Below are positions 1-64,000 of a DNA stretch of 64,000 nucleotides, piece after piece (the stretch's first letter is position 1; each line of letters starts with the position of its first letter). This DNA is from a virus. The stretch lies in IMG/VR virus record IMGVR_UViG_3300028883_000992, positions 1 to 64,000 of that record; one strand, given 5' to 3'. Below the pieces are notes generated by a model. The model did no database searches, was not told where the DNA came from, and saw only the letters and a list, made by a program, of their open reading frames with translations. A program made the position numbers and the translations under genes.

Positions 1-102
1 CCAGAATTTTCTGGTATATCTATACACATAATGGAGGGTAGTAAAAATGCAATAGATGATCAATATTTTATTACAACTTTAACAATGATTTTACTATCAT
101 AA
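1..102 (+). CDS. C-terminal end of a gene cut by the window edge
   Basis: Frame 1 is open from the first base to a TAA at 100-102, encoding 33 residues that end in a short hydrophobic stretch (TLTMILLS). The next gene follows after 14 nt with its own GGAGG, which fits a tight + strand operon entering from the left. An ATG at 31 could start a 23-residue peptide instead, but it has no clear ribosome binding site. Function unknown. Confidence 0.5.
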   Translation, partial: PEFSGISIHIMEGSKNAIDDQYFITTLTMILLS

Positions 103-116
103 TTGGAGGTATAAAA

Positions 117-602
117 ATGAAAAGAAATGATAAACACTACAACAAAATTGTAGCACGTGTAGATAATGAATATTATGTGCTTCAATATACTTTTGAACAT
201 GATGACGGTTTCAAAGGTGCTGTAGGTTCTGTATTTTATCCCATTACGAAAAATTGTTACGATTGGGATAATGATATAGAAAACCTAAAAGAGCGCATGA
301 TATACCGTTATTTGTCTATAAAAAGAGATAAATATGGTAATTTCTCTGAAGATGATATAGACGAAAATGATTTTACAGATTGGTGCGAAAACTTGGAGGA
401 TGAGGACATTTACGATCTTTCATATTTTGATATAGGAATGGAAGTTGCGAAACTTTACGAATCTGAATCAGGCGAAATGACTGTATTTTCTGAATGTATA
501 GGTGGAGGTAGATGTTTTGATCCTGATACTTCCTATACTGAAATTTATGAACCTGAACTTATGGAAATCATAAATAAACTTGAAGGGAAAGTAAAATGTT
601 AG
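117..602 (+). CDS. Hypothetical acidic protein, 161 aa
   Basis: No family recognised. The start is supported by GGAGG 7 nt upstream. The protein is strongly acidic (a Glu/Asp-rich stretch at about residues 75-100) and has a glycine motif CIGGGRC near residues 126-132 that could form a turn or bind metal. It overlaps the next gene by 7 nt, so the two are probably translationally coupled. The acidic, cytosolic character resembles small phage early proteins. Confidence 0.8.
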   Translation: MKRNDKHYNKIVARVDNEYYVLQYTFEHDDGFKGAVGSVFYPITKNCYDWDNDIENLKERMIYRYLSIKRDKYGNFSEDDIDENDFTDWCENLEDEDIYDLSYFDIGMEVAKLYESESGEMTVFSECIGGGRCFDPDTSYTEIYEPELMEIINKLEGKVKC

Positions 603-919
603 CAAGAGGTTTTCAAAAAAATGTAAAAGAAATTTGGCCTGACAAAGCTAAAGCAATTATAGCAATTTGCAAGTCTGCTCATGGTTACGAAGAAATTGAT
701 AATGCTTTAGAAGCTGTCAATTCTTTAATTAATGGTAATGGTGTTGAATCTCTATATAGTAACGAATGGATTCCGCATTATTTAGATATTGGACTTTTAT
801 ACGTTAATATGGGTGATACATACGAAATTACCGTTATTTTCGATACAGTAAATAAAGAATTTTTGTGTACATCATGGGGAGACATGGTTGAAAATGATAT
901 GAAAAGATTTGATTATTAA
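596..919 (+). CDS. Hypothetical protein, 107 aa
   Basis: Unknown soluble protein of mixed alpha/beta composition. It starts inside the 3' end of the upstream gene (7-nt overlap). The N-terminal half looks helical (residues 1-45) and the C-terminal half beta-rich, ending in an acidic segment. There is no signal peptide or membrane segment. It belongs to the operon of small unknown genes at the left of the window. Confidence 0.78.
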   Translation: MLARGFQKNVKEIWPDKAKAIIAICKSAHGYEEIDNALEAVNSLINGNGVESLYSNEWIPHYLDIGLLYVNMGDTYEITVIFDTVNKEFLCTSWGDMVENDMKRFDY

Positions 920-953
920 ACAAAACTCAAACATTTAACAAAGGAAGTAAACA

Positions 954-1361
954 ATGAAATTGTATCAAGAATTAGCTGAAAAAGTACAACAATATTATGA
1001 ACTTGATAGTTGTCCAACACCGAATATAAGAGGGGAAAGTGTAAATGATTTAAAAATAGGTGTAAGAAATTACATCTCAGAACTATGTCAAAAAATTCAT
1101 GGCTCAGGTATCAAAAATTGTGATGTTGATATACTTGGTAGCACACGTAATTTTTTACAAATTACTGGTGAGATTACATTTAGATTCGATGTTAATGAAG
1201 AAACAGCATATTTTATGGTAATGGTTGAACCAGATTTAATTCGTTGCATTAATGTTAGTATGGTAGACACCTTAAAACATGAATGTGGCAGTTATTTTCT
1301 GGACAATATCATTAAATCCACAATTTATAAATGTTTAATGAAGGAGGTAAATGATGAATGA
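954..1361 (+). CDS. Hypothetical protein, 135 aa
   Basis: Unknown function. GGAAG precedes the ATG. The C-terminal codons encode KEVNDE and at the same time contain the AAGGAGG ribosome binding site of the next gene, so the two genes are coupled by overlap. The first 60 residues look helical and the rest beta-rich. No catalytic motif is visible. Confidence 0.78.
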   Translation: MKLYQELAEKVQQYYELDSCPTPNIRGESVNDLKIGVRNYISELCQKIHGSGIKNCDVDILGSTRNFLQITGEITFRFDVNEETAYFMVMVEPDLIRCINVSMVDTLKHECGSYFLDNIIKSTIYKCLMKEVNDE

Positions 1362-1617
1362 AAACGAAAGAAAAGAAACACAAATTTTATTGCAAGGCAT
1401 TGAAATAGGGTTAAAAATAGCTCAAAAACTTGCATGTGACCTTAATTCTCATATAGAGAATATAGTTAACGATGTAAAAACACAAAGAACAGATATAATG
1501 GAAAATAAAGACAAAATTGGGTTTAATAAAACTGATTTTGAAAACTATAATCCATACTCTCTTATAAGAGGATATTATTCTTTGTTACACATGAATAAAG
1601 AGGTAAATGATGACTAA
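1354..1617 (+). CDS. Hypothetical helical protein, 87 aa
   Basis: Unknown function, predominantly helical. Two ATGs lie in tandem at 1351 and 1354. I chose 1354 because it sits 6 nt from AAGGAGG (1341-1347), whereas 1351 is only 3 nt away. The C-terminus KEVNDD mirrors the KEVNDE end of the preceding protein because both tails carry the ribosome binding site of the next gene. Confidence 0.75.
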   Translation: MNENERKETQILLQGIEIGLKIAQKLACDLNSHIENIVNDVKTQRTDIMENKDKIGFNKTDFENYNPYSLIRGYYSLLHMNKEVNDD

Positions 1618-1894
1618 AAACAACACTGTTGTTATTCACCACAGAAACGGTGATACTGGTGTAATTTTACACCAAACTGAAATTGTAAGATTTAATAAAA
1701 ATCGCATAATCTTAAACACAGGAGGATATGATACTGCAACAACAAAAAAACGTATGAATGAAGTTTCACAAGAATTTAATTTGGGCTATGAAGTCTATCA
1801 GTCAGATCATACTTGGTATATTTATTATGATGGAGAAGCCCACAAATTTGAATATTGTAAGAAAAATGAAGAATTTATAATTGTGAGGAAATAA
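1610..1894 (+). CDS. Hypothetical protein, 94 aa
   Basis: Unknown protein with alternating beta strands and a basic patch. As with the gene before it, there are tandem ATGs (1607 and 1610) after AAAGAGG; the second has better spacing. It ends with TAA sharing bases with the next ATG at 1894, which indicates tight coupling. No enzymatic motif seen. Confidence 0.75.
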   Translation: MTKNNTVVIHHRNGDTGVILHQTEIVRFNKNRIILNTGGYDTATTKKRMNEVSQEFNLGYEVYQSDHTWYIYYDGEAHKFEYCKKNEEFIIVRK

Positions 1895-2283
1895 TGGAAG
1901 TTATAAGAACTGAAAGAGGATGGGCAGGACATTTTATTTGTTCAAATCGCTGTCAGTTTAGAAGAAACACATTATTGGAGTGTGAAAACATTAAAATAGT
2001 TGTGTCAACAGTGGGACTAGTGACAGGTTTTAAGGATAAATCTAAATATGCAAAAATAGGAATGGATCATTATTATGAAACTAAGGCTTTTCATGCCCAA
2101 GAACAGGATGGCTATTATGATATAGATGTATCACAGGAAATCTATTTTGATTCTAATTGTCAAATAAATGACATATATGTGGAATCAGATTTAGATGCTA
2201 ATGATATGCACGAAATTGTAGTAGCAGAAATAACAAAAAAACTTGAAAATGGTGAACAATTTGAAGTGGAGGTATTAGATTAA
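1894..2283 (+). CDS. Conserved hypothetical protein of the RGWAGHFI type, 129 aa
   Basis: The N-terminal motif RGWAGHFICSNRCQFRRNT followed by IVVSTVG, then YYETKAFHA and YYDIDVSQEI, is one I recognise from a widespread family of uncharacterised proteins in phages, plasmids and Firmicutes/Proteobacteria genomes. No function is known to me. Two conserved cysteines (residues 16 and 20) could bind metal. It sits directly before another recognisable but uncharacterised phage family. Family recognition is from memory of the motif, not a search. Confidence 0.85.
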   Translation: MEVIRTERGWAGHFICSNRCQFRRNTLLECENIKIVVSTVGLVTGFKDKSKYAKIGMDHYYETKAFHAQEQDGYYDIDVSQEIYFDSNCQINDIYVESDLDANDMHEIVVAEITKKLENGEQFEVEVLD

Positions 2284-2284
2284 A

Positions 2285-2851
2285 ATGGATACTCTTGTAA
2301 CAAAAGAAAAACATAGTGATTTTGACATTGAAATTCATTTTGATGAATGTCCTGAATCTCCGAGAGAATGGGATAATTTAGGCCATATTGTTTATTGGTC
2401 TGACCGCTATAATTTAGGAGATGAACGTATTTATGATGTTGATGAATTTTTAAAGGAACATAAAGACGATATTGTTCTAAAAGTCTACGCTTATATTCAT
2501 TCTGGTATAGCTCTTAGAACGGCTCCATTTGATTGTTTACCTGCATTTCATGCACAATTTGACAGTGGACACAGTGGCTTTATATACGTATCTAAAGAGG
2601 ACGTTCTAAAAGAATATGGCAACCTATCAGATGAAACCATAGAGAGAGTAAAAAACTGTTTACAGGGAGAAATTGAGACTTTTAGTAAATACCTAAATGG
2701 AGAAGTTTATGGTTTTATAATTAAAATTGGAGAAAATATTATTGACAGTTGTTGGGGATTTGATGATTATGATTATTGTCTTTCTGAAGCACGTTCTATA
2801 GCAAAATTTGAAACAATGGAAAAAATAAGGGAAACACATAACGTAATTTAA
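2285..2851 (+). CDS. Conserved hypothetical phage protein, 188 aa
   Basis: The pattern CPESPREWDNLGHIVYW, RYNLGDER, then HSGIALRT, DSGHSGFIYVSKE and GEVYGFIIK with DSCWGF matches an uncharacterised family that is common in phages and conjugative elements. It is acidic and soluble, with no obvious active site. It is probably co-transcribed with the RGWAGHFI-type gene upstream, two families that tend to occur in accessory early regions. The function cannot be inferred. Confidence 0.85.
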   Translation: MDTLVTKEKHSDFDIEIHFDECPESPREWDNLGHIVYWSDRYNLGDERIYDVDEFLKEHKDDIVLKVYAYIHSGIALRTAPFDCLPAFHAQFDSGHSGFIYVSKEDVLKEYGNLSDETIERVKNCLQGEIETFSKYLNGEVYGFIIKIGENIIDSCWGFDDYDYCLSEARSIAKFETMEKIRETHNVI

Positions 2852-2862
2852 AGGAGTATATT

Positions 2863-2949
2863 ATGTTACCGACATTAACTGAGCTACTTATTAGTGAAAA
2901 GCTAAAAACAGATGCAATTATGAAAAAAATTAAGAAGGATAAAAAATGA
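2863..2949 (+). CDS. Small basic peptide, 28 aa
   Basis: A short frame with AAGGAG 6 nt upstream of its ATG and an ATGA overlap with the next gene. It encodes a leucine-containing N-terminus and a lysine-rich tail (KKIKKDKK). Correct ribosome binding site spacing and perfect stop-start overlap make it likely to be translated. It may act mainly as a coupling leader. No homolog recognised. Confidence 0.55.
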   Translation: MLPTLTELLISEKLKTDAIMKKIKKDKK

Positions 2950-3359
2950 TAAAATATACTAATCTTGGTCAAAATATATCTGATAGAATGGTTTACCTAC
3001 GTTCTACAGATGTTGAACAACTTAATTACCATAGGTTGTTATGGTCTATACCAGATGAAATATTGTATTTTTTATCAAAAGGAGAAACAATTGTTATTGA
3101 AGACATATCTTCTAATAAAGGAAAAATAGAACATATTTTTATTCCTGTGTTAATAGATGTGTTAAATCACATGTATAACATATGTGAACCTATAGCTAAA
3201 AGATTAAAGGAGCATTATATTAAGGCTTATATCGCCCTTGAAAAGGATCGTCATTTATCTAAAAAATATATGTTTTGGAAAGGACGTATTAATGAAATAA
3301 AAATAATAGGTAAAACCATTCACGTAAACAAAGAACCTAACACTATTTATGGAGACTAA
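2946..3359 (+). CDS. Hypothetical protein, 137 aa
   Basis: Unknown, basic, mostly helical. It starts by ATGA overlap with the 28-residue frame upstream, within reach of a GAAGG. It contains paired aromatic and basic residues near YMFWKGRINEIK but no known motif. It belongs to the early small-gene operon. Confidence 0.75.
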   Translation: MIKYTNLGQNISDRMVYLRSTDVEQLNYHRLLWSIPDEILYFLSKGETIVIEDISSNKGKIEHIFIPVLIDVLNHMYNICEPIAKRLKEHYIKAYIALEKDRHLSKKYMFWKGRINEIKIIGKTIHVNKEPNTIYGD

Positions 3360-3361
3360 AA

Positions 3362-3706
3362 ATGACAAAAGATGAAATTCTGAATGAAATTGAATCTCTG
3401 GAAAATGATAAGGATAATATTCAGAGAGAAATTAATGATTTGGAACTTGATCCAGACGAATATGAAGATCAATATGATGATTTTCTTTTTGAAGTTTATG
3501 GTTATGTTAATTTAGGTGCAGAATATCATCCTGCTGATGTTTTAAGAGAAATTGATCCTACAGCATATCGTTGTGGTCTTAATGATTATGTTAATTCTAT
3601 TGATATTACAGAAACAATAGAATATCGTGAACTTCAAGATGAACTTGAAGATATTGAAAACCAAATTATTGACCTTAAAGAACAACTGGAAGAATATGAA
3701 GATTAG
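3362..3706 (+). CDS. Coiled-coil protein with a central conserved domain, 114 aa
   Basis: Residues 1-35 and 85-114 form heptad-like, acidic helices that could pair as a coiled coil. They flank a middle segment (YEDQYDDFLFEVYG ... DPTAYRCGLNDYV) of a type I have seen repeatedly in phage hypothetical proteins. Very acidic. Perhaps a small structural or adaptor protein, but no function is known. Confidence 0.82.
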   Translation: MTKDEILNEIESLENDKDNIQREINDLELDPDEYEDQYDDFLFEVYGYVNLGAEYHPADVLREIDPTAYRCGLNDYVNSIDITETIEYRELQDELEDIENQIIDLKEQLEEYED

Positions 3707-3714
3707 AGGATAAT

Positions 3715-3924
3715 ATGGATGCAAATTTTAATATTGTTAAAGTTTACGAAGTTCTTAACGAAATGGAACCTTCAATGAAACTTATGGAATTTATAGACTC
3801 TCAAACTTTTGGAGATACTTTCATATTGAACTCAGAAACAGCAGAAAAAGTTGATGAAATGGATACTCAAGAACGGTTCCAACTTATGATGTTAATTTTA
3901 AACCTATGGAGAAACAATGATTAA
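3715..3924 (+). CDS. Hypothetical protein, 69 aa
   Basis: Short acidic helical protein with a loosely placed GAGGA before the ATG. Its stop overlaps the next gene by 8 nt. No motif seen. Confidence 0.7.
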   Translation: MDANFNIVKVYEVLNEMEPSMKLMEFIDSQTFGDTFILNSETAEKVDEMDTQERFQLMMLILNLWRNND

Positions 3925-4168
3925 TCAAATTAAACAACTGGCTGAAAAAAATGGTTATGAAACTATTTTTACACATAATGGGTATTGTTTCCAAAAAAAT
4001 ACTGGAGTAAGTACAATTGAAATAAAAGTGCAATCAGCAGGTATGATAACAAACTGGAACAATGAGAGCGAATTGTTGGATCAATATAGACAAGCATGGT
4101 TAAACATAGAACTTCTAACAATAGGGGAAATTTATGAGTATCTCAAAAGGGAACAAATGGTGGATTAA
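3917..4168 (+). CDS. Hypothetical protein, 83 aa
   Basis: Short soluble alpha/beta protein of unknown function. GGAG lies upstream inside the previous gene. Its last codons overlap the start of a 34-residue membrane peptide in another frame, a layout also seen at other points of this genome. Confidence 0.7.
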   Translation: MINQIKQLAEKNGYETIFTHNGYCFQKNTGVSTIEIKVQSAGMITNWNNESELLDQYRQAWLNIELLTIGEIYEYLKREQMVD

Positions 4169-4238
4169 ATGGCTTGTTATAGTTCTTTGTATATACAATA
4201 TCGGACTGCTAATAAGCTATTTAATATTAAGGAGTTAA
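4134..4238 (+). CDS. Small single-span membrane protein, 34 aa
   Basis: The frame overlaps the end of the 83-residue gene by 35 nt and ends 3 nt before the next start. It encodes a basic N-terminus (KGNKWWIK) followed by a hydrophobic helix of about 18 residues, then LRS. A positive-inside N-terminus plus one helix suggests inner-membrane insertion. The ribosome binding site (AGGGGAAA) is moderate. No family recognised. Confidence 0.5.
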   Translation: MSISKGNKWWIKWLVIVLCIYNIGLLISYLILRS

Positions 4239-4241
4239 AAA

Positions 4242-4679
4242 ATGTGTAATTTTTTGTCAGGCTATGCCACAAAAAAAGAAATCAAGATTGATCCTTTTGT
4301 TGATTCACATGAGAATCAAATTGAAATCAATGGGGATCAACATCTTGATAAAGATGGAAATCTTGTAAGATTTGAAATTGAACCTAATTTCAAAGATTTC
4401 TTCAATGCCCAAAGTTGGGAATTCAAAAGAGATCAGGATATAATTCCTGATTGGGCAGATTTAAAAGAAATTGAAATAAGTGCTAAAACTAAACTTCAAG
4501 AAATATTAGATTCATGTCCTCAAAATGAGGAAATATCTATAATTTCTAACAGAGTTTTAGCAATAGGCAAATGTACTGTCAGTAAAATGACAGACTTTGC
4601 CATTGTGAGATTTATGTTTAATTCACAAGTGAATAAAATGTTTAATAAAGCTAAAATCATAAATGATTATAGGAGTTAA
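4242..4679 (+). CDS. Phage protein with N-terminal MCNFLSG motif, 145 aa
   Basis: It begins MCNFLSGYATKKEI and continues with DSHENQIEINGD, resembling uncharacterised phage proteins that share an MCNFLS start with cysteine as residue 2. After removal of the initiator Met that cysteine would be N-terminal, so an Ntn-hydrolase-like or modification role has to be considered, but this is inference. AAGGAG precedes the start. Acidic, soluble, function unknown. Confidence 0.82.
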   Translation: MCNFLSGYATKKEIKIDPFVDSHENQIEINGDQHLDKDGNLVRFEIEPNFKDFFNAQSWEFKRDQDIIPDWADLKEIEISAKTKLQEILDSCPQNEEISIISNRVLAIGKCTVSKMTDFAIVRFMFNSQVNKMFNKAKIINDYRS

Positions 4680-4680
4680 G

Positions 4681-5022
4681 ATGAAAATAAAATTGGGAAC
4701 TTATGATAATGTGTTAGGCACACTTACAGATATATGTAAGGAGAATGATATTAAATATCAAATTGATGTTGATAACATAGGAGATATTGCTTTTAAACTT
4801 ATAACATTACTTAATATGCCTTTTATTAAGTTTAAGGTTGGTGAAAAATTGCATATTGAACTTGATGTTGACCGCATTAAAATTTTTAAAGTTAATGACA
4901 AACTGCTTGAAGTTTCAAATTGGAGTGAAGTTCCTACAAAATATGAAGGTTTTGTGCTATTTGACAATACTTTATATGAAATCAAACAACAGGAGATAGA
5001 TGAAATATGGCACTTGATTTAG
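4681..5022 (+). CDS. Hypothetical protein, 113 aa
   Basis: The chosen ATG lies just downstream of AGGAG; an in-frame start at 4663 lacks a ribosome binding site and would overlap the previous gene. Composition is alternating strand/helix, with no known motif. The 3' end overlaps the next gene by 16 nt. Confidence 0.75.
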   Translation: MKIKLGTYDNVLGTLTDICKENDIKYQIDVDNIGDIAFKLITLLNMPFIKFKVGEKLHIELDVDRIKIFKVNDKLLEVSNWSEVPTKYEGFVLFDNTLYEIKQQEIDEIWHLI

Positions 5023-5561
5023 AGTATTATGATAAACAGAAACATAGGCTTGACAAGGGGATTTGTTGGTATAATAAATGCCCGTATCAACCTAATTTTG
5101 TTGGCTTTATGATTTATGGATATAGCAACCTTAAAATCCATTATAGGCTTGCTCAAATAGGTATAAGACACAATCAAGCATACTGGTTTGAGGCTCATAC
5201 AGCCTATTGTGGCGTTGTGCTCTCGTTCCCCTACTTATTTAGTGCCGAGATTCAACAGCAAGCCAAAGAGACTCTAAAAGAGTGGTATCCTTACATTTAC
5301 CAACATCTTTTCAATTGTCGTTTAAAGCCAAGTGATTCACATATTTTAAAAAGGGATAGGTTCTATGAAGAACACAAAGATTCATATATAGGTATATGTT
5401 CATGGAGAATATTTCATAACAATATGCCTACAAACAGATTAAAAGTATTAGCTTTCAGACCATTAGATCAAGACTATCAATATTTTATTACAGATGATTC
5501 ATATTATGATTCATCTAAAATAATGGAAGGTAAACCTGTAAATGATTTTCAAACATGGTGA
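5007..5561 (+). CDS. Hypothetical protein rich in aromatic residues, 184 aa
   Basis: The start is preceded by AGGAG. The protein is unusually rich in Tyr, Trp, His and Phe (for example CWYNKCPYQPNF and AYWFEAHTAYCG) and has five cysteines, so a metal-binding or redox-sensitive fold is possible. No signal peptide. I do not recognise the family. Confidence 0.8.
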   Translation: MALDLEYYDKQKHRLDKGICWYNKCPYQPNFVGFMIYGYSNLKIHYRLAQIGIRHNQAYWFEAHTAYCGVVLSFPYLFSAEIQQQAKETLKEWYPYIYQHLFNCRLKPSDSHILKRDRFYEEHKDSYIGICSWRIFHNNMPTNRLKVLAFRPLDQDYQYFITDDSYYDSSKIMEGKPVNDFQTW

Positions 5562-5568
5562 AAACAAA

Positions 5569-5847
5569 ATGAAAAATTGCAGTAAAAAACTATTTCAAAA
5601 ATTGAAAACTTGTTATGAAGAGCAGGATTATAACAGTGTTTTACAGATAGAATATGAATTACTGCAAATAAGTTTAAAACAAAGTGCAAGATTAGATATT
5701 AAACTTTGTACTGACCCTCTTGTTTTATTTTCTGGAACACATAATCATCCGTCAGAGATAAGAAAATTAGTTGGTATTCCTGAAGACATATTAAACAAAT
5801 CAAACGCCGCTATGAAATTCATAGCAGAAACAAAGAGGTTAAAATGA
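5569..5847 (+). CDS. Hypothetical protein, 92 aa
   Basis: Start chosen at the ATG behind GGTGAAAAC; an in-frame ATG at 5542 would add nine residues and is also possible. The middle contains LVLFSGTHNHPSEIRKLVG, and the rest is helical. It is coupled to the HicB-like gene by ATGA. No function assigned. Confidence 0.72.
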   Translation: MKNCSKKLFQKLKTCYEEQDYNSVLQIEYELLQISLKQSARLDIKLCTDPLVLFSGTHNHPSEIRKLVGIPEDILNKSNAAMKFIAETKRLK

Positions 5848-6140
5848 CATTAAAAGAACATCTTGAAGCAATATACGATATGAACCTTATTTATATCGAA
5901 GAAGAAGACCAATGGTTGTGTTATTCACCTGATTTAGATTTATATGCTTTTAATGGTATGGGTAACACACCTGAAGAAGCCATAAGTAGATTTAATAAAT
6001 GCAAATCAGAGGTTATGGAATATCTTGATAGTATGAATATACTTATTAGAGAGCCACGTAGAAGAAACACACTTATTAGAGAGCCACGTAGAAGAAACAC
6101 AAATGATCTTACGGAGGATTGGAAATGCAAGTCAGAGTAA
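5844..6140 (+). CDS. HicB-like protein, 98 aa
   Basis: Residues 14-60 have the shape of a HicB antitoxin fold: a strand pair ending in a YSPDLDLYAFNGMGNTPEEA-like segment, then a helix. HicB proteins are partial RNase H folds that usually neutralise a HicA toxin, but no HicA-like gene lies beside it and there is no obvious C-terminal DNA-binding domain. An orphan HicB-type protein in a phage could protect against a host toxin; that is inference. The C-terminus carries a tandem duplication LIREPRRRNT x2. Confidence 0.6.
   Translation: MTLKEHLEAIYDMNLIYIEEEDQWLCYSPDLDLYAFNGMGNTPEEAISRFNKCKSEVMEYLDSMNILIREPRRRNTLIREPRRRNTNDLTEDWKCKSE
6041..6100 (+). repeat. Perfect 30-bp tandem duplication
   Basis: Two identical 30-bp units, 6041-6070 and 6071-6100, lie inside the HicB-like gene and encode the basic decapeptide LIREPRRRNT twice. 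The identity at DNA level suggests a recent slippage or duplication event. Confidence 0.95.
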
Positions 6141-6322
6141 TAATGAATGATGGTCAAATTGTTAATTATCAAAATGTTATTGAATTTATTTTAGAACCAG
6201 ATTTATCTTTATTTTCCACAAAGAAGGATATTACTATTAAATATTATGATGAAAAAAATCACAAAAATCATAGTGTTACTTACAATTCAGATGATATTAA
6301 ACAAGCATCATATGTGAGGTAA
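6125..6322 (+). CDS. Hypothetical protein, 65 aa
   Basis: ATG chosen 7 nt after GGAGG; an in-frame TTG at 6119 is less likely. Small beta-rich protein with several likely strands in its first half and a basic C-terminal part. No family recognised. Confidence 0.72.
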   Translation: MQVRVIMNDGQIVNYQNVIEFILEPDLSLFSTKKDITIKYYDEKNHKNHSVTYNSDDIKQASYVR

Positions 6323-6323
6323 T

Positions 6324-6500
6324 ATGGAAATTTATAAGTGTATTGAATGTTTAAACTACTATGAAACATTGCCATATTGTAGAATATGTCCTAATTGCAA
6401 TGGTTTTGTAGAAACTTTAACCATGACAAAATCAGAAAAAGAATTCTTAGAATCAGAACTCAAAATTATTATGAAAGGACAAAATGATACTATCATATGA
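6324..6500 (+). CDS. Small zinc-ribbon protein, 58 aa
   Basis: Residues 6-25 contain five cysteines spaced as CIEC ... CRICPNC, a zinc-ribbon arrangement, followed by a helical C-terminus. GTGAGG precedes the ATG and the frame overlaps the helicase start by 17 nt. A nucleic-acid-binding role is plausible from the zinc knuckle and from its position immediately before the helicase, but this is inference. Confidence 0.65.
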   Translation: MEIYKCIECLNYYETLPYCRICPNCNGFVETLTMTKSEKEFLESELKIIMKGQNDTII

Positions 6501-8430
6501 TTCTGTATTTTATTGCCAATCTACATATCAAGAACGCTTTATTCCTAAAGATGCAGGATTTAGGTGGGATAAAGATAAAAAAAGGTGGTGGACATCTAAC
6601 ATAGATAAGGCAATAGAACTAAGGGAATATGCCGATAAAGAAACTATAGATATAATAAACCAAAAACTTGAGGAAAAGAATAAACAAATAGATTTATCAA
6701 GAGCTACTAATATTGATATTGACATACCTGTGCCTGAAGGATTGTCATATTTTAATTTCCAAAAAGCAGGTATAAACTATATATCAGATAAAGACAATGT
6801 TTTACTTGCAGATTCTATGGGTCTTGGAAAAAGTATACAAATCGTTGGGTTAATAAATTTTATAGAACAAAAAAGTCAACTTAGTAAAATACTTATTGTT
6901 TGTCCTTCTTCAGTGAAAATTAACTGGAAGAGAGAACTAAATAAGTGGTTAGTTAATAAAAGAAAAATAATTGTTATTAGAAACAAGGAGGTTAATCAAG
7001 ATGCTGACATATACGTAGTTAACTATGATATATTAGGTAAAAGGAAACGTCCTAAAAAAGATGAAAAGATAGAAAAACATAGTTGGTTACAAGATATTGA
7101 ATGGGATATGTTGGTTGTTGATGAAGCTCATATGATCAAAAATCCTAAAGCAATAAGAACAAAATATATACAGAAACTTAAATGTAAAAGACGTTTTTAC
7201 TTAACAGGTACACCTATTGTAAATAACCCCAAAGAACTATTTACCTTACTACAACATCTTGATTTCAAAATGAAGTGGTATGAGTTTATGAACACATTTT
7301 GTGTAAAGAAACAAATATGGGCAGGTAAAGCCAGAGGGCTTATTACAATTTATGAGGATGCACAAAATCTTGACAAGTTAAATAAGGAACTTAGATCAAG
7401 CATTATGTTACGACGATTAAAAAAAGACGTATTGAAAGATTTGCCACCTAAAACAAGGCAAATAATAGTATTTGATTCGGATGATTACCAAGATGTTATT
7501 CAGAATGAATCTGATGCACTTCAGAATGAACAAATAGAAGAATACGAATCTAAAGCATTAGCAAACGAAATACTTAACCAACAAATATATGACTTAAAAG
7601 GAGTCAATGTTGATTTTGAATTAATATCTGAAATCAGACATAAATCTGCGTTAGCTAAACTACCTGAATGTATAACACATATTAAAAATGTGTTAGAGAA
7701 TGAAAACAAGGTGGTTGTATTTGCACATCACAGAGATGTTATCAAAGAACTCCATGAAAATTTTGATAACTCTGTCATATTAATAGGTGGACAATCTGAA
7801 GAAGAAAAACAAAGGTCTATAGACAATTTCCAAAATGATCCTAATGTTAATTTATTTATCGGTTCTATCAAAGCGGCAGGAGTGGGTATAACTTTAACTG
7901 CGGCAAATACATGTATATTTGTTGAATTAGGTTGGACTCCTGCTGAAATGGAACAAGCGGAAGATAGACTTTATCGGATCGGTCAAGAAAATCCTGTACT
8001 TGTTCAACATCTTGTTATTGATAATACGTTAGATGCCAATATCGCTAAAACATTGGTGTATAAACAAGATATTATTGATCGTGCTTTAGACGACAAACAA
8101 TATGAAAAACTTGCACAATATGATCCTATTTTGTGTACACATGAACCATATACATATATAGATTCGCCGCTCATAGAGAACTGTGACATAATTTTAGAAG
8201 CATTAAAATTTTTATCGTCATTATGTGATGGAGCTTCTTCTAAAGATGGACAGGGATTTAATGGTTGTGATACACGTATAGGTAAACATCTGGCATTAAG
8301 GGATAATCTAACATCAAAACAATGTGCTGTAGCAAAGAAGATTTTGAAAAAGTACAAGAGACAATTACCAGAAGAAATATATAACACTATTTATCAAGGA
8401 GAATCTGATGACATTAAAAATATCTCATGA
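6484..8430 (+). CDS. SNF2-family DNA helicase/translocase, 648 aa
   Basis: Superfamily 2 ATPase of the SNF2 (SWI2/SNF2) class. Visible motifs are Walker A ADSMGLGKS (residues 109-117), motif II VDEAHMIKN, motif III YLTGTPIVN, and the C-terminal lobe motifs GVGITLTAA and QAEDRLYRIGQ with its arginine finger. The N-terminal 80 residues resemble the small substrate-recognition domain seen before the helicase core in HARP/SMARCAL1-like and phage helicases. The last 100 residues are extra and cysteine-containing. Such phage helicases remodel stalled forks or strip proteins from DNA. It overlaps the zinc-ribbon gene upstream. Confidence 0.93.
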   Translation: MILSYDSVFYCQSTYQERFIPKDAGFRWDKDKKRWWTSNIDKAIELREYADKETIDIINQKLEEKNKQIDLSRATNIDIDIPVPEGLSYFNFQKAGINYISDKDNVLLADSMGLGKSIQIVGLINFIEQKSQLSKILIVCPSSVKINWKRELNKWLVNKRKIIVIRNKEVNQDADIYVVNYDILGKRKRPKKDEKIEKHSWLQDIEWDMLVVDEAHMIKNPKAIRTKYIQKLKCKRRFYLTGTPIVNNPKELFTLLQHLDFKMKWYEFMNTFCVKKQIWAGKARGLITIYEDAQNLDKLNKELRSSIMLRRLKKDVLKDLPPKTRQIIVFDSDDYQDVIQNESDALQNEQIEEYESKALANEILNQQIYDLKGVNVDFELISEIRHKSALAKLPECITHIKNVLENENKVVVFAHHRDVIKELHENFDNSVILIGGQSEEEKQRSIDNFQNDPNVNLFIGSIKAAGVGITLTAANTCIFVELGWTPAEMEQAEDRLYRIGQENPVLVQHLVIDNTLDANIAKTLVYKQDIIDRALDDKQYEKLAQYDPILCTHEPYTYIDSPLIENCDIILEALKFLSSLCDGASSKDGQGFNGCDTRIGKHLALRDNLTSKQCAVAKKILKKYKRQLPEEIYNTIYQGESDDIKNIS

Positions 8431-8632
8431 TTTATTTCAGTTTACAATGGCTATAAAAAGAGCAATATCAGATATGATTAATAAGTCTTTAATTGAAATT
8501 GCAGAAGAACAAAATGTAGAACTTTTAACTACAAAATATTCCTCTGATGTAATTTTAAGAATAAAGGATAGAATAAACAAAGTGTTTAACGATTATATTA
8601 CATATAGCGAGAATAACAGGATAGGAGAATAA
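8408..8632 (+). CDS. Hypothetical helical protein, 74 aa
   Basis: Small, basic, mainly helical protein that overlaps the helicase by 23 nt and ends exactly before the sigma factor start. The placement suggests a small partner of one of them, but there is no motif to confirm that. Confidence 0.7.
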   Translation: MTLKISHDLFQFTMAIKRAISDMINKSLIEIAEEQNVELLTTKYSSDVILRIKDRINKVFNDYITYSENNRIGE

Positions 8633-9145
8633 ATGAATTTTGATGCAATGTATAAGAAACATCATAGGGAAATAAACGGGTATCTTAAAAAGCATATTTT
8701 TGATGAAGAAGATGCTTTAGAGGTAATACAAGATACTTGGTTTAAAGTATGGAGATTTAAAAATAGTTTTATAGACGACGAAAATAATGGTTTTATAAAA
8801 TGGAGTAAAACGATAGCTAAAAATACTTTTCTTAATTATCTTAGAGCGAAATCAAATAATATAGTTGATAGACAAACATCGTTTGAAACAAGACCGCATA
8901 TTGAAATGGAAGATCACCGCCTTGAAGAAGATAAAATTAAGATAATGAGAAAGAAGGTTGAACTATTTCTAAAAGATGTTGATCCAGAGTTTTCTGAAGC
9001 ATATTTATTATCTGTTTTTAACCATTGTACATATAAGGAAATTAGTGAGATACTTAAAATTCCTGTAGGTACAGTAAAATCACATATAAATCGCGTTAGA
9101 AATTTTATCAGAGAGCATGCGGAGGTATCTGACTTTGCCCCGTAG
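8633..9145 (+). CDS. ECF-like RNA polymerase sigma factor, 170 aa
   Basis: Two-domain sigma70-family protein. Region 2 spans about residues 5-75 (DALEVIQDTWFKVWRF helix for core and -10 recognition). Region 4 is in the last 50 residues, with the helix-turn-helix YKEISEILKIPVGTVKSH. Length and lack of region 3 are typical of ECF/group 4 sigma factors. In a phage it would redirect host RNA polymerase to a subset of phage promoters, possibly the late - strand operon. AGGAG precedes the ATG. A weak terminator and a sigma70-type promoter follow. Confidence 0.9.
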   Translation: MNFDAMYKKHHREINGYLKKHIFDEEDALEVIQDTWFKVWRFKNSFIDDENNGFIKWSKTIAKNTFLNYLRAKSNNIVDRQTSFETRPHIEMEDHRLEEDKIKIMRKKVELFLKDVDPEFSEAYLLSVFNHCTYKEISEILKIPVGTVKSHINRVRNFIREHAEVSDFAP

Positions 9146-9173
9146 GTATGCAAAACTTTGCACATTAAAAACT

Positions 9174-9193
9174 TGGGCTGAGTCCCACTTTTT
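9174..9193 (+). terminator. Weak intrinsic terminator-like hairpin
   Basis: TGGG (9174-9177) pairs with CCCA (9184-9187) around a 6-nt loop and is followed by CTTTTT. The stem is short, so termination would be leaky. It lies between the sigma factor gene and the next promoter. Confidence 0.35.
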
Positions 9194-9195
9194 GC

Positions 9196-9224
9196 TTGAC
9201 AAAAATTTACATTTGTGGTATATT
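9196..9224 (+). promoter_or_regulatory. Sigma70-type promoter upstream of ardC-like gene
   Basis: Perfect TTGACA (9196-9201), 17-nt spacer and TATATT (9219-9224), 30 nt before the ardC start at 9254. The spacer sequence is nearly repeated at the promoter at 21686-21714 (AAAATTTACATTT shared), so these look like a promoter family read by host sigma70. Being placed after the phage sigma gene, it makes the antirestriction gene an independent, probably immediate-early unit. Confidence 0.85.
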
Positions 9225-9253
9225 AACCTTAGATAAGGAGATACAGGAGCATA

Positions 9254-10072
9254 ATGAATCCCTACGAGAAAATCACAGAGGTCTTTGTCAGACACATAGA
9301 CCACGCCATAGAGCACGATACGCCCCTTGTATGGCAAAGAGACTGGACAGCAGACTCCCCACGTTCTTATAACGGGCGTGAATATGCGGGACTGCTTAAT
9401 CAGCTTGTGCTAAATGCTGAAAAAGTAACACATCAATACAAATCTAACATCTGGCTTACTTTTAAGAAAACAAGTGAGTTAGGTGGAAAAGTTAAAAAAG
9501 GTGAAAAATCTACTATTGTCACATTCTGGAAACCTATAACAGTTAAAGAGGATGATGAAGAACGCACAATTCCACTACTCAGATATTACAATGTATTTAA
9601 TGTAGATCAGACAGATATTGAACTTGAATTTGAAGAAGTGGATTTCACAATATTAGATGCAGAACAACTTATTAAAAATTGGAAAGACTGCCCTGATATT
9701 AAAAATCATCCTGAAAAAGCATTTTACAGAGTTGGTGAAGATACGGTTTATATTCCTGACATGTCTCAATTTAAAAGTGCAGAAGGATATTATCAAACAC
9801 TTTTCCATGAGCTTATACACTCAACAGGACATAAAGATAGGCTCAATAGAAGTCTTAAAAATGGATTTGGATCAGAAAAGTACGGGATAGAAGAATTAAT
9901 AGCGGAAATAGGAAGTGCATTTTTGTGTAATAAAACAGGGATTGCACCCAAAATTGACAATTCTATTGCATATTTAAGAGGGTGGCTCAAAGCAGTTAAA
10001 GATGATATAAAAATGATAATCTATGCTTCACAGAGATCACAGAAAGCAGTTAACTACATAATAGGAGATTAG
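9254..10072 (+). CDS. ardC: ArdC-type antirestriction protein (ssDNA-binding + zincin domain), 272 aa
   Basis: The N-terminal ssDNA-binding domain (about residues 3-120, with VWQRDW, SYNGREYAGLLN and a LGGKVKKGEKS segment) matches the ArdC_N/DUF1738 pattern. The C-terminal metallopeptidase domain carries HELIHSTGH (residues 185-193: His185, His189, His193) and the downstream EELIAE helix. ArdC proteins of plasmids and phages protect incoming DNA against restriction. AAGGAG lies upstream and a strong promoter is at 9196. Base composition at the 5' end is less AT-rich than in the neighbours, consistent with separate acquisition. Confidence 0.92.
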   Translation: MNPYEKITEVFVRHIDHAIEHDTPLVWQRDWTADSPRSYNGREYAGLLNQLVLNAEKVTHQYKSNIWLTFKKTSELGGKVKKGEKSTIVTFWKPITVKEDDEERTIPLLRYYNVFNVDQTDIELEFEEVDFTILDAEQLIKNWKDCPDIKNHPEKAFYRVGEDTVYIPDMSQFKSAEGYYQTLFHELIHSTGHKDRLNRSLKNGFGSEKYGIEELIAEIGSAFLCNKTGIAPKIDNSIAYLRGWLKAVKDDIKMIIYASQRSQKAVNYIIGD

Positions 10073-10345
10073 ATGTTTACACGTAAATATTATAATTTTG
10101 CAACAAAAGAAGAAAATGTTTTTGAGTATTATACTGAAGAAGAAATTCAACAGCATCTTAACGCATGTCAAAGCATGATTCTGCGTAAAATTATAACAGA
10201 TTTACTAAACGACAGAACGGAGTTGATACAATCACTATCAAATACATTATATAGTCATGCAGATGGATGTGATGAATGTAGGGCAGAAATGGATTATTGG
10301 CAAAAACAACTACCGGAATATAAAGATTCATTTAGAAAGGAGTAA
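10073..10345 (+). CDS. Hypothetical protein, 90 aa
   Basis: Starts immediately after the ardC stop, with AGGAG upstream, so the two are probably co-expressed. Helical, with a HADGCDECRAEMDYW segment (residues 62-76) in which one His and two Cys could bind metal. No family recognised; perhaps an accessory protein of ArdC. Confidence 0.75.
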   Translation: MFTRKYYNFATKEENVFEYYTEEEIQQHLNACQSMILRKIITDLLNDRTELIQSLSNTLYSHADGCDECRAEMDYWQKQLPEYKDSFRKE

Positions 10346-10400
10346 TTTTTAAAAGCGTTTTTTTAACTGTATTTTTAACCTTAACTTAACAGGAGTTAAC

Positions 10401-10742
10401 ATGTTTACCGAATTCACAAACAAGGGAACGAGAAACAACACAAAGAAGGTCTTTAGCATTAACAACAGTGGAACCGCTACTTTTTCTTCTGGTTTGATTT
10501 CAGATGTTAGAGAGCGCATGGATTTTAATGCAGATGATCGCATTTCTGTTGTTGTATTGCATGATGGTGAGCGTTTTGGTTTTAAGTTCTATCGTAAGGA
10601 CAATGCACCTAATCACGCATTTATAATCGGTAAGAAAGTTCCGTCTTTTTCTGCATATTCACTCCAGAAGGAATATGGAATTGAAAATGTAAAGATGGAA
10701 GTTGAGTTTGATGAAGATAACGAAATCTTTGTCACAATGTAA
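10401..10742 (+). CDS. Hypothetical protein, 113 aa
   Basis: Starts after AGGAG. Beta-rich, balanced charge, with codon use slightly richer in GC than the neighbours (many -CGC and -TCT codons), which may reflect high expression. A stable hairpin follows immediately. No motif recognised. Confidence 0.78.
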   Translation: MFTEFTNKGTRNNTKKVFSINNSGTATFSSGLISDVRERMDFNADDRISVVVLHDGERFGFKFYRKDNAPNHAFIIGKKVPSFSAYSLQKEYGIENVKMEVEFDEDNEIFVTM

Positions 10743-10752
10743 ATAAAGAAAG

Positions 10753-10776
10753 GCTCCCCTCAGAAATGGGGGGAGC
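10753..10776 (+). promoter_or_regulatory. GC-rich hairpin covering a ribosome binding site
   Basis: GCTCCCC (10753-10759) pairs with GGGGAGC (10770-10776) across a 10-nt loop. The 3' arm is also the only purine-rich ribosome binding site for the gene starting at 10785 (GGGGGGAG about 9 nt before ATG). There is no U-tract, so it is better explained as translational control or RNA end protection than as a terminator. Confidence 0.6.
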
Positions 10777-10784
10777 ATACTATT

Positions 10785-11291
10785 ATGATATATTTTACTT
10801 CAGATCACCATTTTTTTCACAGTAATATTATTGATTACTGTGGTCGACCATTTAAAAATGTTGAAAACATGAATAAAACAATGGCTATACGTTGGAACCA
10901 AGTGGTTAAACCTAATGATGTTGTATATCATCTTGGGGATTTTGCACTTGCCAAAAAAGATGATGATATTTCATTCTTTTATGACCTTAATGGTGATATA
11001 ATACTGATAAAAGGTAATCATGATAGGCACATCAAAAGATTTAAAGATCGTTTTGTTTTTGTAACAAATCAACAACAAATAATTTATAAAAATCACAATT
11101 TTTTTATGAGTCACCGTTGTGTTACAACAACTTATTGGGATAGTGGTACAATATATCTGCATGGACATCGACACGTTGGAGACAAATGGAACAAAAATGT
11201 GCATGGGGATACAAACAAGATTAATGTTTGCGTTGATCTTTGGGATTTTTATCCTATTAATATTGACACAATTTTAAGGATGGTAAAATAA
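10785..11291 (+). CDS. Calcineurin-like metallophosphoesterase, 168 aa
   Basis: All signature metal ligands are present: D7-x-H9 (SDHHFFH), G51-D52 (HLGDFA), GNHD (77-80), His110 (MSHR) and GHRH (127-130). Length and order match small phage and bacterial phosphoesterases of this superfamily. The substrate cannot be told from sequence. Its start lies behind a hairpin that hides the ribosome binding site, and it is directly followed by a DNA repair glycosylase. Confidence 0.9.
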   Translation: MIYFTSDHHFFHSNIIDYCGRPFKNVENMNKTMAIRWNQVVKPNDVVYHLGDFALAKKDDDISFFYDLNGDIILIKGNHDRHIKRFKDRFVFVTNQQQIIYKNHNFFMSHRCVTTTYWDSGTIYLHGHRHVGDKWNKNVHGDTNKINVCVDLWDFYPINIDTILRMVK

Positions 11292-11719
11292 TGAGACTCT
11301 GGACATTACACCCACGTTATTTAGATCAAAAAGGCTTGTGTGGGTTATGGCGTGAAGCTATAATGGCGCAAAATGTTATTCATGGATTAACATCTGGTTA
11401 TAAAAATCACCCACAGTTAATTAGATTTAAGAACAATAAAAGTTTGATCCATGATTATCTTTTAGCAGTCTTTGATGAATCGTTAGAAAGAGGATATAAT
11501 TTTAATTCCGGTAATATTATTCCTCTCAAAAAATTAGAGCCATTATTTTTAATACCTGTCACTTTGGGACAAGTAAACTATGAAATAAAACTTTTAATAC
11601 ACAAATTACAGAAAAGAGGAAGATCAACAGAGTTTCTAAAAAGCGGTATAGAACTGTTCCCCATATTTCATATAATTCCCGGTGATATAGAATCTTGGGA
11701 AAAAGTAAAGGAGTTTTAA
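11291..11719 (+). CDS. Pyrimidine dimer DNA glycosylase (T4 endonuclease V-like), 142 aa
   Basis: The N-terminus MRLWTLHPRYLDQKGLCGLW, then REAIMAQNVI, GYKNHPQLIRF and a C-terminal helix DESLERGYNFN, is characteristic of bacterial and phage proteins of the T4 DenV (pyrimidine dimer glycosylase/AP lyase) family. Expected role: base excision of UV-induced cyclobutane dimers in phage DNA. Glu22 corresponds in position to the catalytic glutamate region of DenV. It shares the A of ATGA with the phosphoesterase stop. Confidence 0.85.
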   Translation: MRLWTLHPRYLDQKGLCGLWREAIMAQNVIHGLTSGYKNHPQLIRFKNNKSLIHDYLLAVFDESLERGYNFNSGNIIPLKKLEPLFLIPVTLGQVNYEIKLLIHKLQKRGRSTEFLKSGIELFPIFHIIPGDIESWEKVKEF

Positions 11720-11720
11720 A

Positions 11721-12614
11721 ATGGAACAGAAAATTAAAGGTTGGAAAGTATTTAATAGTGATTTATCGTGTGCCCCTAACGGCAAGAAATTTCAATATGA
11801 AGTTGGAAAAACATATGAAGAAAACAATATACGATTGTGTGTCAGAGGTTTTCATTTTCATACAAACCCTGAACACTTATTTCATTATTATAGTTATACA
11901 ACAAATATAAGAGTATGTGAAATAGAAGCATCTGGCGACATAATAAATGGTGATGATAAATCTGTGTGCTCTAAAATAACAATTATTAAAGAACTGTCGC
12001 AACAAGAAATACTGGAGTTAGTAAACACAGGAAAATCAAATTCAGGTATATATAACAGTGGAAACTGTAACAGTGGACGCTATAACAGTGGAAACTATAA
12101 CAGTGGACGCTATAACAGTGGAAACTGTAACAGTGGACACTATAACAGTGGACACTATAACAGTGGAAACTATAACAGTGGAAACTATAACAGTGGACGC
12201 TATAACAGTGGTGACTGTAACGGTGGAAACTGTAACAGTGGTTACTGTAACAGTGGTAACAATAACAGTGGAAACTATAACAGTGGTGACTGTAACAGTG
12301 GATTTTTTAATACAGGTATACCACCATTAAGAATATTTAACAAAGAAACTACAATTGATAGAAATGAAATACAATGGCCTCGCTTTACTTATAATATTAA
12401 CCTAACAGAATGGATAGAAGATGAAGAAAATCCAGAAGGATACTTAAAAACATATAGCTACAAAAAAGCATGGCGTAATGCATGGGAAGCAACAGATTTC
12501 AATGATCGTAAACTTGTTTTAAAACTTCCTAATTGGGATAATGAAATTTTTAAAGAGATAACAGGCATTGACGCGGAGGCTGAAATTGAAGATCAAAAGA
12601 AGTCAAATCAGTAA
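11721..12614 (+). CDS. DUF7666-type protein with pentapeptide-like repeat tail, 297 aa
   Basis: Residues 5-95 (KGWKVFNSDLSC, FQYEVGKTYEE, LCVRGFHFHTNPEHLF, RVCEIEASGDI) match the uncharacterised phage domain I know as DUF7666. Residues about 106-200 are some 18 tandem pentapeptides of the form NSGxx, with x often Asn, Arg, His, Tyr or Cys. Such runs may form a quadrilateral beta-helix like pentapeptide repeat proteins, some of which mimic DNA. The last 90 residues are a soluble domain (QWPRFTYN, YKKAWRNAWE). No enzymatic role is known. Confidence 0.85.
   Translation: MEQKIKGWKVFNSDLSCAPNGKKFQYEVGKTYEENNIRLCVRGFHFHTNPEHLFHYYSYTTNIRVCEIEASGDIINGDDKSVCSKITIIKELSQQEILELVNTGKSNSGIYNSGNCNSGRYNSGNYNSGRYNSGNCNSGHYNSGHYNSGNYNSGNYNSGRYNSGDCNGGNCNSGYCNSGNNNSGNYNSGDCNSGFFNTGIPPLRIFNKETTIDRNEIQWPRFTYNINLTEWIEDEENPEGYLKTYSYKKAWRNAWEATDFNDRKLVLKLPNWDNEIFKEITGIDAEAEIEDQKKSNQ
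12037..12312 (+). repeat. 15-bp tandem repeat array (coding)
   Basis: About 18 imperfect copies of a 15-bp unit close to AACAGTGGAAACTAT lie within the DUF7666-type gene and encode NSGxx pentapeptides. Variation falls mainly at the codons after Gly, which fits selection on a repeated coil rather than neutral expansion. The array also keeps a second frame open without making a credible gene. Confidence 0.95.
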
Positions 12615-12933
12615 GTTTTTGAGAGAAAACTCTGAAGGTCATATTTTTAGTGCAGTCTTTGAATATAAAGACAATGCAACTAATAGAAAACTTGGCAGAG
12701 TAGGAAAAGACAGGGAAATGTTATGTCGTTTAGGAGTAAAATCTTATACAAAAGGTGTTGTAAAGCCAGAAGATCGCAGAAAGGAAGATGATAATAATCA
12801 AGTGCTTACTGTCTATGATATGACAAAATGGAAAGAAGGTCAAACAGAAGAACAGGCATACAGAAGAATAAATATAGCAGGGCTAAAAAGCCTGAAAATT
12901 AACGGTATAAAATATGAGGTAACAGATGACTAA
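12586..12933 (+). CDS. SH3 beta-barrel fold-like phage protein, 115 aa
   Basis: Pattern: an initial helix (ISKFLRENSEG), HIFSAVFEYKD, MLCRLGVKSYTKGV, LTVYDMTKW, YRRINIAGLKSLKING. This matches small phage proteins annotated as SH3 beta-barrel fold-containing. Start inferred as TTG at 12586, 6 nt after CGGAGG; an in-frame TTG at 12568 lacks a ribosome binding site. It overlaps the previous gene's end. The role is unknown; the fold often binds nucleic acid or protein. Confidence 0.75.
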   Translation: MKIKRSQISKFLRENSEGHIFSAVFEYKDNATNRKLGRVGKDREMLCRLGVKSYTKGVVKPEDRRKEDDNNQVLTVYDMTKWKEGQTEEQAYRRINIAGLKSLKINGIKYEVTDD

Positions 12934-13087
12934 TTGGATAAAAATGTGGATATCATTTGCAATGGTACACATTTGTTGTATATTAACATTTATAACAAAA
13001 TGGGAATATTTAGTAATACCTCAATACATAGCATTAGCACTTCAAATTTATTACCTTGTTAAATGGTGGAAGGAAAATAAAAAATGA
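12926..13087 (+). CDS. Small two-span membrane protein, 53 aa
   Basis: Two hydrophobic helices (about residues 7-24 and 29-46) are separated by a short KWEY turn, with a basic tail KWWKENKK. It overlaps neighbours at both ends (8 nt upstream, ATGA downstream). GAGGT precedes the ATG. Predicted inner-membrane protein of unknown function. A promoter-like sequence lies inside it at 12956-12984. Confidence 0.65.
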   Translation: MTNWIKMWISFAMVHICCILTFITKWEYLVIPQYIALALQIYYLVKWWKENKK

Positions 13088-13284
13088 ATAACATTTATGG
13101 AAATTCAAACATTATTTATGCTATAACAGAAGAACATATACAAGAAATAGCACAATTAAAAGTAGGAAGAACACTAACTGAAGAAGAATTATATTCAGTA
13201 GAAAAAGGATTATCATACGGATTACCAGAAACCGTAATGTTAGTATTAGATATAGCTATAGAGGAAGCAACATGCACAAAATAG
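13084..13284 (+). CDS. Hypothetical helical protein, 66 aa
   Basis: Starts by ATGA overlap behind GGAAGG. Mostly helical, acidic, with a C-terminal Cys. It overlaps the next frame by 13 nt. No family recognised. Confidence 0.7.
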   Translation: MNNIYGNSNIIYAITEEHIQEIAQLKVGRTLTEEELYSVEKGLSYGLPETVMLVLDIAIEEATCTK

Positions 13285-13457
13285 ATAGAACCAAAAGATA
13301 TTATCGTGGTTTTGTTATTGAGGAATATCAGGGCGACAAAACTATGATACATTTTAGACATGAAAATGACTTAGCAAGAGATTGGCAACACATAAGACAA
13401 ACAGATGTCAATGAAGTTAGTAATATCATAGATTACATACTACTATACGGAGGATAA
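13272..13457 (+). CDS. Hypothetical protein, 61 aa
   Basis: Small protein with beta strands (YYRGFVIEEYQGDKTMIHF) and a helical tail. GAGGAAG lies upstream. Its last codons supply ACGGAGG, the ribosome binding site for the following membrane peptide. Function unknown. Confidence 0.7.
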   Translation: MHKIDRTKRYYRGFVIEEYQGDKTMIHFRHENDLARDWQHIRQTDVNEVSNIIDYILLYGG

Positions 13458-13458
13458 T

Positions 13459-13575
13459 GTGTTAGATAAACTAAATAAATTATTAACTGATAATGGTCAT
13501 CTTATATTGGTATTAGGTTTTTTGTTTACATTTATGATAATATTTATAGTATCAATGATTTTAAATAAAATATAG
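13459..13575 (+). CDS. Small single-span membrane protein, 38 aa, GTG start
   Basis: GTG start 5 nt after ACGGAGG. A short polar N-terminus (LDKLNKLLTDNGH) is followed by one hydrophobic helix of about 21 residues, then LNKI. It sits immediately before the RuvB-like gene. A membrane protein of unknown role. Confidence 0.6.
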   Translation: MLDKLNKLLTDNGHLILVLGFLFTFMIIFIVSMILNKI

Positions 13576-13583
13576 GTAATCAT

Positions 13584-14555
13584 ATGGTAGGACAAGATAA
13601 CATCAGAGAAGATTTGTTAATAAATATACGTGCATCTGCTAATGCAGAACGTATGTTGGAACACACTTTCTTTGGCGGTGGATATGGATTAGGAAAATCA
13701 ACTGCGGCAAGATGGGTAGCAGAACAAATAGGCAACTATTTTAAATCTAATGTAGATTTTAGAAAAGCAAAAACAGGAAGCGAAATAAAAGATGAAGATA
13801 CGTTGTTATATTTTATTCAAGACGTAGAATTAGACACATATAAGATTTTATTTATTGATGAAGCACATTCACTTCCGAAAAAATTGATAGGAACATTAAA
13901 CACATATCTTGACCATCTTGCCAATAAAGAACCTATTGCGGGACAAATTCACCGCCCTGTTACGCTCATTATGGCATCTGAATTTGAATCAAAATTAGAA
14001 CATTCATTGAGATCGAGATGCGTACATTCATATATTTTAGAGCCTTATTCAGTAGAAGGTTTAATAGCTGTACAAGTTTTTCATCTTGATAATATAATGC
14101 AAAATTTTAAATATGATGGAGACATACCAGATTATACATTGCGATATATAGCAGAACGCTCAAGACAAGTAGCAAGATACGCAGTTAATTATCTTCAAAA
14201 AGCCATAAAGGAAGCACAAGTTAAAAATATCAAAGAACTTGACATTAAGACAGTGCAAAATATGTTTGATCGTATAGGTGTAGGTGAATACGGTCTATGC
14301 AAACAAGAACAAGCTATATTATGGCACTTATATATTACCACCACAAGAGAACATGCAGGACACCCTATATCTATCAACAGTCTCGCAGAACAAATGTCAA
14401 TAGCAAAAGAATCTATACTTAAAGATTATGAACCATTTTTAAATACATTAGGACTTATAAGCATAAGAAAAGGACGCACACTATCACAAAAAGGTTTGAA
14501 ATTTGTTAAAGAAAATCCTAAACTTAAAGAGGTCTATGAATCATGGCGAAATTAA
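13584..14555 (+). CDS. RuvB-like AAA+ ATPase, 323 aa
   Basis: RuvB-type architecture: opening VGQDNIRE, Walker A GGYGLGKST (residues 32-40), Walker B LFIDEAHSLP (89-97), sensor segments LIMASEFESKLEHSLRSRC, an AAA+ lid, and a C-terminal winged-helix region (LAEQMSIAKESILKDYEPFL, GLISIRKGRTLS). RuvB motors drive Holliday-junction branch migration with RuvA; no RuvA-like gene is visible nearby. A 54-residue HTH protein overlaps its end. The role in phage recombination or fork processing is inferred. Confidence 0.85.
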   Translation: MVGQDNIREDLLINIRASANAERMLEHTFFGGGYGLGKSTAARWVAEQIGNYFKSNVDFRKAKTGSEIKDEDTLLYFIQDVELDTYKILFIDEAHSLPKKLIGTLNTYLDHLANKEPIAGQIHRPVTLIMASEFESKLEHSLRSRCVHSYILEPYSVEGLIAVQVFHLDNIMQNFKYDGDIPDYTLRYIAERSRQVARYAVNYLQKAIKEAQVKNIKELDIKTVQNMFDRIGVGEYGLCKQEQAILWHLYITTTREHAGHPISINSLAEQMSIAKESILKDYEPFLNTLGLISIRKGRTLSQKGLKFVKENPKLKEVYESWRN

Positions 14556-14707
14556 AATGGACATTAAGACATCCTTATGCTAAAGAAATAGTTGACTTAC
14601 GTAAAAAAGACTATAATTTCCGTGAAATTTCAGAAATTATAACTGAAAAACGCGGTGAAGTTATAAGTAGACAAGCATGTCATCAGATTTATAAAGATAA
14701 TAAATAA
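14543..14707 (+). CDS. Small helix-turn-helix protein, 54 aa
   Basis: Basic protein with a likely HTH: YNFREISEIITEKRGEVISR then QACHQIYK, similar in shape to the recognition domain of recombinase or sigma region 4 proteins. It overlaps the RuvB-like gene by 13 nt, so the two are coupled. It could guide that ATPase to DNA or act as a regulator of the structured leader just downstream. Not assigned to a family. Confidence 0.6.
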   Translation: MAKLKWTLRHPYAKEIVDLRKKDYNFREISEIITEKRGEVISRQACHQIYKDNK

Positions 14708-14727
14708 ACTATCCAGTGGTACTTTTC

Positions 14728-14798
14728 GGGTGATTCTCCGTGTCCGTAGTAAGAATCACTCCACAAAGGAAATGTGATGACTGAAGTATCGGGCACGG
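14728..14798 (+). ncRNA. Predicted H-type pseudoknot in a 5' leader
   Basis: GGGTGATTCT (14728-14737) pairs with AGAATCACTC (14752-14761), 10 bp with one G-U. The hairpin loop CCGTGTCCG (14738-14746) is complementary to CGGGCACGG (14790-14798), 9 bp with one G-U. Together they form an H-type pseudoknot ending 12 nt before the GGAGG of the gene at 14820. The 112-nt gap holds no convincing gene, only a nine-codon frame (14777-14806). The layout suggests a riboswitch or protein-binding leader. It does not match any riboswitch consensus I can recall. Confidence 0.6.
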
Positions 14799-14819
14799 AG
14801 AAATAAATTTGGAGGTTTT

Positions 14820-14990
14820 ATGGAACAATATAATGGATTTACACTAAGATATTTTAATGAAAAGGAAATAATGATATACGGATTTAAAGGCACTGTAATT
14901 ATGCGTGATGGTGCTCAATACTTTGTTCCATATACACTATTGGGAGCTAAAAGTTTCATTGATTTTATAGTGAGAAATTATGAAACGTAG
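14820..14990 (+). CDS. Hypothetical protein, 56 aa
   Basis: TTGGAGG precedes the ATG, just downstream of the pseudoknot, so this is the gene most likely controlled by it. Beta-rich with aromatic residues (FTLRYFNEKEIMIYGF). It overlaps the next gene by 11 nt. No homology recognised. Confidence 0.7.
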   Translation: MEQYNGFTLRYFNEKEIMIYGFKGTVIMRDGAQYFVPYTLLGAKSFIDFIVRNYET

Positions 14991-15186
14991 ATATAGAGAG
15001 ATACATCCCAACACATATAAGAAATGGCAAAGAGTGTATAAGTTTCATACATACCACAAAGATACTGATCCTTATAGCATGATTTGTGTAAGATATGAGA
15101 AAGGTAATACATTATATATAGGAACAGGGAAATCTAAAGAAGAGGCTATATGCAATTTAATGGATCAAATTAAACCTCTAAAATAA
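14980..15186 (+). CDS. Hypothetical basic protein, 68 aa
   Basis: Highly basic N-terminus (KRRYREIHPNTYKKWQRVYKF) suggests nucleic-acid binding. It ends directly before the tRNA-Gln gene. No family recognised. Confidence 0.7.
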   Translation: MKRRYREIHPNTYKKWQRVYKFHTYHKDTDPYSMICVRYEKGNTLYIGTGKSKEEAICNLMDQIKPLK

Positions 15187-15257
15187 TGCCGTATAGTGTA
15201 ATGGTAGCATACAAGACTTTGACTCTTGGGGTGTAGGTTCAAATCCTGCTACGGCAG
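15187..15257 (+). tRNA. tRNA-Gln (anticodon TTG)
   Basis: Acceptor stem TGCCGTA/TACGGCA, anticodon stem CAAGA/TCTTG with loop CTTTGAC (anticodon TTG, normal T33), T arm GTAGG-TTCAAAT-CCTGC and discriminator G as usual for Gln. CCA is not encoded. It lies in a + strand operon between protein genes, so it must be processed from the mRNA. Confidence 0.92.
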
Positions 15258-15266
15258 AAAGGTATT

Positions 15267-15485
15267 ATGATTACTTTAAACAATGTACAAGTTGACGACC
15301 ATCAAATAGTTGATGTTTTCATTGATTTTTTTGCCAACACACACAATGAAGAACAGGCATATATTATTAATGAAATAGCTGTTGCATTATCAGAAATTTG
15401 CGAAATAAACTATGACTATCAATGTAATATGATAAAAGATAAGCTCAATGCAAATGGTCGTGATTTTATTGACAGGTTGAAATAA
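15267..15485 (+). CDS. Hypothetical protein, 72 aa
   Basis: Follows the tRNA; AAAGG lies before the ATG. Acidic and helical with no motif seen. It is the last gene before a 125-nt intergenic region with an inverted repeat and a promoter. Confidence 0.7.
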   Translation: MITLNNVQVDDHQIVDVFIDFFANTHNEEQAYIINEIAVALSEICEINYDYQCNMIKDKLNANGRDFIDRLK

Positions 15486-15512
15486 ACAATTCCTTCATAT
15501 CTATGTGTCCTA

Positions 15513-15541
15513 ACGCCCTGTGTACATTGTACATGGGGCGT
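15513..15541 (+). promoter_or_regulatory. Long inverted repeat upstream of the replication block
   Basis: ACGCCCTGTGTA pairs with TACATGGGGCGT (12 bp including two wobble pairs) around a 5-nt loop. No U-tract follows. It could terminate the upstream transcript inefficiently or be an operator; it lies 25 nt before a promoter-like sequence. Confidence 0.5.
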
Positions 15542-15565
15542 AAACATTGTACCTAAAAAATATAC

Positions 15566-15593
15566 TTGATTTTTCTGTCTTAATTCCTATCTT
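15566..15593 (+). promoter_or_regulatory. Probable promoter for clamp loader/replication genes
   Basis: TTGATT (15566-15571), 16-nt spacer, TATCTT (15588-15593), with AAGGAG and ATG following at 15601-15611. The boxes are weaker than those at 9196. It sits in one of the few intergenic gaps and ahead of the clamp loader, SSB, annealing protein and helicase run. Confidence 0.45.
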
Positions 15594-15610
15594 ATAGACA
15601 AGGAGTTAAG

Positions 15611-16465
15611 ATGAAATTTGAAAATTTTGTAGGTAATCGTACCGCCGTAGAGAAATTACAATCTCTCATTCAACAGCAAAAACTTCCCAAACAACTTATG
15701 CTTACGGGCAATAGTGGAGTTGGTAAAACAACTTTAGCTAAAATAGTTGCCTCTAATTTAAATGCCTATGTTAAAGAATTTAATATAGGGAATTTAACAG
15801 GCATAGATAATGTTCGTGAATACATTATTGAAGAGTATCGCAAAAACCCTATAGGATATGATACTAAGGTCTATATCTTAGACGAGATACACAAGCTCTC
15901 AGTCGCCGCTCAGGAGTGCCTATTAACACCATTAGATAACGATACTCCAACGTATTTCATTGCTTGCACCACAGAGCCTACTAAGATCAAGCTAACATTG
16001 CGTAAGCGTTTTACTGTCATTAAGTTACTTCCCCCAACGGCAATAGAAAGACGACAGTGTATAGATCAACTTGAGTTGAATCTACCGGACGATATAAAAG
16101 CATACATAGTATCCATAACAGATGATTTGCGTACAGTCACAAAAATGTCACACTTATGTGAAAATAGTACATTAGAAGAAGCTAAGGTACTTTGCATTTC
16201 TCAAGCAGAAGAAACTACTGCTATTGATGTCGCAAGACAATTAATGAAAGTATCCCTAAAAGAATATAAGGAAATCGTAGAAGCATATGCAGAAACAAAT
16301 GACTGGCGAACATTATTAACGGTATTAATTAACTACTATACATCAGTATTTTTTAACAAAGGTCAATATGTATATATGTCATATCCAATTCAACCGGGTT
16401 GTGAAAAAGCTCACGTATTATATTTATCATCTAAAATCCATAAGGTGTTAAATGGTATTAAATAA
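15611..16465 (+). CDS. Clamp loader AAA+ subunit (DnaX/RFC-like), 284 aa
   Basis: Clamp loader signature: FENFVGNRTAVEKL, Walker A LTGNSGVGKTT (residues 31-41), Walker B VYILDEIHKLS (88-97), sensor 1 FIACTTEPTKI and an RKRF arginine motif, matching gamma/tau or RFC small subunits. Shorter than bacterial DnaX, without the C-terminal tau extension. It would load a sliding clamp, yet no clamp gene is visible in the window. The start follows AAGGAG. Confidence 0.9.
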   Translation: MKFENFVGNRTAVEKLQSLIQQQKLPKQLMLTGNSGVGKTTLAKIVASNLNAYVKEFNIGNLTGIDNVREYIIEEYRKNPIGYDTKVYILDEIHKLSVAAQECLLTPLDNDTPTYFIACTTEPTKIKLTLRKRFTVIKLLPPTAIERRQCIDQLELNLPDDIKAYIVSITDDLRTVTKMSHLCENSTLEEAKVLCISQAEETTAIDVARQLMKVSLKEYKEIVEAYAETNDWRTLLTVLINYYTSVFFNKGQYVYMSYPIQPGCEKAHVLYLSSKIHKVLNGIK

Positions 16466-16592
16466 AGATGCAAAAACTAAAATATGTAACTGGCATAAGT
16501 TACAATATATGTCATTAAGAGATTTTGAAAAAACAGTGACGGCTATTATGAATGGCCGTATAACTTATCAACTAATAAGGAGAAGAAAATGA
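16452..16592 (+). CDS. Small basic protein, 46 aa
   Basis: Overlaps the clamp loader end by 14 nt and the SSB start by ATGA. Basic and helical, with a C-terminal LIRRRK whose codons carry AAGGAG, the SSB ribosome binding site. It may be a true small protein or a coupling frame. Confidence 0.55.
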   Translation: MVLNKDAKTKICNWHKLQYMSLRDFEKTVTAIMNGRITYQLIRRRK

Positions 16593-17035
16593 TAAGCGAA
16601 GGTAATATTTTTTATCGTGCAAGAGTGGTTGAAATTCAACCTATGAGAATCCACAATAATCTTGAAGTTCTTGATGTAACATTTGCTATCCCTAAAAAGG
16701 TGCGTAATCAAGATGGTTCATTTGGTAGAGTTTATGAACAAATTAAACTAACGGCATGGAGAGATACAGCTAAGAGAATGAGTGTTGTTCCTGCTAATAC
16801 ATTTGGACTTCTTGAAATGGGACACAGTATTAAAAATGGTGAAAGTTCATTTAATCTACGTTCTTTCATACCTTATGATGGACAGCTTTATACATCTATG
16901 AATCAAGCTGTTAATGCACAACAGCCCACCCAACAACCTGCACCAACACCACAGAATCAACCTGCTTCACAGCCACAAACTCAACCTCAAAATCAACCTA
17001 CTAATTTTGAATTTGATGACGATCTCCCATTTTAA
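16589..17035 (+). CDS. ssb: Single-stranded DNA-binding protein, 148 aa
   Basis: The N-terminal OB-fold-like region (about 1-105, containing KLTAWRDTAKRM and GHSIKNGESSFNLRSF) is followed by a Gln/Pro-rich disordered linker (110-138). The acidic tip DDDLPF is the classical SSB C-terminal peptide that recruits replication and repair partners. The tip is nearly diagnostic even though the OB fold is divergent. It is encoded between the clamp loader and the annealing protein. Confidence 0.88.
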   Translation: MISEGNIFYRARVVEIQPMRIHNNLEVLDVTFAIPKKVRNQDGSFGRVYEQIKLTAWRDTAKRMSVVPANTFGLLEMGHSIKNGESSFNLRSFIPYDGQLYTSMNQAVNAQQPTQQPAPTPQNQPASQPQTQPQNQPTNFEFDDDLPF

Positions 17036-17046
17036 CTCCTGTAATA

Positions 17047-17072
17047 AAGGGGAAGTGTAATAGCTTCCCCTT
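17047..17072 (+). terminator. Hairpin after ssb
   Basis: AAGGGGAAG (17047-17055) pairs perfectly with CTTCCCCTT (17064-17072) over an 8-nt loop, 11 nt after the ssb stop. Only a weak T-rich tail follows (TTATCTG), so it may act as a partial terminator or an mRNA 3'-end stabiliser. Confidence 0.55.
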
Positions 17073-17116
17073 ATCTGAACAAAAACTTTAAAATATTTAG
17101 AAAAGAAAAATAATTT

Positions 17117-18109
17117 ATGAATCAAGACATATTTAAAAAACTTGTTAAAGATTTACCTAAAGACGCTATTGTATCAAGAGGAAAATCTACTGATCTTGTC
17201 ACAGGAAAAGAAAAAACATTTGTAGGATATAAGTGGCAATATTATGTTGAACATCTTAATAAAGCTACGGATGGCAATTGGAACTTCAACATAATTTCAA
17301 AAGATTATGATGTCACAAAAGAGACAAATGAAATCTATTGCATAATTCATGCTCAGTTAGACATATTTGATAATGAAATGACCGCCTCAAAACAACAGAT
17401 TGGATTCGCTACACGTGTATATACAACAACAAACGATATAAATATATGTATAAAATCTGCTGTTGATGATGCATTTGCACGTTGCTGCGCTTTCTTTGGT
17501 GTAGGCATGAAAGCATATAAGGGTGAAGAAAATCGTGTAAGTTTTGATAAAACAGACAAAGAACGGCTTATAGAATATATAACTAAAAACAAAATGGATG
17601 TAAACGAACTCCAAAAACGCCTCATTCACAATGGATTTGAAGGGGAATATGCTACATCTGACGAGGACTTTGATGAAGATCATAAGCTACTTGATATTGA
17701 AAATGTAACTGAAGAACAAGCTAAAGAAATTACTGACTTCATAGGGAAAGTACGTGCAGCACATTTCATTAAGCCTATATGTGAGAAGTTTGAATATGAA
17801 GCAAAAGCTATAGATTATCAAATGGTTCATAAACTTCTTGCAGATTTTGGCGCAGATGTTTTAATAGAAGGCGTCAACAAGTTCGTAACATATGATGAGT
17901 CTAACGAAAAGATTGCATCTACAAGAAAAAATGTTGTTGAAAAAAATGCTGTTGCCAAATGGAGTTACATCAGAAAAATATGTGATAGTGTAATGGCTGA
18001 CAAGGGAAAAGAAAATAAAGATAAGAAAAAAGTTGTTGAAAATACAGTTAATAAAAACATATTGGGCAAGGGTGGCGACGCAGCTATACGAAATCAATCA
18101 GGATATTAA
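17117..18109 (+). CDS. Rad52-like single-strand annealing protein, 330 aa
   Basis: Residues 35-145 follow the Rad52/Rad22 annealing domain pattern: FVGYKWQYYVEHLNKA, WNFNIISKDYDVT, a strand pair ending in QQIGFATRVY, then the helix CIKSAVDDAFARCCAFFGVGMKAY, which corresponds to the conserved KxAxxDAxKRAxxxFG element. The C-terminal half is helical and lysine-rich (KGKENKDKKK), probably for protein contacts. Expected role: annealing of SSB-coated strands in recombination, consistent with the preceding ssb gene. Confidence 0.72.
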   Translation: MNQDIFKKLVKDLPKDAIVSRGKSTDLVTGKEKTFVGYKWQYYVEHLNKATDGNWNFNIISKDYDVTKETNEIYCIIHAQLDIFDNEMTASKQQIGFATRVYTTTNDINICIKSAVDDAFARCCAFFGVGMKAYKGEENRVSFDKTDKERLIEYITKNKMDVNELQKRLIHNGFEGEYATSDEDFDEDHKLLDIENVTEEQAKEITDFIGKVRAAHFIKPICEKFEYEAKAIDYQMVHKLLADFGADVLIEGVNKFVTYDESNEKIASTRKNVVEKNAVAKWSYIRKICDSVMADKGKENKDKKKVVENTVNKNILGKGGDAAIRNQSGY

Positions 18110-19348
18110 TTGAACTACCAAATAGGTTGCATTATATGTGCACTTAGAACAGACATAGAACAGTTATTACAATATAATGAACAATACTTTGTTGGTAAAC
18201 CTCAAGAAATCTTCAAAGTTGTCATTAATTTATACAGCCAGTTTGGTGAAGTATCTGAAGAGCTATTAAAAGAAAATCTTGATGCCAGACAGTTAAAATA
18301 CTATGAAATCGCTGATGTAGATATTACTAAAAAAGACCAGTATTTTAAACAACTTGAAGACCAGTACACAAATAGAAAGTTATTAGGTCTGTCAAATTAC
18401 CTCAAACAAAATACTGTTACTGTATCAGAGAAAATAGGCATAGTAGGTAAGACATTAGATGTAGTAACCAAAACAACTTCAGAAAAAACTGTTCAATCAT
18501 TAGGTGAAATATATCAAGATGTTTTAAAAGACATAAATTCCGGTAGCAGAAAATGCCTTCACTTTGGTATAGAAAGTCTTGATAATGAAATAACGGGCAT
18601 TTTTGAAAATGAATATGTTATCATAGGTGGATGGCCTTCTGTTGGTAAAACAGCATTAGCAATACAATTGCACATAAATATGTCTGTACAAAAGGAGATT
18701 CCTACTGCCATATTCAGCTTGGAAATGCCCGCTAAGGATTTAGTTTATCGTATCATTGCTAACATGTGTGATATTGATCTTCACAAGTTTGGAACCTATA
18801 ATTTTACTAAAGAAGAAATGCGTAGAATTGAGGTACAAAGCAAAAAATTAGGCAAATCTCCATTATATGTTGTTGAACTTCCTTCACCCAATATTTATAG
18901 TATATTAAAAGAATGTTCAAAACTTATAAGAACAGAAGGTATTCAACTATTCTCTTTAGATTTTATACAGCGTCTAAGTGAGACTGACAATAAACATGCT
19001 GAAATTAGCACTATCTCCAAGCGTATCAAGGACTTCACTAAGGAAACAGGTGTGCCTCTATTGGTGCTTTCACAGCTAAAAAGAGTGGCAGAAAAAGACA
19101 AAAACGGACGTATAAGACGGCCTGAAATTTTTGACTTAAAAGAGTCCGGTTCTTTAGAACAGGACGCAGATAAAGTCGTATTAGTTTATAGAGAATCATA
19201 CCAAAACAAGGATTTAATACAATCAGAAAACGAGAATGTACCTAACAGGCTTATTAATGATATGGAACTTAATGTTGTAAAAAACAAGAACGGACGTATA
19301 GGTATGGTTCATTGTACATATACGAAAAAGAATCAGAGAATATTTTGA
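18110..19348 (+). CDS. Replicative DNA helicase, DnaB-like, 412 aa
   Basis: RecA-fold helicase of the DnaB family: a short N-terminal domain (1-95), a linker helix, then GIESLDNEITGI, Walker A IIGGWPSVGKTA (171-182), AIFSLEMPAKDL (motif H1a), Walker B LFSLDFIQRL, VLSQLKR (H3) and SGSLEQDADKVVLVYR (H4). TTG start immediately after the upstream stop. It would unwind the fork ahead of DnaE; the primase encoded at 34.2 kb is the likely partner. Confidence 0.93.
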   Translation: MNYQIGCIICALRTDIEQLLQYNEQYFVGKPQEIFKVVINLYSQFGEVSEELLKENLDARQLKYYEIADVDITKKDQYFKQLEDQYTNRKLLGLSNYLKQNTVTVSEKIGIVGKTLDVVTKTTSEKTVQSLGEIYQDVLKDINSGSRKCLHFGIESLDNEITGIFENEYVIIGGWPSVGKTALAIQLHINMSVQKEIPTAIFSLEMPAKDLVYRIIANMCDIDLHKFGTYNFTKEEMRRIEVQSKKLGKSPLYVVELPSPNIYSILKECSKLIRTEGIQLFSLDFIQRLSETDNKHAEISTISKRIKDFTKETGVPLLVLSQLKRVAEKDKNGRIRRPEIFDLKESGSLEQDADKVVLVYRESYQNKDLIQSENENVPNRLINDMELNVVKNKNGRIGMVHCTYTKKNQRIF

Positions 19349-19716
19349 TTACTTGGAACAGAACAAAGTTGAAAATAATACCTATAGACCGCTTCCAAAG
19401 TCTATGCGATAGATACGACTATTTTCCTGATCTCATTATAAACAAAAGTAATCCTGATTCAAGAGCATCTTATATTAACGGAAAAATTATAATCTATACA
19501 TCTAAACATGAAACCTCTAATTCTTATTACTGGCTTTATTGTCATGAATATTTTCATATGCTTATAGATCATAATAAAGCAGCACAACATTACTTATCTC
19601 GCTTTCCTACCGATGCACGTGACTCTATCGAGGAAATGTTTTGTAATATATTTGCCACAATAGAAGCAAAGGGGCAATATGATGGAGACTGGTTGGTAAA
19701 AAGGAGTAAAAAATGA
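19345..19716 (+). CDS. IrrE/ImmA-like zinc peptidase, 123 aa
   Basis: Contains the zincin motif HEYFHMLIDH followed by a second helix with IEEMFCNIFA supplying the third ligand, as in ImmA/IrrE (COG2856-type) proteases that cleave repressors. The start is inferred as TTG at 19345 overlapping the helicase stop; a TTG at 19312 would lengthen it by 11 residues. No repressor-like HTH partner lies next to it, so its target could be a host regulator (inference). Confidence 0.72.
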   Translation: MITWNRTKLKIIPIDRFQSLCDRYDYFPDLIINKSNPDSRASYINGKIIIYTSKHETSNSYYWLYCHEYFHMLIDHNKAAQHYLSRFPTDARDSIEEMFCNIFATIEAKGQYDGDWLVKRSKK

Positions 19717-20402
19717 ATGTAGTTAGTTTAAGTGGTGGGAAAGATTCAACAGCAATGTTATTGATGATGATTGAAAAAAATATTAAAATAGATAAAATAA
19801 TTTTTGTTGATACCACAAAGGAATTTCCTGCTATGTATAAACACATTAAAAAAATAAAAAAAATATGTCCCGTTGAAATTACAACTATTGAAATTGATTT
19901 TGATTATTGGTTTGGTGAACGAATAAAAACACGTGGAAAAATTGGTGAAATTGGATACGGATGGCCCCACTATTTAGGTAGATGGTGTACCGGACTAAAA
20001 ATACAAGCTAAACTAAAAAATAAAGATAAAAATGATATTGATTTTATAGGTATAGCTTATGATGAAAAACATCGAGTGATGAAAAATACAAGTAGGGAAA
20101 TTTTTCGTTACCCTTTAGTTGAATGGGGTATAACATCTGCACAAGCCTTACAATATTGCTATTCTAAAGGCTTTGATTGGGATGGATTATATGAAAAATT
20201 CAACAGGGTTTCATGTTACTGTTGCCCACTATCAAGAATATCGGAACTAAGAATTTTATATAATGATTTTCCTGAACTTTGGAAAGAGTTGGAAGAAATG
20301 GACAAAAAAACTTTTAGAAATTTTCGCAAGGATTATACTCTAAAAGAATTAAAAGAAAAGTTTGATAAAGAGAACCTAAATATACCATACAAAAAAACAT
20401 GA
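19713..20402 (+). CDS. PAPS reductase-like PP-loop enzyme, 229 aa
   Basis: The N-terminal PP-loop SLSGGKDSTA (residues 5-14) binds ATP or an adenylylated substrate. Other family marks are FVDTTKEFP, RWCTGLKIQ (90-98), RYPLVEWGIT and a cysteine cluster CYCCPLS (168-174). This is the CysH/DndC-like adenine nucleotide alpha-hydrolase superfamily common in phages. Possible roles are sulfur handling, DNA or tRNA modification, or nucleotide signalling; sequence alone does not decide. The ATGA overlap with the peptidase implies co-expression. Confidence 0.85.
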   Translation: MNVVSLSGGKDSTAMLLMMIEKNIKIDKIIFVDTTKEFPAMYKHIKKIKKICPVEITTIEIDFDYWFGERIKTRGKIGEIGYGWPHYLGRWCTGLKIQAKLKNKDKNDIDFIGIAYDEKHRVMKNTSREIFRYPLVEWGITSAQALQYCYSKGFDWDGLYEKFNRVSCYCCPLSRISELRILYNDFPELWKELEEMDKKTFRNFRKDYTLKELKEKFDKENLNIPYKKT

Positions 20403-20422
20403 ATATATAAGGAAAATTATTA

Positions 20423-20608
20423 ATGAAATTTAAATACATAGAAAATATGGTAAAAGACATAATCAAAGATTTAGAAGAAGTTGTTGATGAAATACCTGAA
20501 GCAGATTATTATGAAATATTAAAATTTTTAGGAACACCTAAAACAAAAGATGTTTTATATGATTACCTATATGATTTAATAAAATCAAGATATTATAACG
20601 AACTATAA
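20423..20608 (+). CDS. Hypothetical acidic protein, 61 aa
   Basis: Acidic helical protein (DIIKDLEEVVDEIPEADYYEILKF). AAGGAAA precedes the ATG. No motif recognised; placed between the PP-loop enzyme and a phosphoesterase. Confidence 0.7.
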   Translation: MKFKYIENMVKDIIKDLEEVVDEIPEADYYEILKFLGTPKTKDVLYDYLYDLIKSRYYNEL

Positions 20609-20618
20609 AGGACAGTAA

Positions 20619-21665
20619 ATGAGATGGCAAGATGATCCTATAATTGTAGCTAAAGTAATTCAATCAAAATACGGATTTAAGCAATCATACGCAGAAATAC
20701 AGGAAATGATAGAGGAAGAGTATGGCATCCACACTTCAAAAAAACGTATAAGAGATATTATAAGTGAATGGGGATTAATACGTAGACATCGTAACTACTA
20801 CCGTGATATTGAACCTACTAAAGTTTATGATTACTTCCACGAACTTTTTAATACAAATTCTTTAAAAATTGTTCCACCTAAAAAAACTAAGGGACATATA
20901 CAGCGTAAGATATTGGCTTCTGATCCACACTTACCTTTTGTAGATGAAGACCTATTTAAAAAATTGTTAAATGAAAAAGCCGATAAGTTAATTATAAACG
21001 GAGACATATGGGACATGTATTGTATGTCACGTTTTATAAAATACAATATGGATATTACTTTAAGTCAAGAAATCCATGACAGTTTACAATATATAAGAAT
21101 ATTATGTGAAACTTTTCCTGAAGTCGAATTTTCATTAGGCAATCATTTCCAACGACTCTTCAAAGCTATTATAAAACATGAGATGGGTATGGAACTCATA
21201 AAAGCAGGGTTAATAAAATATAAACCAGAACATATATTAGAAGACACCTTTCCAAATTTAAAAATAGCATCTACACCAGTAAAGGGTTTAAACTTTGATT
21301 ACGATGTTGCATGGTTTGGAATAGACGGTGATCTTGCATATGGACACTTTGAAAAAGCAAGCAAAATTGTAGGAAAACCTGTTATTGATGCATATGAATC
21401 TATGTTTAAATGGCGTAAGGCTTTTGATTTTAATATAGATCAAATACGTGTTTTTGCACAGTCACATACACATAAATTTTTCCAATCATTTTATGGTCTA
21501 AATGATGTTATGTTACTGGAGACAGGATGCTTATGTGCTATCCAAGATTATGCCGTACAACCCGCAATGAAATATCAACCTCTCAATCAAGGGTATCTAA
21601 CCTTCACCCAAGAGGACGGCGTAACCGATTGGGACTCAATGACTTTCCATGCACACATGACCTGA
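20619..21665 (+). CDS. Metallophosphoesterase with N-terminal HTH, 348 aa
   Basis: Residues 1-60 resemble a DNA-binding helix-turn-helix (AEIQEMIEEEYGIHTSKKRIRDIISEWG). The rest is a calcineurin-like fold: ASDPHLP (D-x-H), INGDIWD, LGNHFQR (GNH), AYGHFEKA and QSHTHKF. The fourth residue of the usual GNHD/E motif is Phe here. Such phage proteins resemble SbcD/Mre11-type nucleases in outline. DNA-end processing is plausible given the recombination neighbours but is inference. Confidence 0.83.
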   Translation: MRWQDDPIIVAKVIQSKYGFKQSYAEIQEMIEEEYGIHTSKKRIRDIISEWGLIRRHRNYYRDIEPTKVYDYFHELFNTNSLKIVPPKKTKGHIQRKILASDPHLPFVDEDLFKKLLNEKADKLIINGDIWDMYCMSRFIKYNMDITLSQEIHDSLQYIRILCETFPEVEFSLGNHFQRLFKAIIKHEMGMELIKAGLIKYKPEHILEDTFPNLKIASTPVKGLNFDYDVAWFGIDGDLAYGHFEKASKIVGKPVIDAYESMFKWRKAFDFNIDQIRVFAQSHTHKFFQSFYGLNDVMLLETGCLCAIQDYAVQPAMKYQPLNQGYLTFTQEDGVTDWDSMTFHAHMT

Positions 21666-21685
21666 AATATTTTTTCAGAAAGTGC

Positions 21686-21714
21686 TTGACTAAAATTTAC
21701 ATTTTGTGTATATT
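21686..21714 (+). promoter_or_regulatory. Sigma70-type promoter, sister of the one at 9196
   Basis: TTGACT (21686-21691), 17-nt spacer and TATATT (21709-21714), preceded by GC as at 9194. The shared core AAAATTTACATTT runs through both spacers. It drives the gene at 21757, whose ribosome binding site GGAGG is at 21746-21750. Confidence 0.82.
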
Positions 21715-21756
21715 GTATTTGTAATTGATTCAAAGAAACCTGAACGGAGGCAAATA

Positions 21757-22341
21757 ATGAAACGTAATCCAAAAAACGTATCGGTAAACGATTTGGCGAA
21801 GTGGAAAGAGTATAAGCATAAACCATCAGAAGCAAGTCCTTGTCTATGGCATGCTGTCTCTGTTCCGTGTTGGTGGGTAACTCGTGAATATGATGATAGA
21901 AAGCAAATAGCTTCATACGGCGGCGACACTCCAGAGGAAGCCGTCCAAAAATGGCTCGATGACGTTGACCCGTTGCCGGAGCCGGAGTTGCCGACCCCGA
22001 TAGAAGCTATACGGGGTTATCTTGATTGGATAACCAATAAAATAGCTGCGGCTGACTACACGGAGAGCTATGGATACTACACATTCACCGATTTATTCAA
22101 AGCCGTTGTAGCCGCTGAGAAATCCCACTCAAAAGAATTGAGCGAAGCAGAGAAGATTGTCCTATCATTGGACAAGTTCTTTTCAGCTTCATGCTATTAC
22201 AATGGTTCGATTAAAGGCATTATCGAGCATCTGATACATGATGCTGGTGTGTGTCATATCGATTCACGTGGCGAGGGTATGCGTGGTATTATCAAGACCA
22301 TTGCCGACCGTATCCGAGCGAAGAAAGGAAATAAGTCGTGA
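21757..22341 (+). CDS. Hypothetical protein with its own promoter, 194 aa
   Basis: Unknown soluble protein. The start is the ATG 6 nt after GGAGG; an upstream in-frame ATG at 21706 lies inside the promoter and is rejected. Residues 1-60 include a HicB-like stretch (CLWHAVSVPCWWVTREYDDRK, GGDTPEEAVQKWL), and the rest is helical. Codons are clearly richer in GC than the neighbours. Together with the promoter this gives the look of a separately acquired, autonomously expressed moron gene. Confidence 0.8.
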   Translation: MKRNPKNVSVNDLAKWKEYKHKPSEASPCLWHAVSVPCWWVTREYDDRKQIASYGGDTPEEAVQKWLDDVDPLPEPELPTPIEAIRGYLDWITNKIAAADYTESYGYYTFTDLFKAVVAAEKSHSKELSEAEKIVLSLDKFFSASCYYNGSIKGIIEHLIHDAGVCHIDSRGEGMRGIIKTIADRIRAKKGNKS

Positions 22342-22448
22342 AGGTTGAAATTATCAATAATGCCATAGTGCTCGCGGCCAATGAGATCGCAAAGAAAACA
22401 AACATGGAATCACTTGAGATACAATGCATCATTCTGCGATATTTGTAG
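22338..22448 (+). CDS. Small protein, 36 aa, GTG start
   Basis: Starts by GTGA overlap with the upstream stop, with AAAGGAA nearby. Short helical peptide without motif. Its GC-rich codons match the preceding gene, suggesting the two arrived together. Confidence 0.5.
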   Translation: MKVEIINNAIVLAANEIAKKTNMESLEIQCIILRYL

Positions 22449-22530
22449 CAAGAGAGTCTAAAAGATGCAAGTCGTGACCAATAAACCATTATTATATAAT
22501 TAGTATAAAACAAAACCGTAAGGAGAAAAA

Positions 22531-23040
22531 ATGAAGAAACTTATTATTCTACTTATTATTTTAATGTCTGTATCTGCTTTCGCACAGGATACTACATATA
22601 CAAGAATTGCTATTGGTCTTAATATGCAAGATGTATATGATGCAATTGCAGGTAATGATGATCTTGGAGCAGCGATTCAAGTAGCTCCTATTATTCCTAT
22701 TAAACCGTCTGAAGGTACTATACTCCACGATCTTTATTTTATCCCATTTATTCGTGGTGGGAAACAAAATACATGGACAGCATCAGCAGGTGGTGGAACA
22801 GTCTATGATTTTGGTGACTATTATCTCCGTTACAATGCTCAACTTTTTGAAGTTAATGAAAGTGAAGACATTAAGGCTGAACTTGCTCATGAATTTGGTA
22901 TGGGTATTTCACTACAGACGGTTACAAAGTGGAGTTTCTTTTACGATTGGTATATAGACATGTATTACCGTTATAACACGGAAATGGATTCTAATAACCA
23001 GCGTGATGAACTTATGATTTCAATAGTAAAAGTATTGTAG
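22531..23040 (+). CDS. Secreted or outer-membrane-like protein with signal peptide, 169 aa
   Basis: Clear Sec signal peptide: MKK, a hydrophobic core and cleavage after SAFA before QDTT. The mature part is rich in alternating strands with aromatic residues (YDFGDYYLRYNAQLFE, FFYDWYIDMYYRYN), like a small outer-membrane barrel or periplasmic beta protein. AAGGAG precedes the ATG. A phage-encoded envelope protein could alter host surface properties or block superinfection; this is inference. A TATAAT at 22495-22500 might be a -10 box. Confidence 0.75.
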   Translation: MKKLIILLIILMSVSAFAQDTTYTRIAIGLNMQDVYDAIAGNDDLGAAIQVAPIIPIKPSEGTILHDLYFIPFIRGGKQNTWTASAGGGTVYDFGDYYLRYNAQLFEVNESEDIKAELAHEFGMGISLQTVTKWSFFYDWYIDMYYRYNTEMDSNNQRDELMISIVKVL

Positions 23041-23058
23041 ATTTAATAATAATCATAT

Positions 23059-23131
23059 CGGGGTATAACTCAACTGGCAGAGTATCTGACCTTTAATCAG
23101 ACGGTCGTAGGTTCAACTCCTACTACCCCGA
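23059..23131 (+). tRNA. tRNA-Lys (anticodon TTT) with unusual C33
   Basis: Acceptor CGGGGTA/TACCCCG, D stem ACTC/GAGT, anticodon stem TCTGA/TCAGA, T arm GTAGG-TTCAACT-CCTAC and discriminator A. The 7-nt anticodon loop is CCTTTAA, so the anticodon is TTT (Lys) but position 33 is C instead of the near-universal U. No CCA encoded. Confidence 0.88.
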
Positions 23132-23144
23132 TATAAGGAGAATT

Positions 23145-23567
23145 ATGATCAAGTTTGACGGGAAACAAAAGACAATATCATATAAAATGATACAACAATC
23201 TTTGTGTTATGTAGGCAAAGAGTTATTCATAGAAATGTTTGGTAGAAAAGCTGAAATAACTAAAGAAAACTGTATTAAATTCATAAAAGAATATAGAAAA
23301 AGAGAATTCCAAAACTTAGTTAATGAAGGCTGTACCAAATCAGACGCATTGTTTGGAGCATATGAATGTTGTATAGCAGGTATGAAAATACTAGCATCAG
23401 ATTTAAACACTGAATACCGTATTACAGATAGGCAATATGAATATTTTTACCAAAAATTTTATGATCAAAGGTTTTATGATCAACCGCATTACACCCCACA
23501 TCTTAGTGAAAGTCGCACAATAGGAACTGCCATTTATAACATTTTAATGAATAGGAATATAAAATGA
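23145..23567 (+). CDS. Hypothetical protein, 140 aa
   Basis: Starts just after tRNA-Lys with AAGGAG. Basic helical protein. Near residue 110 there is a short in-frame duplication (FYDQRFYDQ) from a 15-bp DNA repeat. Function unknown. Confidence 0.75.
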   Translation: MIKFDGKQKTISYKMIQQSLCYVGKELFIEMFGRKAEITKENCIKFIKEYRKREFQNLVNEGCTKSDALFGAYECCIAGMKILASDLNTEYRITDRQYEYFYQKFYDQRFYDQPHYTPHLSESRTIGTAIYNILMNRNIK

Positions 23568-23929
23568 TGACCACAAATAGTTTAGGAATAGCACTTAATC
23601 AAACCATCACTAATAAAAACATAGGTTATCACTATAATCCTAAAGATAGGTACTCTCACTATTTTTATACATTAACAGGACCGCGTGTAACAGCAGAAGG
23701 TCATGACTTTTTAGACACATATAATGCTTTTGTTAGTAAATATAACGGCAGAACAATAACTCCATCAGAAATAACGATTGAGATGATAGAAGTTATATGT
23801 AAAGACCTCTTTAATTCAGGCAAAAATTTTTTTGCAGGTGCATTTAATCCATCAAACTTCAGGCAATTTTTTGCAGACTACATAAATGAGCAAGGTCCAG
23901 AATATGTAGAAAAAATGAGGTCGTTATAA
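23564..23929 (+). CDS. Hypothetical protein, 121 aa
   Basis: ATGA overlap with the previous gene. Mixed alpha/beta, with no motif recognised. Immediately followed by the HNH gene's GTG start, so the HNH gene may have inserted behind it. Confidence 0.75.
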   Translation: MMTTNSLGIALNQTITNKNIGYHYNPKDRYSHYFYTLTGPRVTAEGHDFLDTYNAFVSKYNGRTITPSEITIEMIEVICKDLFNSGKNFFAGAFNPSNFRQFFADYINEQGPEYVEKMRSL

Positions 23930-24421
23930 GTGCAAGTTTACTCAGAATATACAGAAGGCAAAATTCACAAAACCAATGAAGGTAGATTAGTCATCTATTT
24001 AAAAAAGAAAGGTACTAAAGGCAAAATAGTTTCTTATCCAAAATATTTAATAGAAAAACATTTAAATAAATATTTGGCAAGAAACGAAACAGTACATCAC
24101 ATTAATGGTAATTTTTTAGACAATAGAATAGAAAATCTCAAAATAATAGACAGAAGTAAACATGCATCAAATCATGCAAAAAGACTTGTAAAACAAGAAT
24201 TTATATGCCCTTATTGTGGTACAAAATTTAAATTAAGCGGAGAACAATTGCATGATACTGATCACAACAGAAAAAAGGGCAAAGCAGGACCATTTTGCAG
24301 TAGGAGTTGTGCAGGAAAATATGGAGCATTTGTTCAAAATGGTGGTAAAAAATTAGAAGTAAAACAAATTAAAAAAACATATTACACTAAATTATATGGG
24401 GATGTGCCCGAACTGGAATAG
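23930..24421 (+). CDS. HNH endonuclease (homing-type), 163 aa
   Basis: HNH core VHHINGNFLDNRIENLKII (residues 55-73) followed by a C2C2 zinc module CPYCG ... CSRSC. GTG start directly after the upstream stop. This arrangement is typical of free-standing phage homing endonucleases. Its last eight codons run 24 nt into the tRNA-Leu gene, so the tRNA's 5' end doubles as coding sequence. The likely cut site is an allele of a neighbouring locus (inference). Confidence 0.88.
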   Translation: MQVYSEYTEGKIHKTNEGRLVIYLKKKGTKGKIVSYPKYLIEKHLNKYLARNETVHHINGNFLDNRIENLKIIDRSKHASNHAKRLVKQEFICPYCGTKFKLSGEQLHDTDHNRKKGKAGPFCSRSCAGKYGAFVQNGGKKLEVKQIKKTYYTKLYGDVPELE

Positions 24422-24481
24422 GGAACGGATTTAAGCTCCGTCGCTCGTAAGAGATTGAGGGTTCGACTCCCTCCATCCCCA
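24398..24481 (+). tRNA. tRNA-Leu (anticodon TAA)
   Basis: Class II tRNA: acceptor GGGGATG/CATCCCC, anticodon stem ACGGA/TCCGT with loop TTTAAGC (anticodon TAA, normal T33), long variable arm around CGCTCGTAAGAG, T arm GAGGG-TTCGACT-CCCTC, discriminator A. The first 24 nt overlap the HNH coding sequence. No CCA encoded. Confidence 0.93.
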
Positions 24482-24495
24482 CTTAAAAGGAACAT

Positions 24496-25647
24496 ATGAA
24501 AATATTTGAAGGTAAAAGAGTTCATATAAAATCTTGGTGCAATAATCCAGAAGAAGGTGCTATACAACAAGCACTAAATCTATCATCACTACCATTTATA
24601 TTCAAACATGTTTGTCTAATGTCTGATTGCCATGAAGGTTATGGTATGCCAATAGGCGGTGTTATAGCAACAAAAAATATTGTTATACCAAATGCAGTTG
24701 GTGTAGATATTGGTTGTGGCATGCTGTCTGTAGAAACAGATATTGATAATTTAGACAAAGATCAAATAAAATCTATAATGGGTAAAATTAGGGGACTTGT
24801 CCCAGTAGGATTCAACCATCATAAAACTAACCAAGAATGGAATGGATTTAACAATATCCCACTTATTGATGTTATAAGACAGGAAGTTGATAGTGCACGC
24901 AAACAGCTTGGTACATTAGGTGGGGGTAATCATTTTATTGAATTACAAACAGACGGAAACCATATACATTTTATGATTCATAGTGGTTCTCGTAACTTTG
25001 GATATAAGATTGCAAAACATTTTAATGAAGTGGCTACAAAACTATGTCATAGATGGTACTCAAATATCCCTGAAATTAAAGGTGAAGATGGATTAGCGTT
25101 TTTACCTATAGATACAAATGAAGGTCTAACATATTTTACCGCTATGAGTTTTGCTCTTGATTTTGCTCAAGCCAATAGAAACCTAATGGCCGAGAGAGTA
25201 AAAGAAGCCATCAATTCTGTTGTGTCCTGCAATTTTGAAGAGTCAATAAACATTCATCATAACTATGCGAGATTAGAAAATCATTTTAAGCATAATGTTA
25301 TAATACACCGTAAAGGTGCTACTTCAGCTAAAGAAAATGAAATAGGTATCATACCGGGATCACAAGGAAGCTATTCATATATTGTACATGGACTAGGAAA
25401 TCCAGAATCATTTTATTCTTGTTCTCATGGTGCAGGTAGAAAAATGAGTCGTAAAAAAGCAAGGGAAACATTGGAGATTAATCAAGAAACAGAAAAAATG
25501 GGCAACATTGTACATAGCATAAGAAATAAGCAAGACTTAGACGAGGCTCCGGGTGCATATAAAGATATAGATATAGTTATGGAAGAACAACAGGATTTAG
25601 TAGCGATAAAAAAGAAACTCTATCCATTAGGAGTAATAAAGGGGTGA
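24496..25647 (+). CDS. rtcB: RtcB-type RNA ligase, 383 aa
   Basis: RtcB joins 2',3'-cyclic phosphate (via 3'-phosphate) and 5'-OH RNA ends using GTP and Mn2+. Diagnostic motifs: SDCHEGYGMPIGGV (43-56), GVDIGCGM with the metal cysteine (69-76), LGGGNHFIE, HSGSRNFG, HHNYA, RKGATSA and the guanylylated-histidine motif SCSHGAGRKMSR. Length matches short bacterial/phage RtcB proteins. It starts 15 nt after the tRNA-Leu gene and in this genome probably repairs tRNAs cut by host nucleases (inference). Confidence 0.96.
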   Translation: MKIFEGKRVHIKSWCNNPEEGAIQQALNLSSLPFIFKHVCLMSDCHEGYGMPIGGVIATKNIVIPNAVGVDIGCGMLSVETDIDNLDKDQIKSIMGKIRGLVPVGFNHHKTNQEWNGFNNIPLIDVIRQEVDSARKQLGTLGGGNHFIELQTDGNHIHFMIHSGSRNFGYKIAKHFNEVATKLCHRWYSNIPEIKGEDGLAFLPIDTNEGLTYFTAMSFALDFAQANRNLMAERVKEAINSVVSCNFEESINIHHNYARLENHFKHNVIIHRKGATSAKENEIGIIPGSQGSYSYIVHGLGNPESFYSCSHGAGRKMSRKKARETLEINQETEKMGNIVHSIRNKQDLDEAPGAYKDIDIVMEEQQDLVAIKKKLYPLGVIKG

Positions 25648-25736
25648 TAATATTTTTTGATATAATATTATTACTTTTATTTGTAGTATTGGCACACGAT
25701 GTCATAGACCATATGAAAGATGAGTATAGAAGATGA
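25644..25736 (+). CDS. Small membrane peptide, 30 aa, GTG start
   Basis: GTGA overlap with the rtcB stop and ATGA overlap with the next gene. Encodes one hydrophobic helix (IIFFDIILLLLFVVLAH) with a charged C-terminus. Upstream AATAAAGGG gives a moderate ribosome binding site. Confidence 0.5.
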   Translation: MIIFFDIILLLLFVVLAHDVIDHMKDEYRR

Positions 25737-26086
25737 GACATCCTACCCCTACATTAGACATAAAAGAAACAGTAGAATTTTTAACAATTTGTTCACCATT
25801 TGATGAGGGTTTAAAAAGATCGGAAATTACAGTCAGAGACAATAAACTTGTTTTAGATAACAAGACTATTAATAATATAATATGTGATATTTTGGTTGTT
25901 GAAAAAATAGATATTGCACTCATGATGTTTCTTAATAAAATAGGACGTATACAATTTAAAGAAAGGTTAATGGAATTTAGTGACGGTGACACAATAAGTT
26001 TAATGTTTTTTGAATTATATAAACAATATAGTCAGAAATTTAATATCAAAGAATATAATAAAATAGCAAGGGAATACTATAAATGA
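25733..26086 (+). CDS. Hypothetical protein, 117 aa
   Basis: ATGA-coupled on both sides, between RtcB and patatin. Helical C-terminal half, with an N-terminal segment RHPTPTLDIKETVEFL. No motif recognised. Confidence 0.75.
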   Translation: MRHPTPTLDIKETVEFLTICSPFDEGLKRSEITVRDNKLVLDNKTINNIICDILVVEKIDIALMMFLNKIGRIQFKERLMEFSDGDTISLMFFELYKQYSQKFNIKEYNKIAREYYK

Positions 26087-26916
26087 CAGGATTAGTATTA
26101 TCAGGTGGTGGTTCTAAAGGTGCTTTCCAAGTAGGTGCATTAGACTATATCTTAAATCACACTGATATTAAGTTTGATTGCATAGATGGAGTATCAACAG
26201 GATCACTTCAAGGTTCTATGGTAGCTACAGATCAATTTGCATATCTTAAAAATATGTGGCTATCCATCAAAAAAGACAGTGATATCGTAAAACATAGTTG
26301 GTGGAAATTAATGTTCCTAAAATTTCCATATAGTTTCACTGGGTTAGAGGGTTATTTAAAATACGCACTTAAAACCGGATACAAAATACCGTTCTTTTGT
26401 GGAGTTGTTAATCTCGACACCACTAAATATAGAAGTATAAGGAATCCGAATTATAGAGAAATATTGGCATCATGTTCTATACCTGTACTTTTTGAACCTG
26501 TTTACTATTATGAAAAACCATTGGTAGATGGTGGTCTTAGAAATGTAACACCTTTGAAAGATGCTATTGATAGAGGCTGTGACAAAATTATTGTCATAAC
26601 TTGTGGCAATAGAAAAGATGAATTACCCTTCTACCCACAGGAAAAATACAATGTTAAAGATGCGTTATTCCGTACCTTAGATATAATGGTTCATGAGATT
26701 AAATTAAATGACTTTCTGTTTAGAGATATTACTCAAGCAGAGAAGATAAATACATGGGTAGAAAATGGATTTGAAAAATATCGTAAGATAGACATCACAG
26801 TTATAGAGCCTCAACATAAATACACTGTTAATATGGATAGTCTTAAATTTGACCCTACAATAACAGAAGCATTGATGAATCACGGATTTAATCAAGCAAT
26901 GGAGGTATTAAAATGA
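26083..26916 (+). CDS. Patatin-like phospholipase, 277 aa
   Basis: All patatin elements are visible: oxyanion loop SGGGSKGAFQ (7-16), nucleophile elbow GVSTGS (Ser38) and catalytic DGG (149-151). The expected reaction is hydrolysis of acyl ester bonds in phospholipids by a Ser-Asp dyad. No signal peptide, so it is cytosolic. Possible roles are membrane damage at lysis, lipid remodelling or abortive defence against other phages. It lies two genes upstream of a cell-wall amidase, which favours a lysis-related role (inference). Confidence 0.93.
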   Translation: MTGLVLSGGGSKGAFQVGALDYILNHTDIKFDCIDGVSTGSLQGSMVATDQFAYLKNMWLSIKKDSDIVKHSWWKLMFLKFPYSFTGLEGYLKYALKTGYKIPFFCGVVNLDTTKYRSIRNPNYREILASCSIPVLFEPVYYYEKPLVDGGLRNVTPLKDAIDRGCDKIIVITCGNRKDELPFYPQEKYNVKDALFRTLDIMVHEIKLNDFLFRDITQAEKINTWVENGFEKYRKIDITVIEPQHKYTVNMDSLKFDPTITEALMNHGFNQAMEVLK

Positions 26917-27092
26917 ATGTAAGAATAAGCAAAATAGAAGACCGTATTGATAAAATAGAAAAAATACAAATAGAATTATATAAATCAATAGGTAATTTAG
27001 CTGAATCAATAAAAAATAATAATGAGTCATTACAGTTATTAATTACTGTATGTCAAACACTAATGGAAACTAATGGCAAAAAAGAAAATTGA
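26913..27092 (+). CDS. Small coiled-coil protein, 59 aa
   Basis: GGAGG precedes the ATG, which overlaps the patatin stop by ATGA. Heptad-like helix through most of its length (ISKIEDRIDKIEKIQIELYK). Probably oligomeric. It overlaps the next gene by 20 nt. Confidence 0.65.
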   Translation: MNVRISKIEDRIDKIEKIQIELYKSIGNLAESIKNNNESLQLLITVCQTLMETNGKKEN

Positions 27093-27408
27093 TTTAGAAA
27101 AACTTAAGGTTATAGATGCTCAATATAACCATGATAATTTTTTTGAATGGGATAAACATAGACAAGAAATATATACATCAATAAAGCGCGGATATATAAT
27201 AGATATAGATTTACTTGAACCGCGACATGTTCAACTTTTTTTAGATATGTGTGAAGATTTCTTTACAAACTTAGGTGAAACCCATATTATTTTTCAGTCT
27301 ATGAAAGGACGTTTGAGAAAAGTAAGAGAATGGGCAGACAGCAGAAGACTTAGATATAAGAAACTCGGCAACAAACATAAAATTCATGTTGGGAGAGTGA
27401 GTGGATAA
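27073..27408 (+). CDS. Hypothetical basic protein, 111 aa
   Basis: Helical and basic, especially near the C-terminus (SMKGRLRKVREWADSRRLRYKKLG), suggesting nucleic-acid binding. It overlaps the amidase GTG start by 8 nt. No family recognised. Confidence 0.75.
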   Translation: MAKKKIDLEKLKVIDAQYNHDNFFEWDKHRQEIYTSIKRGYIIDIDLLEPRHVQLFLDMCEDFFTNLGETHIIFQSMKGRLRKVREWADSRRLRYKKLGNKHKIHVGRVSG

Positions 27409-27985
27409 ATTTCAAGTTATATTTTACAAGGGTGACTACAAAGATCGCCAAGAACAAGCAAACAGAGATGACTGTGACCTATATGTTGAACAGCATTTAA
27501 ATTCTGTAACCGACCCTACAATTGACTATGCCTGTGTAATTACACGCAAGGTTCCAAATACAACAGAAGAAGCATTAGCTAAAACATATTGTGAAATGAT
27601 TCATAATACGTTTGGTAATCAATGTCAAGGCGTTATTAAAGGTGGATTTAACGGCAGGGGGTCAAGAAATATAAGCACTTGCACAATGCCATCACTTCTA
27701 TTGGAACCTCTTTTTATTTCCAATAGACAACATGTAGACTGGCTAATGAATGGATTAGGCATACCTTTATTGGCAGTATGTTTAGCAGATACAATTAAAA
27801 CTTATTACAAATCAGGAACAATAGGATTTAGTGTGGGTCACAAATATAAAACTTCTAATCCAGATGATCGTGGAGCTAAAGTACCGGAATCATATTTGAT
27901 ACCATATTTAAATACATCAATTTATGAATCTGATATTTGTGAATCTATACTTCTCAAGGCAAAAAACATATTGGAGATGAAATGA
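27401..27985 (+). CDS. Amidase_3-like cell-wall hydrolase, apparently circularly permuted, 194 aa
   Basis: The protein contains the elements of zinc N-acetylmuramoyl-L-alanine amidases (Amidase_3), but in rotated order. Residues 14-35 (DRQEQANRDDCDLYVEQHLN) match the usual R..ANxxxADLFVSIHxN segment with zinc His32. Residues 96-108 (MPSLLLEPLFISN) match the catalytic PxxLVExGFxSN segment with Glu102. Normally the protein ends soon after; here it continues with GFSVGHKYKTSNPDDRGA (142-159) and a YESDICESILLKA helix (175-187), which resemble the family's N-terminal DPGHGGxDPGA strand (His147) and Glu helix (Glu176). All four active-site residues can thus be found. Probably the endolysin. GTG start. 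Confidence 0.68.
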   Translation: MDKFQVIFYKGDYKDRQEQANRDDCDLYVEQHLNSVTDPTIDYACVITRKVPNTTEEALAKTYCEMIHNTFGNQCQGVIKGGFNGRGSRNISTCTMPSLLLEPLFISNRQHVDWLMNGLGIPLLAVCLADTIKTYYKSGTIGFSVGHKYKTSNPDDRGAKVPESYLIPYLNTSIYESDICESILLKAKNILEMK

Positions 27986-28053
27986 TTTTAGGTGCTATTT
28001 TACTATTATTTATACTTATATTTTGGTTTATTTGGATTGCTGAAAATGATTGA
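27982..28053 (+). CDS. Tiny membrane peptide next to the amidase, 23 aa
   Basis: ATGA overlap with the amidase stop; GGAG lies 5 nt before the ATG. Encodes a single hydrophobic helix (ILGAILLLFILIFWFIWI) ending AEND. Could be a holin-like or other lysis accessory peptide by position only. Very short, so uncertain. Confidence 0.42.
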   Translation: MILGAILLLFILIFWFIWIAEND

Positions 28054-28315
28054 ATCTTGGGACTATCTTGATAAGCATACATATTGGTATGTATTACTTA
28101 TATACAAAAATAGTAGTGTGTATAAGATATTCCTAAATAAAAACAGTATCAATATAAAAGGCAGTTATCTTGAACAACCAACACCATTAAATGATTTAAT
28201 TAACAGACTTATAAAGTTAGCTTTGATTGATAGCAAATTAATGTCATCATCTAATCTTGTAATACTCCAACAACTTAACGGAGATATAAATGGATTTTTC
28301 GGCAATCAACAATAG
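28046..28315 (+). CDS. Hypothetical protein, 89 aa
   Basis: Start placed at the ATG opening IESWDYLDKHTYW; an in-frame GTG at 27992 would add 18 hydrophobic residues that coincide with the membrane peptide in another frame. Soluble, no motif known. It overlaps the nucleotidyltransferase start by 26 nt. Confidence 0.62.
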   Translation: MIESWDYLDKHTYWYVLLIYKNSSVYKIFLNKNSINIKGSYLEQPTPLNDLINRLIKLALIDSKLMSSSNLVILQQLNGDINGFFGNQQ

Positions 28316-29039
28316 CATAATTTATGCTTACAGGGGCAGTATAGCCCATAATCTATATATCCCACCTGAAGAACCTTTAGGTACAGACGATAAAGACTAC
28401 ATAGGAATATGTATTTCACCTATTAACTATTATACTGGACTTGATAAGTTTGATCAATATGAATATCAAGAAAACGGTGACGATATTATAGTTTATGACA
28501 TTAAAAAAGCATTTAGACTTTTGCTAAACAGTAACCCCAATATATTGTCTATTCTTTGGAACAGACCTGATATGTATATACGCATAGAACCTTTAGGGCA
28601 GAAAATTATTGATAATCGTCATATATTTGCATCCAAAAAAATATATAAGACATTTGTTGGATATGCTCTATCCCAACTAAAGAGGATGAACAAGTCACAA
28701 TATAAGGGTTATATGGGATCAAAAAAAAAGGAATTAGTTGATAAATACGGATTTGATGTAAAAATGGCAAGTCACACAATAAGACTATTAAAATGTGGTA
28801 TAGAATTTTTAGAAACAGGTGAATTTGAAGTTTATCGTAAAAAAGATCGTGAAGAACTTATAGCTATCAAACAAGGTAAATGGAGTTTTGAGGACATAAA
28901 CTTATATGTTAATAATCTTATGTATGATATTGATAGTGCATATAAGCACAGTCAACTACCGCCTCAACCAAACTACAATACTGCAAATGAACTCCTGATG
29001 GACGTACTTGCAGAATACTTTAGAATAGGAGAATTATGA
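28290..29039 (+). CDS. RlaP-type DNA polymerase beta superfamily nucleotidyltransferase, 249 aa
   Basis: The N-terminal signature YRGSIAHNLY (14-23) followed by TDDKDYIGI (32-40) is the GS...DxD active site of pol-beta nucleotidyltransferases of the COG3541/RlaP group. That group was named for association with RNA ligases in RNA repair operons. Asp34 and Asp36 are the likely metal ligands. The helical C-terminal part (residues 105-249) fits the family. The rtcB gene a few genes upstream supports an RNA repair role; substrate and nucleotide remain unknown. Confidence 0.8.
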   Translation: MDFSAINNSIIYAYRGSIAHNLYIPPEEPLGTDDKDYIGICISPINYYTGLDKFDQYEYQENGDDIIVYDIKKAFRLLLNSNPNILSILWNRPDMYIRIEPLGQKIIDNRHIFASKKIYKTFVGYALSQLKRMNKSQYKGYMGSKKKELVDKYGFDVKMASHTIRLLKCGIEFLETGEFEVYRKKDREELIAIKQGKWSFEDINLYVNNLMYDIDSAYKHSQLPPQPNYNTANELLMDVLAEYFRIGEL

Positions 29040-30004
29040 ATATAGAAGAACAAATTAAAAAGATTGAAAAGCAGTATGGCCCTAATTCAATAATGAAATT
29101 AGGTGAAAACAATATAATTTCCATACCACGTATAAAAACAGGAATTATGTCTGTAGACACCTTAATAGGTGGTGGATTACCAAAAGGTCGTATAGTGGAG
29201 CTATATGGCGATCCTAGTTGTGGGAAGACCAGTCTAGCATTACAAACTATAGCATCAGCACAACAAGAAGGTATAGCATGTGTCTATATAGATGCTGAAC
29301 ACGCCTTAGACCTTTCATATATATCAAAATTAGGTGTTGATGTAGATGAACTTTATCTGTCTCAACCTGACTACGGTGAACAAGCATTAAATATAGCATA
29401 TCAAATGGCAGACGTAGAAGAAGTTGGATTAATAGTTATAGATTCTGTCTCAGCATTAGTGCCAAAAGCCGTATATGATGGTGAAATAGGTGATCAAAAT
29501 GTGGGCAACCTACCGCGTTTAATGTCAGGTTCACTTAATAAATTTAGTAGTAAATTATCAAAAACAGAAACAACACTTATTTTTATAAATCAGTTAAGAC
29601 AAAAGATAGGTGTAATGTATGGAAATCCAAACATAACTTCTGGAGGAAATGCTCTAAGATTTTATGCGTCACTACGACTACAACTAGTGCCACTGAAATC
29701 TCAGAAAATTGCAAATAGTGAAGGTACGGTTGGCAATAGAGTAAAAATTAAAGTTGAAAAAAGTAAGGTATGTAATCCATTCCAAGAGACAGAATGTTCA
29801 TTGGTATACGGCATAGGATTTGATAAGGAACGTGACCTAATTGAATATGCTGTAAAAATAGGTGTTGTAGAAAAAAGTGGAGCATGGATCAATTTTGGCG
29901 AAGAAAAATATCAGGGTTTAGACAATTTTATAGAAACAGTAAGAGAAAACAAGGACATGTTTAACAATATAAAAGAAATGGTTGATGATATACAAAGTAG
30001 GTAA
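29036..30004 (+). CDS. recA: RecA recombinase, 322 aa
   Basis: RecA core: GIMSVDTLIGGGLPKGRIVE, Walker A GDPSCGKTS (58-66), VYIDAEHALD, Walker B LIVIDSVSAL, MSGSLNKFSSKLSKT (L1 region), FINQLRQKIGVMYGNP (L2), TSGGNALRFYAS. About 30 residues shorter than E. coli RecA, lacking the acidic C-terminal tail. Promotes strand exchange in phage recombination and recombination-dependent replication. ATGA-coupled to the nucleotidyltransferase. Confidence 0.96.
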   Translation: MNIEEQIKKIEKQYGPNSIMKLGENNIISIPRIKTGIMSVDTLIGGGLPKGRIVELYGDPSCGKTSLALQTIASAQQEGIACVYIDAEHALDLSYISKLGVDVDELYLSQPDYGEQALNIAYQMADVEEVGLIVIDSVSALVPKAVYDGEIGDQNVGNLPRLMSGSLNKFSSKLSKTETTLIFINQLRQKIGVMYGNPNITSGGNALRFYASLRLQLVPLKSQKIANSEGTVGNRVKIKVEKSKVCNPFQETECSLVYGIGFDKERDLIEYAVKIGVVEKSGAWINFGEEKYQGLDNFIETVRENKDMFNNIKEMVDDIQSR

Positions 30005-30446
30005 CATATTAGAACATATGGATGATGCTGATGTGATATTGGTTACTACCAATTCTTATATAAATAGAAATCGTCAACTAGTTATGGGGCGTGGATTTGC
30101 ATCATGTATGGCATCCAAGTTCCCTGAAATCAAAGAAATAGCAGGAGAAAGAATTGGACACTTATCACGATACGGGGTAATAAACATACCTAAAATAATA
30201 TGTTCTGTTAATGCATCTCGTATTGACATTGCACTTTTTCAGGTTAAATATCATTTTAAAGACAATGCTGATCTTGATTTAGTTAAGTTCTCAACTATGA
30301 TGTTACGCATATGGGCATATATAGAAAAAGACAAGGAGTTTTTCTTAAATTATCCCGGCATAGGACAGGGAAAATTAGATAAAAGTCTGGTAGAACCTAT
30401 AGTAAGTAAATTACCTGATAATGTAACCATATGGGAGGTTAAATGA
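29985..30446 (+). CDS. Macro domain protein, 153 aa
   Basis: Follows the macro domain pattern: KVGNILEHMDDADVILVTTN, then QLVMGRGFASCMASKFPEIKE, FQVKYHF, and NYPGIGQGKLD. These correspond to the ADP-ribose-binding loops of Appr-1''-phosphatase-type domains in phages. It may hydrolyse ADP-ribose 1''-phosphate or O-acetyl-ADP-ribose, or remove ADP-ribose from macromolecules. It overlaps recA by 20 nt. A role in RNA repair (clearing tRNA-splicing by-products) or against NAD-based defence is inference. Confidence 0.75.
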   Translation: MIYKVGNILEHMDDADVILVTTNSYINRNRQLVMGRGFASCMASKFPEIKEIAGERIGHLSRYGVINIPKIICSVNASRIDIALFQVKYHFKDNADLDLVKFSTMMLRIWAYIEKDKEFFLNYPGIGQGKLDKSLVEPIVSKLPDNVTIWEVK

Positions 30447-30640
30447 AAGTAATATATTTACACATATGGTTAAACAATATTTTACGTTTTTTCAAACTAC
30501 ACAAGCATAGCTATAGAACCGTATATAGTTCTCCATTATTTTTAATTAATAAATGTACTTGTGGTCATTTAAAATTTGTTTTAAGAAAAGACTTGATAGA
30601 ATCGGTAGAAGATTGCAAAAAATATATTAAAAACCTATGA
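30443..30640 (+). CDS. Hypothetical basic protein, 65 aa
   Basis: ATGA-coupled to both the macro domain gene and dnaE. Basic, with a CTCGHLKF segment. GGAGG precedes the start. No family recognised. Confidence 0.72.
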   Translation: MKVIYLHIWLNNILRFFKLHKHSYRTVYSSPLFLINKCTCGHLKFVLRKDLIESVEDCKKYIKNL

Positions 30641-33426
30641 TACACCTACATTTACATACACATTATAGTGCTCTTGACGGATTTCTGACCGTACCTCAGT
30701 TAGTATCTGCGGTCAAGAAATTAGGTATGTCTGCTGTTGCTGTTACAGAGCATGGAAATATAAACTCATGGATAGAGTTCCAAATTGAATGTACAAAACA
30801 AGGTATTAAGCCTATATTTGGTATAGAAGCATATGTAACAACAGATGAATCTAATAAAACCAATTACCACATCACGCTACTTGCAAAAAATAACGAGGGG
30901 CTTAGAGAAATAATTAAGCTCCATAATACTGCCCATCTTAACGAGCAAAAATATAGGGCACATAGAATTTACTATGATCAGATATTAGAATGTTCTAATA
31001 TTATCGTATTGTCAGGATGCTTAAACTCGTACATAAACAGAATGGCATTAGCTGATCAAAAAGAAAAATGTAAGGAATGGATATATAAGTTCCAAAATCA
31101 TTTTGGATCAGATTTCTATATAGAAATACAAGACCTCAATATAGAAGAACTTGATATAGCAAGAGAACGAATACTTAAATGGTTTCCTAATGTCCAAACT
31201 GTAATTACCAATGATGTACATTATGAAAATAGAAGTGATGCCGACTCACAGCATACATTATATTGTGCACATATTCACAAAAAAGAGGATGAATTTAAAA
31301 AACATCCACCTGAAATGTATATTAAAACCGACATAGAAGGATACGACACAAGTTCTACATATGAAATAGCAGACAAATGCAATGCATCAATAGAACCTTT
31401 TACTAACACTATTCCTAACTTCACAGAAGTAACTTGGATTCCTGAACGTATTATTGACAAACAACAATGCAGAAAAGAATACACTGTTATTAAAAAAGCG
31501 GGATATTGGCCTTATCTATGTATAGTTGCTGATTACGTAAAATGGGCTAAAGAACATAATATAATGGTTGGGTATTCAAGAGGTTCAGCAGGTGGATCAT
31601 TATTAGCTTACGCAATGGGGATACATGATATTGATCCTATTAAATATGATTTATATTTCTCTCGTTTTTTTAATGAAGGACGCATAGACTCAATGCCTGA
31701 CATTGATACTGATTTTCCTAAAAATGGAATAGCTCAAGTTAAAGATTATATTAAAAGCAAGTATCACCTAGTTGGATTAGGTACATACGGAACTATGGAC
31801 GTTAAAAATGCTATTAAAATGGTATGTAGAACAACTGGCGTACCACCTAATGAAGCAAATGAACTCACTAAAAGATATGGGGACGGATTAGATGTTGATT
31901 ATAACCTACTTCCTGAAAATCACGCAAAGGCATTAAAACTGTCTGATCAATACAAAGGTTTACTAAATGCATATGGTCAACATGCTTCTGGATATATTCT
32001 AAGTCATATAAATCTTGAAGAAGAAGTGCCTGTAAGATACTCACGTACAGGTGATTTACAGACATGTTGGAATATGGATCATATGGAATGGTTGGGATTT
32101 GTCAAGTTTGACCTTTTAAAACTTACAACATTAGACATTATACATGAAACATTAGAAAACATAGGTATCCAAAGAGATGATATTCCTATTGACGATAAAC
32201 CTACATATGATCTAATTTCAACAGGAAAAACATTTGGGCTATTCCAAATAAGCGGATCAGATGGTATAGCAAACCTATGCAAGCAAATTCAACCTAAAAA
32301 CATTGAAGATATTGGTATTATTATATCACTATATAGACCCGGACCAATGGAAAATAATTTTCATACACAATATATAGACAGGAAGAACGGTGCACCCGTA
32401 GAATACCTGCATCCATTCTTAGAGCCACTCCTACAAGATACATATGGAGTCATGATATACCAAGAACAAGTTATTAAAGTTTGTATGGCAGTAGGATTTT
32501 CAGATACAGAAGCAGATACTATTAGAAAAATAATGGGAAAAAAGAAGCCTGAGTTGCTTACAGATGTAGAGCCTCAATTCATAGAAAAGTGCAGTAAAAT
32601 AACGGGTGAAAAAATCGCCAAAATACTATGGGAACAATTAACAAAATATAGTCATTATAACTTTAATAAAGCTCACGCTATAGGATATGCATATTTAGCT
32701 TATATTACAGCATATTTAAAATGTCATTACCCACTACAGTTTTATACTGCCATATTAAATCAGGAAACAAAATTAGTAGCCATACAGGAATGTATTAACG
32801 ACATACAGGGTTTTAAGATATTGCCACCGCGTTACGGAAAAAGTGAATATAATTTTAAGGTAGAAGGTTCTAATATAAGATACGGAATTAAAGCACTATA
32901 TGGTATTGGCGAAAAAGAGATGGAAAGAATTAATGATCCCAATTTCTTTAAACAAGGAAGTGTGGTTGCTGAACAACTTATTAAAGCAGGATTTTATGAC
33001 ACTATAAGTACCAACAGAAAGTCCTTAATTTCTCAACAAAAACGCAGAAATCCAGAACTATTACTAATAGAACCATCAGATTTTACAAAGCAAGAAAAAG
33101 AGCAGTTTGAGTTTGATTTACTTCGTGTATACCTTGACAAGAATCCACTAAGTAGACTTGTAAAAGAATCAGTTTATACTGGAAATAACTACCAAATAGG
33201 CAACAGAATTCCTGTTATTATCCAAAAAGTAGAGAATAAAACAAGTAAGAAGGGAAATAAATTTGCAAAGATACATACCATCAATATAAATAACAAAACT
33301 GATACCTTTTTTCTATGGGGAAAATCATATGAGAAATTTATTTTAAAAGAAGGTTGTTATTATATTATAACACTTGACAAAACAGAAGATACTTTTTATA
33401 TTACTAATGTACAGGAGCTAAAATAA
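30637..33426 (+). CDS. dnaE: DNA polymerase III alpha subunit (DnaE-like), 929 aa
   Basis: C-family polymerase. The N-terminal PHP domain opens with HLHLHTHYSALDG and AVTEHGN. The palm carries GYSRGSAGGSLLAY and the catalytic PDIDTDFP (Asp355, Asp357), with a third acidic residue in FVKFDLLKL. The fingers include SLYRPGPMENNF and YQEQVIKVCMAVGFS; RKIMGKKKPE and FNKAHAIGYAYLAY follow, with an OB-fold segment near the C-terminus. Shorter than cellular DnaE (about 1100-1160 aa). PHP His/Asp residues look intact, so it may proofread itself. This is the phage's replicase. Confidence 0.97.
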   Translation: MIHLHLHTHYSALDGFLTVPQLVSAVKKLGMSAVAVTEHGNINSWIEFQIECTKQGIKPIFGIEAYVTTDESNKTNYHITLLAKNNEGLREIIKLHNTAHLNEQKYRAHRIYYDQILECSNIIVLSGCLNSYINRMALADQKEKCKEWIYKFQNHFGSDFYIEIQDLNIEELDIARERILKWFPNVQTVITNDVHYENRSDADSQHTLYCAHIHKKEDEFKKHPPEMYIKTDIEGYDTSSTYEIADKCNASIEPFTNTIPNFTEVTWIPERIIDKQQCRKEYTVIKKAGYWPYLCIVADYVKWAKEHNIMVGYSRGSAGGSLLAYAMGIHDIDPIKYDLYFSRFFNEGRIDSMPDIDTDFPKNGIAQVKDYIKSKYHLVGLGTYGTMDVKNAIKMVCRTTGVPPNEANELTKRYGDGLDVDYNLLPENHAKALKLSDQYKGLLNAYGQHASGYILSHINLEEEVPVRYSRTGDLQTCWNMDHMEWLGFVKFDLLKLTTLDIIHETLENIGIQRDDIPIDDKPTYDLISTGKTFGLFQISGSDGIANLCKQIQPKNIEDIGIIISLYRPGPMENNFHTQYIDRKNGAPVEYLHPFLEPLLQDTYGVMIYQEQVIKVCMAVGFSDTEADTIRKIMGKKKPELLTDVEPQFIEKCSKITGEKIAKILWEQLTKYSHYNFNKAHAIGYAYLAYITAYLKCHYPLQFYTAILNQETKLVAIQECINDIQGFKILPPRYGKSEYNFKVEGSNIRYGIKALYGIGEKEMERINDPNFFKQGSVVAEQLIKAGFYDTISTNRKSLISQQKRRNPELLLIEPSDFTKQEKEQFEFDLLRVYLDKNPLSRLVKESVYTGNNYQIGNRIPVIIQKVENKTSKKGNKFAKIHTININNKTDTFFLWGKSYEKFILKEGCYYIITLDKTEDTFYITNVQELK

Positions 33427-33467
33427 TGTATGTTTACATACAGAACTTAATTTTTAGGTGGTAAATA

Positions 33468-33710
33468 ATGAATATAGAAAAAATAAATAATAAACTAAAG
33501 CCATGTCCGTTTTGCAGAGTTACCATAGAATCATTAAATGAACATATGGAACGCAATGGAACAAAATGGGAGCATTATAGACCACAGATATTTTTTGATA
33601 ACTTCGTTTCCAAATCATGGGTTATCTATTGTAATAACTGTGGCATAACTTTGATAACAGGATGTGAAGATATTAATGAAGCTATAATAACTTGGAATAA
33701 CAGAGGTTAA
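33468..33710 (+). CDS. Lar-like restriction alleviation/zinc-ribbon protein, 80 aa
   Basis: LKPCPFCR (10-17), then WVIYCNNCG and the terminal helix EAIITWNNRG follow the Lar family pattern (CPFCG...CxxCG...AxxxWNRR). Lar modulates type I restriction-modification in favour of phage DNA. The second Gly of the first knuckle is Arg here. AGGTGG precedes the ATG. Confidence 0.8.
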   Translation: MNIEKINNKLKPCPFCRVTIESLNEHMERNGTKWEHYRPQIFFDNFVSKSWVIYCNNCGITLITGCEDINEAIITWNNRG

Positions 33711-33711
33711 T

Positions 33712-34203
33712 ATGAATATAACATCAGACTATGACGAAGAATCAGATGTGCTATATATTTCTATAGGGAAACCTCAGCCTTCTATATGCACAGAACCACA
33801 AGAAGGTATATTACTGGGATGGTCTGAAAAAGATATGCACCTATGTGGAATCACTATACTAAACTACAGCAGACAAAATATACCAGTAGATAATAATCCT
33901 ATGAAAACATTAAATTTTCAAATAGGCTCTAATCCTATTGATGGATACGAACTTATAGAAGTAATAAAGGTCCAATTAGTATACAATAAAAGTTCTGTTA
34001 TAGCAACATTAGTTGAATGTGGAATATCAGAATCAGATGAAAATGATTACATGGCAATATGTAATTTATTTGATATGTGTAAATACCTATTAGATGAACC
34101 ATCAGATACTAAATACGGTAACACATTAGGAAAACAAGTTAAATACTTACACGATAAGTTTAAAAAAATCCCAATAATTACAGCAGGAAGAATAAATGTT
34201 TAG
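33712..34203 (+). CDS. DUF2283 domain protein, 163 aa
   Basis: Residues 5-55 (YDEESDVLYISIGK, EGILLGW, LCGITILNYS) match the DUF2283 beta domain of unknown function. The remaining hundred residues are a separate alpha/beta part. It begins 1 nt after the Lar-like stop. Role unknown. Confidence 0.78.
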   Translation: MNITSDYDEESDVLYISIGKPQPSICTEPQEGILLGWSEKDMHLCGITILNYSRQNIPVDNNPMKTLNFQIGSNPIDGYELIEVIKVQLVYNKSSVIATLVECGISESDENDYMAICNLFDMCKYLLDEPSDTKYGNTLGKQVKYLHDKFKKIPIITAGRINV

Positions 34204-34230
34204 AGCAGACAATACAAGACGACTTAAAAT

Positions 34231-35193
34231 ATGAAACAAGACATACTCAACTATCTTACACATATATATCATCAACATCTACTTAACAGTAAGGATGCTG
34301 CCAATTACTTAAAAGAACGCGGTATTAAAAAATCTGCGAAGAGATTCAAGTTGGGATACTGTACTGGGAATATAGGGTATCAGACGTTACTTAGAACATA
34401 TACAGAGAACCAGTTAAAAGATACAGGTTTTTTCAAATGGAATAAAGACCCTTTTAATTATCGTATTATATTCCCATTAATTAAAGGTGTAGACACATTA
34501 TATTTTACATCACGAACAATAGGCGACAAAGAACCTAAACATAAACATCTTACAGGACCAATACCTGTGCCATTTAACTACAATACCATTCATAATGATA
34601 ATATTATAATAGTTGAAAGTCCTATAGACGCTATAACATTAGAACAAGCAGGTTATTATGCAATGGCTTCATTGGGATTGTCAATTAAATCTCATACTGC
34701 CATTGAATTACAGGGAAAAAATATCTTTATTTTGTATGATTACGATTTACATAATGCAGGTCAAGAACGTGCAATAGATTTAGCTGACCTACTTTACAGG
34801 AATAAAGGTAAAGCACATATTTGTCAATGGCCTAAGAACAATAGAAAAATGGATGTCAACTGGCTTTACCTAAAAGACAAAAAGAAATTTCAAAATAATA
34901 TAAATATATTACTTAATAACTCTATAAGATTTGAAGAACATCCTGCCTTTGAAGAAAAAAGAAAGGAAAAAATATGGACACCTGCACAAAGGGGAAATTT
35001 CCGTGAATTAGTAAAAAAATATGGATGGAAGATATTCGGAAATAACCTTGTTAGAATACCCTGTCCATTCCATAATGATTCAACACCATCATTAACCATC
35101 TATCTTAATACTAATAGCTCATATTGTTTCGGTAAATGTAAAAAAAGTTATAGTGCGATAGAAATAGATCACGCATTACAAGGGAAAATATGA
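34231..35193 (+). CDS. DnaG-type primase with C-terminal zinc-binding domain, 320 aa
   Basis: Primase catalytic core at the N-terminus: ANYLKERGIKKSAKRFKLGY (24-43), RIIFPLIKGVDTLYFTSR (78-95), then a TOPRIM domain with IIIVESPIDAITL (Glu129, Asp133) and FILYDYD (Asp170, Asp172). The CHC2-type zinc finger that DnaG carries at its N-terminus is instead at the C-terminus: RIPCPFHNDSTPSLTI (Cys278, His281), then YCFGKC (Cys299, Cys303), preceded by the usual helix FRELVKKYG. No helicase-binding domain is seen. It would prime DnaE synthesis together with the DnaB-like helicase. Confidence 0.83.
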   Translation: MKQDILNYLTHIYHQHLLNSKDAANYLKERGIKKSAKRFKLGYCTGNIGYQTLLRTYTENQLKDTGFFKWNKDPFNYRIIFPLIKGVDTLYFTSRTIGDKEPKHKHLTGPIPVPFNYNTIHNDNIIIVESPIDAITLEQAGYYAMASLGLSIKSHTAIELQGKNIFILYDYDLHNAGQERAIDLADLLYRNKGKAHICQWPKNNRKMDVNWLYLKDKKKFQNNINILLNNSIRFEEHPAFEEKRKEKIWTPAQRGNFRELVKKYGWKIFGNNLVRIPCPFHNDSTPSLTIYLNTNSSYCFGKCKKSYSAIEIDHALQGKI

Positions 35194-35900
35194 TTTACTA
35201 CAAGTTTCTAAAGGAAGACAGACGAGCATCATTTGTGAATGGCTTCCAATGGCCTAAACCACCAAACAAACCCGATCCTGTTATTGGTAATTTGGTGGTG
35301 TGTAAAAACGGATACCACTTATGCCGTATAGAGGACTTGCCCCATTGGTTGAATCAGGAACTTTGGATCGTTGGCTGTGATGAAACGGAGTTAATAGAAT
35401 CAAATAATAAGGTGGTTGTTCGCCACGCATGGCTTGAAAAGCAGGTAGACACATGGAACGAAAAAACTGCACGACTCTTTGCTGCCGACTGTGCCGAACA
35501 CGTGCTGCATTTATTTGAAAGTAGATATCCAGACGATAAACGGCCACGTAATGTAATTGGGGCTACAAGAGATTATGCACATGGTCGCATATCACACGAT
35601 GATATGATTGCCGTATGGACTGCCTCAAAAAATGCCGCAGGACGTGCCGAAGATGCCGAAGATACCGCAAAGATCGCCGCATTTGCAGCAGCCGCAGCCG
35701 CATTGGATACCTCATGTGCTGCTGCAAAAGCAGCCGCATGGACTGCCTCAAGGGCTGCCGCATGGGATGCATCAGGTGCAGCATGGGATGCATCAGGTGT
35801 AGCATGGGGGGCTGAATCTGACGCATGGGATGCTGCATGGGATGCCGAACGGCAGTGGCAGACACAGCAATTACTCAAGTACATAAACAATGAAATATAA
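35190..35900 (+). CDS. Phage protein with DUF7666-like head and Ala/Trp-rich repeat tail, 236 aa
   Basis: The N-terminal segment (YKFLKEDRRASFVNGFQWPKP, VVCKNGYHLCRIEDLPHWL) resembles the head of the repeat protein at 11721. A middle part (KTARLFAADCAEHVLHLFE, PDDKRPRNVIGATRDYAHG) recalls predicted immunity-like proteins. Residues 140-220 are Ala-rich repeats with AAWDASG units, probably a long helix. Markedly GC-rich compared with neighbours, which keeps several spurious frames open. ATGA-coupled to the primase. Function unknown. Confidence 0.8.
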   Translation: MIYYKFLKEDRRASFVNGFQWPKPPNKPDPVIGNLVVCKNGYHLCRIEDLPHWLNQELWIVGCDETELIESNNKVVVRHAWLEKQVDTWNEKTARLFAADCAEHVLHLFESRYPDDKRPRNVIGATRDYAHGRISHDDMIAVWTASKNAAGRAEDAEDTAKIAAFAAAAAALDTSCAAAKAAAWTASRAAAWDASGAAWDASGVAWGAESDAWDAAWDAERQWQTQQLLKYINNEI

Positions 35901-35915
35901 ACAACAGGAGAGGTT

Positions 35916-36278
35916 ATGCATATAATTATTCGTAAAACAACTATTGCTAAATGGGCAGACGACAAGGATTCTACGATGAAGTTTCTACATTTTACTAAAA
36001 AGCCATTTAGCCCATCATTCAAAAGCTGTTTAAATGCAGCATTAGAATACAATATTGGACAAAATGATTGGATGTGGTTTTGTAAAAACATGGAAAATCA
36101 CTACGAAAACTGGATAGTCAAAAAGTTTAAATGGCAGGAAACATTTAGAAAATATGTGAAAAACAGTAAAAAAATTACAGATGAATATTCGTTAATTGAA
36201 AAGGATACAACAGCATTTTACGCTGTTTGCTTCTGGAAAACATATAGAGACTTCTTTCATTATAGTGAGGGAAGATAA
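35916..36278 (+). CDS. Hypothetical protein, 120 aa
   Basis: GGAGAGG precedes the start. Basic, aromatic-rich (WMWFCKNMENHYENW). No motif recognised. Ends one base into the next start. Confidence 0.74.
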   Translation: MHIIIRKTTIAKWADDKDSTMKFLHFTKKPFSPSFKSCLNAALEYNIGQNDWMWFCKNMENHYENWIVKKFKWQETFRKYVKNSKKITDEYSLIEKDTTAFYAVCFWKTYRDFFHYSEGR

Positions 36279-36556
36279 TGTTTGAAATTAACAGATATTA
36301 TTGGTTTATTAACCACAACAAAATGCAAGTCTGTAGAGATCAAATAATTGGGACAGGATCAACAATCAACTTTGAAAATTTGGATAAGAGTAAAACATTT
36401 TACAACTTTTTAAGTTGTTTTTATGTACCATCTCAACATATATTTCATAGAAAAAAGGAGGCAGAAAAAGCATTAATACAATATGTTAAAAATCGGGAGA
36501 ATAAAAAGGAATTTGTTGAAATATATAAAAATAATATAAAATCCATAGGGGGTTAA
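36278..36556 (+). CDS. Hypothetical basic protein, 92 aa
   Basis: Starts by overlap with the previous stop. Basic and helical at the C-terminus (KKEAEKALIQYVKNRENKKEF). No family recognised. Confidence 0.72.
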   Translation: MFEINRYYWFINHNKMQVCRDQIIGTGSTINFENLDKSKTFYNFLSCFYVPSQHIFHRKKEAEKALIQYVKNRENKKEFVEIYKNNIKSIGG

Positions 36557-36612
36557 TAACATTTAACAAGAGGTAACACTTTGATCTAACGGTTGATTAA
36601 ACTCTCTCTATC

Positions 36613-36636
36613 GGGTGACTATTTATTTAGTCACCC
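36613..36636 (+). promoter_or_regulatory. Intergenic hairpin
   Basis: GGGTGACT (36613-36620) pairs perfectly with AGTCACCC (36629-36636) over an 8-nt loop. It lies in the 100-nt gap before the gene at 36657. No T-run follows; it may be a weak terminator or stabilise the downstream 5' end. Confidence 0.5.
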
Positions 36637-36656
36637 TCAAAATAAAGGAAATTATT

Positions 36657-37019
36657 ATGAGTACAAAAAATCATGCTGCAATACATACTACAGAACAATT
36701 ATTACAATCTAAATTTAGTATGGGCGACACATTTTACTACATATATTATGATAAAATTTACACAGAAACTGTACCTGAAATAGACAATAGAGATATAACA
36801 GATGATGGTGTAGAAATGATTGTACGTAAAAAGAACTATAACCATCGTGTTGATGTTAGATATATTTTCCATACGTTTGAAGAAGCAAAACTATGTTTAA
36901 TAAACAAATTTAAAAATCAAGTTTCTGCATATAAACATACCTTACAATCAGCACTTGATAATTATAATGACAGTCTTGATAAACTACATAAACTTATGGA
37001 AATGAATGATGTCGAATAA
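36657..37019 (+). CDS. Hypothetical protein, 120 aa
   Basis: The ATG follows AAAGGAA; an in-frame ATG further upstream (36615) lies in the hairpin and is rejected. Helical coiled C-terminus (HTLQSALDNYNDSLDKLHKL). No family recognised. Among the last rightward genes. Confidence 0.74.
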   Translation: MSTKNHAAIHTTEQLLQSKFSMGDTFYYIYYDKIYTETVPEIDNRDITDDGVEMIVRKKNYNHRVDVRYIFHTFEEAKLCLINKFKNQVSAYKHTLQSALDNYNDSLDKLHKLMEMNDVE

Positions 37020-37104
37020 AATTTATCTTGTTTCAATAGAAGAAGAAAAACCCAGATGGAGATTATTATGTTACCCTTTTAACCACTCATATAACCGTCT
37101 GTAA
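37009..37104 (+). CDS. Possible small protein at the strand switch, 31 aa
   Basis: A short frame overlapping the previous gene by 11 nt and the - strand tail gene by 26 nt. The sequence (NKIYLVSIEEEKPRWRLLCYPF) looks soluble. No strong ribosome binding site, so translation is uncertain. Confidence 0.35.
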   Translation: MSNKIYLVSIEEEKPRWRLLCYPFNHSYNRL

Positions 37105-40100
37105 CAAAATATCTATATGAACCCATATCACCTGCTGAAGCCAATACGGTAACATCTCCATATATATATTGTACACTAATAAGGCTTACACGTGTTATAT
37201 CCCCACCTGTAGGATTGGGATACGCTAATTGGAAACCTACCGTATCTGCACCTTTACAGTACTCACTATCTATTCTTATAGTTGTAAAAAATTTACCAGT
37301 TGAATCAAAATAATGGGTTTGTATATAGGGTGTGTAAACAGTACCACCCTTAACAACCTTATAATTTATCCTGTCATATACATTTTTTTCTCCACCTAAA
37401 GAATTAACACTATGCTCCAAAACCACAGTTATAGTATTAGATGAAGAAACATTAGATAAAGTATATGATGATGCGCCCGATAAAGCGCGAACATTATATC
37501 TACTATATGTCCAATCTCCAGAATAATAACCTTCAATATCCTGTGCAAAATCACCTGCAACAAGATAAGCATTACAATAAAAAGCAGTGCTATTTATGTT
37601 TTCAACAAATTGAACTTGTTGATACATCCCTTCAGCACTTGTATAAGTCTGGAAACTATAAGGAGTCCAAATATAATTATTGGGTGTTATCTTATTTCCA
37701 TTCCAATCTGTGAAAACTTTTTGGAAATATGCACTACTCCCAAAAGCTGTTGCACCTGTTTCTATATGTTTGACAAAATTAAAACCTTCACCTGTACCAA
37801 GACTATAAGCTGAAGGATGATAATAAAAACCATTTTTTAACATACGTATAAATGTTTTGTCTTCATCATACTGACCTATAGTTATAGAAGGCGCACCTGT
37901 TTCTTCATCTGAAACAGTAAGACCATTAGCATGAATATGTCCACCATGAATATTGGCAGCTTTTATCATATTTCCATAAATATAACCTGCCTCAAATCTG
38001 TCGGTAGTCATTACTTTATTGTCTCTAAATGTAGTAGGAGTAGTTTGTGAAGCTGTAGCTTCCTCAAGCATAACACCATCAAGATAACCGTCATTCATAA
38101 TCAGTATTAACATCTTGGTTGCTTGTTTTTCATAATCTGACCATCCATCAGCATTAATAACAGCATAATAACGAGTCCAAGTTTCACCATCAGAACCAGT
38201 ATAAGTGCCTTCAGTATTTTGATTACCGTCAGTTATATTATATAAACCTAATGCACTATCCTTATAGTCATAAAGATAATACTGTAATGTTGATTTGCCT
38301 CCTGTATATTTATAGTAACTAAATATATAATTATCAGGACGCATTGTGGTTTCCGGTAAAAATATCCCATTAGTATATATAGAATCATTTTCACCATAGC
38401 TATAAAAACTATAATTTCCAAAACAAGCATGATCATCAGTTATTTTACGCCTATCAGCACCACTATAATTATCAGAAAATGGAGTCCAACTTTCCCAAGC
38501 ACTTGTAGCAGTTTTATCTACAAAAACTTCAAAAGAACCATTGTTAATTTTATTCCGATAAGTAAACTCCCAATCAGGTGTCATTAATAAATCTACATAG
38601 TCATTTGCAGGACAAGATGTATTACCTGCAATATCATATGCGCGAGCTTTATAACGATATAACCTATAACCTTCAAGTGCTTCATCATAATCATAAAAAG
38701 CATCAGCATCTTCATATAGAGTCCCAACAACTGAAAAATTAGAGCCACCATCATCTGAACGTAAGATTTCTGTTTTCCAATATCCAGAAAATGAATCGCT
38801 AATTTTATCCTTATTTATTTTAATTAATGCGCCTCTTGCTTTAGTGACAGATTTGGCACTGTTTAGTATATCATTTCCTGTTATAATAGGTGTAGTTGGG
38901 TCATAATTAAAACTACGTATATCTGTTTGAGTTTGCCCAGACTCAGAAAATGCTGTAAAAATTAATCTATTAGGTTTACCTGCATAATTATCAAAAAATC
39001 CATAAAGCTCTGTATCTAAATCAGCTTCAGAACCGTCCCAAGATGGACTACTATATACAGTAGACGTAGTAATTACACCCGCCAAACTGTGTTGTTGCAA
39101 TTGGAAAGTATATCCAACTATAGAATCACCCTCACTAACACTTGCAGTAGCACGATAATACATTAATGAAACATCTAAATCTTCTGCGTTTAACCATCCA
39201 TTTTCATTTAATTCCTTATCTAACTTACAGTCCACACTCAAACTTATTTCAGAACCTTTAAATTCATAGTCCTGTGTGTTTTCAAATTGGTTGTAGTTTC
39301 CTGCTAAATCATAAACACGTACCGCAAAAGTATAGGTATCTATAACATTCGGTATAACAACAGGAACAATAGTAGTTGCATCAACTTCAGTTAAATCATA
39401 TTTTTGTATAGCTGAAGGACTTGAAAAATCGCCAGTAAAACTTATCCATGTAGATCGCAAAGATGTTTCATCATCAACAGGGTCACTAAATGGGATTTTA
39501 ACTCTAACTAATGTACTTCTACCATCTGTTATAGCACTACCAGATTCGTCAACAAAACTAAAATCTCCAGTTATATTAGGAACACCTACATCCCATTCAA
39601 CAGGTATATCTTTATATGTAAAATTACCAGATATATAATAAGTTACTCTAATATATCCAGTTCCACTTATAATAGTAGGGCTATAATTAATATCAGAATA
39701 ATCACCCTCACACTTCCAACGATATGTATTACCTATTGCACCTATCTCAGATGTGGACCTACTTGAATAAGGGATTGCATCATCATTAGCATCATAAAAT
39801 TGGAATGTCATTGACTCTACTTCTGTAGAAAAATCTATATAAAAACTATAATCAGCAGTATCATAAATATAAGTAGAACCACCGTCTTCAGAAGCAAGGC
39901 CACCACGATATAGCTTACCTTGACGCTTATCGACAGGATTAGGTGAAGAATACTCTACCGTAACAGATTCTAATGTCTGAACATCTCCGTAAATATAAAC
40001 AGCAGCAGTGTTTTCGTTATATAGGCGATCATAAGTTGTTATCCAAATCTTAGTAGAAGTAGTGGTTGCATAAAAATAACTATTAGCAGAACCATATAGT

Positions 40101-42979
40101 CCTGTTACATCATCAATTTTTGTAGTAAGTGCAGTATTAGCATAAATATTACAACCCAAAAAATCTGTATCACTAGGATTTTTCCATTTAAACAACGTAC
40201 CATCATATCTTGCCAATGAAGCTGTGTCAGTAATAGGGTCAGGTGGGATAGAGTCACCTGTCAATATACCTGCCGTAGCAGACATATTAGATTCGTTCCC
40301 AAAATTATCAAATACCCTTAATCCATAAATATAATATTGCCCCGGATTTACCGCCTTATCATCATAGGTTAAAGGCTCTTGAGTGTCATTCTGGTTCTCT
40401 CTTGTTGCTATATGTTCCCATTTAGTAAACTCTATTGTTGATGTACTATTAGGTGCAGGTATTTCAGCAACAGCATATTTTTCAGAAAGACCTAATGTTA
40501 TTAGAGAAGTTGAAACAAATAAATCTGTAAATAAACCATACGTATTGTAATAATTTGTTCCTGCATAATGCAATCCACCTATCTCTAAATTAGAAACGGT
40601 AGCATGATAATAAGTACCATTATAAGAAGCACTATTAACATATAGTGTCGCACTTGAATCTGCCCAAGACACACCTATAAATACACGTTCATTTTCTTTA
40701 AAATTGGCTGAAGCACTTACAATACTATCTGCACCTGCTGAATGTGAATGAATATAAAAATTATATGTAGTAGGGTTATAGCCTACAATTACTTTTTCTG
40801 TGGCTGTAAAACTATCAGAACCTTCAAAGAAAGTAAGAAGTTGCATAGTACCAGATGCAGATGTATAATCAAATGAAGGTATCCAATAAAATCCAAAACT
40901 TCCTCTGTCTGTAGCATGAGGCACAGAACTACAAATTAATATCTGTGCAGAAGATTCAGTGGCTCCATCTATAGTATCGGGATCAAAAATAGATGGAAAT
41001 GACATACTGTTATGTTCATAGACAATACCGTCCACGAATAAATTATTGGAGTTAGTAGAAGATACACCTATCTTAAATGTATAATCGGTTCCATCAGTAG
41101 TATGTTGAAGTTTATATCTTGTCCAACTGTTATTAAGTGTAGAACTTGTTGTTGCTACAGAATCACCTGAAGCACAAAGCCATATATTACCACTACCTCT
41201 TGCATAAACAGACAACATATAAGATTCTGCATCATATACAGTAACATTTTGACTAATATAACTTGCACTTGTAGATATAGCACTGTGTATTCTTCCACAA
41301 TACCCATTAAATAATGCATCATAATAAGTATTACTATTAATATCTAACATACATCCAGATGTTGACCATCCATTTGTTGTAGATAAATCACCTGCAACCG
41401 CAAGATTAGTATGTTTATTAGTTAAAGAAATGCCACCAGACATTACATTAAAAGACTTATGTGTTCTGAATGTATAAAATCCAGTAGAATTATCATACGA
41501 GCCTTTATGCGCCTGTGTAGAAGATACAAAAGGTAAATAAAACGAAACTCTATTGTTGTCCTTAGATGGTACTTGTTTTTTCGTTGTTTCTATAGCATAT
41601 GCATCAGTGGTGGCTTCAGAATATACATATGCTCCACGTTTACTTATCTTAACATTATCAAGGTAAACTGTATTATCATGTCCACCATCACGAATACCAT
41701 AGAATTTAAACTTAGTATACTTACAATCAGACGGTATAATAAAATCATCATCATCACTTCCTATATTATAACTTAATCTGTTCCAATTGTCAGCAGTAGA
41801 TGTAATTGCTTGTGACGCAGAAGATGTTGAACATAAACTACCATCATTAGAACTGTACCATATCATAACAGCAAAACTTGAAGCAATCTTATTTTTCTTG
41901 TGTTCAAAACTTATACTATAATCAAGATTGCTATAAACACGTATATAAGGCGAACTTAGTAATGAACTTTCACAACCGACAGTAGAACTATTGTCAATCT
42001 TGGCGCATACCCCATTAGATAAATAATCACCATAATAAAGATCAATTGTGCCATCTGTGACATTATTACTCCACCCTACATCTATACCTTCGCTAAATCC
42101 ACCATTATAAAGATAGTTGCCAAGAACAACATTATAATCTTTAACTTGGTAAGTATTTTCGCCAACATTGAATTCTTCACCTGAACCGTAATCTGAGGTA
42201 TAACTATCTGTCAGTATCTTGTTTGTAATATCAACAGCACCCTTAGATGTTTTTGTCGTCTTAGTTGTCTTACGGTAAATCTTATGTCCCGCCCAATCAT
42301 CAACAGAAGGTATATGCCACTGTAATGTATTTTTAGTAACACCAGTTTTAGCATCACTTTCTGTAGTTATAGGAGTAGTCCACCATTCAGGTGCAGATAA
42401 ATCAATATCACCAACTGGCTTCCAAGACGTTATATATGACATTATGCCATTAAGAAAATTAACAAAACTGTTATTCTCAGTTGTGTAAACATAAAAATAG
42501 AGGTCTGTCCATTGATTTTCCAATAATGTAAATGTAACAGTTTTATTGATATAGTAAAGTTCATTGGGGGCAATAATAGTTTTAACTATACCGTTAACAA
42601 CCGTATAAAACGATAAATTAATATAGTCATCAACTATCACTGGAAGTGTAACACTTCTTGTTTTATCTGATTTTACACTAACACTATAAGAAGCATTAAG
42701 ATATGCAGGTAAATTACTATCATAGCAACCACCACTATCATTAGAAACAAGATCAGCAATTCCACGTTTACGCACATAGCTATTATAGTTAATTCTACTT
42801 ATAGCAAAACTACTACCACGATCAAAAGTGTAATATTGTTTACGCCATATAATATTTTGTAAATCAACAGCATCTTGTGTTGCACCGCGATATTTAACAG
42901 ACTTAGTTTTTTCAATTTCAACTCTACCGAGCTTATCTCTTGTCTGTTTTAATATATGTTCTTCTACTAATTTTTTCAT
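37079..42979 (-). CDS. Very large tail tip/fibre protein, 1966 aa
   Basis: Last and largest gene of the virion operon, following the tail hub-like gene. Beta-rich throughout. It contains Fn3-like segments (SAPEWWTTPITTES ... KNTLQWHIPSVDDWAGHKIYR), several carbohydrate-binding-module-like blocks with GYCGRIHSAIS-type strands, a LamG/concanavalin-like region (about residues 660-830, YVNSASYNGTYYHATVSNLEIGG) and repeated Ig-like domains. The C-terminus is a likely receptor-binding tip. No intramolecular chaperone motif seen. It overlaps the upstream gene by ATGA. Host recognition at the distal tail is inferred from position and composition. Confidence 0.85.
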   Translation of the reverse strand: MKKLVEEHILKQTRDKLGRVEIEKTKSVKYRGATQDAVDLQNIIWRKQYYTFDRGSSFAISRINYNSYVRKRGIADLVSNDSGGCYDSNLPAYLNASYSVSVKSDKTRSVTLPVIVDDYINLSFYTVVNGIVKTIIAPNELYYINKTVTFTLLENQWTDLYFYVYTTENNSFVNFLNGIMSYITSWKPVGDIDLSAPEWWTTPITTESDAKTGVTKNTLQWHIPSVDDWAGHKIYRKTTKTTKTSKGAVDITNKILTDSYTSDYGSGEEFNVGENTYQVKDYNVVLGNYLYNGGFSEGIDVGWSNNVTDGTIDLYYGDYLSNGVCAKIDNSSTVGCESSLLSSPYIRVYSNLDYSISFEHKKNKIASSFAVMIWYSSNDGSLCSTSSASQAITSTADNWNRLSYNIGSDDDDFIIPSDCKYTKFKFYGIRDGGHDNTVYLDNVKISKRGAYVYSEATTDAYAIETTKKQVPSKDNNRVSFYLPFVSSTQAHKGSYDNSTGFYTFRTHKSFNVMSGGISLTNKHTNLAVAGDLSTTNGWSTSGCMLDINSNTYYDALFNGYCGRIHSAISTSASYISQNVTVYDAESYMLSVYARGSGNIWLCASGDSVATTSSTLNNSWTRYKLQHTTDGTDYTFKIGVSSTNSNNLFVDGIVYEHNSMSFPSIFDPDTIDGATESSAQILICSSVPHATDRGSFGFYWIPSFDYTSASGTMQLLTFFEGSDSFTATEKVIVGYNPTTYNFYIHSHSAGADSIVSASANFKENERVFIGVSWADSSATLYVNSASYNGTYYHATVSNLEIGGLHYAGTNYYNTYGLFTDLFVSTSLITLGLSEKYAVAEIPAPNSTSTIEFTKWEHIATRENQNDTQEPLTYDDKAVNPGQYYIYGLRVFDNFGNESNMSATAGILTGDSIPPDPITDTASLARYDGTLFKWKNPSDTDFLGCNIYANTALTTKIDDVTGLYGSANSYFYATTTSTKIWITTYDRLYNENTAAVYIYGDVQTLESVTVEYSSPNPVDKRQGKLYRGGLASEDGGSTYIYDTADYSFYIDFSTEVESMTFQFYDANDDAIPYSSRSTSEIGAIGNTYRWKCEGDYSDINYSPTIISGTGYIRVTYYISGNFTYKDIPVEWDVGVPNITGDFSFVDESGSAITDGRSTLVRVKIPFSDPVDDETSLRSTWISFTGDFSSPSAIQKYDLTEVDATTIVPVVIPNVIDTYTFAVRVYDLAGNYNQFENTQDYEFKGSEISLSVDCKLDKELNENGWLNAEDLDVSLMYYRATASVSEGDSIVGYTFQLQQHSLAGVITTSTVYSSPSWDGSEADLDTELYGFFDNYAGKPNRLIFTAFSESGQTQTDIRSFNYDPTTPIITGNDILNSAKSVTKARGALIKINKDKISDSFSGYWKTEILRSDDGGSNFSVVGTLYEDADAFYDYDEALEGYRLYRYKARAYDIAGNTSCPANDYVDLLMTPDWEFTYRNKINNGSFEVFVDKTATSAWESWTPFSDNYSGADRRKITDDHACFGNYSFYSYGENDSIYTNGIFLPETTMRPDNYIFSYYKYTGGKSTLQYYLYDYKDSALGLYNITDGNQNTEGTYTGSDGETWTRYYAVINADGWSDYEKQATKMLILIMNDGYLDGVMLEEATASQTTPTTFRDNKVMTTDRFEAGYIYGNMIKAANIHGGHIHANGLTVSDEETGAPSITIGQYDEDKTFIRMLKNGFYYHPSAYSLGTGEGFNFVKHIETGATAFGSSAYFQKVFTDWNGNKITPNNYIWTPYSFQTYTSAEGMYQQVQFVENINSTAFYCNAYLVAGDFAQDIEGYYSGDWTYSRYNVRALSGASSYTLSNVSSSNTITVVLEHSVNSLGGEKNVYDRINYKVVKGGTVYTPYIQTHYFDSTGKFFTTIRIDSEYCKGADTVGFQLAYPNPTGGDITRVSLISVQYIYGDVTVLASAGDMGSYRYFVTDGYMSG

Positions 42980-45900
42980 ACTTTTGGTATATATAACATT
43001 GTTACTCTATGTTTTGAGCTAAAGAATGGGGCAGAAATACCTGCTACCTTACGATAAAATATTAAGTATTTACCATCCCAAACATCATTGTTCGTAGGGT
43101 ATTGGTTTCCAACTACTGCCTCAGCAGTCAAAGCAGGATAATACCCTCTTGTCAAAGAAAGGTCTACCCAACCTATAAAATTACCCCTAAATTGGCCTTC
43201 AAGATTTAGAAACTGTGTATCTACATTTTCATATAATCCATCATTAGTCATAAATTCAGAACTACTTAGAATAATACCGCTATATGGATCATCCTCATTA
43301 TTGGAATTTGCATAAGTGGTAGAAACAAAATCTTCTTGCAAACATATGCGACCAGATTTGTCACGTACATATCCAGAGAAATAGATAACATTCCAATAGC
43401 ACCCACCATCATCTGTGTATGTATCACTATTCCAAAGCTCGTTATTTATAAAGGCAAATGTATCTAAATGTTTTTTAGGATTAAAGCTACCTGCTATTCC
43501 TATATCCTTATCTATATCATACAGTAATCTAAAGTACTCTTCATCATCAACTAAAGTCTTACTATTAATATCAACTTGTGAACCACCAAAATATTGCTTG
43601 GTACTCCATAAATCATCTCCAAATGCATAATTGTGTCTAATAATATTAGCATCTAATTTTATGGCATAATATCTATTAGCAAACTCTTCATCACCTAAAC
43701 CTGACTGTGAAGAAGATGTAATATCTTTAAATGTATAATGTACAGCATTTCCTTTACCTGATAGGTCTGTACGTATATAAACAGGTGTATAAAGTTTACC
43801 ATCTGTAGTTATTTTAAATGGTTTAATTGTAGCTCCGCTATTATCAACTATAGTAGAAACCACAGTACTTTCAGCTAAACCATAAGTATCTTCATAATCC
43901 TGATCAAAATCAGAGTAATAAACAGACGAATAATCAATCTGAAAATCTACAGTACTTACAATTCCACGCCTTAAATAACCATATGGCATATCAGCTTCAG
44001 AATCAGTTCCAAAAAGCGGAGTACTATATTGATTATCACCTATCTCTAATGAGAAATAAGGATAAAATTTTACATATCCACGCTTCTCATTCTCTATAGT
44101 AAATATTCCACCCTGTATTTCACCAAAATTATCATTTAAATTCATAGATGCACTAGAAATAATATTCGCATTATTTAATCGCCTACGTCTATTGGCATAC
44201 CATATTTCATCAGTGTGTAAGTCTGAATAATAAGCCTTGTTATAAGTGTCTATAAAATTATTCCATGAGCTTATATCGTCATTACCATTCCATGTAAAAT
44301 AACGATCTTTACCCCATTGAACATATTCATAACCATTATAAGGCCAATCATCACCATCACGTTTAGTTAAAGTAGTAAGCTGAATAGGTGTTCCCTTTAT
44401 GCGACTACCATCTAATGTATCATCAACACCAAACACCTGTAACTGTAAATATCCGCTTTTAACTAAATCAAATGTTATACGTGGCACTATCCCCATACTA
44501 TCACCAGTATAAGGATCATAGGAACCATTCACAAAACTTGACGTGGACCAACTTTTTGCATCTGATCTCTGCGAACCTCTTATGCACCCATCATAATACC
44601 ATGTTCCACCTGAACTACTAACAGAACTATACCTAATAGTTTCAGTTTGAATAGTAATATTAAGCTGACCATATAACTCAATGGCACTACCGCTTGAATA
44701 CCCCATAACGAGATACCCCTTTTGCGGTACATTTGCTAACGATGTATCTACATAAATTGTTGTATCTGTTGTACTTATGTACTGAGTTGTAAATCCTACA
44801 GTGCCACCATTAACAATACGTATATTCTGGAACGGATTATTATCAAATAATTCTAAATCAGGTTCAGTCTTAACAAAATAAGAAGGATCAGGCTGTAAAT
44901 CGGTTGCTTTAAACTGAGTAACATAAGTACCATTACTATGTCTACTTTTAACTTCAGTAACCCACAGTTTTTTAGATGAAGTTATACCGTCCTTAAACTC
45001 TTCATCAACACTAATACAGTCATAAGGCTCAATAAAAGGATTACCCAATGTTTCAAATTCAACTTCTTTAGAAGCATCACGATGATTCAATATAAAATTA
45101 TAACTCACATAGTCAGCATGATCTTCACTTGAAATAGACGGATCAACAATAATAGTCTGCAAAGGTCTTCCGACATAATTTATAGCTTCAGCAGAATGTA
45201 TACTATTAAGATCAGTAGAACGCGACTGTCTAAATGTGTAAGTGGGATTATTGGGATTGATAACCGCTCTTTCATTTGACGCATTTGCACCAGTTTTTGT
45301 TCCTGTCCTACGGCCTAATACTATACAGTCATTACGAAGGTCTTTGCCTGTGTCTTCAATATTCAATGCTATAACATGTCCCGGCCCAAGATTATCGGAT
45401 GTTCTAAAATAAAAAGATGGCACACTGATATCGTGATCATATAAAAATAAACTATCAATACATAGATCATTATATGCCACACCATTTACCTGCACAAGAA
45501 AATCATATTCACTGTATGGCAAATTAGATGCAACAGTTATTTGACATGGATTAGAACCAGTTTCAGGATCAACACCTTTATAATAAGACCAAGCAGTATT
45601 GTAATAAAAACTTTTATAAACCGTATCTAATGATCCTGTGGGTGTACTTATTTGTATAGCTGCACTTAAACTGCTTTCATCTGCACCTGCTCTTGGATTG
45701 GGACGTATTATTAAATCCATACGCGCAAATTTAACATCATCTTTTGTTACGCTTTGTAAATCATTGGTTGTCATATAATGAGCTTTAACACAATTAAAAT
45801 CTGTCTCTATTGTAAAACCTGTACGACTGTCAAATTGTAGTTCATCTGAAGCATATGTAGTGCAATGAACAATCTGATTAGGTACATCTATAAAACTGAT

Positions 45901-47334
45901 ATAAGGATACCCATAACGATTTATGCCCCATAAAAATCCATATGGTTCTATAATGTTATTGATAGCATCATATAGGTATTCACCTGTATCTATCTGATAA
46001 TTATATTCATCATCAATTATAGAACCTTCTAATGCATTAGGATTACCATATAATGTTTCATTAGGTAAATATAATTCATTAGTGTTACCTATTAAATTGT
46101 TATACCAACCACCCGTAGTAGACTGATCATTATAATCATTCCGTGTCTCTTTTTTATAAAGAAGAGTAGGATCAATATAGGAATTAATGATAAGATTATT
46201 GAATACTTTATAAAGTTCCCATCCATCATAAGCAGCAGGTTTTGTTAGTCCATTAACATGTCCGGGTATTTCATCCATATAATCAGATGCTATATAATCC
46301 ATAACATTAGGTGCATCTATATTAAAGGTATCCATTAAAAATATAGCATTAGAATAGCATATTACTTCAAGCTGATCATCTCCATTTTCTTTGTACGTAA
46401 TTTTAAAATCACGTATATGACCACTAAATTTCTGAACTGTCTGTGCAACTTTTGGGTCAGAAGTAGTATAATAACCCTCTGAGAAAGTTACCATTCTAAA
46501 TTTCTTCAACGCAACATCAGTATCTTCTGTATTTACATAATGGTTTTCCCCTTGCTTATAATAACCTTCCCAAGTGTAATCACTTGCAGATGATATAAAG
46601 GGTACTGTAAATTTTAAAACATCAGCACCATTTGTACGCACATCTAAAGATACGCTTATAATATTATCAACGGTAGATAAAGAGATCGGCATTGTAGCAT
46701 TTACAGTAGACCAATCAGAAGGAGCAGTTACACCTGCTGATATAGGAAGTTTATGCGGCATAGTTGTTGAATCATCGGTCATACGGTATAAACAACATAC
46801 ACCACTTTCATTCCCGATTTCTCCAGACCACTTATACCTCAAACTAATAGGATACCAATTTCCTGCTGCATAATCTCCTGTACACACACCACCTATATGT
46901 GATGTAGCACCCAACTGCATATATCCGCTATAGGACTGTGTGCCTGAATTATCGTCAATAGATAGAGTCACATGACCATCACCACCAAAATAAAACTCAT
47001 ATTGTCCATCATATTCCGCATAAAAATATCCGGTACATAACATGCTCCATCCACCACTATAACGGTCATCTCTTATTTGTTGTGGAGTTCCTCTTGCATT
47101 ATAAAACTTAATAAGCCCACCGGGTATAGTACCAGAATATGCAGTGTCTTCTTTATTGGTAACACCTTCTCTACCATAGTACCAAGATACATCAAGACCT
47201 TCTGATAAAACTGTATTTACAGTATCAGCAGTTTTTATAACTGTAGCAGGATAACTTAATTTACCTTCATATGGTCTATAACCATGACAGGTAGAAAAGT
47301 CGTGACGATCATGTGAATCTAATCTTTCAATCAT
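42976..47334 (-). CDS. Tail hub/baseplate-type protein with PA14-like domain, 1452 aa
   Basis: Residues about 45-190 have PA14 features: GLDVSWYYGREG, CTGYFYAEYDGQYEFYFGGD, VTLSIDDNS, YPISLRYKWSGEIG. PA14 domains bind glycans. The following region (about 200-850) resembles phage tail hub proteins (repeated beta domains with a YLYDAINNIIEPYGFLWGIN segment). The remainder is beta-rich. Position after the tape measure and small tip proteins fits a tail-tip hub that organises the fibres. Confidence 0.8.
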   Translation of the reverse strand: MIERLDSHDRHDFSTCHGYRPYEGKLSYPATVIKTADTVNTVLSEGLDVSWYYGREGVTNKEDTAYSGTIPGGLIKFYNARGTPQQIRDDRYSGGWSMLCTGYFYAEYDGQYEFYFGGDGHVTLSIDDNSGTQSYSGYMQLGATSHIGGVCTGDYAAGNWYPISLRYKWSGEIGNESGVCCLYRMTDDSTTMPHKLPISAGVTAPSDWSTVNATMPISLSTVDNIISVSLDVRTNGADVLKFTVPFISSASDYTWEGYYKQGENHYVNTEDTDVALKKFRMVTFSEGYYTTSDPKVAQTVQKFSGHIRDFKITYKENGDDQLEVICYSNAIFLMDTFNIDAPNVMDYIASDYMDEIPGHVNGLTKPAAYDGWELYKVFNNLIINSYIDPTLLYKKETRNDYNDQSTTGGWYNNLIGNTNELYLPNETLYGNPNALEGSIIDDEYNYQIDTGEYLYDAINNIIEPYGFLWGINRYGYPYISFIDVPNQIVHCTTYASDELQFDSRTGFTIETDFNCVKAHYMTTNDLQSVTKDDVKFARMDLIIRPNPRAGADESSLSAAIQISTPTGSLDTVYKSFYYNTAWSYYKGVDPETGSNPCQITVASNLPYSEYDFLVQVNGVAYNDLCIDSLFLYDHDISVPSFYFRTSDNLGPGHVIALNIEDTGKDLRNDCIVLGRRTGTKTGANASNERAVINPNNPTYTFRQSRSTDLNSIHSAEAINYVGRPLQTIIVDPSISSEDHADYVSYNFILNHRDASKEVEFETLGNPFIEPYDCISVDEEFKDGITSSKKLWVTEVKSRHSNGTYVTQFKATDLQPDPSYFVKTEPDLELFDNNPFQNIRIVNGGTVGFTTQYISTTDTTIYVDTSLANVPQKGYLVMGYSSGSAIELYGQLNITIQTETIRYSSVSSSGGTWYYDGCIRGSQRSDAKSWSTSSFVNGSYDPYTGDSMGIVPRITFDLVKSGYLQLQVFGVDDTLDGSRIKGTPIQLTTLTKRDGDDWPYNGYEYVQWGKDRYFTWNGNDDISSWNNFIDTYNKAYYSDLHTDEIWYANRRRRLNNANIISSASMNLNDNFGEIQGGIFTIENEKRGYVKFYPYFSLEIGDNQYSTPLFGTDSEADMPYGYLRRGIVSTVDFQIDYSSVYYSDFDQDYEDTYGLAESTVVSTIVDNSGATIKPFKITTDGKLYTPVYIRTDLSGKGNAVHYTFKDITSSSQSGLGDEEFANRYYAIKLDANIIRHNYAFGDDLWSTKQYFGGSQVDINSKTLVDDEEYFRLLYDIDKDIGIAGSFNPKKHLDTFAFINNELWNSDTYTDDGGCYWNVIYFSGYVRDKSGRICLQEDFVSTTYANSNNEDDPYSGIILSSSEFMTNDGLYENVDTQFLNLEGQFRGNFIGWVDLSLTRGYYPALTAEAVVGNQYPTNNDVWDGKYLIFYRKVAGISAPFFSSKHRVTMLYIPKV

Positions 47335-47389
47335 GAGAATTCAAAAAATGTATAATACCTTTGTGTTACAATTTCTTTATCTGGTGATT

Positions 47390-47737
47390 TTATTCATTAA
47401 ACCAATTAACACTATGATCACCCGATTCTTCTAAATAATATTCTTCACCAGAAAAAATTGAAAATTTACTTATAGGATAAGAAGAATCATTAAACCAATT
47501 AACACCCTGATCATCCGATTCTTCTAAATAATATTCTCCACCAGAAAAAATTGAAAATTTACTTAGAGGATAAGAAGAATCATTCAATGTTATAGAACTA
47601 AAATTCATATCTATAGGATCATCAAAACTATAGGTAGATGCATAAGTCGGAGTAGTACAAGATGCTAAAATATTACTTGATGCATTTGTTAGATTAAATC
47701 CAAGATTTCCGTTAACCTTTACACCTATTTTATTCAT
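47390..47737 (-). CDS. Small tail-operon protein with a duplicated C-terminal unit, 115 aa
   Basis: The N-terminal 50 residues are unique; the remainder is a 31-residue unit present twice (NDSSYP-SKFSIFSG-EYYLEES ... VNWF). Beta-rich. AGGAG precedes the start on the - strand. Possibly a minor tail or decoration protein by position. Confidence 0.75.
   Translation of the reverse strand: MNKIGVKVNGNLGFNLTNASSNILASCTTPTYASTYSFDDPIDMNFSSITLNDSSYPLSKFSIFSGGEYYLEESDDQGVNWFNDSSYPISKFSIFSGEEYYLEESGDHSVNWFNE
47401..47586 (-). repeat. 93-bp tandem duplication
   Basis: Two copies of a 93-bp unit (about 47401-47493 and 47494-47586) differ at only a few bases and encode the duplicated 31-residue module of the small tail-operon gene. 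Confidence 0.92.
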
Positions 47738-47745
47738 TATAACTC

Positions 47746-48135
47746 CTATGCTTCTAAATAAGTTCTCATTTTACTGTAATAACCTTTCTCTACTGAATCA
47801 CGTAAAAATTTGTCTTGTTGTTCTTTTGTTAAACTGTGCCACATCTTTTTAACTGCCAATATTAAATCCATGAATCTAATATAAGACATATTCACAAGAT
47901 CATAAGGTTTGCCGTCAATAATCATACAACATTTATCAACCATTTTTTCATCAACATTAAACTCAACATGATTGTTCTTCATCATTGGTGACAATGTTAT
48001 TGTTAATTCTGGTTGACAATCTGTTTTTTGATATAGATAATAGTCCGTAACACGTTCCATCCATATATCACGATCATTAACTACCATATATGGACATAGT
48101 TCACCATTTTTTTCTTTTAGTTTGAATTTAACCAT
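47746..48135 (-). CDS. Tail-operon protein, 129 aa
   Basis: Unknown; alpha/beta with an N-terminal strand set (VKFKLKEKNGELCPYMVVNDRDIWMERV) and a C-terminal helix (TKEQQDKFLRDSVEKG). It sits between the tape measure block and the hub gene, where tail-tip assembly factors are usual. Confidence 0.76.
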   Translation of the reverse strand: MVKFKLKEKNGELCPYMVVNDRDIWMERVTDYYLYQKTDCQPELTITLSPMMKNNHVEFNVDEKMVDKCCMIIDGKPYDLVNMSYIRFMDLILAVKKMWHSLTKEQQDKFLRDSVEKGYYSKMRTYLEA

Positions 48136-48430
48136 CTAAATCAAACTCATTCCCGTGTATATCTGTGAACTTAAATATAAAACCATCTGGATTGTCTTTA
48201 TCTCCCTGTGGCACTACAGTAACTTGAATAGGATAATCAACTTTAATTTCACCCTTTTCAAATTTCTTAGCAAGATAAACAACCAAAGACAATTCATCTG
48301 GATCACTACCCATATAATATTGCTCAAATAACTGTGCAGCAAATTTATCTTTTGCATCTTGGATAGTTTTAAGAAGATAATTACGGAAAGTGTGAACCTT
48401 TAATTCACCTGTGACTTGTTCGTTTTTCAT
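48128..48430 (-). CDS. Tail-operon protein, 100 aa
   Basis: The start is the ATG preceded by AAGGAG (MKNEQV...); an upstream in-frame TTG would include that ribosome binding site as coding. Acidic, helical N-terminus and a C-terminal DIHGNEFDLDG. Overlaps the next gene by 8 nt. Function unknown; tail-tip position. Confidence 0.75.
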   Translation of the reverse strand: MKNEQVTGELKVHTFRNYLLKTIQDAKDKFAAQLFEQYYMGSDPDELSLVVYLAKKFEKGEIKVDYPIQVTVVPQGDKDNPDGFIFKFTDIHGNEFDLDG

Positions 48431-48463
48431 AAACCGCTCCTTGATATTTCCTTTCAATATATA

Positions 48464-48895
48464 TTACGACTGTTCTGGCTGAATTATTAATTCAACTCTA
48501 TCATATTGGGGAATTCCACCCTGTAAAGCTGATCTATACCTAACTTTTAAATCTACCACCCTCACTCTTTTCCAAGAATCATCAGTAGGCCAATTATAAT
48601 TCATATCATCCATACTCTGAAACTGAAAAAACATCGCAGTTCCAACCCATGATTGCATTGTTGAGAAAAAAGTCGTAAACCCACTTTGGTCATAAGTGGC
48701 AGTAGCATATAATCCTGACCACACTAAACTACGTGGACGAGAATCAAAATAAAGCCCTTGCCAAGCATTGCCGCCATGAAGAACTTTTACAGCACTATAC
48801 CCATAACCTTCAGGTATTTCCCAATCAAAAGGATTAACTGCAAAGTCATGTGGGTCTGTACCTGCCGATGTAGCTGAATATCTGATCTTTGCCAT
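48464..48895 (-). CDS. Minor tail protein, 143 aa
   Basis: Aromatic-rich beta protein (WQGLYFDSRPRSLVWSGLYA, FQFQSMDDMNYNWPTDDSW) directly after the tape measure gene with 1-nt overlap. Location and size fit a distal tail or tail-tip protein. No firm family assignment. Confidence 0.76.
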   Translation of the reverse strand: MAKIRYSATSAGTDPHDFAVNPFDWEIPEGYGYSAVKVLHGGNAWQGLYFDSRPRSLVWSGLYATATYDQSGFTTFFSTMQSWVGTAMFFQFQSMDDMNYNWPTDDSWKRVRVVDLKVRYRSALQGGIPQYDRVELIIQPEQS

Positions 48896-51800
48896 TAAAT
48901 TACAACCCTTGCTCTTGTTCTTGTTGACCTTATATCAATTCCATATTCCTCTAATATGGAAAGTGCACTACGTACCTCTGAACTTGAAGCACCATTAAAA
49001 TTGAGGTTAACACTTCCACCATATCCACCCCCAAAAGCAGGAACACGATAATTAGTAGGCGCATTTACTACAAGTTCACTTAATTCCTCAAGTGCCTTAG
49101 TATTAGCTTTCACTGCATCTGTATTTTTCTCCAATACAGGAACATAATCATCAGGTTTCTCTTCATCTTTTCCAAACAATGACCCTAAAGCTGCACCTGC
49201 TAATCCACCCAAAAGTCCTCCTATTGGTCCTGCTGCCCATCCTGTAGCACCTAATATTCCTGCTGTACCTGCGGCTGCACCAAATGTAGAACCTATAGCA
49301 GCACCTTGTCTACCACCTACACTATCAGAAACCAAACTACCTGCTATTTGCCCTGCTACTATACTACCTGCTGCTACTAATGCGTTCTTCATCTCAACAC
49401 TTGCAAATCCACCTGCATCTTTTATAGAACTATACATTTGATTACTTGCATTTTTAAATAAATCAGGCATAGCATATTGAGTTACATCACCAACTTTAGA
49501 TGTAGCTACCAATATATCTGTAAGTTGTGCTGCAAGATCATCCATAACATTTCTAAATGTAGCGTCAGCAAGTTGTAAAAATGCATCTCTCAAAGATTCA
49601 CCTATGGTACGGACAATACTATTAACTTTATTCAGTTCATCTTCTAATGCCCTAATTTCTTTTTTGGCTTCAAGCATCATCTCTTGATTGCCTTCAACAG
49701 TAGCCTCATTTAAATCTTTGCGAGCTAAAACAAGTTGTTCTTCAAGATCATTACGTTTTTCAGCAGCATCAATCCATCTACTCTGTATATCTCCAAGTCC
49801 TGCACTTGCAGCAGTTCTAAATTCTTGTGCAAATCTTTTTAAAGGTTCAAATTTTTTCTCAATGGCTATAGTATCTAAACTATTTCCTAATTTCGCAATA
49901 GACTTATCTATTTCAATAATCATATCACGATATTCATAACCTAATTTAGTATCCTGAGATTTTAATGCGTCATCCTTTAACTTAATATATTCATCGCGCA
50001 AACTTTGCAATGCCTTAATTTGCAAATTGATACCAACTGATTTACTGCTATATATATCATCATAAACACCAGAAACAGACTGTATAATATTAAGCTGACT
50101 GTCATATACTTTATTAATATTACGTATTGCCTGTTCTAAATCTTTAGAACCAGTGGTATTCTCCCTAATTTGTCCAATAAGATATTGTTGTAAAGCACCA
50201 GAACGATAAAGATAATCAACATAAGTTTCACCCCATGCTTTTGTAGATTTCTTTAAATCATCAATCTCCTTGATAAGACCAGTCACTTCTTCGTTTGATT
50301 TACTATAAACACCTTCAGAAATGGTAATATCTTTAAGTTCTTTTTGCTTTTCTATAAGTTTTTCTGCATCAGAAAGCTCACTGTCTCTAATACGCTCACC
50401 TATAGTTTTTAAATCATTTAATATAGATTTATAATGATCTGCTGTTACAGCACCAGAATCAAACGGTTTTTGCAATGCTTCATCTAACTGGCGTAAAGAT
50501 TCAAGTTCATCAGAAAAATCAAGACCTGCTTTCTTTTCCAGTAAAGTCAATTCCCTCTTTAAATCTTGAATATTATCAAGTAATTTTTTATTTGTTAATC
50601 CAAATTTATCATCAGCATCATCAGCATCTTCAGTAGCAGATTTTAAATATAATAACTTCTTGAGTAACTCATTAATTTCATTACCATAAATCCTTAATCC
50701 TGCTTGACCTTTAGTAGCTTCATCATATATAGGTCCACCAAACTGTGCACGATTATATAAAACATTAAGTTCTTCTCCAACAGAGTCTAATTCTTTTTTA
50801 ATTTTATCAAGATCATCTGTAGTAAAAACACCACCCAATATACCACCAGAAGGAAATACCTTATGCATCCTTTTTGCAATATCTACAGATAATTCAGAAA
50901 TTAATTTATTTAAATCTTCATAATATTGCTTTATAGACACCTGTTGTTCAGGAGTTAACTTGTCAAAACTCTCACTATTAATGAATTCACTTAACTCTAT
51001 TTTTTTAGTAGTTAAACTATCTTTAAATTTATTTGTAACTTGATCAACAAATTTACCAACATCACTAAATATGAATCGTTTTGCGTCATCGCCCTTAAAA
51101 ACATCGGTAAAAACACCTGTAAATAATTCCTTAAAATCTGTCCCACCCAATATTTTACTTGCAGTACCAACATAATTAGAATAAGCATCTAATGCTTCAT
51201 CTAAAGCATCCTGCTGTGCCCTTAATTCCTTTTCATATTCTTCAGGGTCACGATCTAACAAAAATAGTTTTTTTGCACGTTCAAATTCTTTGTTGGTTTG
51301 TTCTATCAAATCCTTTTGTTTATCTATAAGTCTTTGAATAGCATCAGTAACTTCATCAGAAGATTCTGCTGCTAATGAAGCATTTTTACCATACACAGCT
51401 AAAACATTAGAAACGTCTTCAGACTTATTTGCAAGTGCTGTTTCTCTATCTGTTAATGCTTTTAATGCACGATTATATTTTTCAGTACCTTTCTCTGAAC
51501 TGCCTAATATCTCCAACAACTTCTTACGTTCTTCGGCAATCATTCTTATAGCTTCTAACTGTTTAGACTGAGCAGAAATAGATTTCTTCAATCCAACTAT
51601 ATCAGTAGTGGCATCACCTAATGATCTATTAAATTTTTCAAATGATTCAGTCGCACTGTCAGTTGCATCCCTAAAAACATACCATAATGATACCATTGCA
51701 CTAAGAGCAAATATAATAATATTTGCAGTACGCATACGAATAAGAGAACTACGCAAAACATTAGCAGCTATAGCAGCTTCTTTCATTTTCATTCCCATAG

Positions 51801-53676
51801 TACCAAATGCTAAAGTAGCAGTTTCAATAGAAGGTATAGAAAACAATAATCCAGTTCTTAAACGATCCCAAACAAATTGAAAAGCTAAAATACTGGCTTT
51901 AGCCGTAGCAATAACACCTGCAAACAGAGAAAATGCAGCAATACCCTTAATAATAGATGAATTACTCAGAGCTTTAGCAAGTAATTTTAATGCTCCAATG
52001 AAGCTATTAATAATAGGAAATAGTTCACCACCAAAAGCCTCACCAATTTCAGAATATATATTTTTTAATTGCTGTATTTGTTTTCGTACAGTTGAAACTT
52101 CAGTCGCACTTGCTTGCAATGCTTCACCGAATGAATCTTGAGAAGTAGCTGCTGCACTCAAAGCAACAGAGTAATTCTCCATTAATGCCAAAAAATCAAC
52201 ATATCTTCTAACACCTGCTGCTTGCTGTGCTATATTACGTTGTTCTACATCGGTCAAATCTTTCCATTTTGCAGCCAATTCACCTAAAACTACAGAAAAA
52301 TCCCTAAATTCATTTTCACTTTTCTTTGTAAATACACCAACACTCTCAAATGCCTCAATTGTTAAATCACGCGGTAAACGCGCAAATATAGTTTTTAACG
52401 AGTTCCCAACCTCTGCACCTGACTTTCTTGTAACAGCCACAATAGAAGCAAGATACCCATTAAGTTCATCCATATCAATACCAAGATTCTTAGCAGCAAT
52501 ACCAACTTTTTTCATACCATTAGCAAGGTCTTCAGCAGTAACAGGATACTCTCTTTGTACAGCCATCCATTTGTCAATAACAGAAACCAAATCTTCTGCT
52601 GCAACATCATATGAATAAATAGCAGCAGTTAAATCTTCTGTAATTGTTTTTGCGTCAATGCCAAGTGCATTAGAAGCAATCAATGATGCATTAACAGCAT
52701 CAATCAATTCTTTTTGTCTTAATCCCGTTTGACCCCATATCCTAAATGCATCTAAAATATCTCCAATTGCAATAGAATATTGTTTAGATAAATCAAAAGC
52801 AGTGTTTTTAATATCATCCAACGCATTTTTAGTAGGACGTATAGTTTTTTCAATCTGAGCAAGTTGATAATTAACATCTATAAAAGTTTTAATTGATTGT
52901 GTAAACCCTTCATAAACTTTATACATAGCAGCAAAAGCCACACGATAACGAATAAGTTTACCAATAGCAGTATCAAGAGCCTTGTTTAATTTTTGTTGAC
53001 TTTGAACACCTTTAACCTGTTCTACAGCCAACCTTTTTTGAGATGCTATATTATCTTTTTGAATTTGATCTAATTTTTTACGTCTTTCAATTTCTTTATC
53101 TATTTTACTAACATCTGTAGTGCCAAATTCAGTTTGCAAATCACCGTATTTACGCTGATACTTTGATCTTCTTCTCTCAATTTCTGCCTGTTGTTTTAAA
53201 TATCTAATCTCAGCATTAGACTTATAATTAACATCGCCAGATAAAGATGCTCGTCTTGCAATTAATTCATTACGTTCCCTTTCTTTTTGTAGAGCTTTTT
53301 CTTGTCTTTCACGCTCTCTTTGTGCTCTTGCATCTTCTGCTGAAGCTGTTTTTGCTAATTGCTCAAAATATCTTTCTTCTATTTTTAAAGCAGCTTTATC
53401 GGCTTCTTTAGCTTCCTTTTTCTTTTTAGCCCTCTCAACTAATAAAGCTAAATCACGCTCATGTATTTCAACTTCTTTAGCGGCATCAGATGAACCAGAA
53501 GTTCTCCTACCCATAGTAGCAAATGACCTATTAGCATATTGCCCAGTTAATACAGGAGATACCTTAGCTTCATGCTTACCAAGTTTTGCTAATTCTTCAT
53601 ATATAAATTTAAGCTGTTTTTTGAACTGAGCAAGCTGAAAAACTACACTCAACGGCAAATCAAATTCATCAGGCAC
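48895..53676 (-). CDS. Tail tape measure protein (TP901 type), 1593 aa
   Basis: The N-terminal 300 residues are charged coiled coil. Residues about 240-560 contain the TP901/PhageMin_Tail core (AFDLSKQYSIAIGDILDAFRIWGQTGLRQKEL in part, SLKTIFARLP, DLTIEAFESVGV). Hydrophobic segments lie near 570-680, then long helices, and a Gly/Ala-rich membrane-active region near 1480-1530. It sets tail length and helps DNA entry. By the usual 1.5 angstrom per residue, 1593 residues would give a tail of roughly 240 nm, indicating a long siphovirus tail. Overlaps its neighbours by 1 and 8 nt. Confidence 0.95.
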   Translation of the reverse strand: MPDEFDLPLSVVFQLAQFKKQLKFIYEELAKLGKHEAKVSPVLTGQYANRSFATMGRRTSGSSDAAKEVEIHERDLALLVERAKKKKEAKEADKAALKIEERYFEQLAKTASAEDARAQRERERQEKALQKERERNELIARRASLSGDVNYKSNAEIRYLKQQAEIERRRSKYQRKYGDLQTEFGTTDVSKIDKEIERRKKLDQIQKDNIASQKRLAVEQVKGVQSQQKLNKALDTAIGKLIRYRVAFAAMYKVYEGFTQSIKTFIDVNYQLAQIEKTIRPTKNALDDIKNTAFDLSKQYSIAIGDILDAFRIWGQTGLRQKELIDAVNASLIASNALGIDAKTITEDLTAAIYSYDVAAEDLVSVIDKWMAVQREYPVTAEDLANGMKKVGIAAKNLGIDMDELNGYLASIVAVTRKSGAEVGNSLKTIFARLPRDLTIEAFESVGVFTKKSENEFRDFSVVLGELAAKWKDLTDVEQRNIAQQAAGVRRYVDFLALMENYSVALSAAATSQDSFGEALQASATEVSTVRKQIQQLKNIYSEIGEAFGGELFPIINSFIGALKLLAKALSNSSIIKGIAAFSLFAGVIATAKASILAFQFVWDRLRTGLLFSIPSIETATLAFGTMGMKMKEAAIAANVLRSSLIRMRTANIIIFALSAMVSLWYVFRDATDSATESFEKFNRSLGDATTDIVGLKKSISAQSKQLEAIRMIAEERKKLLEILGSSEKGTEKYNRALKALTDRETALANKSEDVSNVLAVYGKNASLAAESSDEVTDAIQRLIDKQKDLIEQTNKEFERAKKLFLLDRDPEEYEKELRAQQDALDEALDAYSNYVGTASKILGGTDFKELFTGVFTDVFKGDDAKRFIFSDVGKFVDQVTNKFKDSLTTKKIELSEFINSESFDKLTPEQQVSIKQYYEDLNKLISELSVDIAKRMHKVFPSGGILGGVFTTDDLDKIKKELDSVGEELNVLYNRAQFGGPIYDEATKGQAGLRIYGNEINELLKKLLYLKSATEDADDADDKFGLTNKKLLDNIQDLKRELTLLEKKAGLDFSDELESLRQLDEALQKPFDSGAVTADHYKSILNDLKTIGERIRDSELSDAEKLIEKQKELKDITISEGVYSKSNEEVTGLIKEIDDLKKSTKAWGETYVDYLYRSGALQQYLIGQIRENTTGSKDLEQAIRNINKVYDSQLNIIQSVSGVYDDIYSSKSVGINLQIKALQSLRDEYIKLKDDALKSQDTKLGYEYRDMIIEIDKSIAKLGNSLDTIAIEKKFEPLKRFAQEFRTAASAGLGDIQSRWIDAAEKRNDLEEQLVLARKDLNEATVEGNQEMMLEAKKEIRALEDELNKVNSIVRTIGESLRDAFLQLADATFRNVMDDLAAQLTDILVATSKVGDVTQYAMPDLFKNASNQMYSSIKDAGGFASVEMKNALVAAGSIVAGQIAGSLVSDSVGGRQGAAIGSTFGAAAGTAGILGATGWAAGPIGGLLGGLAGAALGSLFGKDEEKPDDYVPVLEKNTDAVKANTKALEELSELVVNAPTNYRVPAFGGGYGGSVNLNFNGASSSEVRSALSILEEYGIDIRSTRTRARVVI

Positions 53677-53989
53677 GTATTCTATTCCTTCCAGAAGGTT
53701 TAAAGCTCTTACCTATGGTTGTAACATTAAGTCCGGGTTTTTCCTTACCGGATTGAGCCTTTTTTCTATTGTCCCTAAGTTCTTTTAGACGAGCATCAAC
53801 TAATACATCATACCACATCATGCGTTCATTGGGTCTTGCATCTTCATCATAATTTTCAAATATACGCTTATAAAATTGACACCACTTACTAAAAGCAAGC
53901 CTATCATGATTATCAAATTCTAAAGGCCATTTACCAACATCACAAGAGATGTCATATATATATTGCCACTTAGGGCTATGTGCTAACAT
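53669..53989 (-). CDS. Second tail assembly chaperone-like protein, 106 aa
   Basis: Lies between the 255-residue chaperone-like gene and the tape measure gene, the classic position of the GT-type partner. The ATG (MLAHSPKWQ...) is preceded by GGGGAGG; an in-frame TTG at 54007 is less likely. Its ribosome binding site is inside a perfect 12-bp hairpin within the upstream gene, so translation should depend on ribosomes reading that gene. The protein contains WPLEFDNHDRLAFSKW and a basic C-terminus. Confidence 0.75.
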   Translation of the reverse strand: MLAHSPKWQYIYDISCDVGKWPLEFDNHDRLAFSKWCQFYKRIFENYDEDARPNERMMWYDVLVDARLKELRDNRKKAQSGKEKPGLNVTTIGKSFKPSGRNRIRA

Positions 53990-54743
53990 TCTTAGCTTCC
54001 TCCCCAACTATATCATAGTTGGGGAGATACTGAAGTATCTCCTGACTTAAACCAGACCAAAAATTAATGGCCTTTGCAAATAAGTCAGATATAAATCCTT
54101 TATTATAAGATTTTTCTTTTTTAAACGCCTCTAAACTATCCCAAAGTCTTATATACTCACCGTCTTTTTCATATAAAACACAATAAATAAACTTCATATT
54201 GTGTGCGTGTTGGGTGGCAAGACCTTCAACTGTATGTACATAATATTTATAACGCTTCATTGCAACTTTATCTACTTTAGCAACAACATCATCATAAATT
54301 TTACGCGCCTTATCTACAATCTTCTTCTCTTCTTTTGTAAGTTTCTTCTTATCCAACTTACTATCGTAAATCTTTTTAGCTGCCTGATATGCAGCATCCC
54401 TAACCATCTCGTCACCCTTATTGAAAGTTTCTTCGTCTTGATCAGTCCATACGCCACGCTTCATTAAAGTCTCTTTAAGTTCATCCCATGTCTTTATTTC
54501 GGTCATGAGAAGTTGATTAAATTTCTCTGCATATGACTCTGTAATAAACAAATCTGTTTCTTGATCAGGATGAATAATACGTATCTTAATTTTTTCACGA
54601 ACATCATCTTCAGAAAACATATAGTTTTCCATATCATAGTCTACATATCCCCTTTTAAGATTAAGTTCCGCTTCTTTAAGCATAGTATCAGATACTTCAT
54701 GTGGTGTAACCAATATATCCGATGGTCTTTTAATGTCTGACAT
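53976..54743 (-). CDS. Tail assembly chaperone-like protein, 255 aa
   Basis: Follows the tail tube gene and precedes the tape measure gene. Helical, charged, with a lysine-rich middle (SKLDKKKLTKEEKKIVDKARKI in part). Overlaps the next gene by 14 nt in another frame, as tail chaperone pairs do. Its last 60 bases hold two hairpins (54000-54042). I see no clear XXXYYYZ slippery heptamer in the overlap, so coupling rather than frameshifting is suggested. The chaperone role is inferred from synteny. Confidence 0.7.
   Translation of the reverse strand: MSDIKRPSDILVTPHEVSDTMLKEAELNLKRGYVDYDMENYMFSEDDVREKIKIRIIHPDQETDLFITESYAEKFNQLLMTEIKTWDELKETLMKRGVWTDQDEETFNKGDEMVRDAAYQAAKKIYDSKLDKKKLTKEEKKIVDKARKIYDDVVAKVDKVAMKRYKYYVHTVEGLATQHAHNMKFIYCVLYEKDGEYIRLWDSLEAFKKEKSYNKGFISDLFAKAINFWSGLSQEILQYLPNYDIVGEEAKNVST
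54000..54042 (-). promoter_or_regulatory. Two overlapping hairpins hiding a ribosome binding site
   Basis: On the - strand, GGAGATAC/GTATCTCC (54042-54023, 4-nt loop) is followed by the perfect 12-bp palindrome CTCCCCAACTAT/ATAGTTGGGGAG (54026-54000, 3-nt loop). They share CTCC, so only one can close fully at its base. The 3' arm of the second contains the GGGGAGG ribosome binding site of the gene starting at 53989. Confidence 0.75.
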
Positions 54744-54758
54744 AACATTCCTTTCTTA

Positions 54759-54786
54759 TTATCTCTCGTAGGGGAGATAACTCCCC
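54759..54786 (-). promoter_or_regulatory. Alternative hairpins after the tail tube gene
   Basis: On the - strand GGGGAG/CTCCCC (54786-54771, 4-nt loop) and TTATCTC/GAGATAA (54780-54759, 8-nt loop) overlap and exclude each other. They fill the 48-nt gap between the tail tube gene and the chaperone-like gene. They may lower read-through from the abundant tube gene to the low-copy chaperone genes. Confidence 0.55.
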
Positions 54787-54791
54787 ATATA

Positions 54792-56297
54792 TTAGATATT
54801 TGGATTTTCACCAGTTGGAATCAGATAGAAATTATCTGCTTCAAAACTGAATTCCTCTGCACCTTCTCCACCAACTGAAACATTAATAGTTTCATTTGAA
54901 ACAGTGAATCCTGTCACACGCAATGTACATAACTTAGTCGTCTTAGCCTCTTCCTTATAATACCAAACTTCAAAGTTATTATAAGAATTAAGGTCACTTG
55001 CCGTAATTTTCTCGGTAGAATAATAAGTGTCAGCACCCATTTCAGTACCAGAAAGAATACCTTGTGCTTCTAAATCAGATGCGAGTAAACTAAATGTACC
55101 CGTAACATTAACAGGTGTTTGTCTGAACACAGAGAACGCTTCTTTATCACCAATCTGATACTTGGATTCAGATTCAGGAGAAACATCTACATTAAATGAT
55201 TGTACTCTGAGTAAACGACCTTCAGAAGTAGCACCACCCACAGCACCATCAGCAGGGTCTTTCTGAGTATTATATACATAAATCTCTGCCTGATACCTTG
55301 AAAGAGCACCAATAGAACCTGATGTTGAATTAATCTCAAATCCCGGATTAGCAGCAGTAGAACCTGCATATGTCTGAGATACAGTAGATGTAAATGGTCT
55401 AAGCATCAATATACATTGACTTCTGCTTGCATCGGTAGGCGAACTAACAAATGGATTAGCCCAAGTGTCACTGGCAACATCATCGTTAGCTATTTGGTAA
55501 CGAGCCATTGTTTCACCATCTGAAGAAGCATTAGCATAAAAAGTAAAGTCAGAATCATCTGCCCAAGCCTCTTCAACACCAACAAATATACCAACACAAT
55601 CAGCACTATGACTAAATGCAGCTACAGAGTGTACAACAAATTGCTGTGTATTAGCTCCAGATGCCGCTGCTGCTGTTGCTACAATTTCGCTATCAGAAAG
55701 TAAGTAAGGTCTTACGCCCCTCCAAGCAGATGCAAACCAATATCTATTAGATGCACTTAAAGTATAGGACTCAGTAGCATACCCATTCACATCTAAACTA
55801 TGTGAATATCCAGTTAAAGCTGCACGATGAATATGAAGTGTCCTACCAATAGAGGTAGTACCTTCACCAATAGGCATAGTTAAATCTACATAAGCATTAA
55901 GAATATCGAGATGATCAACATCAGTAGTGTTATTAGCACCATTAACAGAACTATTCTTAATTCTATCATATCTCAAATAAGTTTCATCACCATTACCAGT
56001 TTCACAATAACGTATATCGCTTCCACTTCTAATATCCGCTGTGCTCAAACTATTAACATCAATAGCTTTATTAGCCAATATCCTCATATTGTCTACAGAA
56101 CCAATAAAGTTAGTATCAACAGTTATAGAAACTTCTGGAGTCTGAGTTATCTTTTGCACAATAGAACTATCTGATAACTGATAAGTATTTTCCTGACTAA
56201 AATCAGCAGAAATAGATACATCAGTTACTCGTTCTAACTGTATTCCATTGGCAAACAAACCATATTTGTCATACCGCACGGTTTCTTGTTTCGCCAT
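54792..56297 (-). CDS. Major tail tube protein, 501 aa
   Basis: The start (MAKQETVRYDKYGLFANGIQ) has GGAGG upstream. Tail-tube features: N-terminal strands with RVTDVSISADFSQENTYQLSD-like text (quoted in part), many small residues, and a C-terminal domain (VTGFTVSNETINVSVGGEG). Codon use is more even and GC-richer, as expected for a very abundant protein. About twice the usual length, with an inserted domain (about residues 150-340, Ser/Ala-rich) that may decorate the tube surface. The call rests on synteny between terminator and chaperone/tape measure genes. Confidence 0.8.
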   Translation of the reverse strand: MAKQETVRYDKYGLFANGIQLERVTDVSISADFSQENTYQLSDSSIVQKITQTPEVSITVDTNFIGSVDNMRILANKAIDVNSLSTADIRSGSDIRYCETGNGDETYLRYDRIKNSSVNGANNTTDVDHLDILNAYVDLTMPIGEGTTSIGRTLHIHRAALTGYSHSLDVNGYATESYTLSASNRYWFASAWRGVRPYLLSDSEIVATAAAASGANTQQFVVHSVAAFSHSADCVGIFVGVEEAWADDSDFTFYANASSDGETMARYQIANDDVASDTWANPFVSSPTDASRSQCILMLRPFTSTVSQTYAGSTAANPGFEINSTSGSIGALSRYQAEIYVYNTQKDPADGAVGGATSEGRLLRVQSFNVDVSPESESKYQIGDKEAFSVFRQTPVNVTGTFSLLASDLEAQGILSGTEMGADTYYSTEKITASDLNSYNNFEVWYYKEEAKTTKLCTLRVTGFTVSNETINVSVGGEGAEEFSFEADNFYLIPTGENPNI

Positions 56298-56305
56298 TTT
56301 GCCTC

Positions 56306-56809
56306 CTAATTAAAATTTGGACATTCTATATCCAAAAATAAAGTACTTTCATATCTTAATCTTTTATCATCAATTTTTATAGGTACAGGAATATTTATAA
56401 CATTTACATTATGTGAATAAAATTTACCTAATGTGCTTAATCCGCTATAATCACCTGCCACTGAAGGTTCTGTAGTTGACATATCATATAATGTAAATCT
56501 TTTTCCATGAAACTGATCCCATAAAAACATATTTAACATATCTCTTTGCGCTAAATTATCTGACATTACCACAAACTCTGTCCTAATTCTAACTCTATCT
56601 TTTGCACCTAACTCATATGGCATACCATCAAATCCAGATGTATCTATAACAAAAGTAGGATATACCATAACATCCTCAGCATTTTCTGGATACGAACCTA
56701 AAATCCCATAATGAGTTCCTACCGTCCAATTAGAAAATTGATCATTAATGATTTCTCGTATCTTCCAATATAAATTCCTGTTAATTATAGTATTAGCATT
56801 TATATTCAT
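56306..56809 (-). CDS. Tail terminator-like protein, 167 aa
   Basis: Located between the gp10-like protein and the tail tube gene, where tail terminators sit. Mixed alpha/beta: an N-terminal helix (YWKIREIINDQFSNW) and strands (DRVRIRTEFVVMSDN, STLFLDIECPNF), in keeping with that fold. It would cap the tail and join it to the head. The assignment is from position and outline, not from a motif. Confidence 0.65.
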   Translation of the reverse strand: MNINANTIINRNLYWKIREIINDQFSNWTVGTHYGILGSYPENAEDVMVYPTFVIDTSGFDGMPYELGAKDRVRIRTEFVVMSDNLAQRDMLNMFLWDQFHGKRFTLYDMSTTEPSVAGDYSGLSTLGKFYSHNVNVINIPVPIKIDDKRLRYESTLFLDIECPNFN

Positions 56810-56834
56810 ACAATATTCCTATAATAGATACGAA

Positions 56835-57425
56835 TTACTTTGAAATTTTATTAACATATGCACCTATTCTTTTCTTAATAGCTCTCAGTGCATATTGAGT
56901 AAGATATTGACTACCTGCCCTGAGAAAATAACGAGCTTCAGCACCTTGAGTATGCGTAATACCAGTTAATGTAATAGCAAACCTTTCATCAACATGTTCC
57001 CCTCTAAACGGACTTCTTAAAATAAAAAAATCACCACGTTTACTTGGATTTTTTCTAATCCCACGTATCTTAAATTGCTGTGACCATGCAGGAATCTTTA
57101 TCTTTCCAGAAGGTCCAAATCCATATTCCTGAACTTTCCAATAAAAAGGTAAATAATCTATATTAAGTAATTTTACTTTGAAATCATCACCAATACGTTG
57201 TATTGTAATTGGCTGTGAAGCAATAGCTTGTCTCAATGTACCTCTTGGTCCAGTATCAGCAACTTTAGCAGCACGTTTCTTTACGTGTTTAGAAGTTCTA
57301 TCATATGTAGATAAAATAAGTCTCTTAGCCTTTTGTGTCTCGTCTAAAACTATCTTTTCAACAACACCACCAGACTCAAAGGCACGTTCAAGCCTATCTA
57401 ACTTTTTACGCCATTTCCCTTCCAT
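56835..57425 (-). CDS. HK97 gp10-like head-tail/minor tail protein, 196 aa
   Basis: The pattern KWRKKLDRLERAFESGGV, then RRGTLRQ-type text (PRGTLRQAIASQP), FYWKVQEYGFG and the basic C-terminus TQYALRAIKKRIGAYV resembles the HK97 gp10/tail completion family. Start chosen at the ATG opening EGKWRKK; an upstream in-frame TTG lacks support. It overlaps the previous gene by 20 nt. Confidence 0.72.
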   Translation of the reverse strand: MEGKWRKKLDRLERAFESGGVVEKIVLDETQKAKRLILSTYDRTSKHVKKRAAKVADTGPRGTLRQAIASQPITIQRIGDDFKVKLLNIDYLPFYWKVQEYGFGPSGKIKIPAWSQQFKIRGIRKNPSKRGDFFILRSPFRGEHVDERFAITLTGITHTQGAEARYFLRAGSQYLTQYALRAIKKRIGAYVNKISK

Positions 57426-57666
57426 TTTCCAACTCTTTAATTCTGTTTTGAAGTTCAACAACCAATAAAACCATGTTTCGTTGAACACTATTAGTGTTAG
57501 TTAAAATTACATTTCTGATTTTATTCCATTTTTCTTTAGAAACAACTTCATTTAAATATAAAAAATCAAGTTCATCTAAAATAGCTTTCTGTAATCTGCC
57601 AAATTCACTATTCATATGACTTGGTATATCAAAAACATATCTTATAGTTTCCCGTTCTTTATTCAT
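57406..57666 (-). CDS. Hypothetical structural-operon protein, 86 aa
   Basis: Helical protein with a coiled C-terminus (LLVVELQNRIKELENG). The ATG at 57666 has GAGG upstream; one at 57681 would add five residues. Lies among head-tail connector genes. Function unknown. Confidence 0.7.
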   Translation of the reverse strand: MNKERETIRYVFDIPSHMNSEFGRLQKAILDELDFLYLNEVVSKEKWNKIRNVILTNTNSVQRNMVLLVVELQNRIKELENGREMA

Positions 57667-58141
57667 CTCGTTTAACCTCATTTAAAGTCACTTGTAAATA
57701 ATAAGTATTCCCATACTCAACTTTTTTAATATTGCGAGGTTGAAAGAATGATTTGCCTACCTTAACTTTATCTGCATCATCAAAATATGTTGCTCCTGTT
57801 ACACTAGCTATATTTACAAGTGCATTTTTCAACATACATGTTAATCTAATTTCATCATCTGGTCTTACACCTATAAGATGTGAAGTTTCATCATAATAAG
57901 TTTTACCGCCAAGAAAATTATTGACAACACAATTAATATTCTTCTTAGATGAAGTATAGTAATAACCACGACCTTCACATGTAGCACAAGACTGATTAAA
58001 ACTCATACCATACAAAGAATCTTGCGAACCACAGTCACATGTAGTTGTAGTCCTATGATAAACAATAATCTCCTGTGTTATTGTTGTATCTTTATAGGCA
58101 TCAGATATAGTGCGTGATAACATATCATCAAATATACTCAT
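57659..58141 (-). CDS. Connector-region protein with a Cys4 zinc site, 160 aa
   Basis: CDCGSQDSLYG followed by CATCEGRGYYY makes a DnaJ-like Cys4 zinc module near residues 35-60. The C-terminal half is beta-rich (KVEYGNTYYLQVTLNEV). Position between adaptor and gp10-like protein suggests a head-tail joining role. 1-nt overlap with the upstream gene. Confidence 0.72.
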   Translation of the reverse strand: MSIFDDMLSRTISDAYKDTTITQEIIVYHRTTTTCDCGSQDSLYGMSFNQSCATCEGRGYYYTSSKKNINCVVNNFLGGKTYYDETSHLIGVRPDDEIRLTCMLKNALVNIASVTGATYFDDADKVKVGKSFFQPRNIKKVEYGNTYYLQVTLNEVKRDE

Positions 58142-58944
58142 TATCTATAATAATCTCCACTATAATCTTGATTTAGACCTTCACCATATGTATTAGCTCT
58201 ATAACCCACAAGACCTCTGCGTATAGAATATTTCAGTTCTTTATCAAGCTCACTTTGTTTACGTTTAATTTCTTCAGCAGTAGTTTTGGTGCTACCAACT
58301 ATATTTAATTTTAAATCACCTGCATTTATAATACCCGGTTTAGATATACTAATTTGCAAATAATACTCCATAATTAAAATAGCAACCTGACGCTTAATTA
58401 AATCTGATGTGGTATCACTTGGAGTAGAATCAAAGGATATACCCTGAGAGTTAGCTGTAACAGTTATACTTAATGTGTTGCCAGTTAAAGTGTTATATTT
58501 GCTCTTAATTTTTTCAGTAGCATCTTTTATAAATCCCGCTAATTCATAAGTTGTAAATCTATAATCAGATGCATCATTATCACCAATATGTCTACGCACA
58601 GACTCCAAAAACTCCCAATTATATCCAGTCCCAACAGGGCGACTAATTATTTCTATATAACGTGGCCCATCTGGAAAAATACGTATTCCAGTGGACCATC
58701 CATGCGGCCACGCTTGATAAAGACCTTCAGCAGTAGTAATCGCAGTAGATACATCAAAATTGTAATAGTAAAGTCCTGTACTAACATTAGTCATATTTGC
58801 ACTTGTGACCAATGCTGTTCCGCTTGGATCATTTATATCTACTCTGGCATTATCTACATTGGTTAAATCACCATCGTTATCATAAAATGTAAAATATACA
58901 GGCTCCGACTCACCCAAATAAATCGTCTGATGCGCTTTTGGCAT
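58141..58944 (-). CDS. Head-tail adaptor-like protein with Ig-like N-terminus, 267 aa
   Basis: Residues 5-85 are an Ig-like or BppU-like beta domain (LGESEPVYFTFYDNDGDLTN, PSGTALVTSANM, GLYYYNFDV). Residues 110-267 are helical with FLESVRRHIGDNDASDYRFT and YELAGFIKDATEKIK, matching head-tail connector (gp6-like) proteins that bind the portal. A two-domain fusion of this kind is uncommon. Confidence 0.72.
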   Translation of the reverse strand: MPKAHQTIYLGESEPVYFTFYDNDGDLTNVDNARVDINDPSGTALVTSANMTNVSTGLYYYNFDVSTAITTAEGLYQAWPHGWSTGIRIFPDGPRYIEIISRPVGTGYNWEFLESVRRHIGDNDASDYRFTTYELAGFIKDATEKIKSKYNTLTGNTLSITVTANSQGISFDSTPSDTTSDLIKRQVAILIMEYYLQISISKPGIINAGDLKLNIVGSTKTTAEEIKRKQSELDKELKYSIRRGLVGYRANTYGEGLNQDYSGDYYR

Positions 58945-59134
58945 TATATACTCCGTTATCTATTATAAATAAATATGTTACAATTTTTTTGCAAACAGGG
59001 CAATAATAATTGAAATGATAGTTTGACTGACCATCCAATTCAGCCACATGTTCCATATTTATAAATTCCAAATTGTGAAATGTATGCTCGTCAACATATG
59101 TAATAAACCTATCTTGCCCTGACATATCTATCAT
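58910..59134 (-). CDS. Small protein with Cys pair, 74 aa
   Basis: MIDMSGQDRF... with YCPVCKKIVTYLF near the C-terminal third, a single CxxC that could join a partner's zinc site. Start chosen at the first ATG of the frame. Overlaps both neighbours (26 and 35 nt). Function unknown. Confidence 0.65.
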   Translation of the reverse strand: MIDMSGQDRFITYVDEHTFHNLEFINMEHVAELDGQSNYHFNYYCPVCKKIVTYLFIIDNGVYNAKSASDDLFG

Positions 59135-59963
59135 AAGGTGTAACAACCCTTCCTACACTAATTTTACGAACTCTGTAGGAATTTATCAAAAATCCACAGC
59201 TTAAAAAAACACTTTCAAAAGCAGACGTAAAAACAAATGATATAGAATATGATAAAAATTCATAAATACGCATAGTAAAATTGAAAAATCTTTCAGTAAA
59301 TGTTAACCCACTAAATACAAATGACACATTATGTTCACTGGTCGCATATGCTCTAAAATTAATATCATAGTTAACTGCTTGGCTGTCATAAACTTTAAAC
59401 ACATTTGAAAAATCTGTACTTACAACATCTTTTACTTTAAAAATGTATGAATAATCATCAGCAGATACATCATATACCCTTAAAATATTATTCCAACTAT
59501 AGTCTGATGATTCATAGACACGATATACTAAACTATAATTACCATAAATAACATCATAAGCACTAAAAATAATATTAAAACCATAATCTAACTGGTGTTT
59601 TATTCCAAATACAAAATTATATTGTGTAGTAGGCTCAAAAGTCTCTAGTATAAAACTATAATTCTCTGACTTGGTATCATAAATTCTTACAATAAATTGA
59701 TAATTAAAATTATCAACAGATTTCTCAGATTGTAAGACAAATGAATAATTATAGTCTTTTGTATCATATGCCTTAAATACCAATGGTATATTAAAAGTAT
59801 CAAATGGATTACGTGACTCTAATACAATAGCAACATTAAATGTATCAACGTCTTTAGCTCTTAATACAAAAGAAAAATTGCTATATATACCATCACCAAA
59901 AGTAGGCTCATGATCCCAAACGTCACCGGGACGAGGTATATGTGAGGGGAATCTAATTACCAT
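59109..59963 (-). CDS. Protein made of about a dozen short beta repeats, 284 aa
   Basis: After residue 20 the sequence repeats every 17-19 residues with the pattern xYxFxxxxRxYDxxxxD (for example NYSFVLQSEKS, NYQFIVRIYDT, NYSLVYRVYES, DYSYIFKVKDV). Aromatic and hydrophobic residues alternate, as in a solenoid or an amyloid-like fibre. I do not know a named family. Between secreted proteins and connector genes, it may be a fibrous virion component. Confidence 0.78.
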   Translation of the reverse strand: MVIRFPSHIPRPGDVWDHEPTFGDGIYSNFSFVLRAKDVDTFNVAIVLESRNPFDTFNIPLVFKAYDTKDYNYSFVLQSEKSVDNFNYQFIVRIYDTKSENYSFILETFEPTTQYNFVFGIKHQLDYGFNIIFSAYDVIYGNYSLVYRVYESSDYSWNNILRVYDVSADDYSYIFKVKDVVSTDFSNVFKVYDSQAVNYDINFRAYATSEHNVSFVFSGLTFTERFFNFTMRIYEFLSYSISFVFTSAFESVFLSCGFLINSYRVRKISVGRVVTPYDRYVRAR

Positions 59964-60652
59964 TAATCTACGTTAGTCGCCTCTAAACTGTCAACAATAT
60001 CACTATTGTTATCGTTATTAAATGCTATTCTTGCCACCCAACTTGTATCTTCACCGTCAATTCTATATATTACCACACTATCTTTTATTCTTGTACCATC
60101 ATTAGGATAATAAACCCAATATGAAGGCTCTAAATGCAATGCAGCCAAGATACCAAGATCACCTAATTTATCTTCAACTCCGTCTAAAATACCTGTTGAA
60201 TCACTAAACTCTGATCTTGTAGGTAATGCCATAAAACGTGCTGAAAATGCTGAATCTATAACTTGAAAATTACCTGAAATACAGCTTGTCAAATGTAAAC
60301 TTGAATCACGAATAGATAGAATATACCCATAAGTTCCATTAGCACCATGACTATCAATATCTGCTATAGCATATTTCAAAGAATATTGAGATTCAGGATT
60401 ATCGCTTTCCCAATCAACCTCTGTTATATTAGCGTCATTATATGCCATAGAATCTTTAAAAGACATATTACCACTTGGCTGAAAAACGGTCAAATACAAG
60501 GTATCACCATTCTCCATTGCCACTGGACAATTTAATGAATCACCTACAACAAAAACTATAGCTATTGAATCTTCTGAAGTCGTAGTCACATTACTTACTA
60601 TACCTGCATATGCAGATATTGATAGTAATAAAATAAATATAATTATCCTCAA
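59963..60652 (-). CDS. Secreted beta protein with signal peptide, 229 aa
   Basis: N-terminal signal peptide MRIIIFILLLSISAYAG with cleavage after AYA. The mature part starts with an Ig-like or BppU-like domain (NGDTLYLTVFQPSG, YGYILSIRDSS), then a helical linker and a C-terminal strand set. A signal peptide inside a virion operon is unusual. ATGA-coupled to the next secreted gene. Confidence 0.78.
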   Translation of the reverse strand: MRIIIFILLLSISAYAGIVSNVTTTSEDSIAIVFVVGDSLNCPVAMENGDTLYLTVFQPSGNMSFKDSMAYNDANITEVDWESDNPESQYSLKYAIADIDSHGANGTYGYILSIRDSSLHLTSCISGNFQVIDSAFSARFMALPTRSEFSDSTGILDGVEDKLGDLGILAALHLEPSYWVYYPNDGTRIKDSVVIYRIDGEDTSWVARIAFNNDNNSDIVDSLEATNVD

Positions 60653-61323
60653 CGTCTTCTCCTTTTATATATATTATCTGAAAATCCTGTATACCAATAA
60701 CTTACTCTTGGATCATAAGCTGTTCCAGAATAATCTTTTGCCCTAAATGCAATATCACGCCTTCCACTAGAGGACGTAACTGAAGCAGGTGTTTCACCAA
60801 ACATAAGAACACCATTATTATCTTCATCGCCACGTATTAAAGAATTAATAAAATTAGTATCAAGTTCTATGTAATGCCAACCTGATCCCGGTACAATATC
60901 AATGCTGCCAACAACATCATTTGTATCAAAATCACCACCTGCCTGAGTCCATGTGCTATCTGGAGAATAATAATATGTCCAACACATATAAGCCTCATAG
61001 TCTGGCAAACCTTGACGAGTTACTGGGAATAAATTAAATGTCTCTGTTACACCAAAATTGATATTATTAATACCAATATAAATAGCTAATGTACAGGCAG
61101 ATACAATACCAGAAGGTAAATCAAAACCAATATAAGCCCTGTTATCATCTGTAGAACTTCCTTCTTGGCCTCCACAATAAATCACTGAAGCACTACCATA
61201 TAAACTAGTAGGAGCATCTCTTGCATATCTAGAATCAACTAATGTACTGTCTACCATATAGTCTGCATAACATACATTACAAATAAAAAATAAGGCTATT
61301 AAAACTATTGCAATATTGGACAT
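60649..61323 (-). CDS. Secreted DNRLRE/CBM-like protein, 224 aa
   Basis: Signal peptide MSNIAIVLIALFFICNVCYA, then DYMVDSTLVDSRYARDAP, TSLYGSASVIY and NRAYIGFDLPSGI, the pattern of DNRLRE/CBM96 domains that often bind polysaccharide. The C-terminal part ends RDIAFRAKDYSGTAYDPRVSY followed by a basic tail (KRRRR, in part). Likely exported to the envelope. 19-nt overlap with the beta-helix gene. Confidence 0.78.
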   Translation of the reverse strand: MSNIAIVLIALFFICNVCYADYMVDSTLVDSRYARDAPTSLYGSASVIYCGGQEGSSTDDNRAYIGFDLPSGIVSACTLAIYIGINNINFGVTETFNLFPVTRQGLPDYEAYMCWTYYYSPDSTWTQAGGDFDTNDVVGSIDIVPGSGWHYIELDTNFINSLIRGDEDNNGVLMFGETPASVTSSSGRRDIAFRAKDYSGTAYDPRVSYWYTGFSDNIYKRRRR

Positions 61324-64000
61324 AATCTTATAACTCCTTGCGGTGATTCATCGGTTGTCTGTTCTGAAATAGAACTAGTATCAGTTGTTGCATCATCCCA
61401 TGCTATAGTTCTGAGATAATATTTTGTTCCACCTGATAATCCACTGACATCAAAAGAGTCGGGGTCAGTAAAACTACTCATTATAGAATCTATTCTGGTA
61501 GTTGGGGGAGTTGACACATCTAATAAAAGCACTATTCTTGCTAACGAGCCTTCTATATATGAAAAATCATCAACTACCGTAAATGAAGTGCTATCAACAT
61601 TAATAATAGATAATAACTGATCTAAACTAGTATCTACTTCTTCTGGCTCATACGCACCTATATATGACGGAAGACCACCACCAATACCAGAATCAGCACA
61701 TGGCGAGCTTGCTGTAATAGAAAAATCATGGGCTTCCGCATCAGCAAACCCCGGATTTTGTGATATTGAATTGGCGTTCTGACTGTAAGTAGTTGACCAC
61801 GATGTTACGGTAGGGTATGTCGGAGAGCACACCCATCCATCGTCATCATAGCAATCATCAAGAGTTATCGTAATCGTAGACATTCCCGAACTGTCAGAAT
61901 CCCATATATCATTATAGTCAATATCAAGCTCATCATAAAAACTGATTTCATCCGTCGTGTTGTAATATAGATGTGCAAATACGGTATTATCGGAAAATAT
62001 GTTATTATAAACATGAAGAACTCTAACCGAATCTGATCTAGCGAGAACCCTTATCCCCTCATCATTACCATATACTGTATTGTTAAAAACAGTAATAATG
62101 ATGGTACTATCAAACAAGTCTGCATCTGCACGTATATCAATCCCAACTCCATTGTCAAAAATAACATTGTTTTTTAGGGAATCATCGTATCCACCTGACC
62201 CAACCGATAAACCAACTATATTATCGCGAACAGTATTTCCTGAAACAACACAAAGAGTGTCAAGATGTTTAAGCCTTATTCCAAATCCATTCCCATAACA
62301 CACATTATCTGAGAATATTGAACCCGAAGAACGATAAACATGAATTCCGCTAACATTCCATTCTGTTAATGTATCGGGCACATTGTATTCATCAAAATTA
62401 TTAAATAGCGTACACGCATCAACGGTTTGATTCTGATTCGCACTATATCCAAACCACAAGCCACCACCATTATCGTTATTTTGGCTCCAATTCGTACACG
62501 CTACACACTCTACAAATGAGATGTTGTTTGAACCGCCAAGTATATGACCACCGGCAGGATATCCATACTTCATTATAAGCCTGTGAAACTCGACGTATTC
62601 ATAAGCATCGACATATATAGGAGCATGACCGGAATCAATCGTTGCCCCCACTGTCACACCACCGTACAAATGTGGCCTATCGAGTCCGGCTATCGTTGTA
62701 TCATATCCAATGTAAACTATCGGGCTTTCCGATGTACCGCTTGCCAATGGAGATAACGGACCAACAAGACCGTCTTTCGTATGGACGACTTCAAACTCTG
62801 GTGGGTTCCACGCTTCAGTATATTCAGCAGGTAGTATATTGATCGTATCACCGGGTGTGGCTAACGAGCAAGCATGACGACACGTTTCCCAACATGAATC
62901 TAGGGTTTTACCAGACCAATCATCATTACCAGAAGTACCTGAAACGTAATATATCCCATCAACGCCTGTATCAACTTCTTCTGGTTCAAATGCACCGATA
63001 TATGAATCTCTCCCTCCACCAATACCATTTGTCGCACAGGGAGAATTTGCAGGAATACTAAAATCGAGAATTAGAGTGTCTGCACAGAGGGGATTTTGAT
63101 CTATGCTATTAAGATCGTGACTATATGTAGACTGCCATTCTGATAGTGTATATAATGTTGGATATTCAGAACCAATACCAAAGCGATCCTCATCACTTCC
63201 AGACTCCCAAAAGCAATTGTAGTCAGAGTAATGACCGTGTAAGTATGTACTATAATCGTATATTAACATACCTATATCACAACCGATACTTAAATTATTA
63301 AACACAGAGTCATCTCTGACATCTTCCTCGTCGTTATCAAATCTAATCGCAACACCAGTGTGGTAAAATGTATTGTTGTAGGTATTGGTCCATCTGCTTT
63401 CAATTGACGATCCTGAACTCGGAAAGTAGTTCATCCCGACATCGCAATCAACTATTGTATTGTGATGCACCCAAATTGAATCCCCCTTCGGACTTAACGC
63501 TATCGCACACCCATAAAAAAGATTGTCATGGATGTCCAAGTACTTGTTGTAAAGATACTTGGATCTAAGACCAAATCCATTCGGTTGACCAAATATGACA
63601 TTGTTTTTGAACTCAGAATTAGTCGTTTCATAAATATGAATTCCGCTCGTGTTCCATGCATCGGAGGTATCCGGAAGCATTATCTCATCAAAATTGTGGT
63701 AAGTAGTACAGGCATCGACAAGAATACCCTCTGATCCACCTGCGTGATACATTACTATTCCGCCACCGTTATCATTTGGCTGAGTCCAATTTGAACAAGA
63801 GACACACTCAATGAAATGAACATAGTCAGTCCCCGAATACACCTGCAATCCCGCCATGCGGCCTCGCCTTGCAATGAGTCTTATCACTTTGATATAGTCC
63901 CTGTTAATGCAAACTGGGACGTGGCCAGAGTCACTGGGATAATCATTGTTTACTTTGCCGGAAAGGATCGGTCGATCAAGCCCCGCTATGGTGGTATCGT
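61305..64000 (-). CDS. Parallel beta-helix repeat protein, truncated at the window edge (about 898 aa seen)
   Basis: The frame stays open past the right edge; a GTG at 63887 is internal, since upstream codons (DTTIAGLDRP) match the second copy of the module. It consists of right-handed beta-helix repeats (NNTFYHTG, DNVCYGNGFGIRLKHL) in two modules of 432 residues, each ending SPCA...GIGGG...SYIGA-EPEEVDT, a choice-of-anchor-like motif. A Fn3-like C-terminus follows (GLSGGTKYYLRTIAWDD). Cysteine-containing and GC-richer than the rest, it looks acquired from bacteria. Could be a receptor-binding or depolymerase-type protein (inference). Confidence 0.85.
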   Translation of the reverse strand, partial: DTTIAGLDRPILSGKVNNDYPSDSGHVPVCINRDYIKVIRLIARRGRMAGLQVYSGTDYVHFIECVSCSNWTQPNDNGGGIVMYHAGGSEGILVDACTTYHNFDEIMLPDTSDAWNTSGIHIYETTNSEFKNNVIFGQPNGFGLRSKYLYNKYLDIHDNLFYGCAIALSPKGDSIWVHHNTIVDCDVGMNYFPSSGSSIESRWTNTYNNTFYHTGVAIRFDNDEEDVRDDSVFNNLSIGCDIGMLIYDYSTYLHGHYSDYNCFWESGSDEDRFGIGSEYPTLYTLSEWQSTYSHDLNSIDQNPLCADTLILDFSIPANSPCATNGIGGGRDSYIGAFEPEEVDTGVDGIYYVSGTSGNDDWSGKTLDSCWETCRHACSLATPGDTINILPAEYTEAWNPPEFEVVHTKDGLVGPLSPLASGTSESPIVYIGYDTTIAGLDRPHLYGGVTVGATIDSGHAPIYVDAYEYVEFHRLIMKYGYPAGGHILGGSNNISFVECVACTNWSQNNDNGGGLWFGYSANQNQTVDACTLFNNFDEYNVPDTLTEWNVSGIHVYRSSGSIFSDNVCYGNGFGIRLKHLDTLCVVSGNTVRDNIVGLSVGSGGYDDSLKNNVIFDNGVGIDIRADADLFDSTIIITVFNNTVYGNDEGIRVLARSDSVRVLHVYNNIFSDNTVFAHLYYNTTDEISFYDELDIDYNDIWDSDSSGMSTITITLDDCYDDDGWVCSPTYPTVTSWSTTYSQNANSISQNPGFADAEAHDFSITASSPCADSGIGGGLPSYIGAYEPEEVDTSLDQLLSIINVDSTSFTVVDDFSYIEGSLARIVLLLDVSTPPTTRIDSIMSSFTDPDSFDVSGLSGGTKYYLRTIAWDDATTDTSSISEQTTDESPQGVIRLCPILQ

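Follow-up and report, generated by a model that had tools for sequence, protein, structure and literature searches.

The lysine tRNA encoded by this phage at 23059-23131 of the window (the whole 64,000-nucleotide stretch of DNA analyzed here) has a cytidine at position 33, where nearly all elongator tRNAs have a uridine. Our preferred reading, to which we give a probability of about one half, is that it is a working lysine tRNA for the decoding of AAA codons and that C33 is a rare, phage-typical, tolerated change and not a tailored escape from a lysine-tRNA-cutting nuclease. That the tRNA is a working one is supported by an intact cloverleaf, the UUU anticodon, A73, and the place of AAA as the second commonest codon. 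The virus record is 91,135 bases long and encodes three tRNAs in all, Gln(UUG), Lys(UUU), and Leu(UAA). The features referred to below are:

23059-23131, plus strand: tRNA-Lys(UUU), intact cloverleaf, CCA not encoded (ARAGORN, Rfam, direct reading)
23091, plus strand: position 33, C and not U (direct reading)
23092-23094, plus strand: anticodon UUU (ARAGORN, direct reading)
23094-23099, plus strand: U36AAUCA41, the letters of the AriB (PARIS) cleavage site in E. coli tRNA-Lys (motif from a passage of PMC12409363)
15187-15257, plus strand: tRNA-Gln(UUG) with U33, loop CTTTGAC (ARAGORN, Rfam)
24398-24482, plus strand: tRNA-Leu(UAA) with U33, loop TTTAAGC (ARAGORN, Rfam)
24496-25647, plus strand: RtcB RNA ligase (PF01139, E=6.8e-106)
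28290-29039, plus strand: RlaP, RNA-ligase-associated pol-beta nucleotidyltransferase (PF10127, E=7e-17, a family match)
9254-10072: ArdC-like protein

The earlier note on this DNA had described a tRNA-Lys(UUU) with the loop CCTTTAA, the stem TCTGA/TCAGA and C33, and had named structure scoring as a check. With ARAGORN placing a tRNA-Lys(ttt) at 23058-23132 and Rfam RF00005 scoring 66.6 bits over 23059-23131 (E=2.6e-12; cut-off 29 bits), both programs and direct reading agree with this description. Pairing is complete in every stem, with a 7 bp acceptor (CGGGGTA/TACCCCG), U8, and a loop that reads C32-C33-UUU-A37-A38. The identity elements for lysyl-tRNA synthetase, A73, U35, and U36, are all present. 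The U33 expected of a functional tRNA-Lys(UUU) is replaced by C at 23091; viral tRNAs with C33 are known, so this lowers the claim of function but does not exclude it. A frame-shifted loop with the anticodon UUA (an ochre reader) was rejected as it needs an eight-base loop and the paired stem leaves seven.

In the window's predicted genes (window G+C 33%), AAA, CAA, and TTA are used 53.7, 23.7, and 32.6 times per 1000 codons, each being the top codon for its amino acid among the codons listed, and AAA ranks second among all codons. In the mechanism that we propose, the host would mature the tRNA, add CCA, and charge it, and the tRNA would then decode AAA at times when the host supply runs low, through either codon demand or tRNA damage. 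It would act alongside the Gln(UUG) and Leu(UAA) tRNAs and the RtcB/RlaP repair genes, and C33 would be a rare tolerated change, of a sort met repeatedly across many phage tRNA isotypes.

Counting against this explanation, C33 should carry a cost. A U33C change in yeast tRNA-Gln gave a phenotype that was interpreted as poor decoding or charging (passage of PMC3664417), and Elongator, a eukaryotic enzyme, no longer modifies the wobble U once U33 is C: it binds the C33 tRNA with similar affinity yet does not react (passage of PMC11096365). By analogy with this unproductive binding, the tRNA could be an uncleavable decoy that occupies an anticodon nuclease and not a substitute in translation. A decoy would need to be highly abundant, whereas a promoter and terminator scan found sites near the tRNA-Lys at no more than chance level, and we regard this idea as highly improbable.

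The frequency of C33 was assessed in several viral samples. In IMG/VR, the tRNA-Lys(UUU) pattern with C33 matched 18 stretches and the pattern with U33 matched at least 120; the U33-Lys scan and the scans with base 33 or the anticodon left open each gave a sample taken in fixed scan order. With base 33 open, C33 was present in 1/81 lysine tRNAs among the matches listed (80 of at least 120 stretches) versus 13/81 for the Ile(GAU) pattern, also among the matches listed (Fisher p=0.001), where the other Ile(GAU) tRNAs had U33 (67) or A33 (1). With the anticodon open, and at least four anticodon-stem pairs required, the unique C33 tRNAs among the matches listed (n=98) included Ile(GAU) (49), Thr(UGU) (12), and Lys (8), and the unique U33 tRNAs among the matches listed (n=135) included Arg(UCU) (39), Thr(UGU) (31), Lys (6), and Ile(GAU) (5). 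The lysine share does not differ between these sets (8/98 versus 6/135, p=0.27). In the pattern samples C33 is frequent in phage tRNA-Ile(GAU), with many differing tRNA bodies (e.g. loci L151, L152, L163, L195), and two phage arrays carry a C33 tRNA-Lys together with a CUA-anticodon tRNA, called Pyl by ARAGORN and possibly an amber suppressor (L010, 9986-10060; L017, 11429-11503).

ARAGORN found 2,599 tRNA genes in 383 loci and the window, and 1943 were kept after leaving out the window's own tRNAs, those with the anticodon used as bait for their locus, the cellular C33-Lys loci, and duplicates. Base 33 was C in 54, G in 8, and A in 4 of these, and the preponderance of C over G or A fits transitions or functional tolerance. 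C33 occurred in 3/55 lysine tRNAs and 51/1888 other tRNAs (p=0.19). Since loci baited with C33 may derive from C33-rich phages, the count was repeated without them. In this least biased, de-duplicated sample C33 was found in 21/1010 tRNAs, spread over at least 14 anticodons, and is a rare state. It was present in 2/18 lysine tRNAs (p=0.05) and in 1/27 Ile(GAU) tRNAs (p=0.44); the strong isoleucine excess therefore rests on pattern-matched tRNAs and does not show in this small sample. We read these counts as C33 without a consistent lysine excess in viruses, borderline in one small sample. The presence of C33 at low frequency in many kinds of phage tRNA is poor evidence for the dodging of one lysine-tRNA-cutting defence. 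The borderline lysine value also counts against a merely tolerated change, and plain tolerance is insufficient to account for the uneven isotype spread (Ile 49/98 with C33 versus 5/135 with U33 among the matches listed).

This unevenness allows for another reading, in which U33C would be a general phage device that removes the U-turn uridine and so blocks anticodon cleavage or a wobble modification read by the nuclease. The Ile(GAU) peak in the pattern-matched tRNAs would then suggest that hosts have a nuclease against tRNA-Ile that is yet to be described, and the lysine tRNA of this phage would be the PrrC/RloC counterpart. We consider this unlikely.

Across 84,980 species genomes, the C33-Lys pattern matched 16 stretches. 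The two from Microvirga (L362, L374) have a degenerate 5' half and were missed by ARAGORN, and U33 copies are present elsewhere in those genomes. Several of the others lie in dense tRNA arrays and may be owned by phages or mobile elements. Five arrays in Firmicutes genomes of rumen type (L363, L365, L367, L370, L371) have a tRNA-Lys that varies at other positions and is constant at C33, which argues that C33 is stable there. The open C33 pattern matched 4/198 genomes in the phylum of the Bacteroidaceae genome G008 (locus L360), namely G008 itself and three with one Val(GAC) type, and 1/200 in the phylum of the Microvirga genome G010, namely G010 itself. The U33 pattern had 437 matches in 61 genomes of the G008 phylum. 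C33 in these 61 genomes (2/439) is less frequent than in viruses (21/1010, p=0.02), a rough comparison because the cellular sample is pattern-based and the viral one comes from ARAGORN. C33 tRNAs are nearly missing from the sampled cellular genomes.

The viral and cellular C33-Lys tRNAs (18 and 16) fall into 21 sequence clusters, the window and the truncated Microvirga pair included, and all five anticodon-stem pairs are complete in 7/8 C33-Lys tRNAs among the matches listed. In tRNA trees made with base 33 masked, 16 changes are required to explain the 16 lysine rows that have C33, and 17 to explain the 52 such rows of isoleucine. It looks as though lysine C33 is scattered and isoleucine C33 is inherited in part, in trees that are weakly resolved as they were built from 74-base tRNAs. 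The lysine rows fall singly among U33 relatives, like young changes, and given that U33 is nearly invariant, C33 could be an early damaging change in a decaying gene that is no longer selected. The complete stems, an Rfam score close to that of the U33 tRNA-Gln (67.2 bits), and the fact that only the Microvirga pair looks truncated among the 16 cellular stretches make decay quite unlikely. An error in sequencing or assembly at 23091, or a variant carried by a minority within one population, would suit a single-contig record for which the searches gave no close relative; the same change is found in many unrelated records, which indicates that C33 is a natural state, and we judge an artifact very unlikely. 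The phage's RtcB has relatives at 7 loci (53-65% identity) and its DNA polymerase at 27 (at most 34%); neither search found a close relative of the phage, and tRNA-Lys was absent from the stretches read at these loci. When 15 neighbouring window proteins were compared with the RtcB loci, only RtcB and RecA had matches.

The RtcB motifs DIGCGM, GGNHF, IHSGSR, HHN, and SHGAGR align with solved RtcB, and the metal- and nucleotide-binding motifs are kept. The gene starts 13 bases past the tRNA-Leu, and a tRNA directly adjoins RtcB both in the window (24398-25647) and in two RtcB relatives (L377, 9146-10425; L380, 9205-10544; Asn and Pro). A search of solved structures for relatives of RlaP gave none up to E=1. 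The predicted role of the RlaP family is to put lost nucleotides back ahead of ligation, for example after cleavage by RloC (passage of PMC7824862). The phage has an RNA-repair set, RtcB with its catalytic motifs and RlaP by family match, and tRNA damage is thus plausibly part of its biology as judged from sequence. A patatin-like phospholipase (PF01734) lies between the two at 26083-26916, and an Imm5-like immunity family match (PF21805) is found at 35190-35900. The record also encodes RecA, a DnaE-type polymerase, TerL, and a portal protein.

The earlier note had inferred that this tRNA is a substitute for the host tRNA-Lys that resists PrrC. In this explanation C33 would protect against a tRNA-Lys nuclease that cuts between positions 33 and 34, through a block of the cut itself or through loss of the wobble modification that the nuclease reads, in line with the Elongator result, and the tRNA would replace the destroyed host tRNA. 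The inference is supported in part: PrrC cleaves 3' of U33, as does RloC (passage of PMC2610378), which places C33 at the scissile bond, and the phage has RtcB and RlaP. A phage tRNA-Lys can counter such a nuclease, as that of SP15 rescues phage from PrrC170 (passage of PMC11555353), and the 2/18 value for lysine is in its favor. The T5 and SP15 tRNA-Lys have U33 (loop CTTTTAA), so C33 is not the known route, although it could be another. The other counts show no lysine enrichment, and RtcB occurs in 3/18 C33-Lys records versus 2/32 U33-Lys records, a non-significant difference (p=0.34) from comparison records hand-picked among 80 listed loci with longer contigs preferred. We did not make a lysine-specific escape from PrrC our main reading because C33 lacks a consistent lysine excess; resistance of this type is doubtful, and a nuclease role for C33 is possible but not favored. 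In the literature passages on these nucleases, we found no case in which C33 was assayed against one.

Two further defences were considered. The T5 tRNA-Lys resists AriB and rescues phage from PARIS, and placing the motif into it does not suffice for cleavage (passages of PMC12409363). The UAAUC|A cleavage motif that T5-type evasion would have lost is present in the window tRNA, and escape from PARIS was rejected; as the motif alone is insufficient, its retention counters escape without proving sensitivity. LshCas13a cuts tRNA-Lys, -Gln, and -Leu (passage of PMC11042736), the same three amino acids as the phage's three tRNAs. Evasion of Cas13a was rejected as the U-rich anticodon of the tRNA-Lys is unaltered.

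The wider observation is the phage-biased occurrence of C33, which we have not seen in print; an open-access literature search, mostly below full-text level, gave no account of phage tRNAs with C33. If C33 is protective, one base offers a simple test of nuclease-proof tRNA evolution in phages, and the isoleucine bias would name the target to look for. If it is not, a highly conserved tRNA base is dispensable in a translation-competent setting. The base-33 census is the part worth following.

Evasion of tRNA nucleases through anticodon-loop changes in phage tRNAs has been proposed for mycobacteriophages and VapC sites (passages of PMC10264068), and the likeness to the window tRNA is a single anticodon-loop base change beside a nuclease cut site. 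There, the host nucleases and the changes that cause insensitivity were known; in the window tRNA the cut site is that of PrrC and RloC, and C33 recurs across many isotypes. The same passages exempted coliphage tRNA-Lys(UUU), accounting for it by repair ligases, and the window phage too has such a ligase, RtcB. Jumbo phages carry RtcB and RlaP repair sets (passage of PMC7824862) and the window phage shares RtcB, RlaP, and tRNAs with them, but at 91 kb its record is not that of a jumbo phage, and its repair role is predicted. The tRNA-Lys(UUU) of T5 and SP15 resemble the window tRNA in being phage-encoded and in having a seven-base anticodon loop with A37 and A38. The T5 tRNA departs from that of its host at positions 39 and 41 of the AriB site (passage of PMC12409363) and the window tRNA does not, and both T5 and SP15 keep U33 where the window tRNA-Lys has C33.

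Follow-up and report, generated by a model that had tools for sequence, protein, structure and literature searches.

Predicted circular permutation of an Amidase_3 amidase in a phage and in a clade of homologues with the same order

The gene at positions 27401–27985 on the + strand of the window (the whole 64,000-nt stretch of phage DNA analysed here, part of a virus record of 91,135 bp) very probably codes for a zinc N-acetylmuramoyl-L-alanine amidase that is complete and has the Amidase_3 fold, with its chain opened between α1 and β2 and the C-terminal helix re-joined to β1. Amidase_3 is a main zinc amidase family of phage lysins and bacterial autolysins. The gene has a GTG start and a product of 194 aa, and its assignment is based on the open reading frame, a match to Pfam Amidase_3 (PF01520), a tandem-profile alignment and 12 homologues with the same order. 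The assigned order of elements is β2-α2-β3-β4-α3-β5-β6-α4-β1-α1, with no canonical β1-α1 copy. The permuted protein is homologous to Amidase_3 and is predicted to work alike, departing from it in linear order only.

Motif order and profile matches

The original prediction had read the zinc-amidase signatures of this protein in rotated order, and every motif that it named was found in place: A20-N21...D26-L-Y-V-E-Q-H32-L-N34, M96-P-S-L-L-L-E102-P-L-F-I-S-N108, S144-V-G-H147-K...D156-R-G-A and Y-E176-S-D. It had also held that all four expected active-site residues could be placed; His32, Glu102, His147 and Glu176 indeed align to canonical positions, and are invariant in 12 of the 12 aligned permuted sequences. 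In the canonical Amidase_3 enzyme AmiP, zinc is bound by His17, Glu32 and His85, and the catalytic residue is Glu145 (PMC9929850). By alignment, His147 of the GH motif (codon 27839–27841, +) would be the first zinc-ligand His, equivalent to AmiP His17, Glu176 (27926–27928, +) the zinc-ligand Glu equivalent to Glu32, His32 (27494–27496, +) the second zinc-ligand His equivalent to His85, and Glu102 (27704–27706, +) the catalytic Glu equivalent to Glu145.

Pfam Amidase_3 matches residues 12–117, corresponding to profile positions 55–157 of 174 (E = 1.5e-9), and the score of 38.6 bits lies above the curated cut-off of 27. The N-terminus has no counterpart to the first third of the profile. The Pfam model places the β1-GH strand and the Glu helix N-terminally, an order that the window protein does not follow, and it is therefore filed as a permuted branch rather than as an ordinary Amidase_3 member. 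The same confinement to the β2-to-end part was observed for the Pfam matches of all 12 aligned members. Because a partial match of this kind exceeds the cut-off, members receive an ordinary amidase annotation, as in RefSeq, or might be mistaken for truncated enzymes, and the permutation stays hidden.

Chain order was then analysed with a profile built from 17 canonical Amidase_3 domains (14 from phage enzymes and three with known structure), and with a tandem version in which this profile is written twice. The window protein scored 45.1 bits against the single profile (positions 55–175) and 56.6 bits against the tandem profile, in a single uninterrupted alignment spanning the junction (55–212, equivalent to 55–177 followed by 1–35). 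The C-terminal 59 residues thus add 11.5 bits across the junction, with GH147 paired with the canonical GH, DRGA with D.GA, and E176 with the helix Glu. When these 59 residues were shuffled 3000 times, no shuffle reached the real tandem score, and the best fell 0.4 bit below it. Against the N-half profile, the C-terminal match of the window protein by itself is weak (5.2 bits), and taken singly this protein offers modest rather than overwhelming sequence evidence.

At the family level, a continuous alignment to the tandem profile with a gain of +3.3 to +22.3 bits was observed for 14 of 14 permuted proteins, versus −1.0 to +1.5 bits for 34 canonical proteins. The permuted set also stands out in tandem-profile gain among 116 Amidase_3 ORFs from 144 loci, where just two canonical ORFs gain more than 2.5 bits (3.7 and 4.0), both of them extending upstream in a stop-to-stop reading. 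Comparison by hhalign of the aligned C-terminal segments from 13 homologues with the canonical N-terminal β1-α1 profile gave a probability of 94% and an E-value of 1.1e-7, while the control pairings gave 1.5% (C-segment with the remainder) and 0.8% (N-part with the canonical N-terminus). The tandem gains, together with the hhalign match and its failed control pairings, constitute strong evidence, far beyond chance, for a rotated order in the family. The continuous match to a duplicated profile over the junction, in several homologues, is that of a circularly permuted family.

Predicted structure and proposed mechanism

An AlphaFold2 model computed from a 12-member alignment that included no canonical enzyme has a pLDDT of 92.3 and a pTM of 0.90; the single window sequence gave a pLDDT of 42. 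The model is one compact domain with six strands and the Amidase_3 set of helices, in rotated order (E4–8, H13–22, E27–31, E43–48, H54–71, E74–80, E98–102, H109–116, H120–135, E139–145, H176–192). A Foldseek search returned Amidase_3 catalytic domains as the best PDB matches, namely CwlV (1jwq), AmiC2 (5emi) and a Clostridioides difficile amidase (4rn7), at 2.0–3.3 Å over 124–128 columns; the match to 4rn7 is 2.0 Å over 124 columns. Foldseek preserves chain order in aligning, and the restriction of these matches to about 124 in-order columns, the part in which the order is shared, fits a permutation. The top match among viral structures, BFVD entry A0A646QVT2, covers 197 columns, approximately the whole model, with a TMq of 0.62, compared with about 125 columns for the canonical matches.

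The canonical β2 to C-terminal helix (profile 55–175) is assigned by Pfam, tandem profile and model to residues 1–136 (27401–27808, +), now N-terminal. Residues 136–138 (27806–27814, +), between the end of the model helix at 135 and the start of the strand at 139, are assigned to a short new linker that connects what was the C-terminal helix with what was the first strand. Canonical β1-α1 is assigned to residues 139–194 (27815–27982, +), now C-terminal, from tandem-profile positions 178–212, hhalign and the model elements E139–145 and H176–192. The new termini fall between α1 and β2, which agrees with their original placement between the canonical first helix and the R..AN segment.

AmiP, from Thermus parvatiensis (PDB 7b3n), has six strands with the sheet order β2-β1-β3-β6-β4-β5 (PMC9929850). 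In the model, His32 follows strand 27–31, Glu102 ends strand 98–102, His147 lies two residues past strand 139–145, and Glu176 is the first residue of helix 176–192 (α1); these predicted positions, at the ends of strands and the beginning of a helix, match the canonical placement, with the AmiP order rotated. The closest known counterparts of the window protein are Amidase_3 phage endolysins and prophage amidases such as AmiP and the Vibrio phage PhiImVa-1 amidase (L002), with which it shares the predicted set of strands and helices, the H/E/H zinc-ligand residues and the catalytic Glu, and the motifs IG[FL].VGH...GA...YE and IIFY/VIFY...DL...H.N...LLE..FI.N are common to the permuted family and canonical phage Amidase_3. 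Unlike the canonical phage enzymes, the window protein has β1-α1 at its C-terminus, has its termini between α1 and β2, and has lost the GxE after β4. Both this G.E and the R of DRG are nearly invariant in related canonical phage enzymes and missing here.

In the proposed mechanism, the loop from α1 to β2, the latter an edge strand, would be the site of opening, and the C-terminal helix would enter β1 through about three residues (136–138). Strand β1 would then slot in between β2 and β3, as in canonical enzymes, so that H147, E176 and H32 and the catalytic E102, contributed from both ends of the chain, could meet around one zinc ion and the MurNAc-L-Ala bond could be cut through a zinc-activated water. 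The enzyme is probably active. A natural shift of the strand bearing the first zinc ligand to the other chain end would show that the active site is independent of chain order.

A different account of the partial Pfam match is a truncated Amidase_3 that has lost β1-α1 and gained an unrelated C-terminal tail, leaving the protein catalytically dead or in some other role. Pfam by itself detects just the part from β2 to the end, and the last 59 aa taken alone have no Pfam Amidase_3 match, as would be expected of such a protein; the tail nevertheless matches the canonical N-terminal segment at the family level with the hhalign E-value given above, bears the invariant His147 and Glu176 at the correct secondary-structure positions, and is integrated in the confident model. 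In addition, one homologous pair has a dN/dS below 1, a value based on few changes. Truncation is on these grounds very unlikely, and a complete permuted domain is the preferred reading.

Homologues with the same order and their origin

IMG/VR was scanned with a degenerate DNA pattern in which codons for GH lie 97–127 bases after those for MPxLLLExxFxxN. The pattern matched 24 stretches, five of which encode proteins of permuted order, and two subsequent alignment-driven scans enlarged the set. The expected relatives with the same order thus exist, as 11 further distinct phage proteins (L090, L091, L092, L093, L074, L094, L095, L096, L097, L098 and L099) and one plasmid protein. Identity of the other aligned members to the window protein is 33–42% in the 12-sequence alignment. 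The plasmid member was detected in a tblastn search of plasmids with L090 (42.6% identity over 97%) on pTs485, a 485-kb plasmid of 'Thiodictyon syntrophicum', a purple sulfur bacterium whose complete genome has been published (PMC5944118). Its RefSeq entry, WP_100923257.1, is named N-acetylmuramoyl-L-alanine amidase with the permutation unmentioned; the protein differs from the window protein in being plasmid-borne and in having a C-terminal extension.

No permuted relative was retrieved from viral and genome contigs with the window protein alone as query, nor with a canonical Vibrio amidase or a mixed alignment as query. A pattern with a longer junction gave no additional permuted protein among its matches, and a full-length permuted relative was not found among the INPHARED phages. 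Among relatives identified through DnaE, one carries an Amidase_3 (L032), in canonical order. Two candidates from the phage collection, H72 and H92, were rejected, both being canonical.

The position of the start codon bears on whether the rotated order belongs to the gene itself. A Shine-Dalgarno-like GGGAG (27391–27395, +) lies 5 nt 5' of GTG 27401, and an in-frame TGA directly precedes that codon. An in-frame stop directly before the start was likewise observed in L090 and L094, and in these three members a hidden canonical N-terminal half is therefore excluded. The gene upstream in the window overlaps the start of the amidase by 8 nt, and supply of β1 by a frameshift from it was considered and rejected, as that gene has no GH motif. 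More generally, an assembly, frameshift or annotation artefact could have scrambled the order of a truly canonical gene; the metagenomic derivation of the virus record and the 8-nt overlap would leave room for this, but the order is identical in the 11 other distinct phage proteins and on the plasmid of a bacterium with a complete genome, three members have the stops described above, and no GH motif was found upstream of the amidase ORF in the window. The homologues sharing the order refute the artefact reading, which we regard as extremely improbable. The clade is a real enzyme family, apparently undescribed before.

In a phylogenetic tree, 13 permuted proteins form one branch (support 93/99), which lies on the side of the amidases of Vibrio, Cellulophaga and Fusobacterium phages (support 80/93). 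The permutation in this 13-member clade probably arose once. Permuted proteins usually originate by tandem duplication, fusion and trimming; here, a phage Amidase_3 gene may have been duplicated in tandem and fused in frame, with loss of both outer pieces. A search of the C-terminal tails for a leftover second β2, as a trace of tandem duplication, gave scores not above those of shuffles.

The rotated order recurs in a more distant protein that has an IDPGH motif and is encoded at L057:581–1177 (IMGVR_UViG_3300005300_000013); no other relatives of it were found in IMG/VR. It is placed elsewhere in the tree on a very long branch, and a single origin of the permutation that includes it was not rejected (p-AU = 0.395). 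The wider proposal, that an undescribed permuted Amidase_3 clade spans unrelated phages plus one bacterium or more, and that L057 was permuted independently with a cut at almost the same place, is offered tentatively, as possible and on balance doubtful. If true, it would make the α1-β2 loop a repeatable site for opening the Amidase_3 fold.

A literature search, in which subscription papers were thinly covered, returned no paper in which Amidase_3 is connected with circular permutation and, in keeping with the original prediction, no described permuted member; the permuted cell-wall hydrolases that it met were those of NlpC/P60. In that superfamily, the YaeF/G6R-like and LRAT-like branches are known to be permuted (PMC6403190). 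NlpC/P60 resembles permuted Amidase_3 as a cell-wall hydrolase superfamily with a naturally permuted catalytic domain, and differs from it in comprising cysteine enzymes of an unrelated fold. The permuted Amidase_3 clade provides a natural set of proteins for tests of folding and permutation tolerance.

Gene neighbourhoods and possible role in the phage

The Amidase_3 search gave one match in the 91-kb phage record, and likewise one apiece in 13 further carrier records. As the sole Amidase_3 of the phage, the permuted amidase is most likely its endolysin. No recognisable holin, spanin or lysis cassette adjoins the window gene. A 23-codon ORF at 27982–28053 (+), MILGAILLLFILIFWFIWIAEND, has one hydrophobic segment and a start that overlaps the amidase stop (ATGA), and may encode a translationally coupled small membrane partner. 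The same ORF also overlaps the next start, at 28046.

Neighbouring genes differ among members except in two related pairs, and the permuted gene thus moves between phages. In L074, three small membrane proteins and then the terminase small subunit are encoded after the amidase, a putative lysis-like context, and a weak Rz-like match (E = 0.026) was detected in the neighbourhood of L099. In L094, a Clp protease gene (5399–6001; Pfam E = 4.2e-24) directly precedes the permuted amidase and overlaps its start by 4 nt. The Thiodictyon copy lies among non-phage genes with no evident prophage, so a cellular use is possible and some members may not be endolysins.

An active permuted amidase could also serve outside lysis, as a virion-associated, cell-wall-remodelling or captured cellular enzyme. 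Consistent with this, the window gene has a patatin-like phospholipase and an RlaP-type nucleotidyltransferase as neighbours in place of a recognised holin or spanin, the Thiodictyon copy adjoins a gene for a Germane (GerMN) domain protein, and the L091 copy adjoins a tail assembly chaperone gene. Such a role is nonetheless unlikely for the phage enzyme, given that each carrier record has a single Amidase_3, that the protein has one catalytic domain and neither tail nor signal domains, and that L074 has the lysis-like arrangement; a lysis enzyme is the favoured assignment.

The patatin-like phospholipase gene (26083–26916; Pfam E = 6.7e-24) lies upstream of the amidase with two small genes between, and a phage lipase close to a cell-wall enzyme could assist lysis. 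Just downstream of the amidase is the gene for the RlaP-type RNA-repair nucleotidyltransferase (28290–29039; PF10127, PHROG 388). The ORF at 24496–25647 resembles an RtcB RNA ligase, as judged by eye, and tRNA genes occur in the window at 15187, 23058 and 24398; with the RlaP-type gene, these hint at a tRNA repair set.

Repetitive proteins were also observed. The ORF at 11721–12614 of the window encodes a run of pentapeptide-like repeats of the NSG[NRH]YNSG type, and an overlapping open frame lies within it at 12058–12330 on the + strand. Repeats of about 17 residues (YNIVLRAYETLDSQFS...) make up almost the whole of two proteins, one of 693 aa at L033:455–2536 (record positions 64455–66536) and one of 284 aa at 59109–59963 of the window.

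Follow-up and report, generated by a model that had tools for sequence, protein, structure and literature searches.

The DNA analysed here, referred to as the window, comprises the first 64,000 bases of a viral record of 91,135 bp, and it contains a replication region in which a primase gene lies together with genes encoding the DNA polymerase III alpha subunit, RecA, a DnaB-type helicase and clamp-loader- or RuvB-like ATPases. The primase gene, the features of its product and the neighbouring genes are the following:

18110-19348, + strand: DnaB-type replicative helicase, the probable partner of the primase
30637-33426, + strand: DNA polymerase III alpha subunit, in the same replication module
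33468-33710, + strand: Lar-like C4 zinc protein, a short way upstream of the primase
33712-34203: DUF2283 protein, the gene preceding the primase
34231-35193, + strand: gene for the swapped-order DnaG-type primase (320 aa, then stop), frame open throughout
34267-34539, + strand: DNAG_N (PF08275), the N-terminal lobe of the RNA-polymerase core, residues 13-103 (1.6e-9; 38.4 bits against a cut-off of 26; core model)
34606-34860, + strand: TOPRIM domain (Toprim_2), residues 126-210 (5.9e-8), with R95 upstream of the domain
34879-34917, + strand: helix after TOPRIM in the model, residues 217-229, of putative role
34918-34995, + strand: low-confidence linker from core to finger in the model, residues 230-255 (pLDDT <50 at 248-255)
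34987-35184, + strand: C-terminal CHC2 zinc-binding domain, residues 253-318 (ligands C278, H281, C299 and C303)
35190-35900, + strand: alanine-rich Imm5-like protein, with its start overlapping the stop of the primase gene (ATGA)

The first-pass annotation of this DNA had placed the zinc finger of the primase at its C-terminus, behind a DnaG-like core, and the profile searches agree. Pfam-A recognised three domains in the ORF, all above their gathering cut-offs and in the order DNAG_N, TOPRIM, CHC2, the last of these (Zn_ribbon_DnaG, PF01807) covering residues 277-311 of 320 (2.9e-6; 27.5 bits against a cut-off of 24.9). The CPFH ... CFGKC finger announced for residues 278-303 indeed reads C278-P-F-H281 ... 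C299-F-G-K-C303. PHROGs and the NCBIfam DnaG model matched core and finger as separate stretches, and in phmmer searches against the PDB the core matched the RNA-polymerase domains of 2au3 and 5guj, and the C-terminus gave a weak alignment to the 1d0q zinc domain. These matches show the arrangement core-TOPRIM-finger to be real. A six-frame search for CHC2 across the whole 91,135-bp record returned a single match, the C-terminal finger of the primase itself (E 3.5e-9), so that there is no additional N-terminal finger upstream. The protein terminates with the finger, and no Pfam match to a C-terminal helicase-binding domain of the DnaG kind was found in it at E up to 10.

The primase has the domain content of the DnaG-type TOPRIM superfamily, namely a TOPRIM domain with the catalytic Glu/Asp, DNAG_N before TOPRIM, and CHC2. 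Since the finger is not N-terminal, no helicase-binding domain is detected and the score against the bacterial DnaG equivalog model TIGR01391 (84.1 bits) is far below the cut-off of 283.6, we file the protein as a swapped-order variant of this superfamily and not as DnaG proper. Searches of viral contigs and genome contigs yielded no close relative, either of the entire protein or of the core alone; the core alignment was too varied for use as a scan query. The annotation had also pointed to a second protein with rotated domains, an amidase, and this proposal gained support: the Amidase_3 protein encoded at 27401-27985 (+ strand) matches profile positions 55-157 of 174 as encoded (38.6 bits), versus positions 11-157 in one stretch when its last 58 residues are moved to the front (47.4 bits), which supports a predicted circular permutation.

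In sequence the window primase is distant from known primases, with identities of about 20-30%. Among the aligned primase cores, P82, R95, E129, G149, D170 and D208 of the window protein are invariant and Y26, R30, D172 and G177 nearly so. Separate models were made of the finger and of the full protein, because the aligner misplaced fragment alignments in which core and finger were mixed. The full-length model reached a pLDDT of 76, a middling confidence; its core matches the DnaG RNA-polymerase domains 5guj and 1dd9, with 1d0q matched again over 62 columns, the relative placement of finger and core in this model not being reliable. The finger alone, modelled by AlphaFold2 with 16 relatives, reached a pLDDT of 83, and its only high-probability Foldseek matches were 1d0q (DnaG zinc domain) and 2au3 (primase). 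VIA-align gave Z scores of 6.4 for 2au3, 5.5 for 1d0q and 5.2 and 5.0 for human Twinkle zinc domains, values that are modest in general terms, with all others at 2.5 or less. The C-terminus thus has a CHC2 fold by profile and models as a DnaG zinc ribbon, the helix said to precede the finger is present in the model at residues 256-264, and neither the zinc ligands nor the CPFH...TPS core shows any loss.

Elsewhere the finger comes first. It was N-terminal in more than 40 proteins examined, from viral contigs, genomes, and phage and plasmid primases. All fingers recovered from viral contigs and genomes with the window finger as query were N-terminal. Among the viral contigs related to the window through Pol III alpha, CHC2 was present in 4 of 27, always N-terminal; the swapped order is thus not shared by these relatives, in which the finger is N-terminal or absent, and was found instead in separate viral contigs, described below. 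In annotated phages and plasmids only finger-first arrangements were seen, both among the tblastn matches examined for the window protein and two of the swapped proteins and among the best few matches to a finger-only query. In cluster-A mycobacteriophages the finger is a separate upstream ORF, and in Mycobacterium phage LoneWolf (L036 2736-3582) finger (gp61) and core (gp60) are encoded by overlapping ORFs in different frames. A separable finger is thus already known, from this split and from the stand-alone DnaG-type zinc ribbons reported in group 2 jumbo phages (PMC7824862). The last cysteine pair of the window finger is CxxxC instead of CxxC, as had been noted, but this spacing is not peculiar to the protein, since it also occurs in the N-terminal finger of the Leptospira plasmid pLiSL21 primase (L059 4602-7448), which ends in CMGAC, and, as CFGGC, in the majority of the remaining C-terminal fingers. 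No description of a C-terminal finger on a DnaG-type primase was found in open-licence papers, which is weak evidence of novelty.

The further swapped primases came from a scan with a DNA pattern for the TOPRIM motif DND.AG followed, after 100-120 codons, by C..H.[DE].TP, a pattern that neither requires one frame nor names the second zinc knuckle. Eight viral contigs (L082-L089) were retrieved, whereas two motif scans with shorter spacing gave zero matches; the matching control pattern does find the window gene. In all eight contigs both motifs share one frame, within proteins roughly 300 residues long (one truncated at the contig end) that represent six distinct sequences. Pfam placed TOPRIM before CHC2 in each of the four swapped proteins tested, and every one of the eight records holds a single CHC2. 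The window shows the same pattern, with a TOPRIM core followed by a C-terminal CHC2 in one frame and one CHC2 in the record. Of the six distinct proteins, five have CFGGC, with CxxxC as in the window, and L087 has CFGC. Between L082 and L083 dN/dS is 0.11 for the finger and 0.15 for the core, indicating purifying selection on the finger; these figures describe the two relatives, as no close homologue of the window protein itself was found for such a measure. The C-terminal-finger architecture is therefore recurrent and maintained, given the in-frame order in eight contigs and the selection acting on the finger.

The L082-L089 type differs from the window in that neither DNAG_N nor DnaB was detected: no Pfam match to DNAG_N was obtained in L082-L087, and the seven swapped-order records tested, which may be fragments, gave no DnaB match, whereas the window phage has both. 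In L084, L085 and L087 a P-loop protein of 411-427 aa is encoded by a gene that shares four bases with the end of the primase gene, at its stop, and a relative of this protein lies near the swapped primase in L089:

L084, 8021-9265: P-loop ATPase
L085, 11546-12829: P-loop ATPase
L087, 3059-4294: P-loop ATPase
L089, 4683-5990, - strand: P-loop ATPase relative

For the P-loop ATPase of L084, L085 and L087, nothing scored above cut-off in Pfam or NCBIfam and no match was obtained in the PDB or in annotated phages; our guess is that it could be a helicase or a helicase loader. L084, a viral contig with a terminase-like ORF, also carries a cpn60-like chaperonin (4312-5808, - strand; PF00118, 3.2e-19).

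Fingers and cores were compared separately. Over the second knuckle and the following helix, six C-terminal fingers score 51-75 against the window finger, versus 37 or less for all N-terminal fingers. By second-knuckle likeness these six rank first of 33, a ranking for which the near-copies among them make a formal probability meaningless and in which the N-terminal sample, largely picked by likeness to the window finger, biases against C-terminal fingers coming first. In the finger tree a starred set with 96/96 support unites seven C-terminal fingers and one N-terminal finger (L090), the support for the exact clade being 66/23. In the core tree the six swapped proteins group together (100/99), and the window core falls outside this clade, weakly with the Leptospira and Burkholderiales plasmid primases (92/74; 72/90 after removal of long branches); forcing the window core into one clade with the swapped proteins was not rejected (p-AU 0.096 and 0.175). 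By sequence comparison, then, the C-terminal fingers appear to resemble each other more than they resemble any N-terminal finger, and the cores seem to show no clear grouping. A single old swap followed by divergence may account for these sequences. We give somewhat less than an even chance to the alternative that a separate finger lineage became fused behind two or more different DnaG-type cores, namely the window's and that of the L082-L089 type. If true, this would define a primase class with the template-reading module hanging from the TOPRIM end, with an altered reach from the primer 5' end to the active site and perhaps an obligatory action between subunits.

Established work on the primases of T7, T4 and bacteria assigns recognition of the template start site and retention of the primer 5' triphosphate to the zinc domain, and polymerisation to the TOPRIM core. 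It is quite likely that the window protein is a minimal DnaG-type primase in which the zinc domain has been relocated from the N- to the C-terminus and the finger still reads the template. This explanation is grounded in the domain order, the conserved residues, the finger fold by model, the recurrence in viral contigs and the selection on the finger in relatives; the primase activity, the role of the finger and the contact with the helicase are what we infer for the window protein. The DNAG_N/TOPRIM core would make short RNA primers by the usual two-metal TOPRIM chemistry, and the C-terminal CHC2 ribbon, tied behind TOPRIM by a flexible linker of about 26 residues, would read the template start site and hold the primer 5' end like the N-terminal ribbon elsewhere, possibly serving either its own core or a neighbouring one (cis or trans). 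Such a tethered finger could do the usual work, given that an 18-residue linker joins the zinc and polymerase domains in T4 (PMC10359460) and that zinc domains can act between subunits, according to Corn et al. (2005) as cited in PMC6163395. Since no DnaB-binding domain was detected, contact with the phage's own DnaB would probably be made through the helix after TOPRIM, the finger or both; in T4 the polymerase domain swings on the helix after TOPRIM, which is helicase-bound (PMC10359460).

That the finger has been repurposed as a DNA tether or as a dock for helicase or SSB, replacing the helicase-binding domain of DnaG and taking no part in template selection, we consider improbable. The finger does occupy the position of that domain, which the window primase seems to lack, and in T4 the motif HIM1, which adjoins the zinc ribbon, binds the helicase (PMC10359460); still, the finger has kept its zinc ligands and CPFH...TPS core in full, in a record without any other CHC2 for the usual job. 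An even smaller probability attaches to a function of this TOPRIM protein other than priming, or to its being an inactive remnant of a primase. The low identity to known primases and the score far under the TIGR01391 cut-off would suit such a protein, but the combination of DNAG_N, TOPRIM and CHC2 is one found in primases, the active-site residues are kept and the gene sits within a replication module. As for an artefact of assembly or sequencing by which two genes were joined or rearranged, the sequence is a virus contig for which no replicate was found; this idea is nevertheless largely refuted, because the architecture recurs and is under selection. Eight further contigs have the same order in open frames, the window finger groups with their C-terminal fingers, and the window reading frame is itself open throughout.

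Compared with bacterial DnaG (TIGR01391; 2au3, 5guj, 1d0q), the window primase shares DNAG_N, a TOPRIM domain with the catalytic acidic residues and a CHC2 domain with its preceding helix, but it carries the finger at the C-terminus with CxxxC as second pair, has 320 aa versus about 600 and shows no detectable helicase-binding domain. T4 gp61 is likewise small, with zinc-binding and RNA-polymerase domains, without the four-helix helicase-binding domain, and with a helix after TOPRIM and a short flexible linker between its two parts, whereas its zinc domain comes first; residues 217-229 of the window protein lie at the position of the gp61 helicase-interacting helix HIM2, whose role they may share (PMC10359460). 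The Fromanvirus-like split primases (LoneWolf gp61 and gp60; Pharaoh gp55 and gp54) have a minimal core that is similar in size, LoneWolf gp60 and its Pharaoh counterpart being the best phage matches by core coverage, but their finger is a separate polypeptide encoded upstream. In the stand-alone zinc ribbons of group 2 jumbo phages the finger is also a separable module, although not fused, and a C-terminal fusion is not described in that work (PMC7824862). The Leptospira and Burkholderiales plasmid primases (L059-L063), which have the nearest core in the tree, though weakly, and in L059 a CxxxC finger, differ in having their finger at the N-terminus and a large additional C-terminal region. 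For T4, the tether that connects the zinc and polymerase domains has been proposed to help set primer length (PMC10359460). With the zinc domain first in the DnaG-type primases checked, a tether at the opposite end is a natural exception, which will be missed or misread by searches or structure-based annotation built on the usual order, and such enzymes offer a direct natural test of how finger position and linker geometry affect start site, primer length and action in cis or trans.
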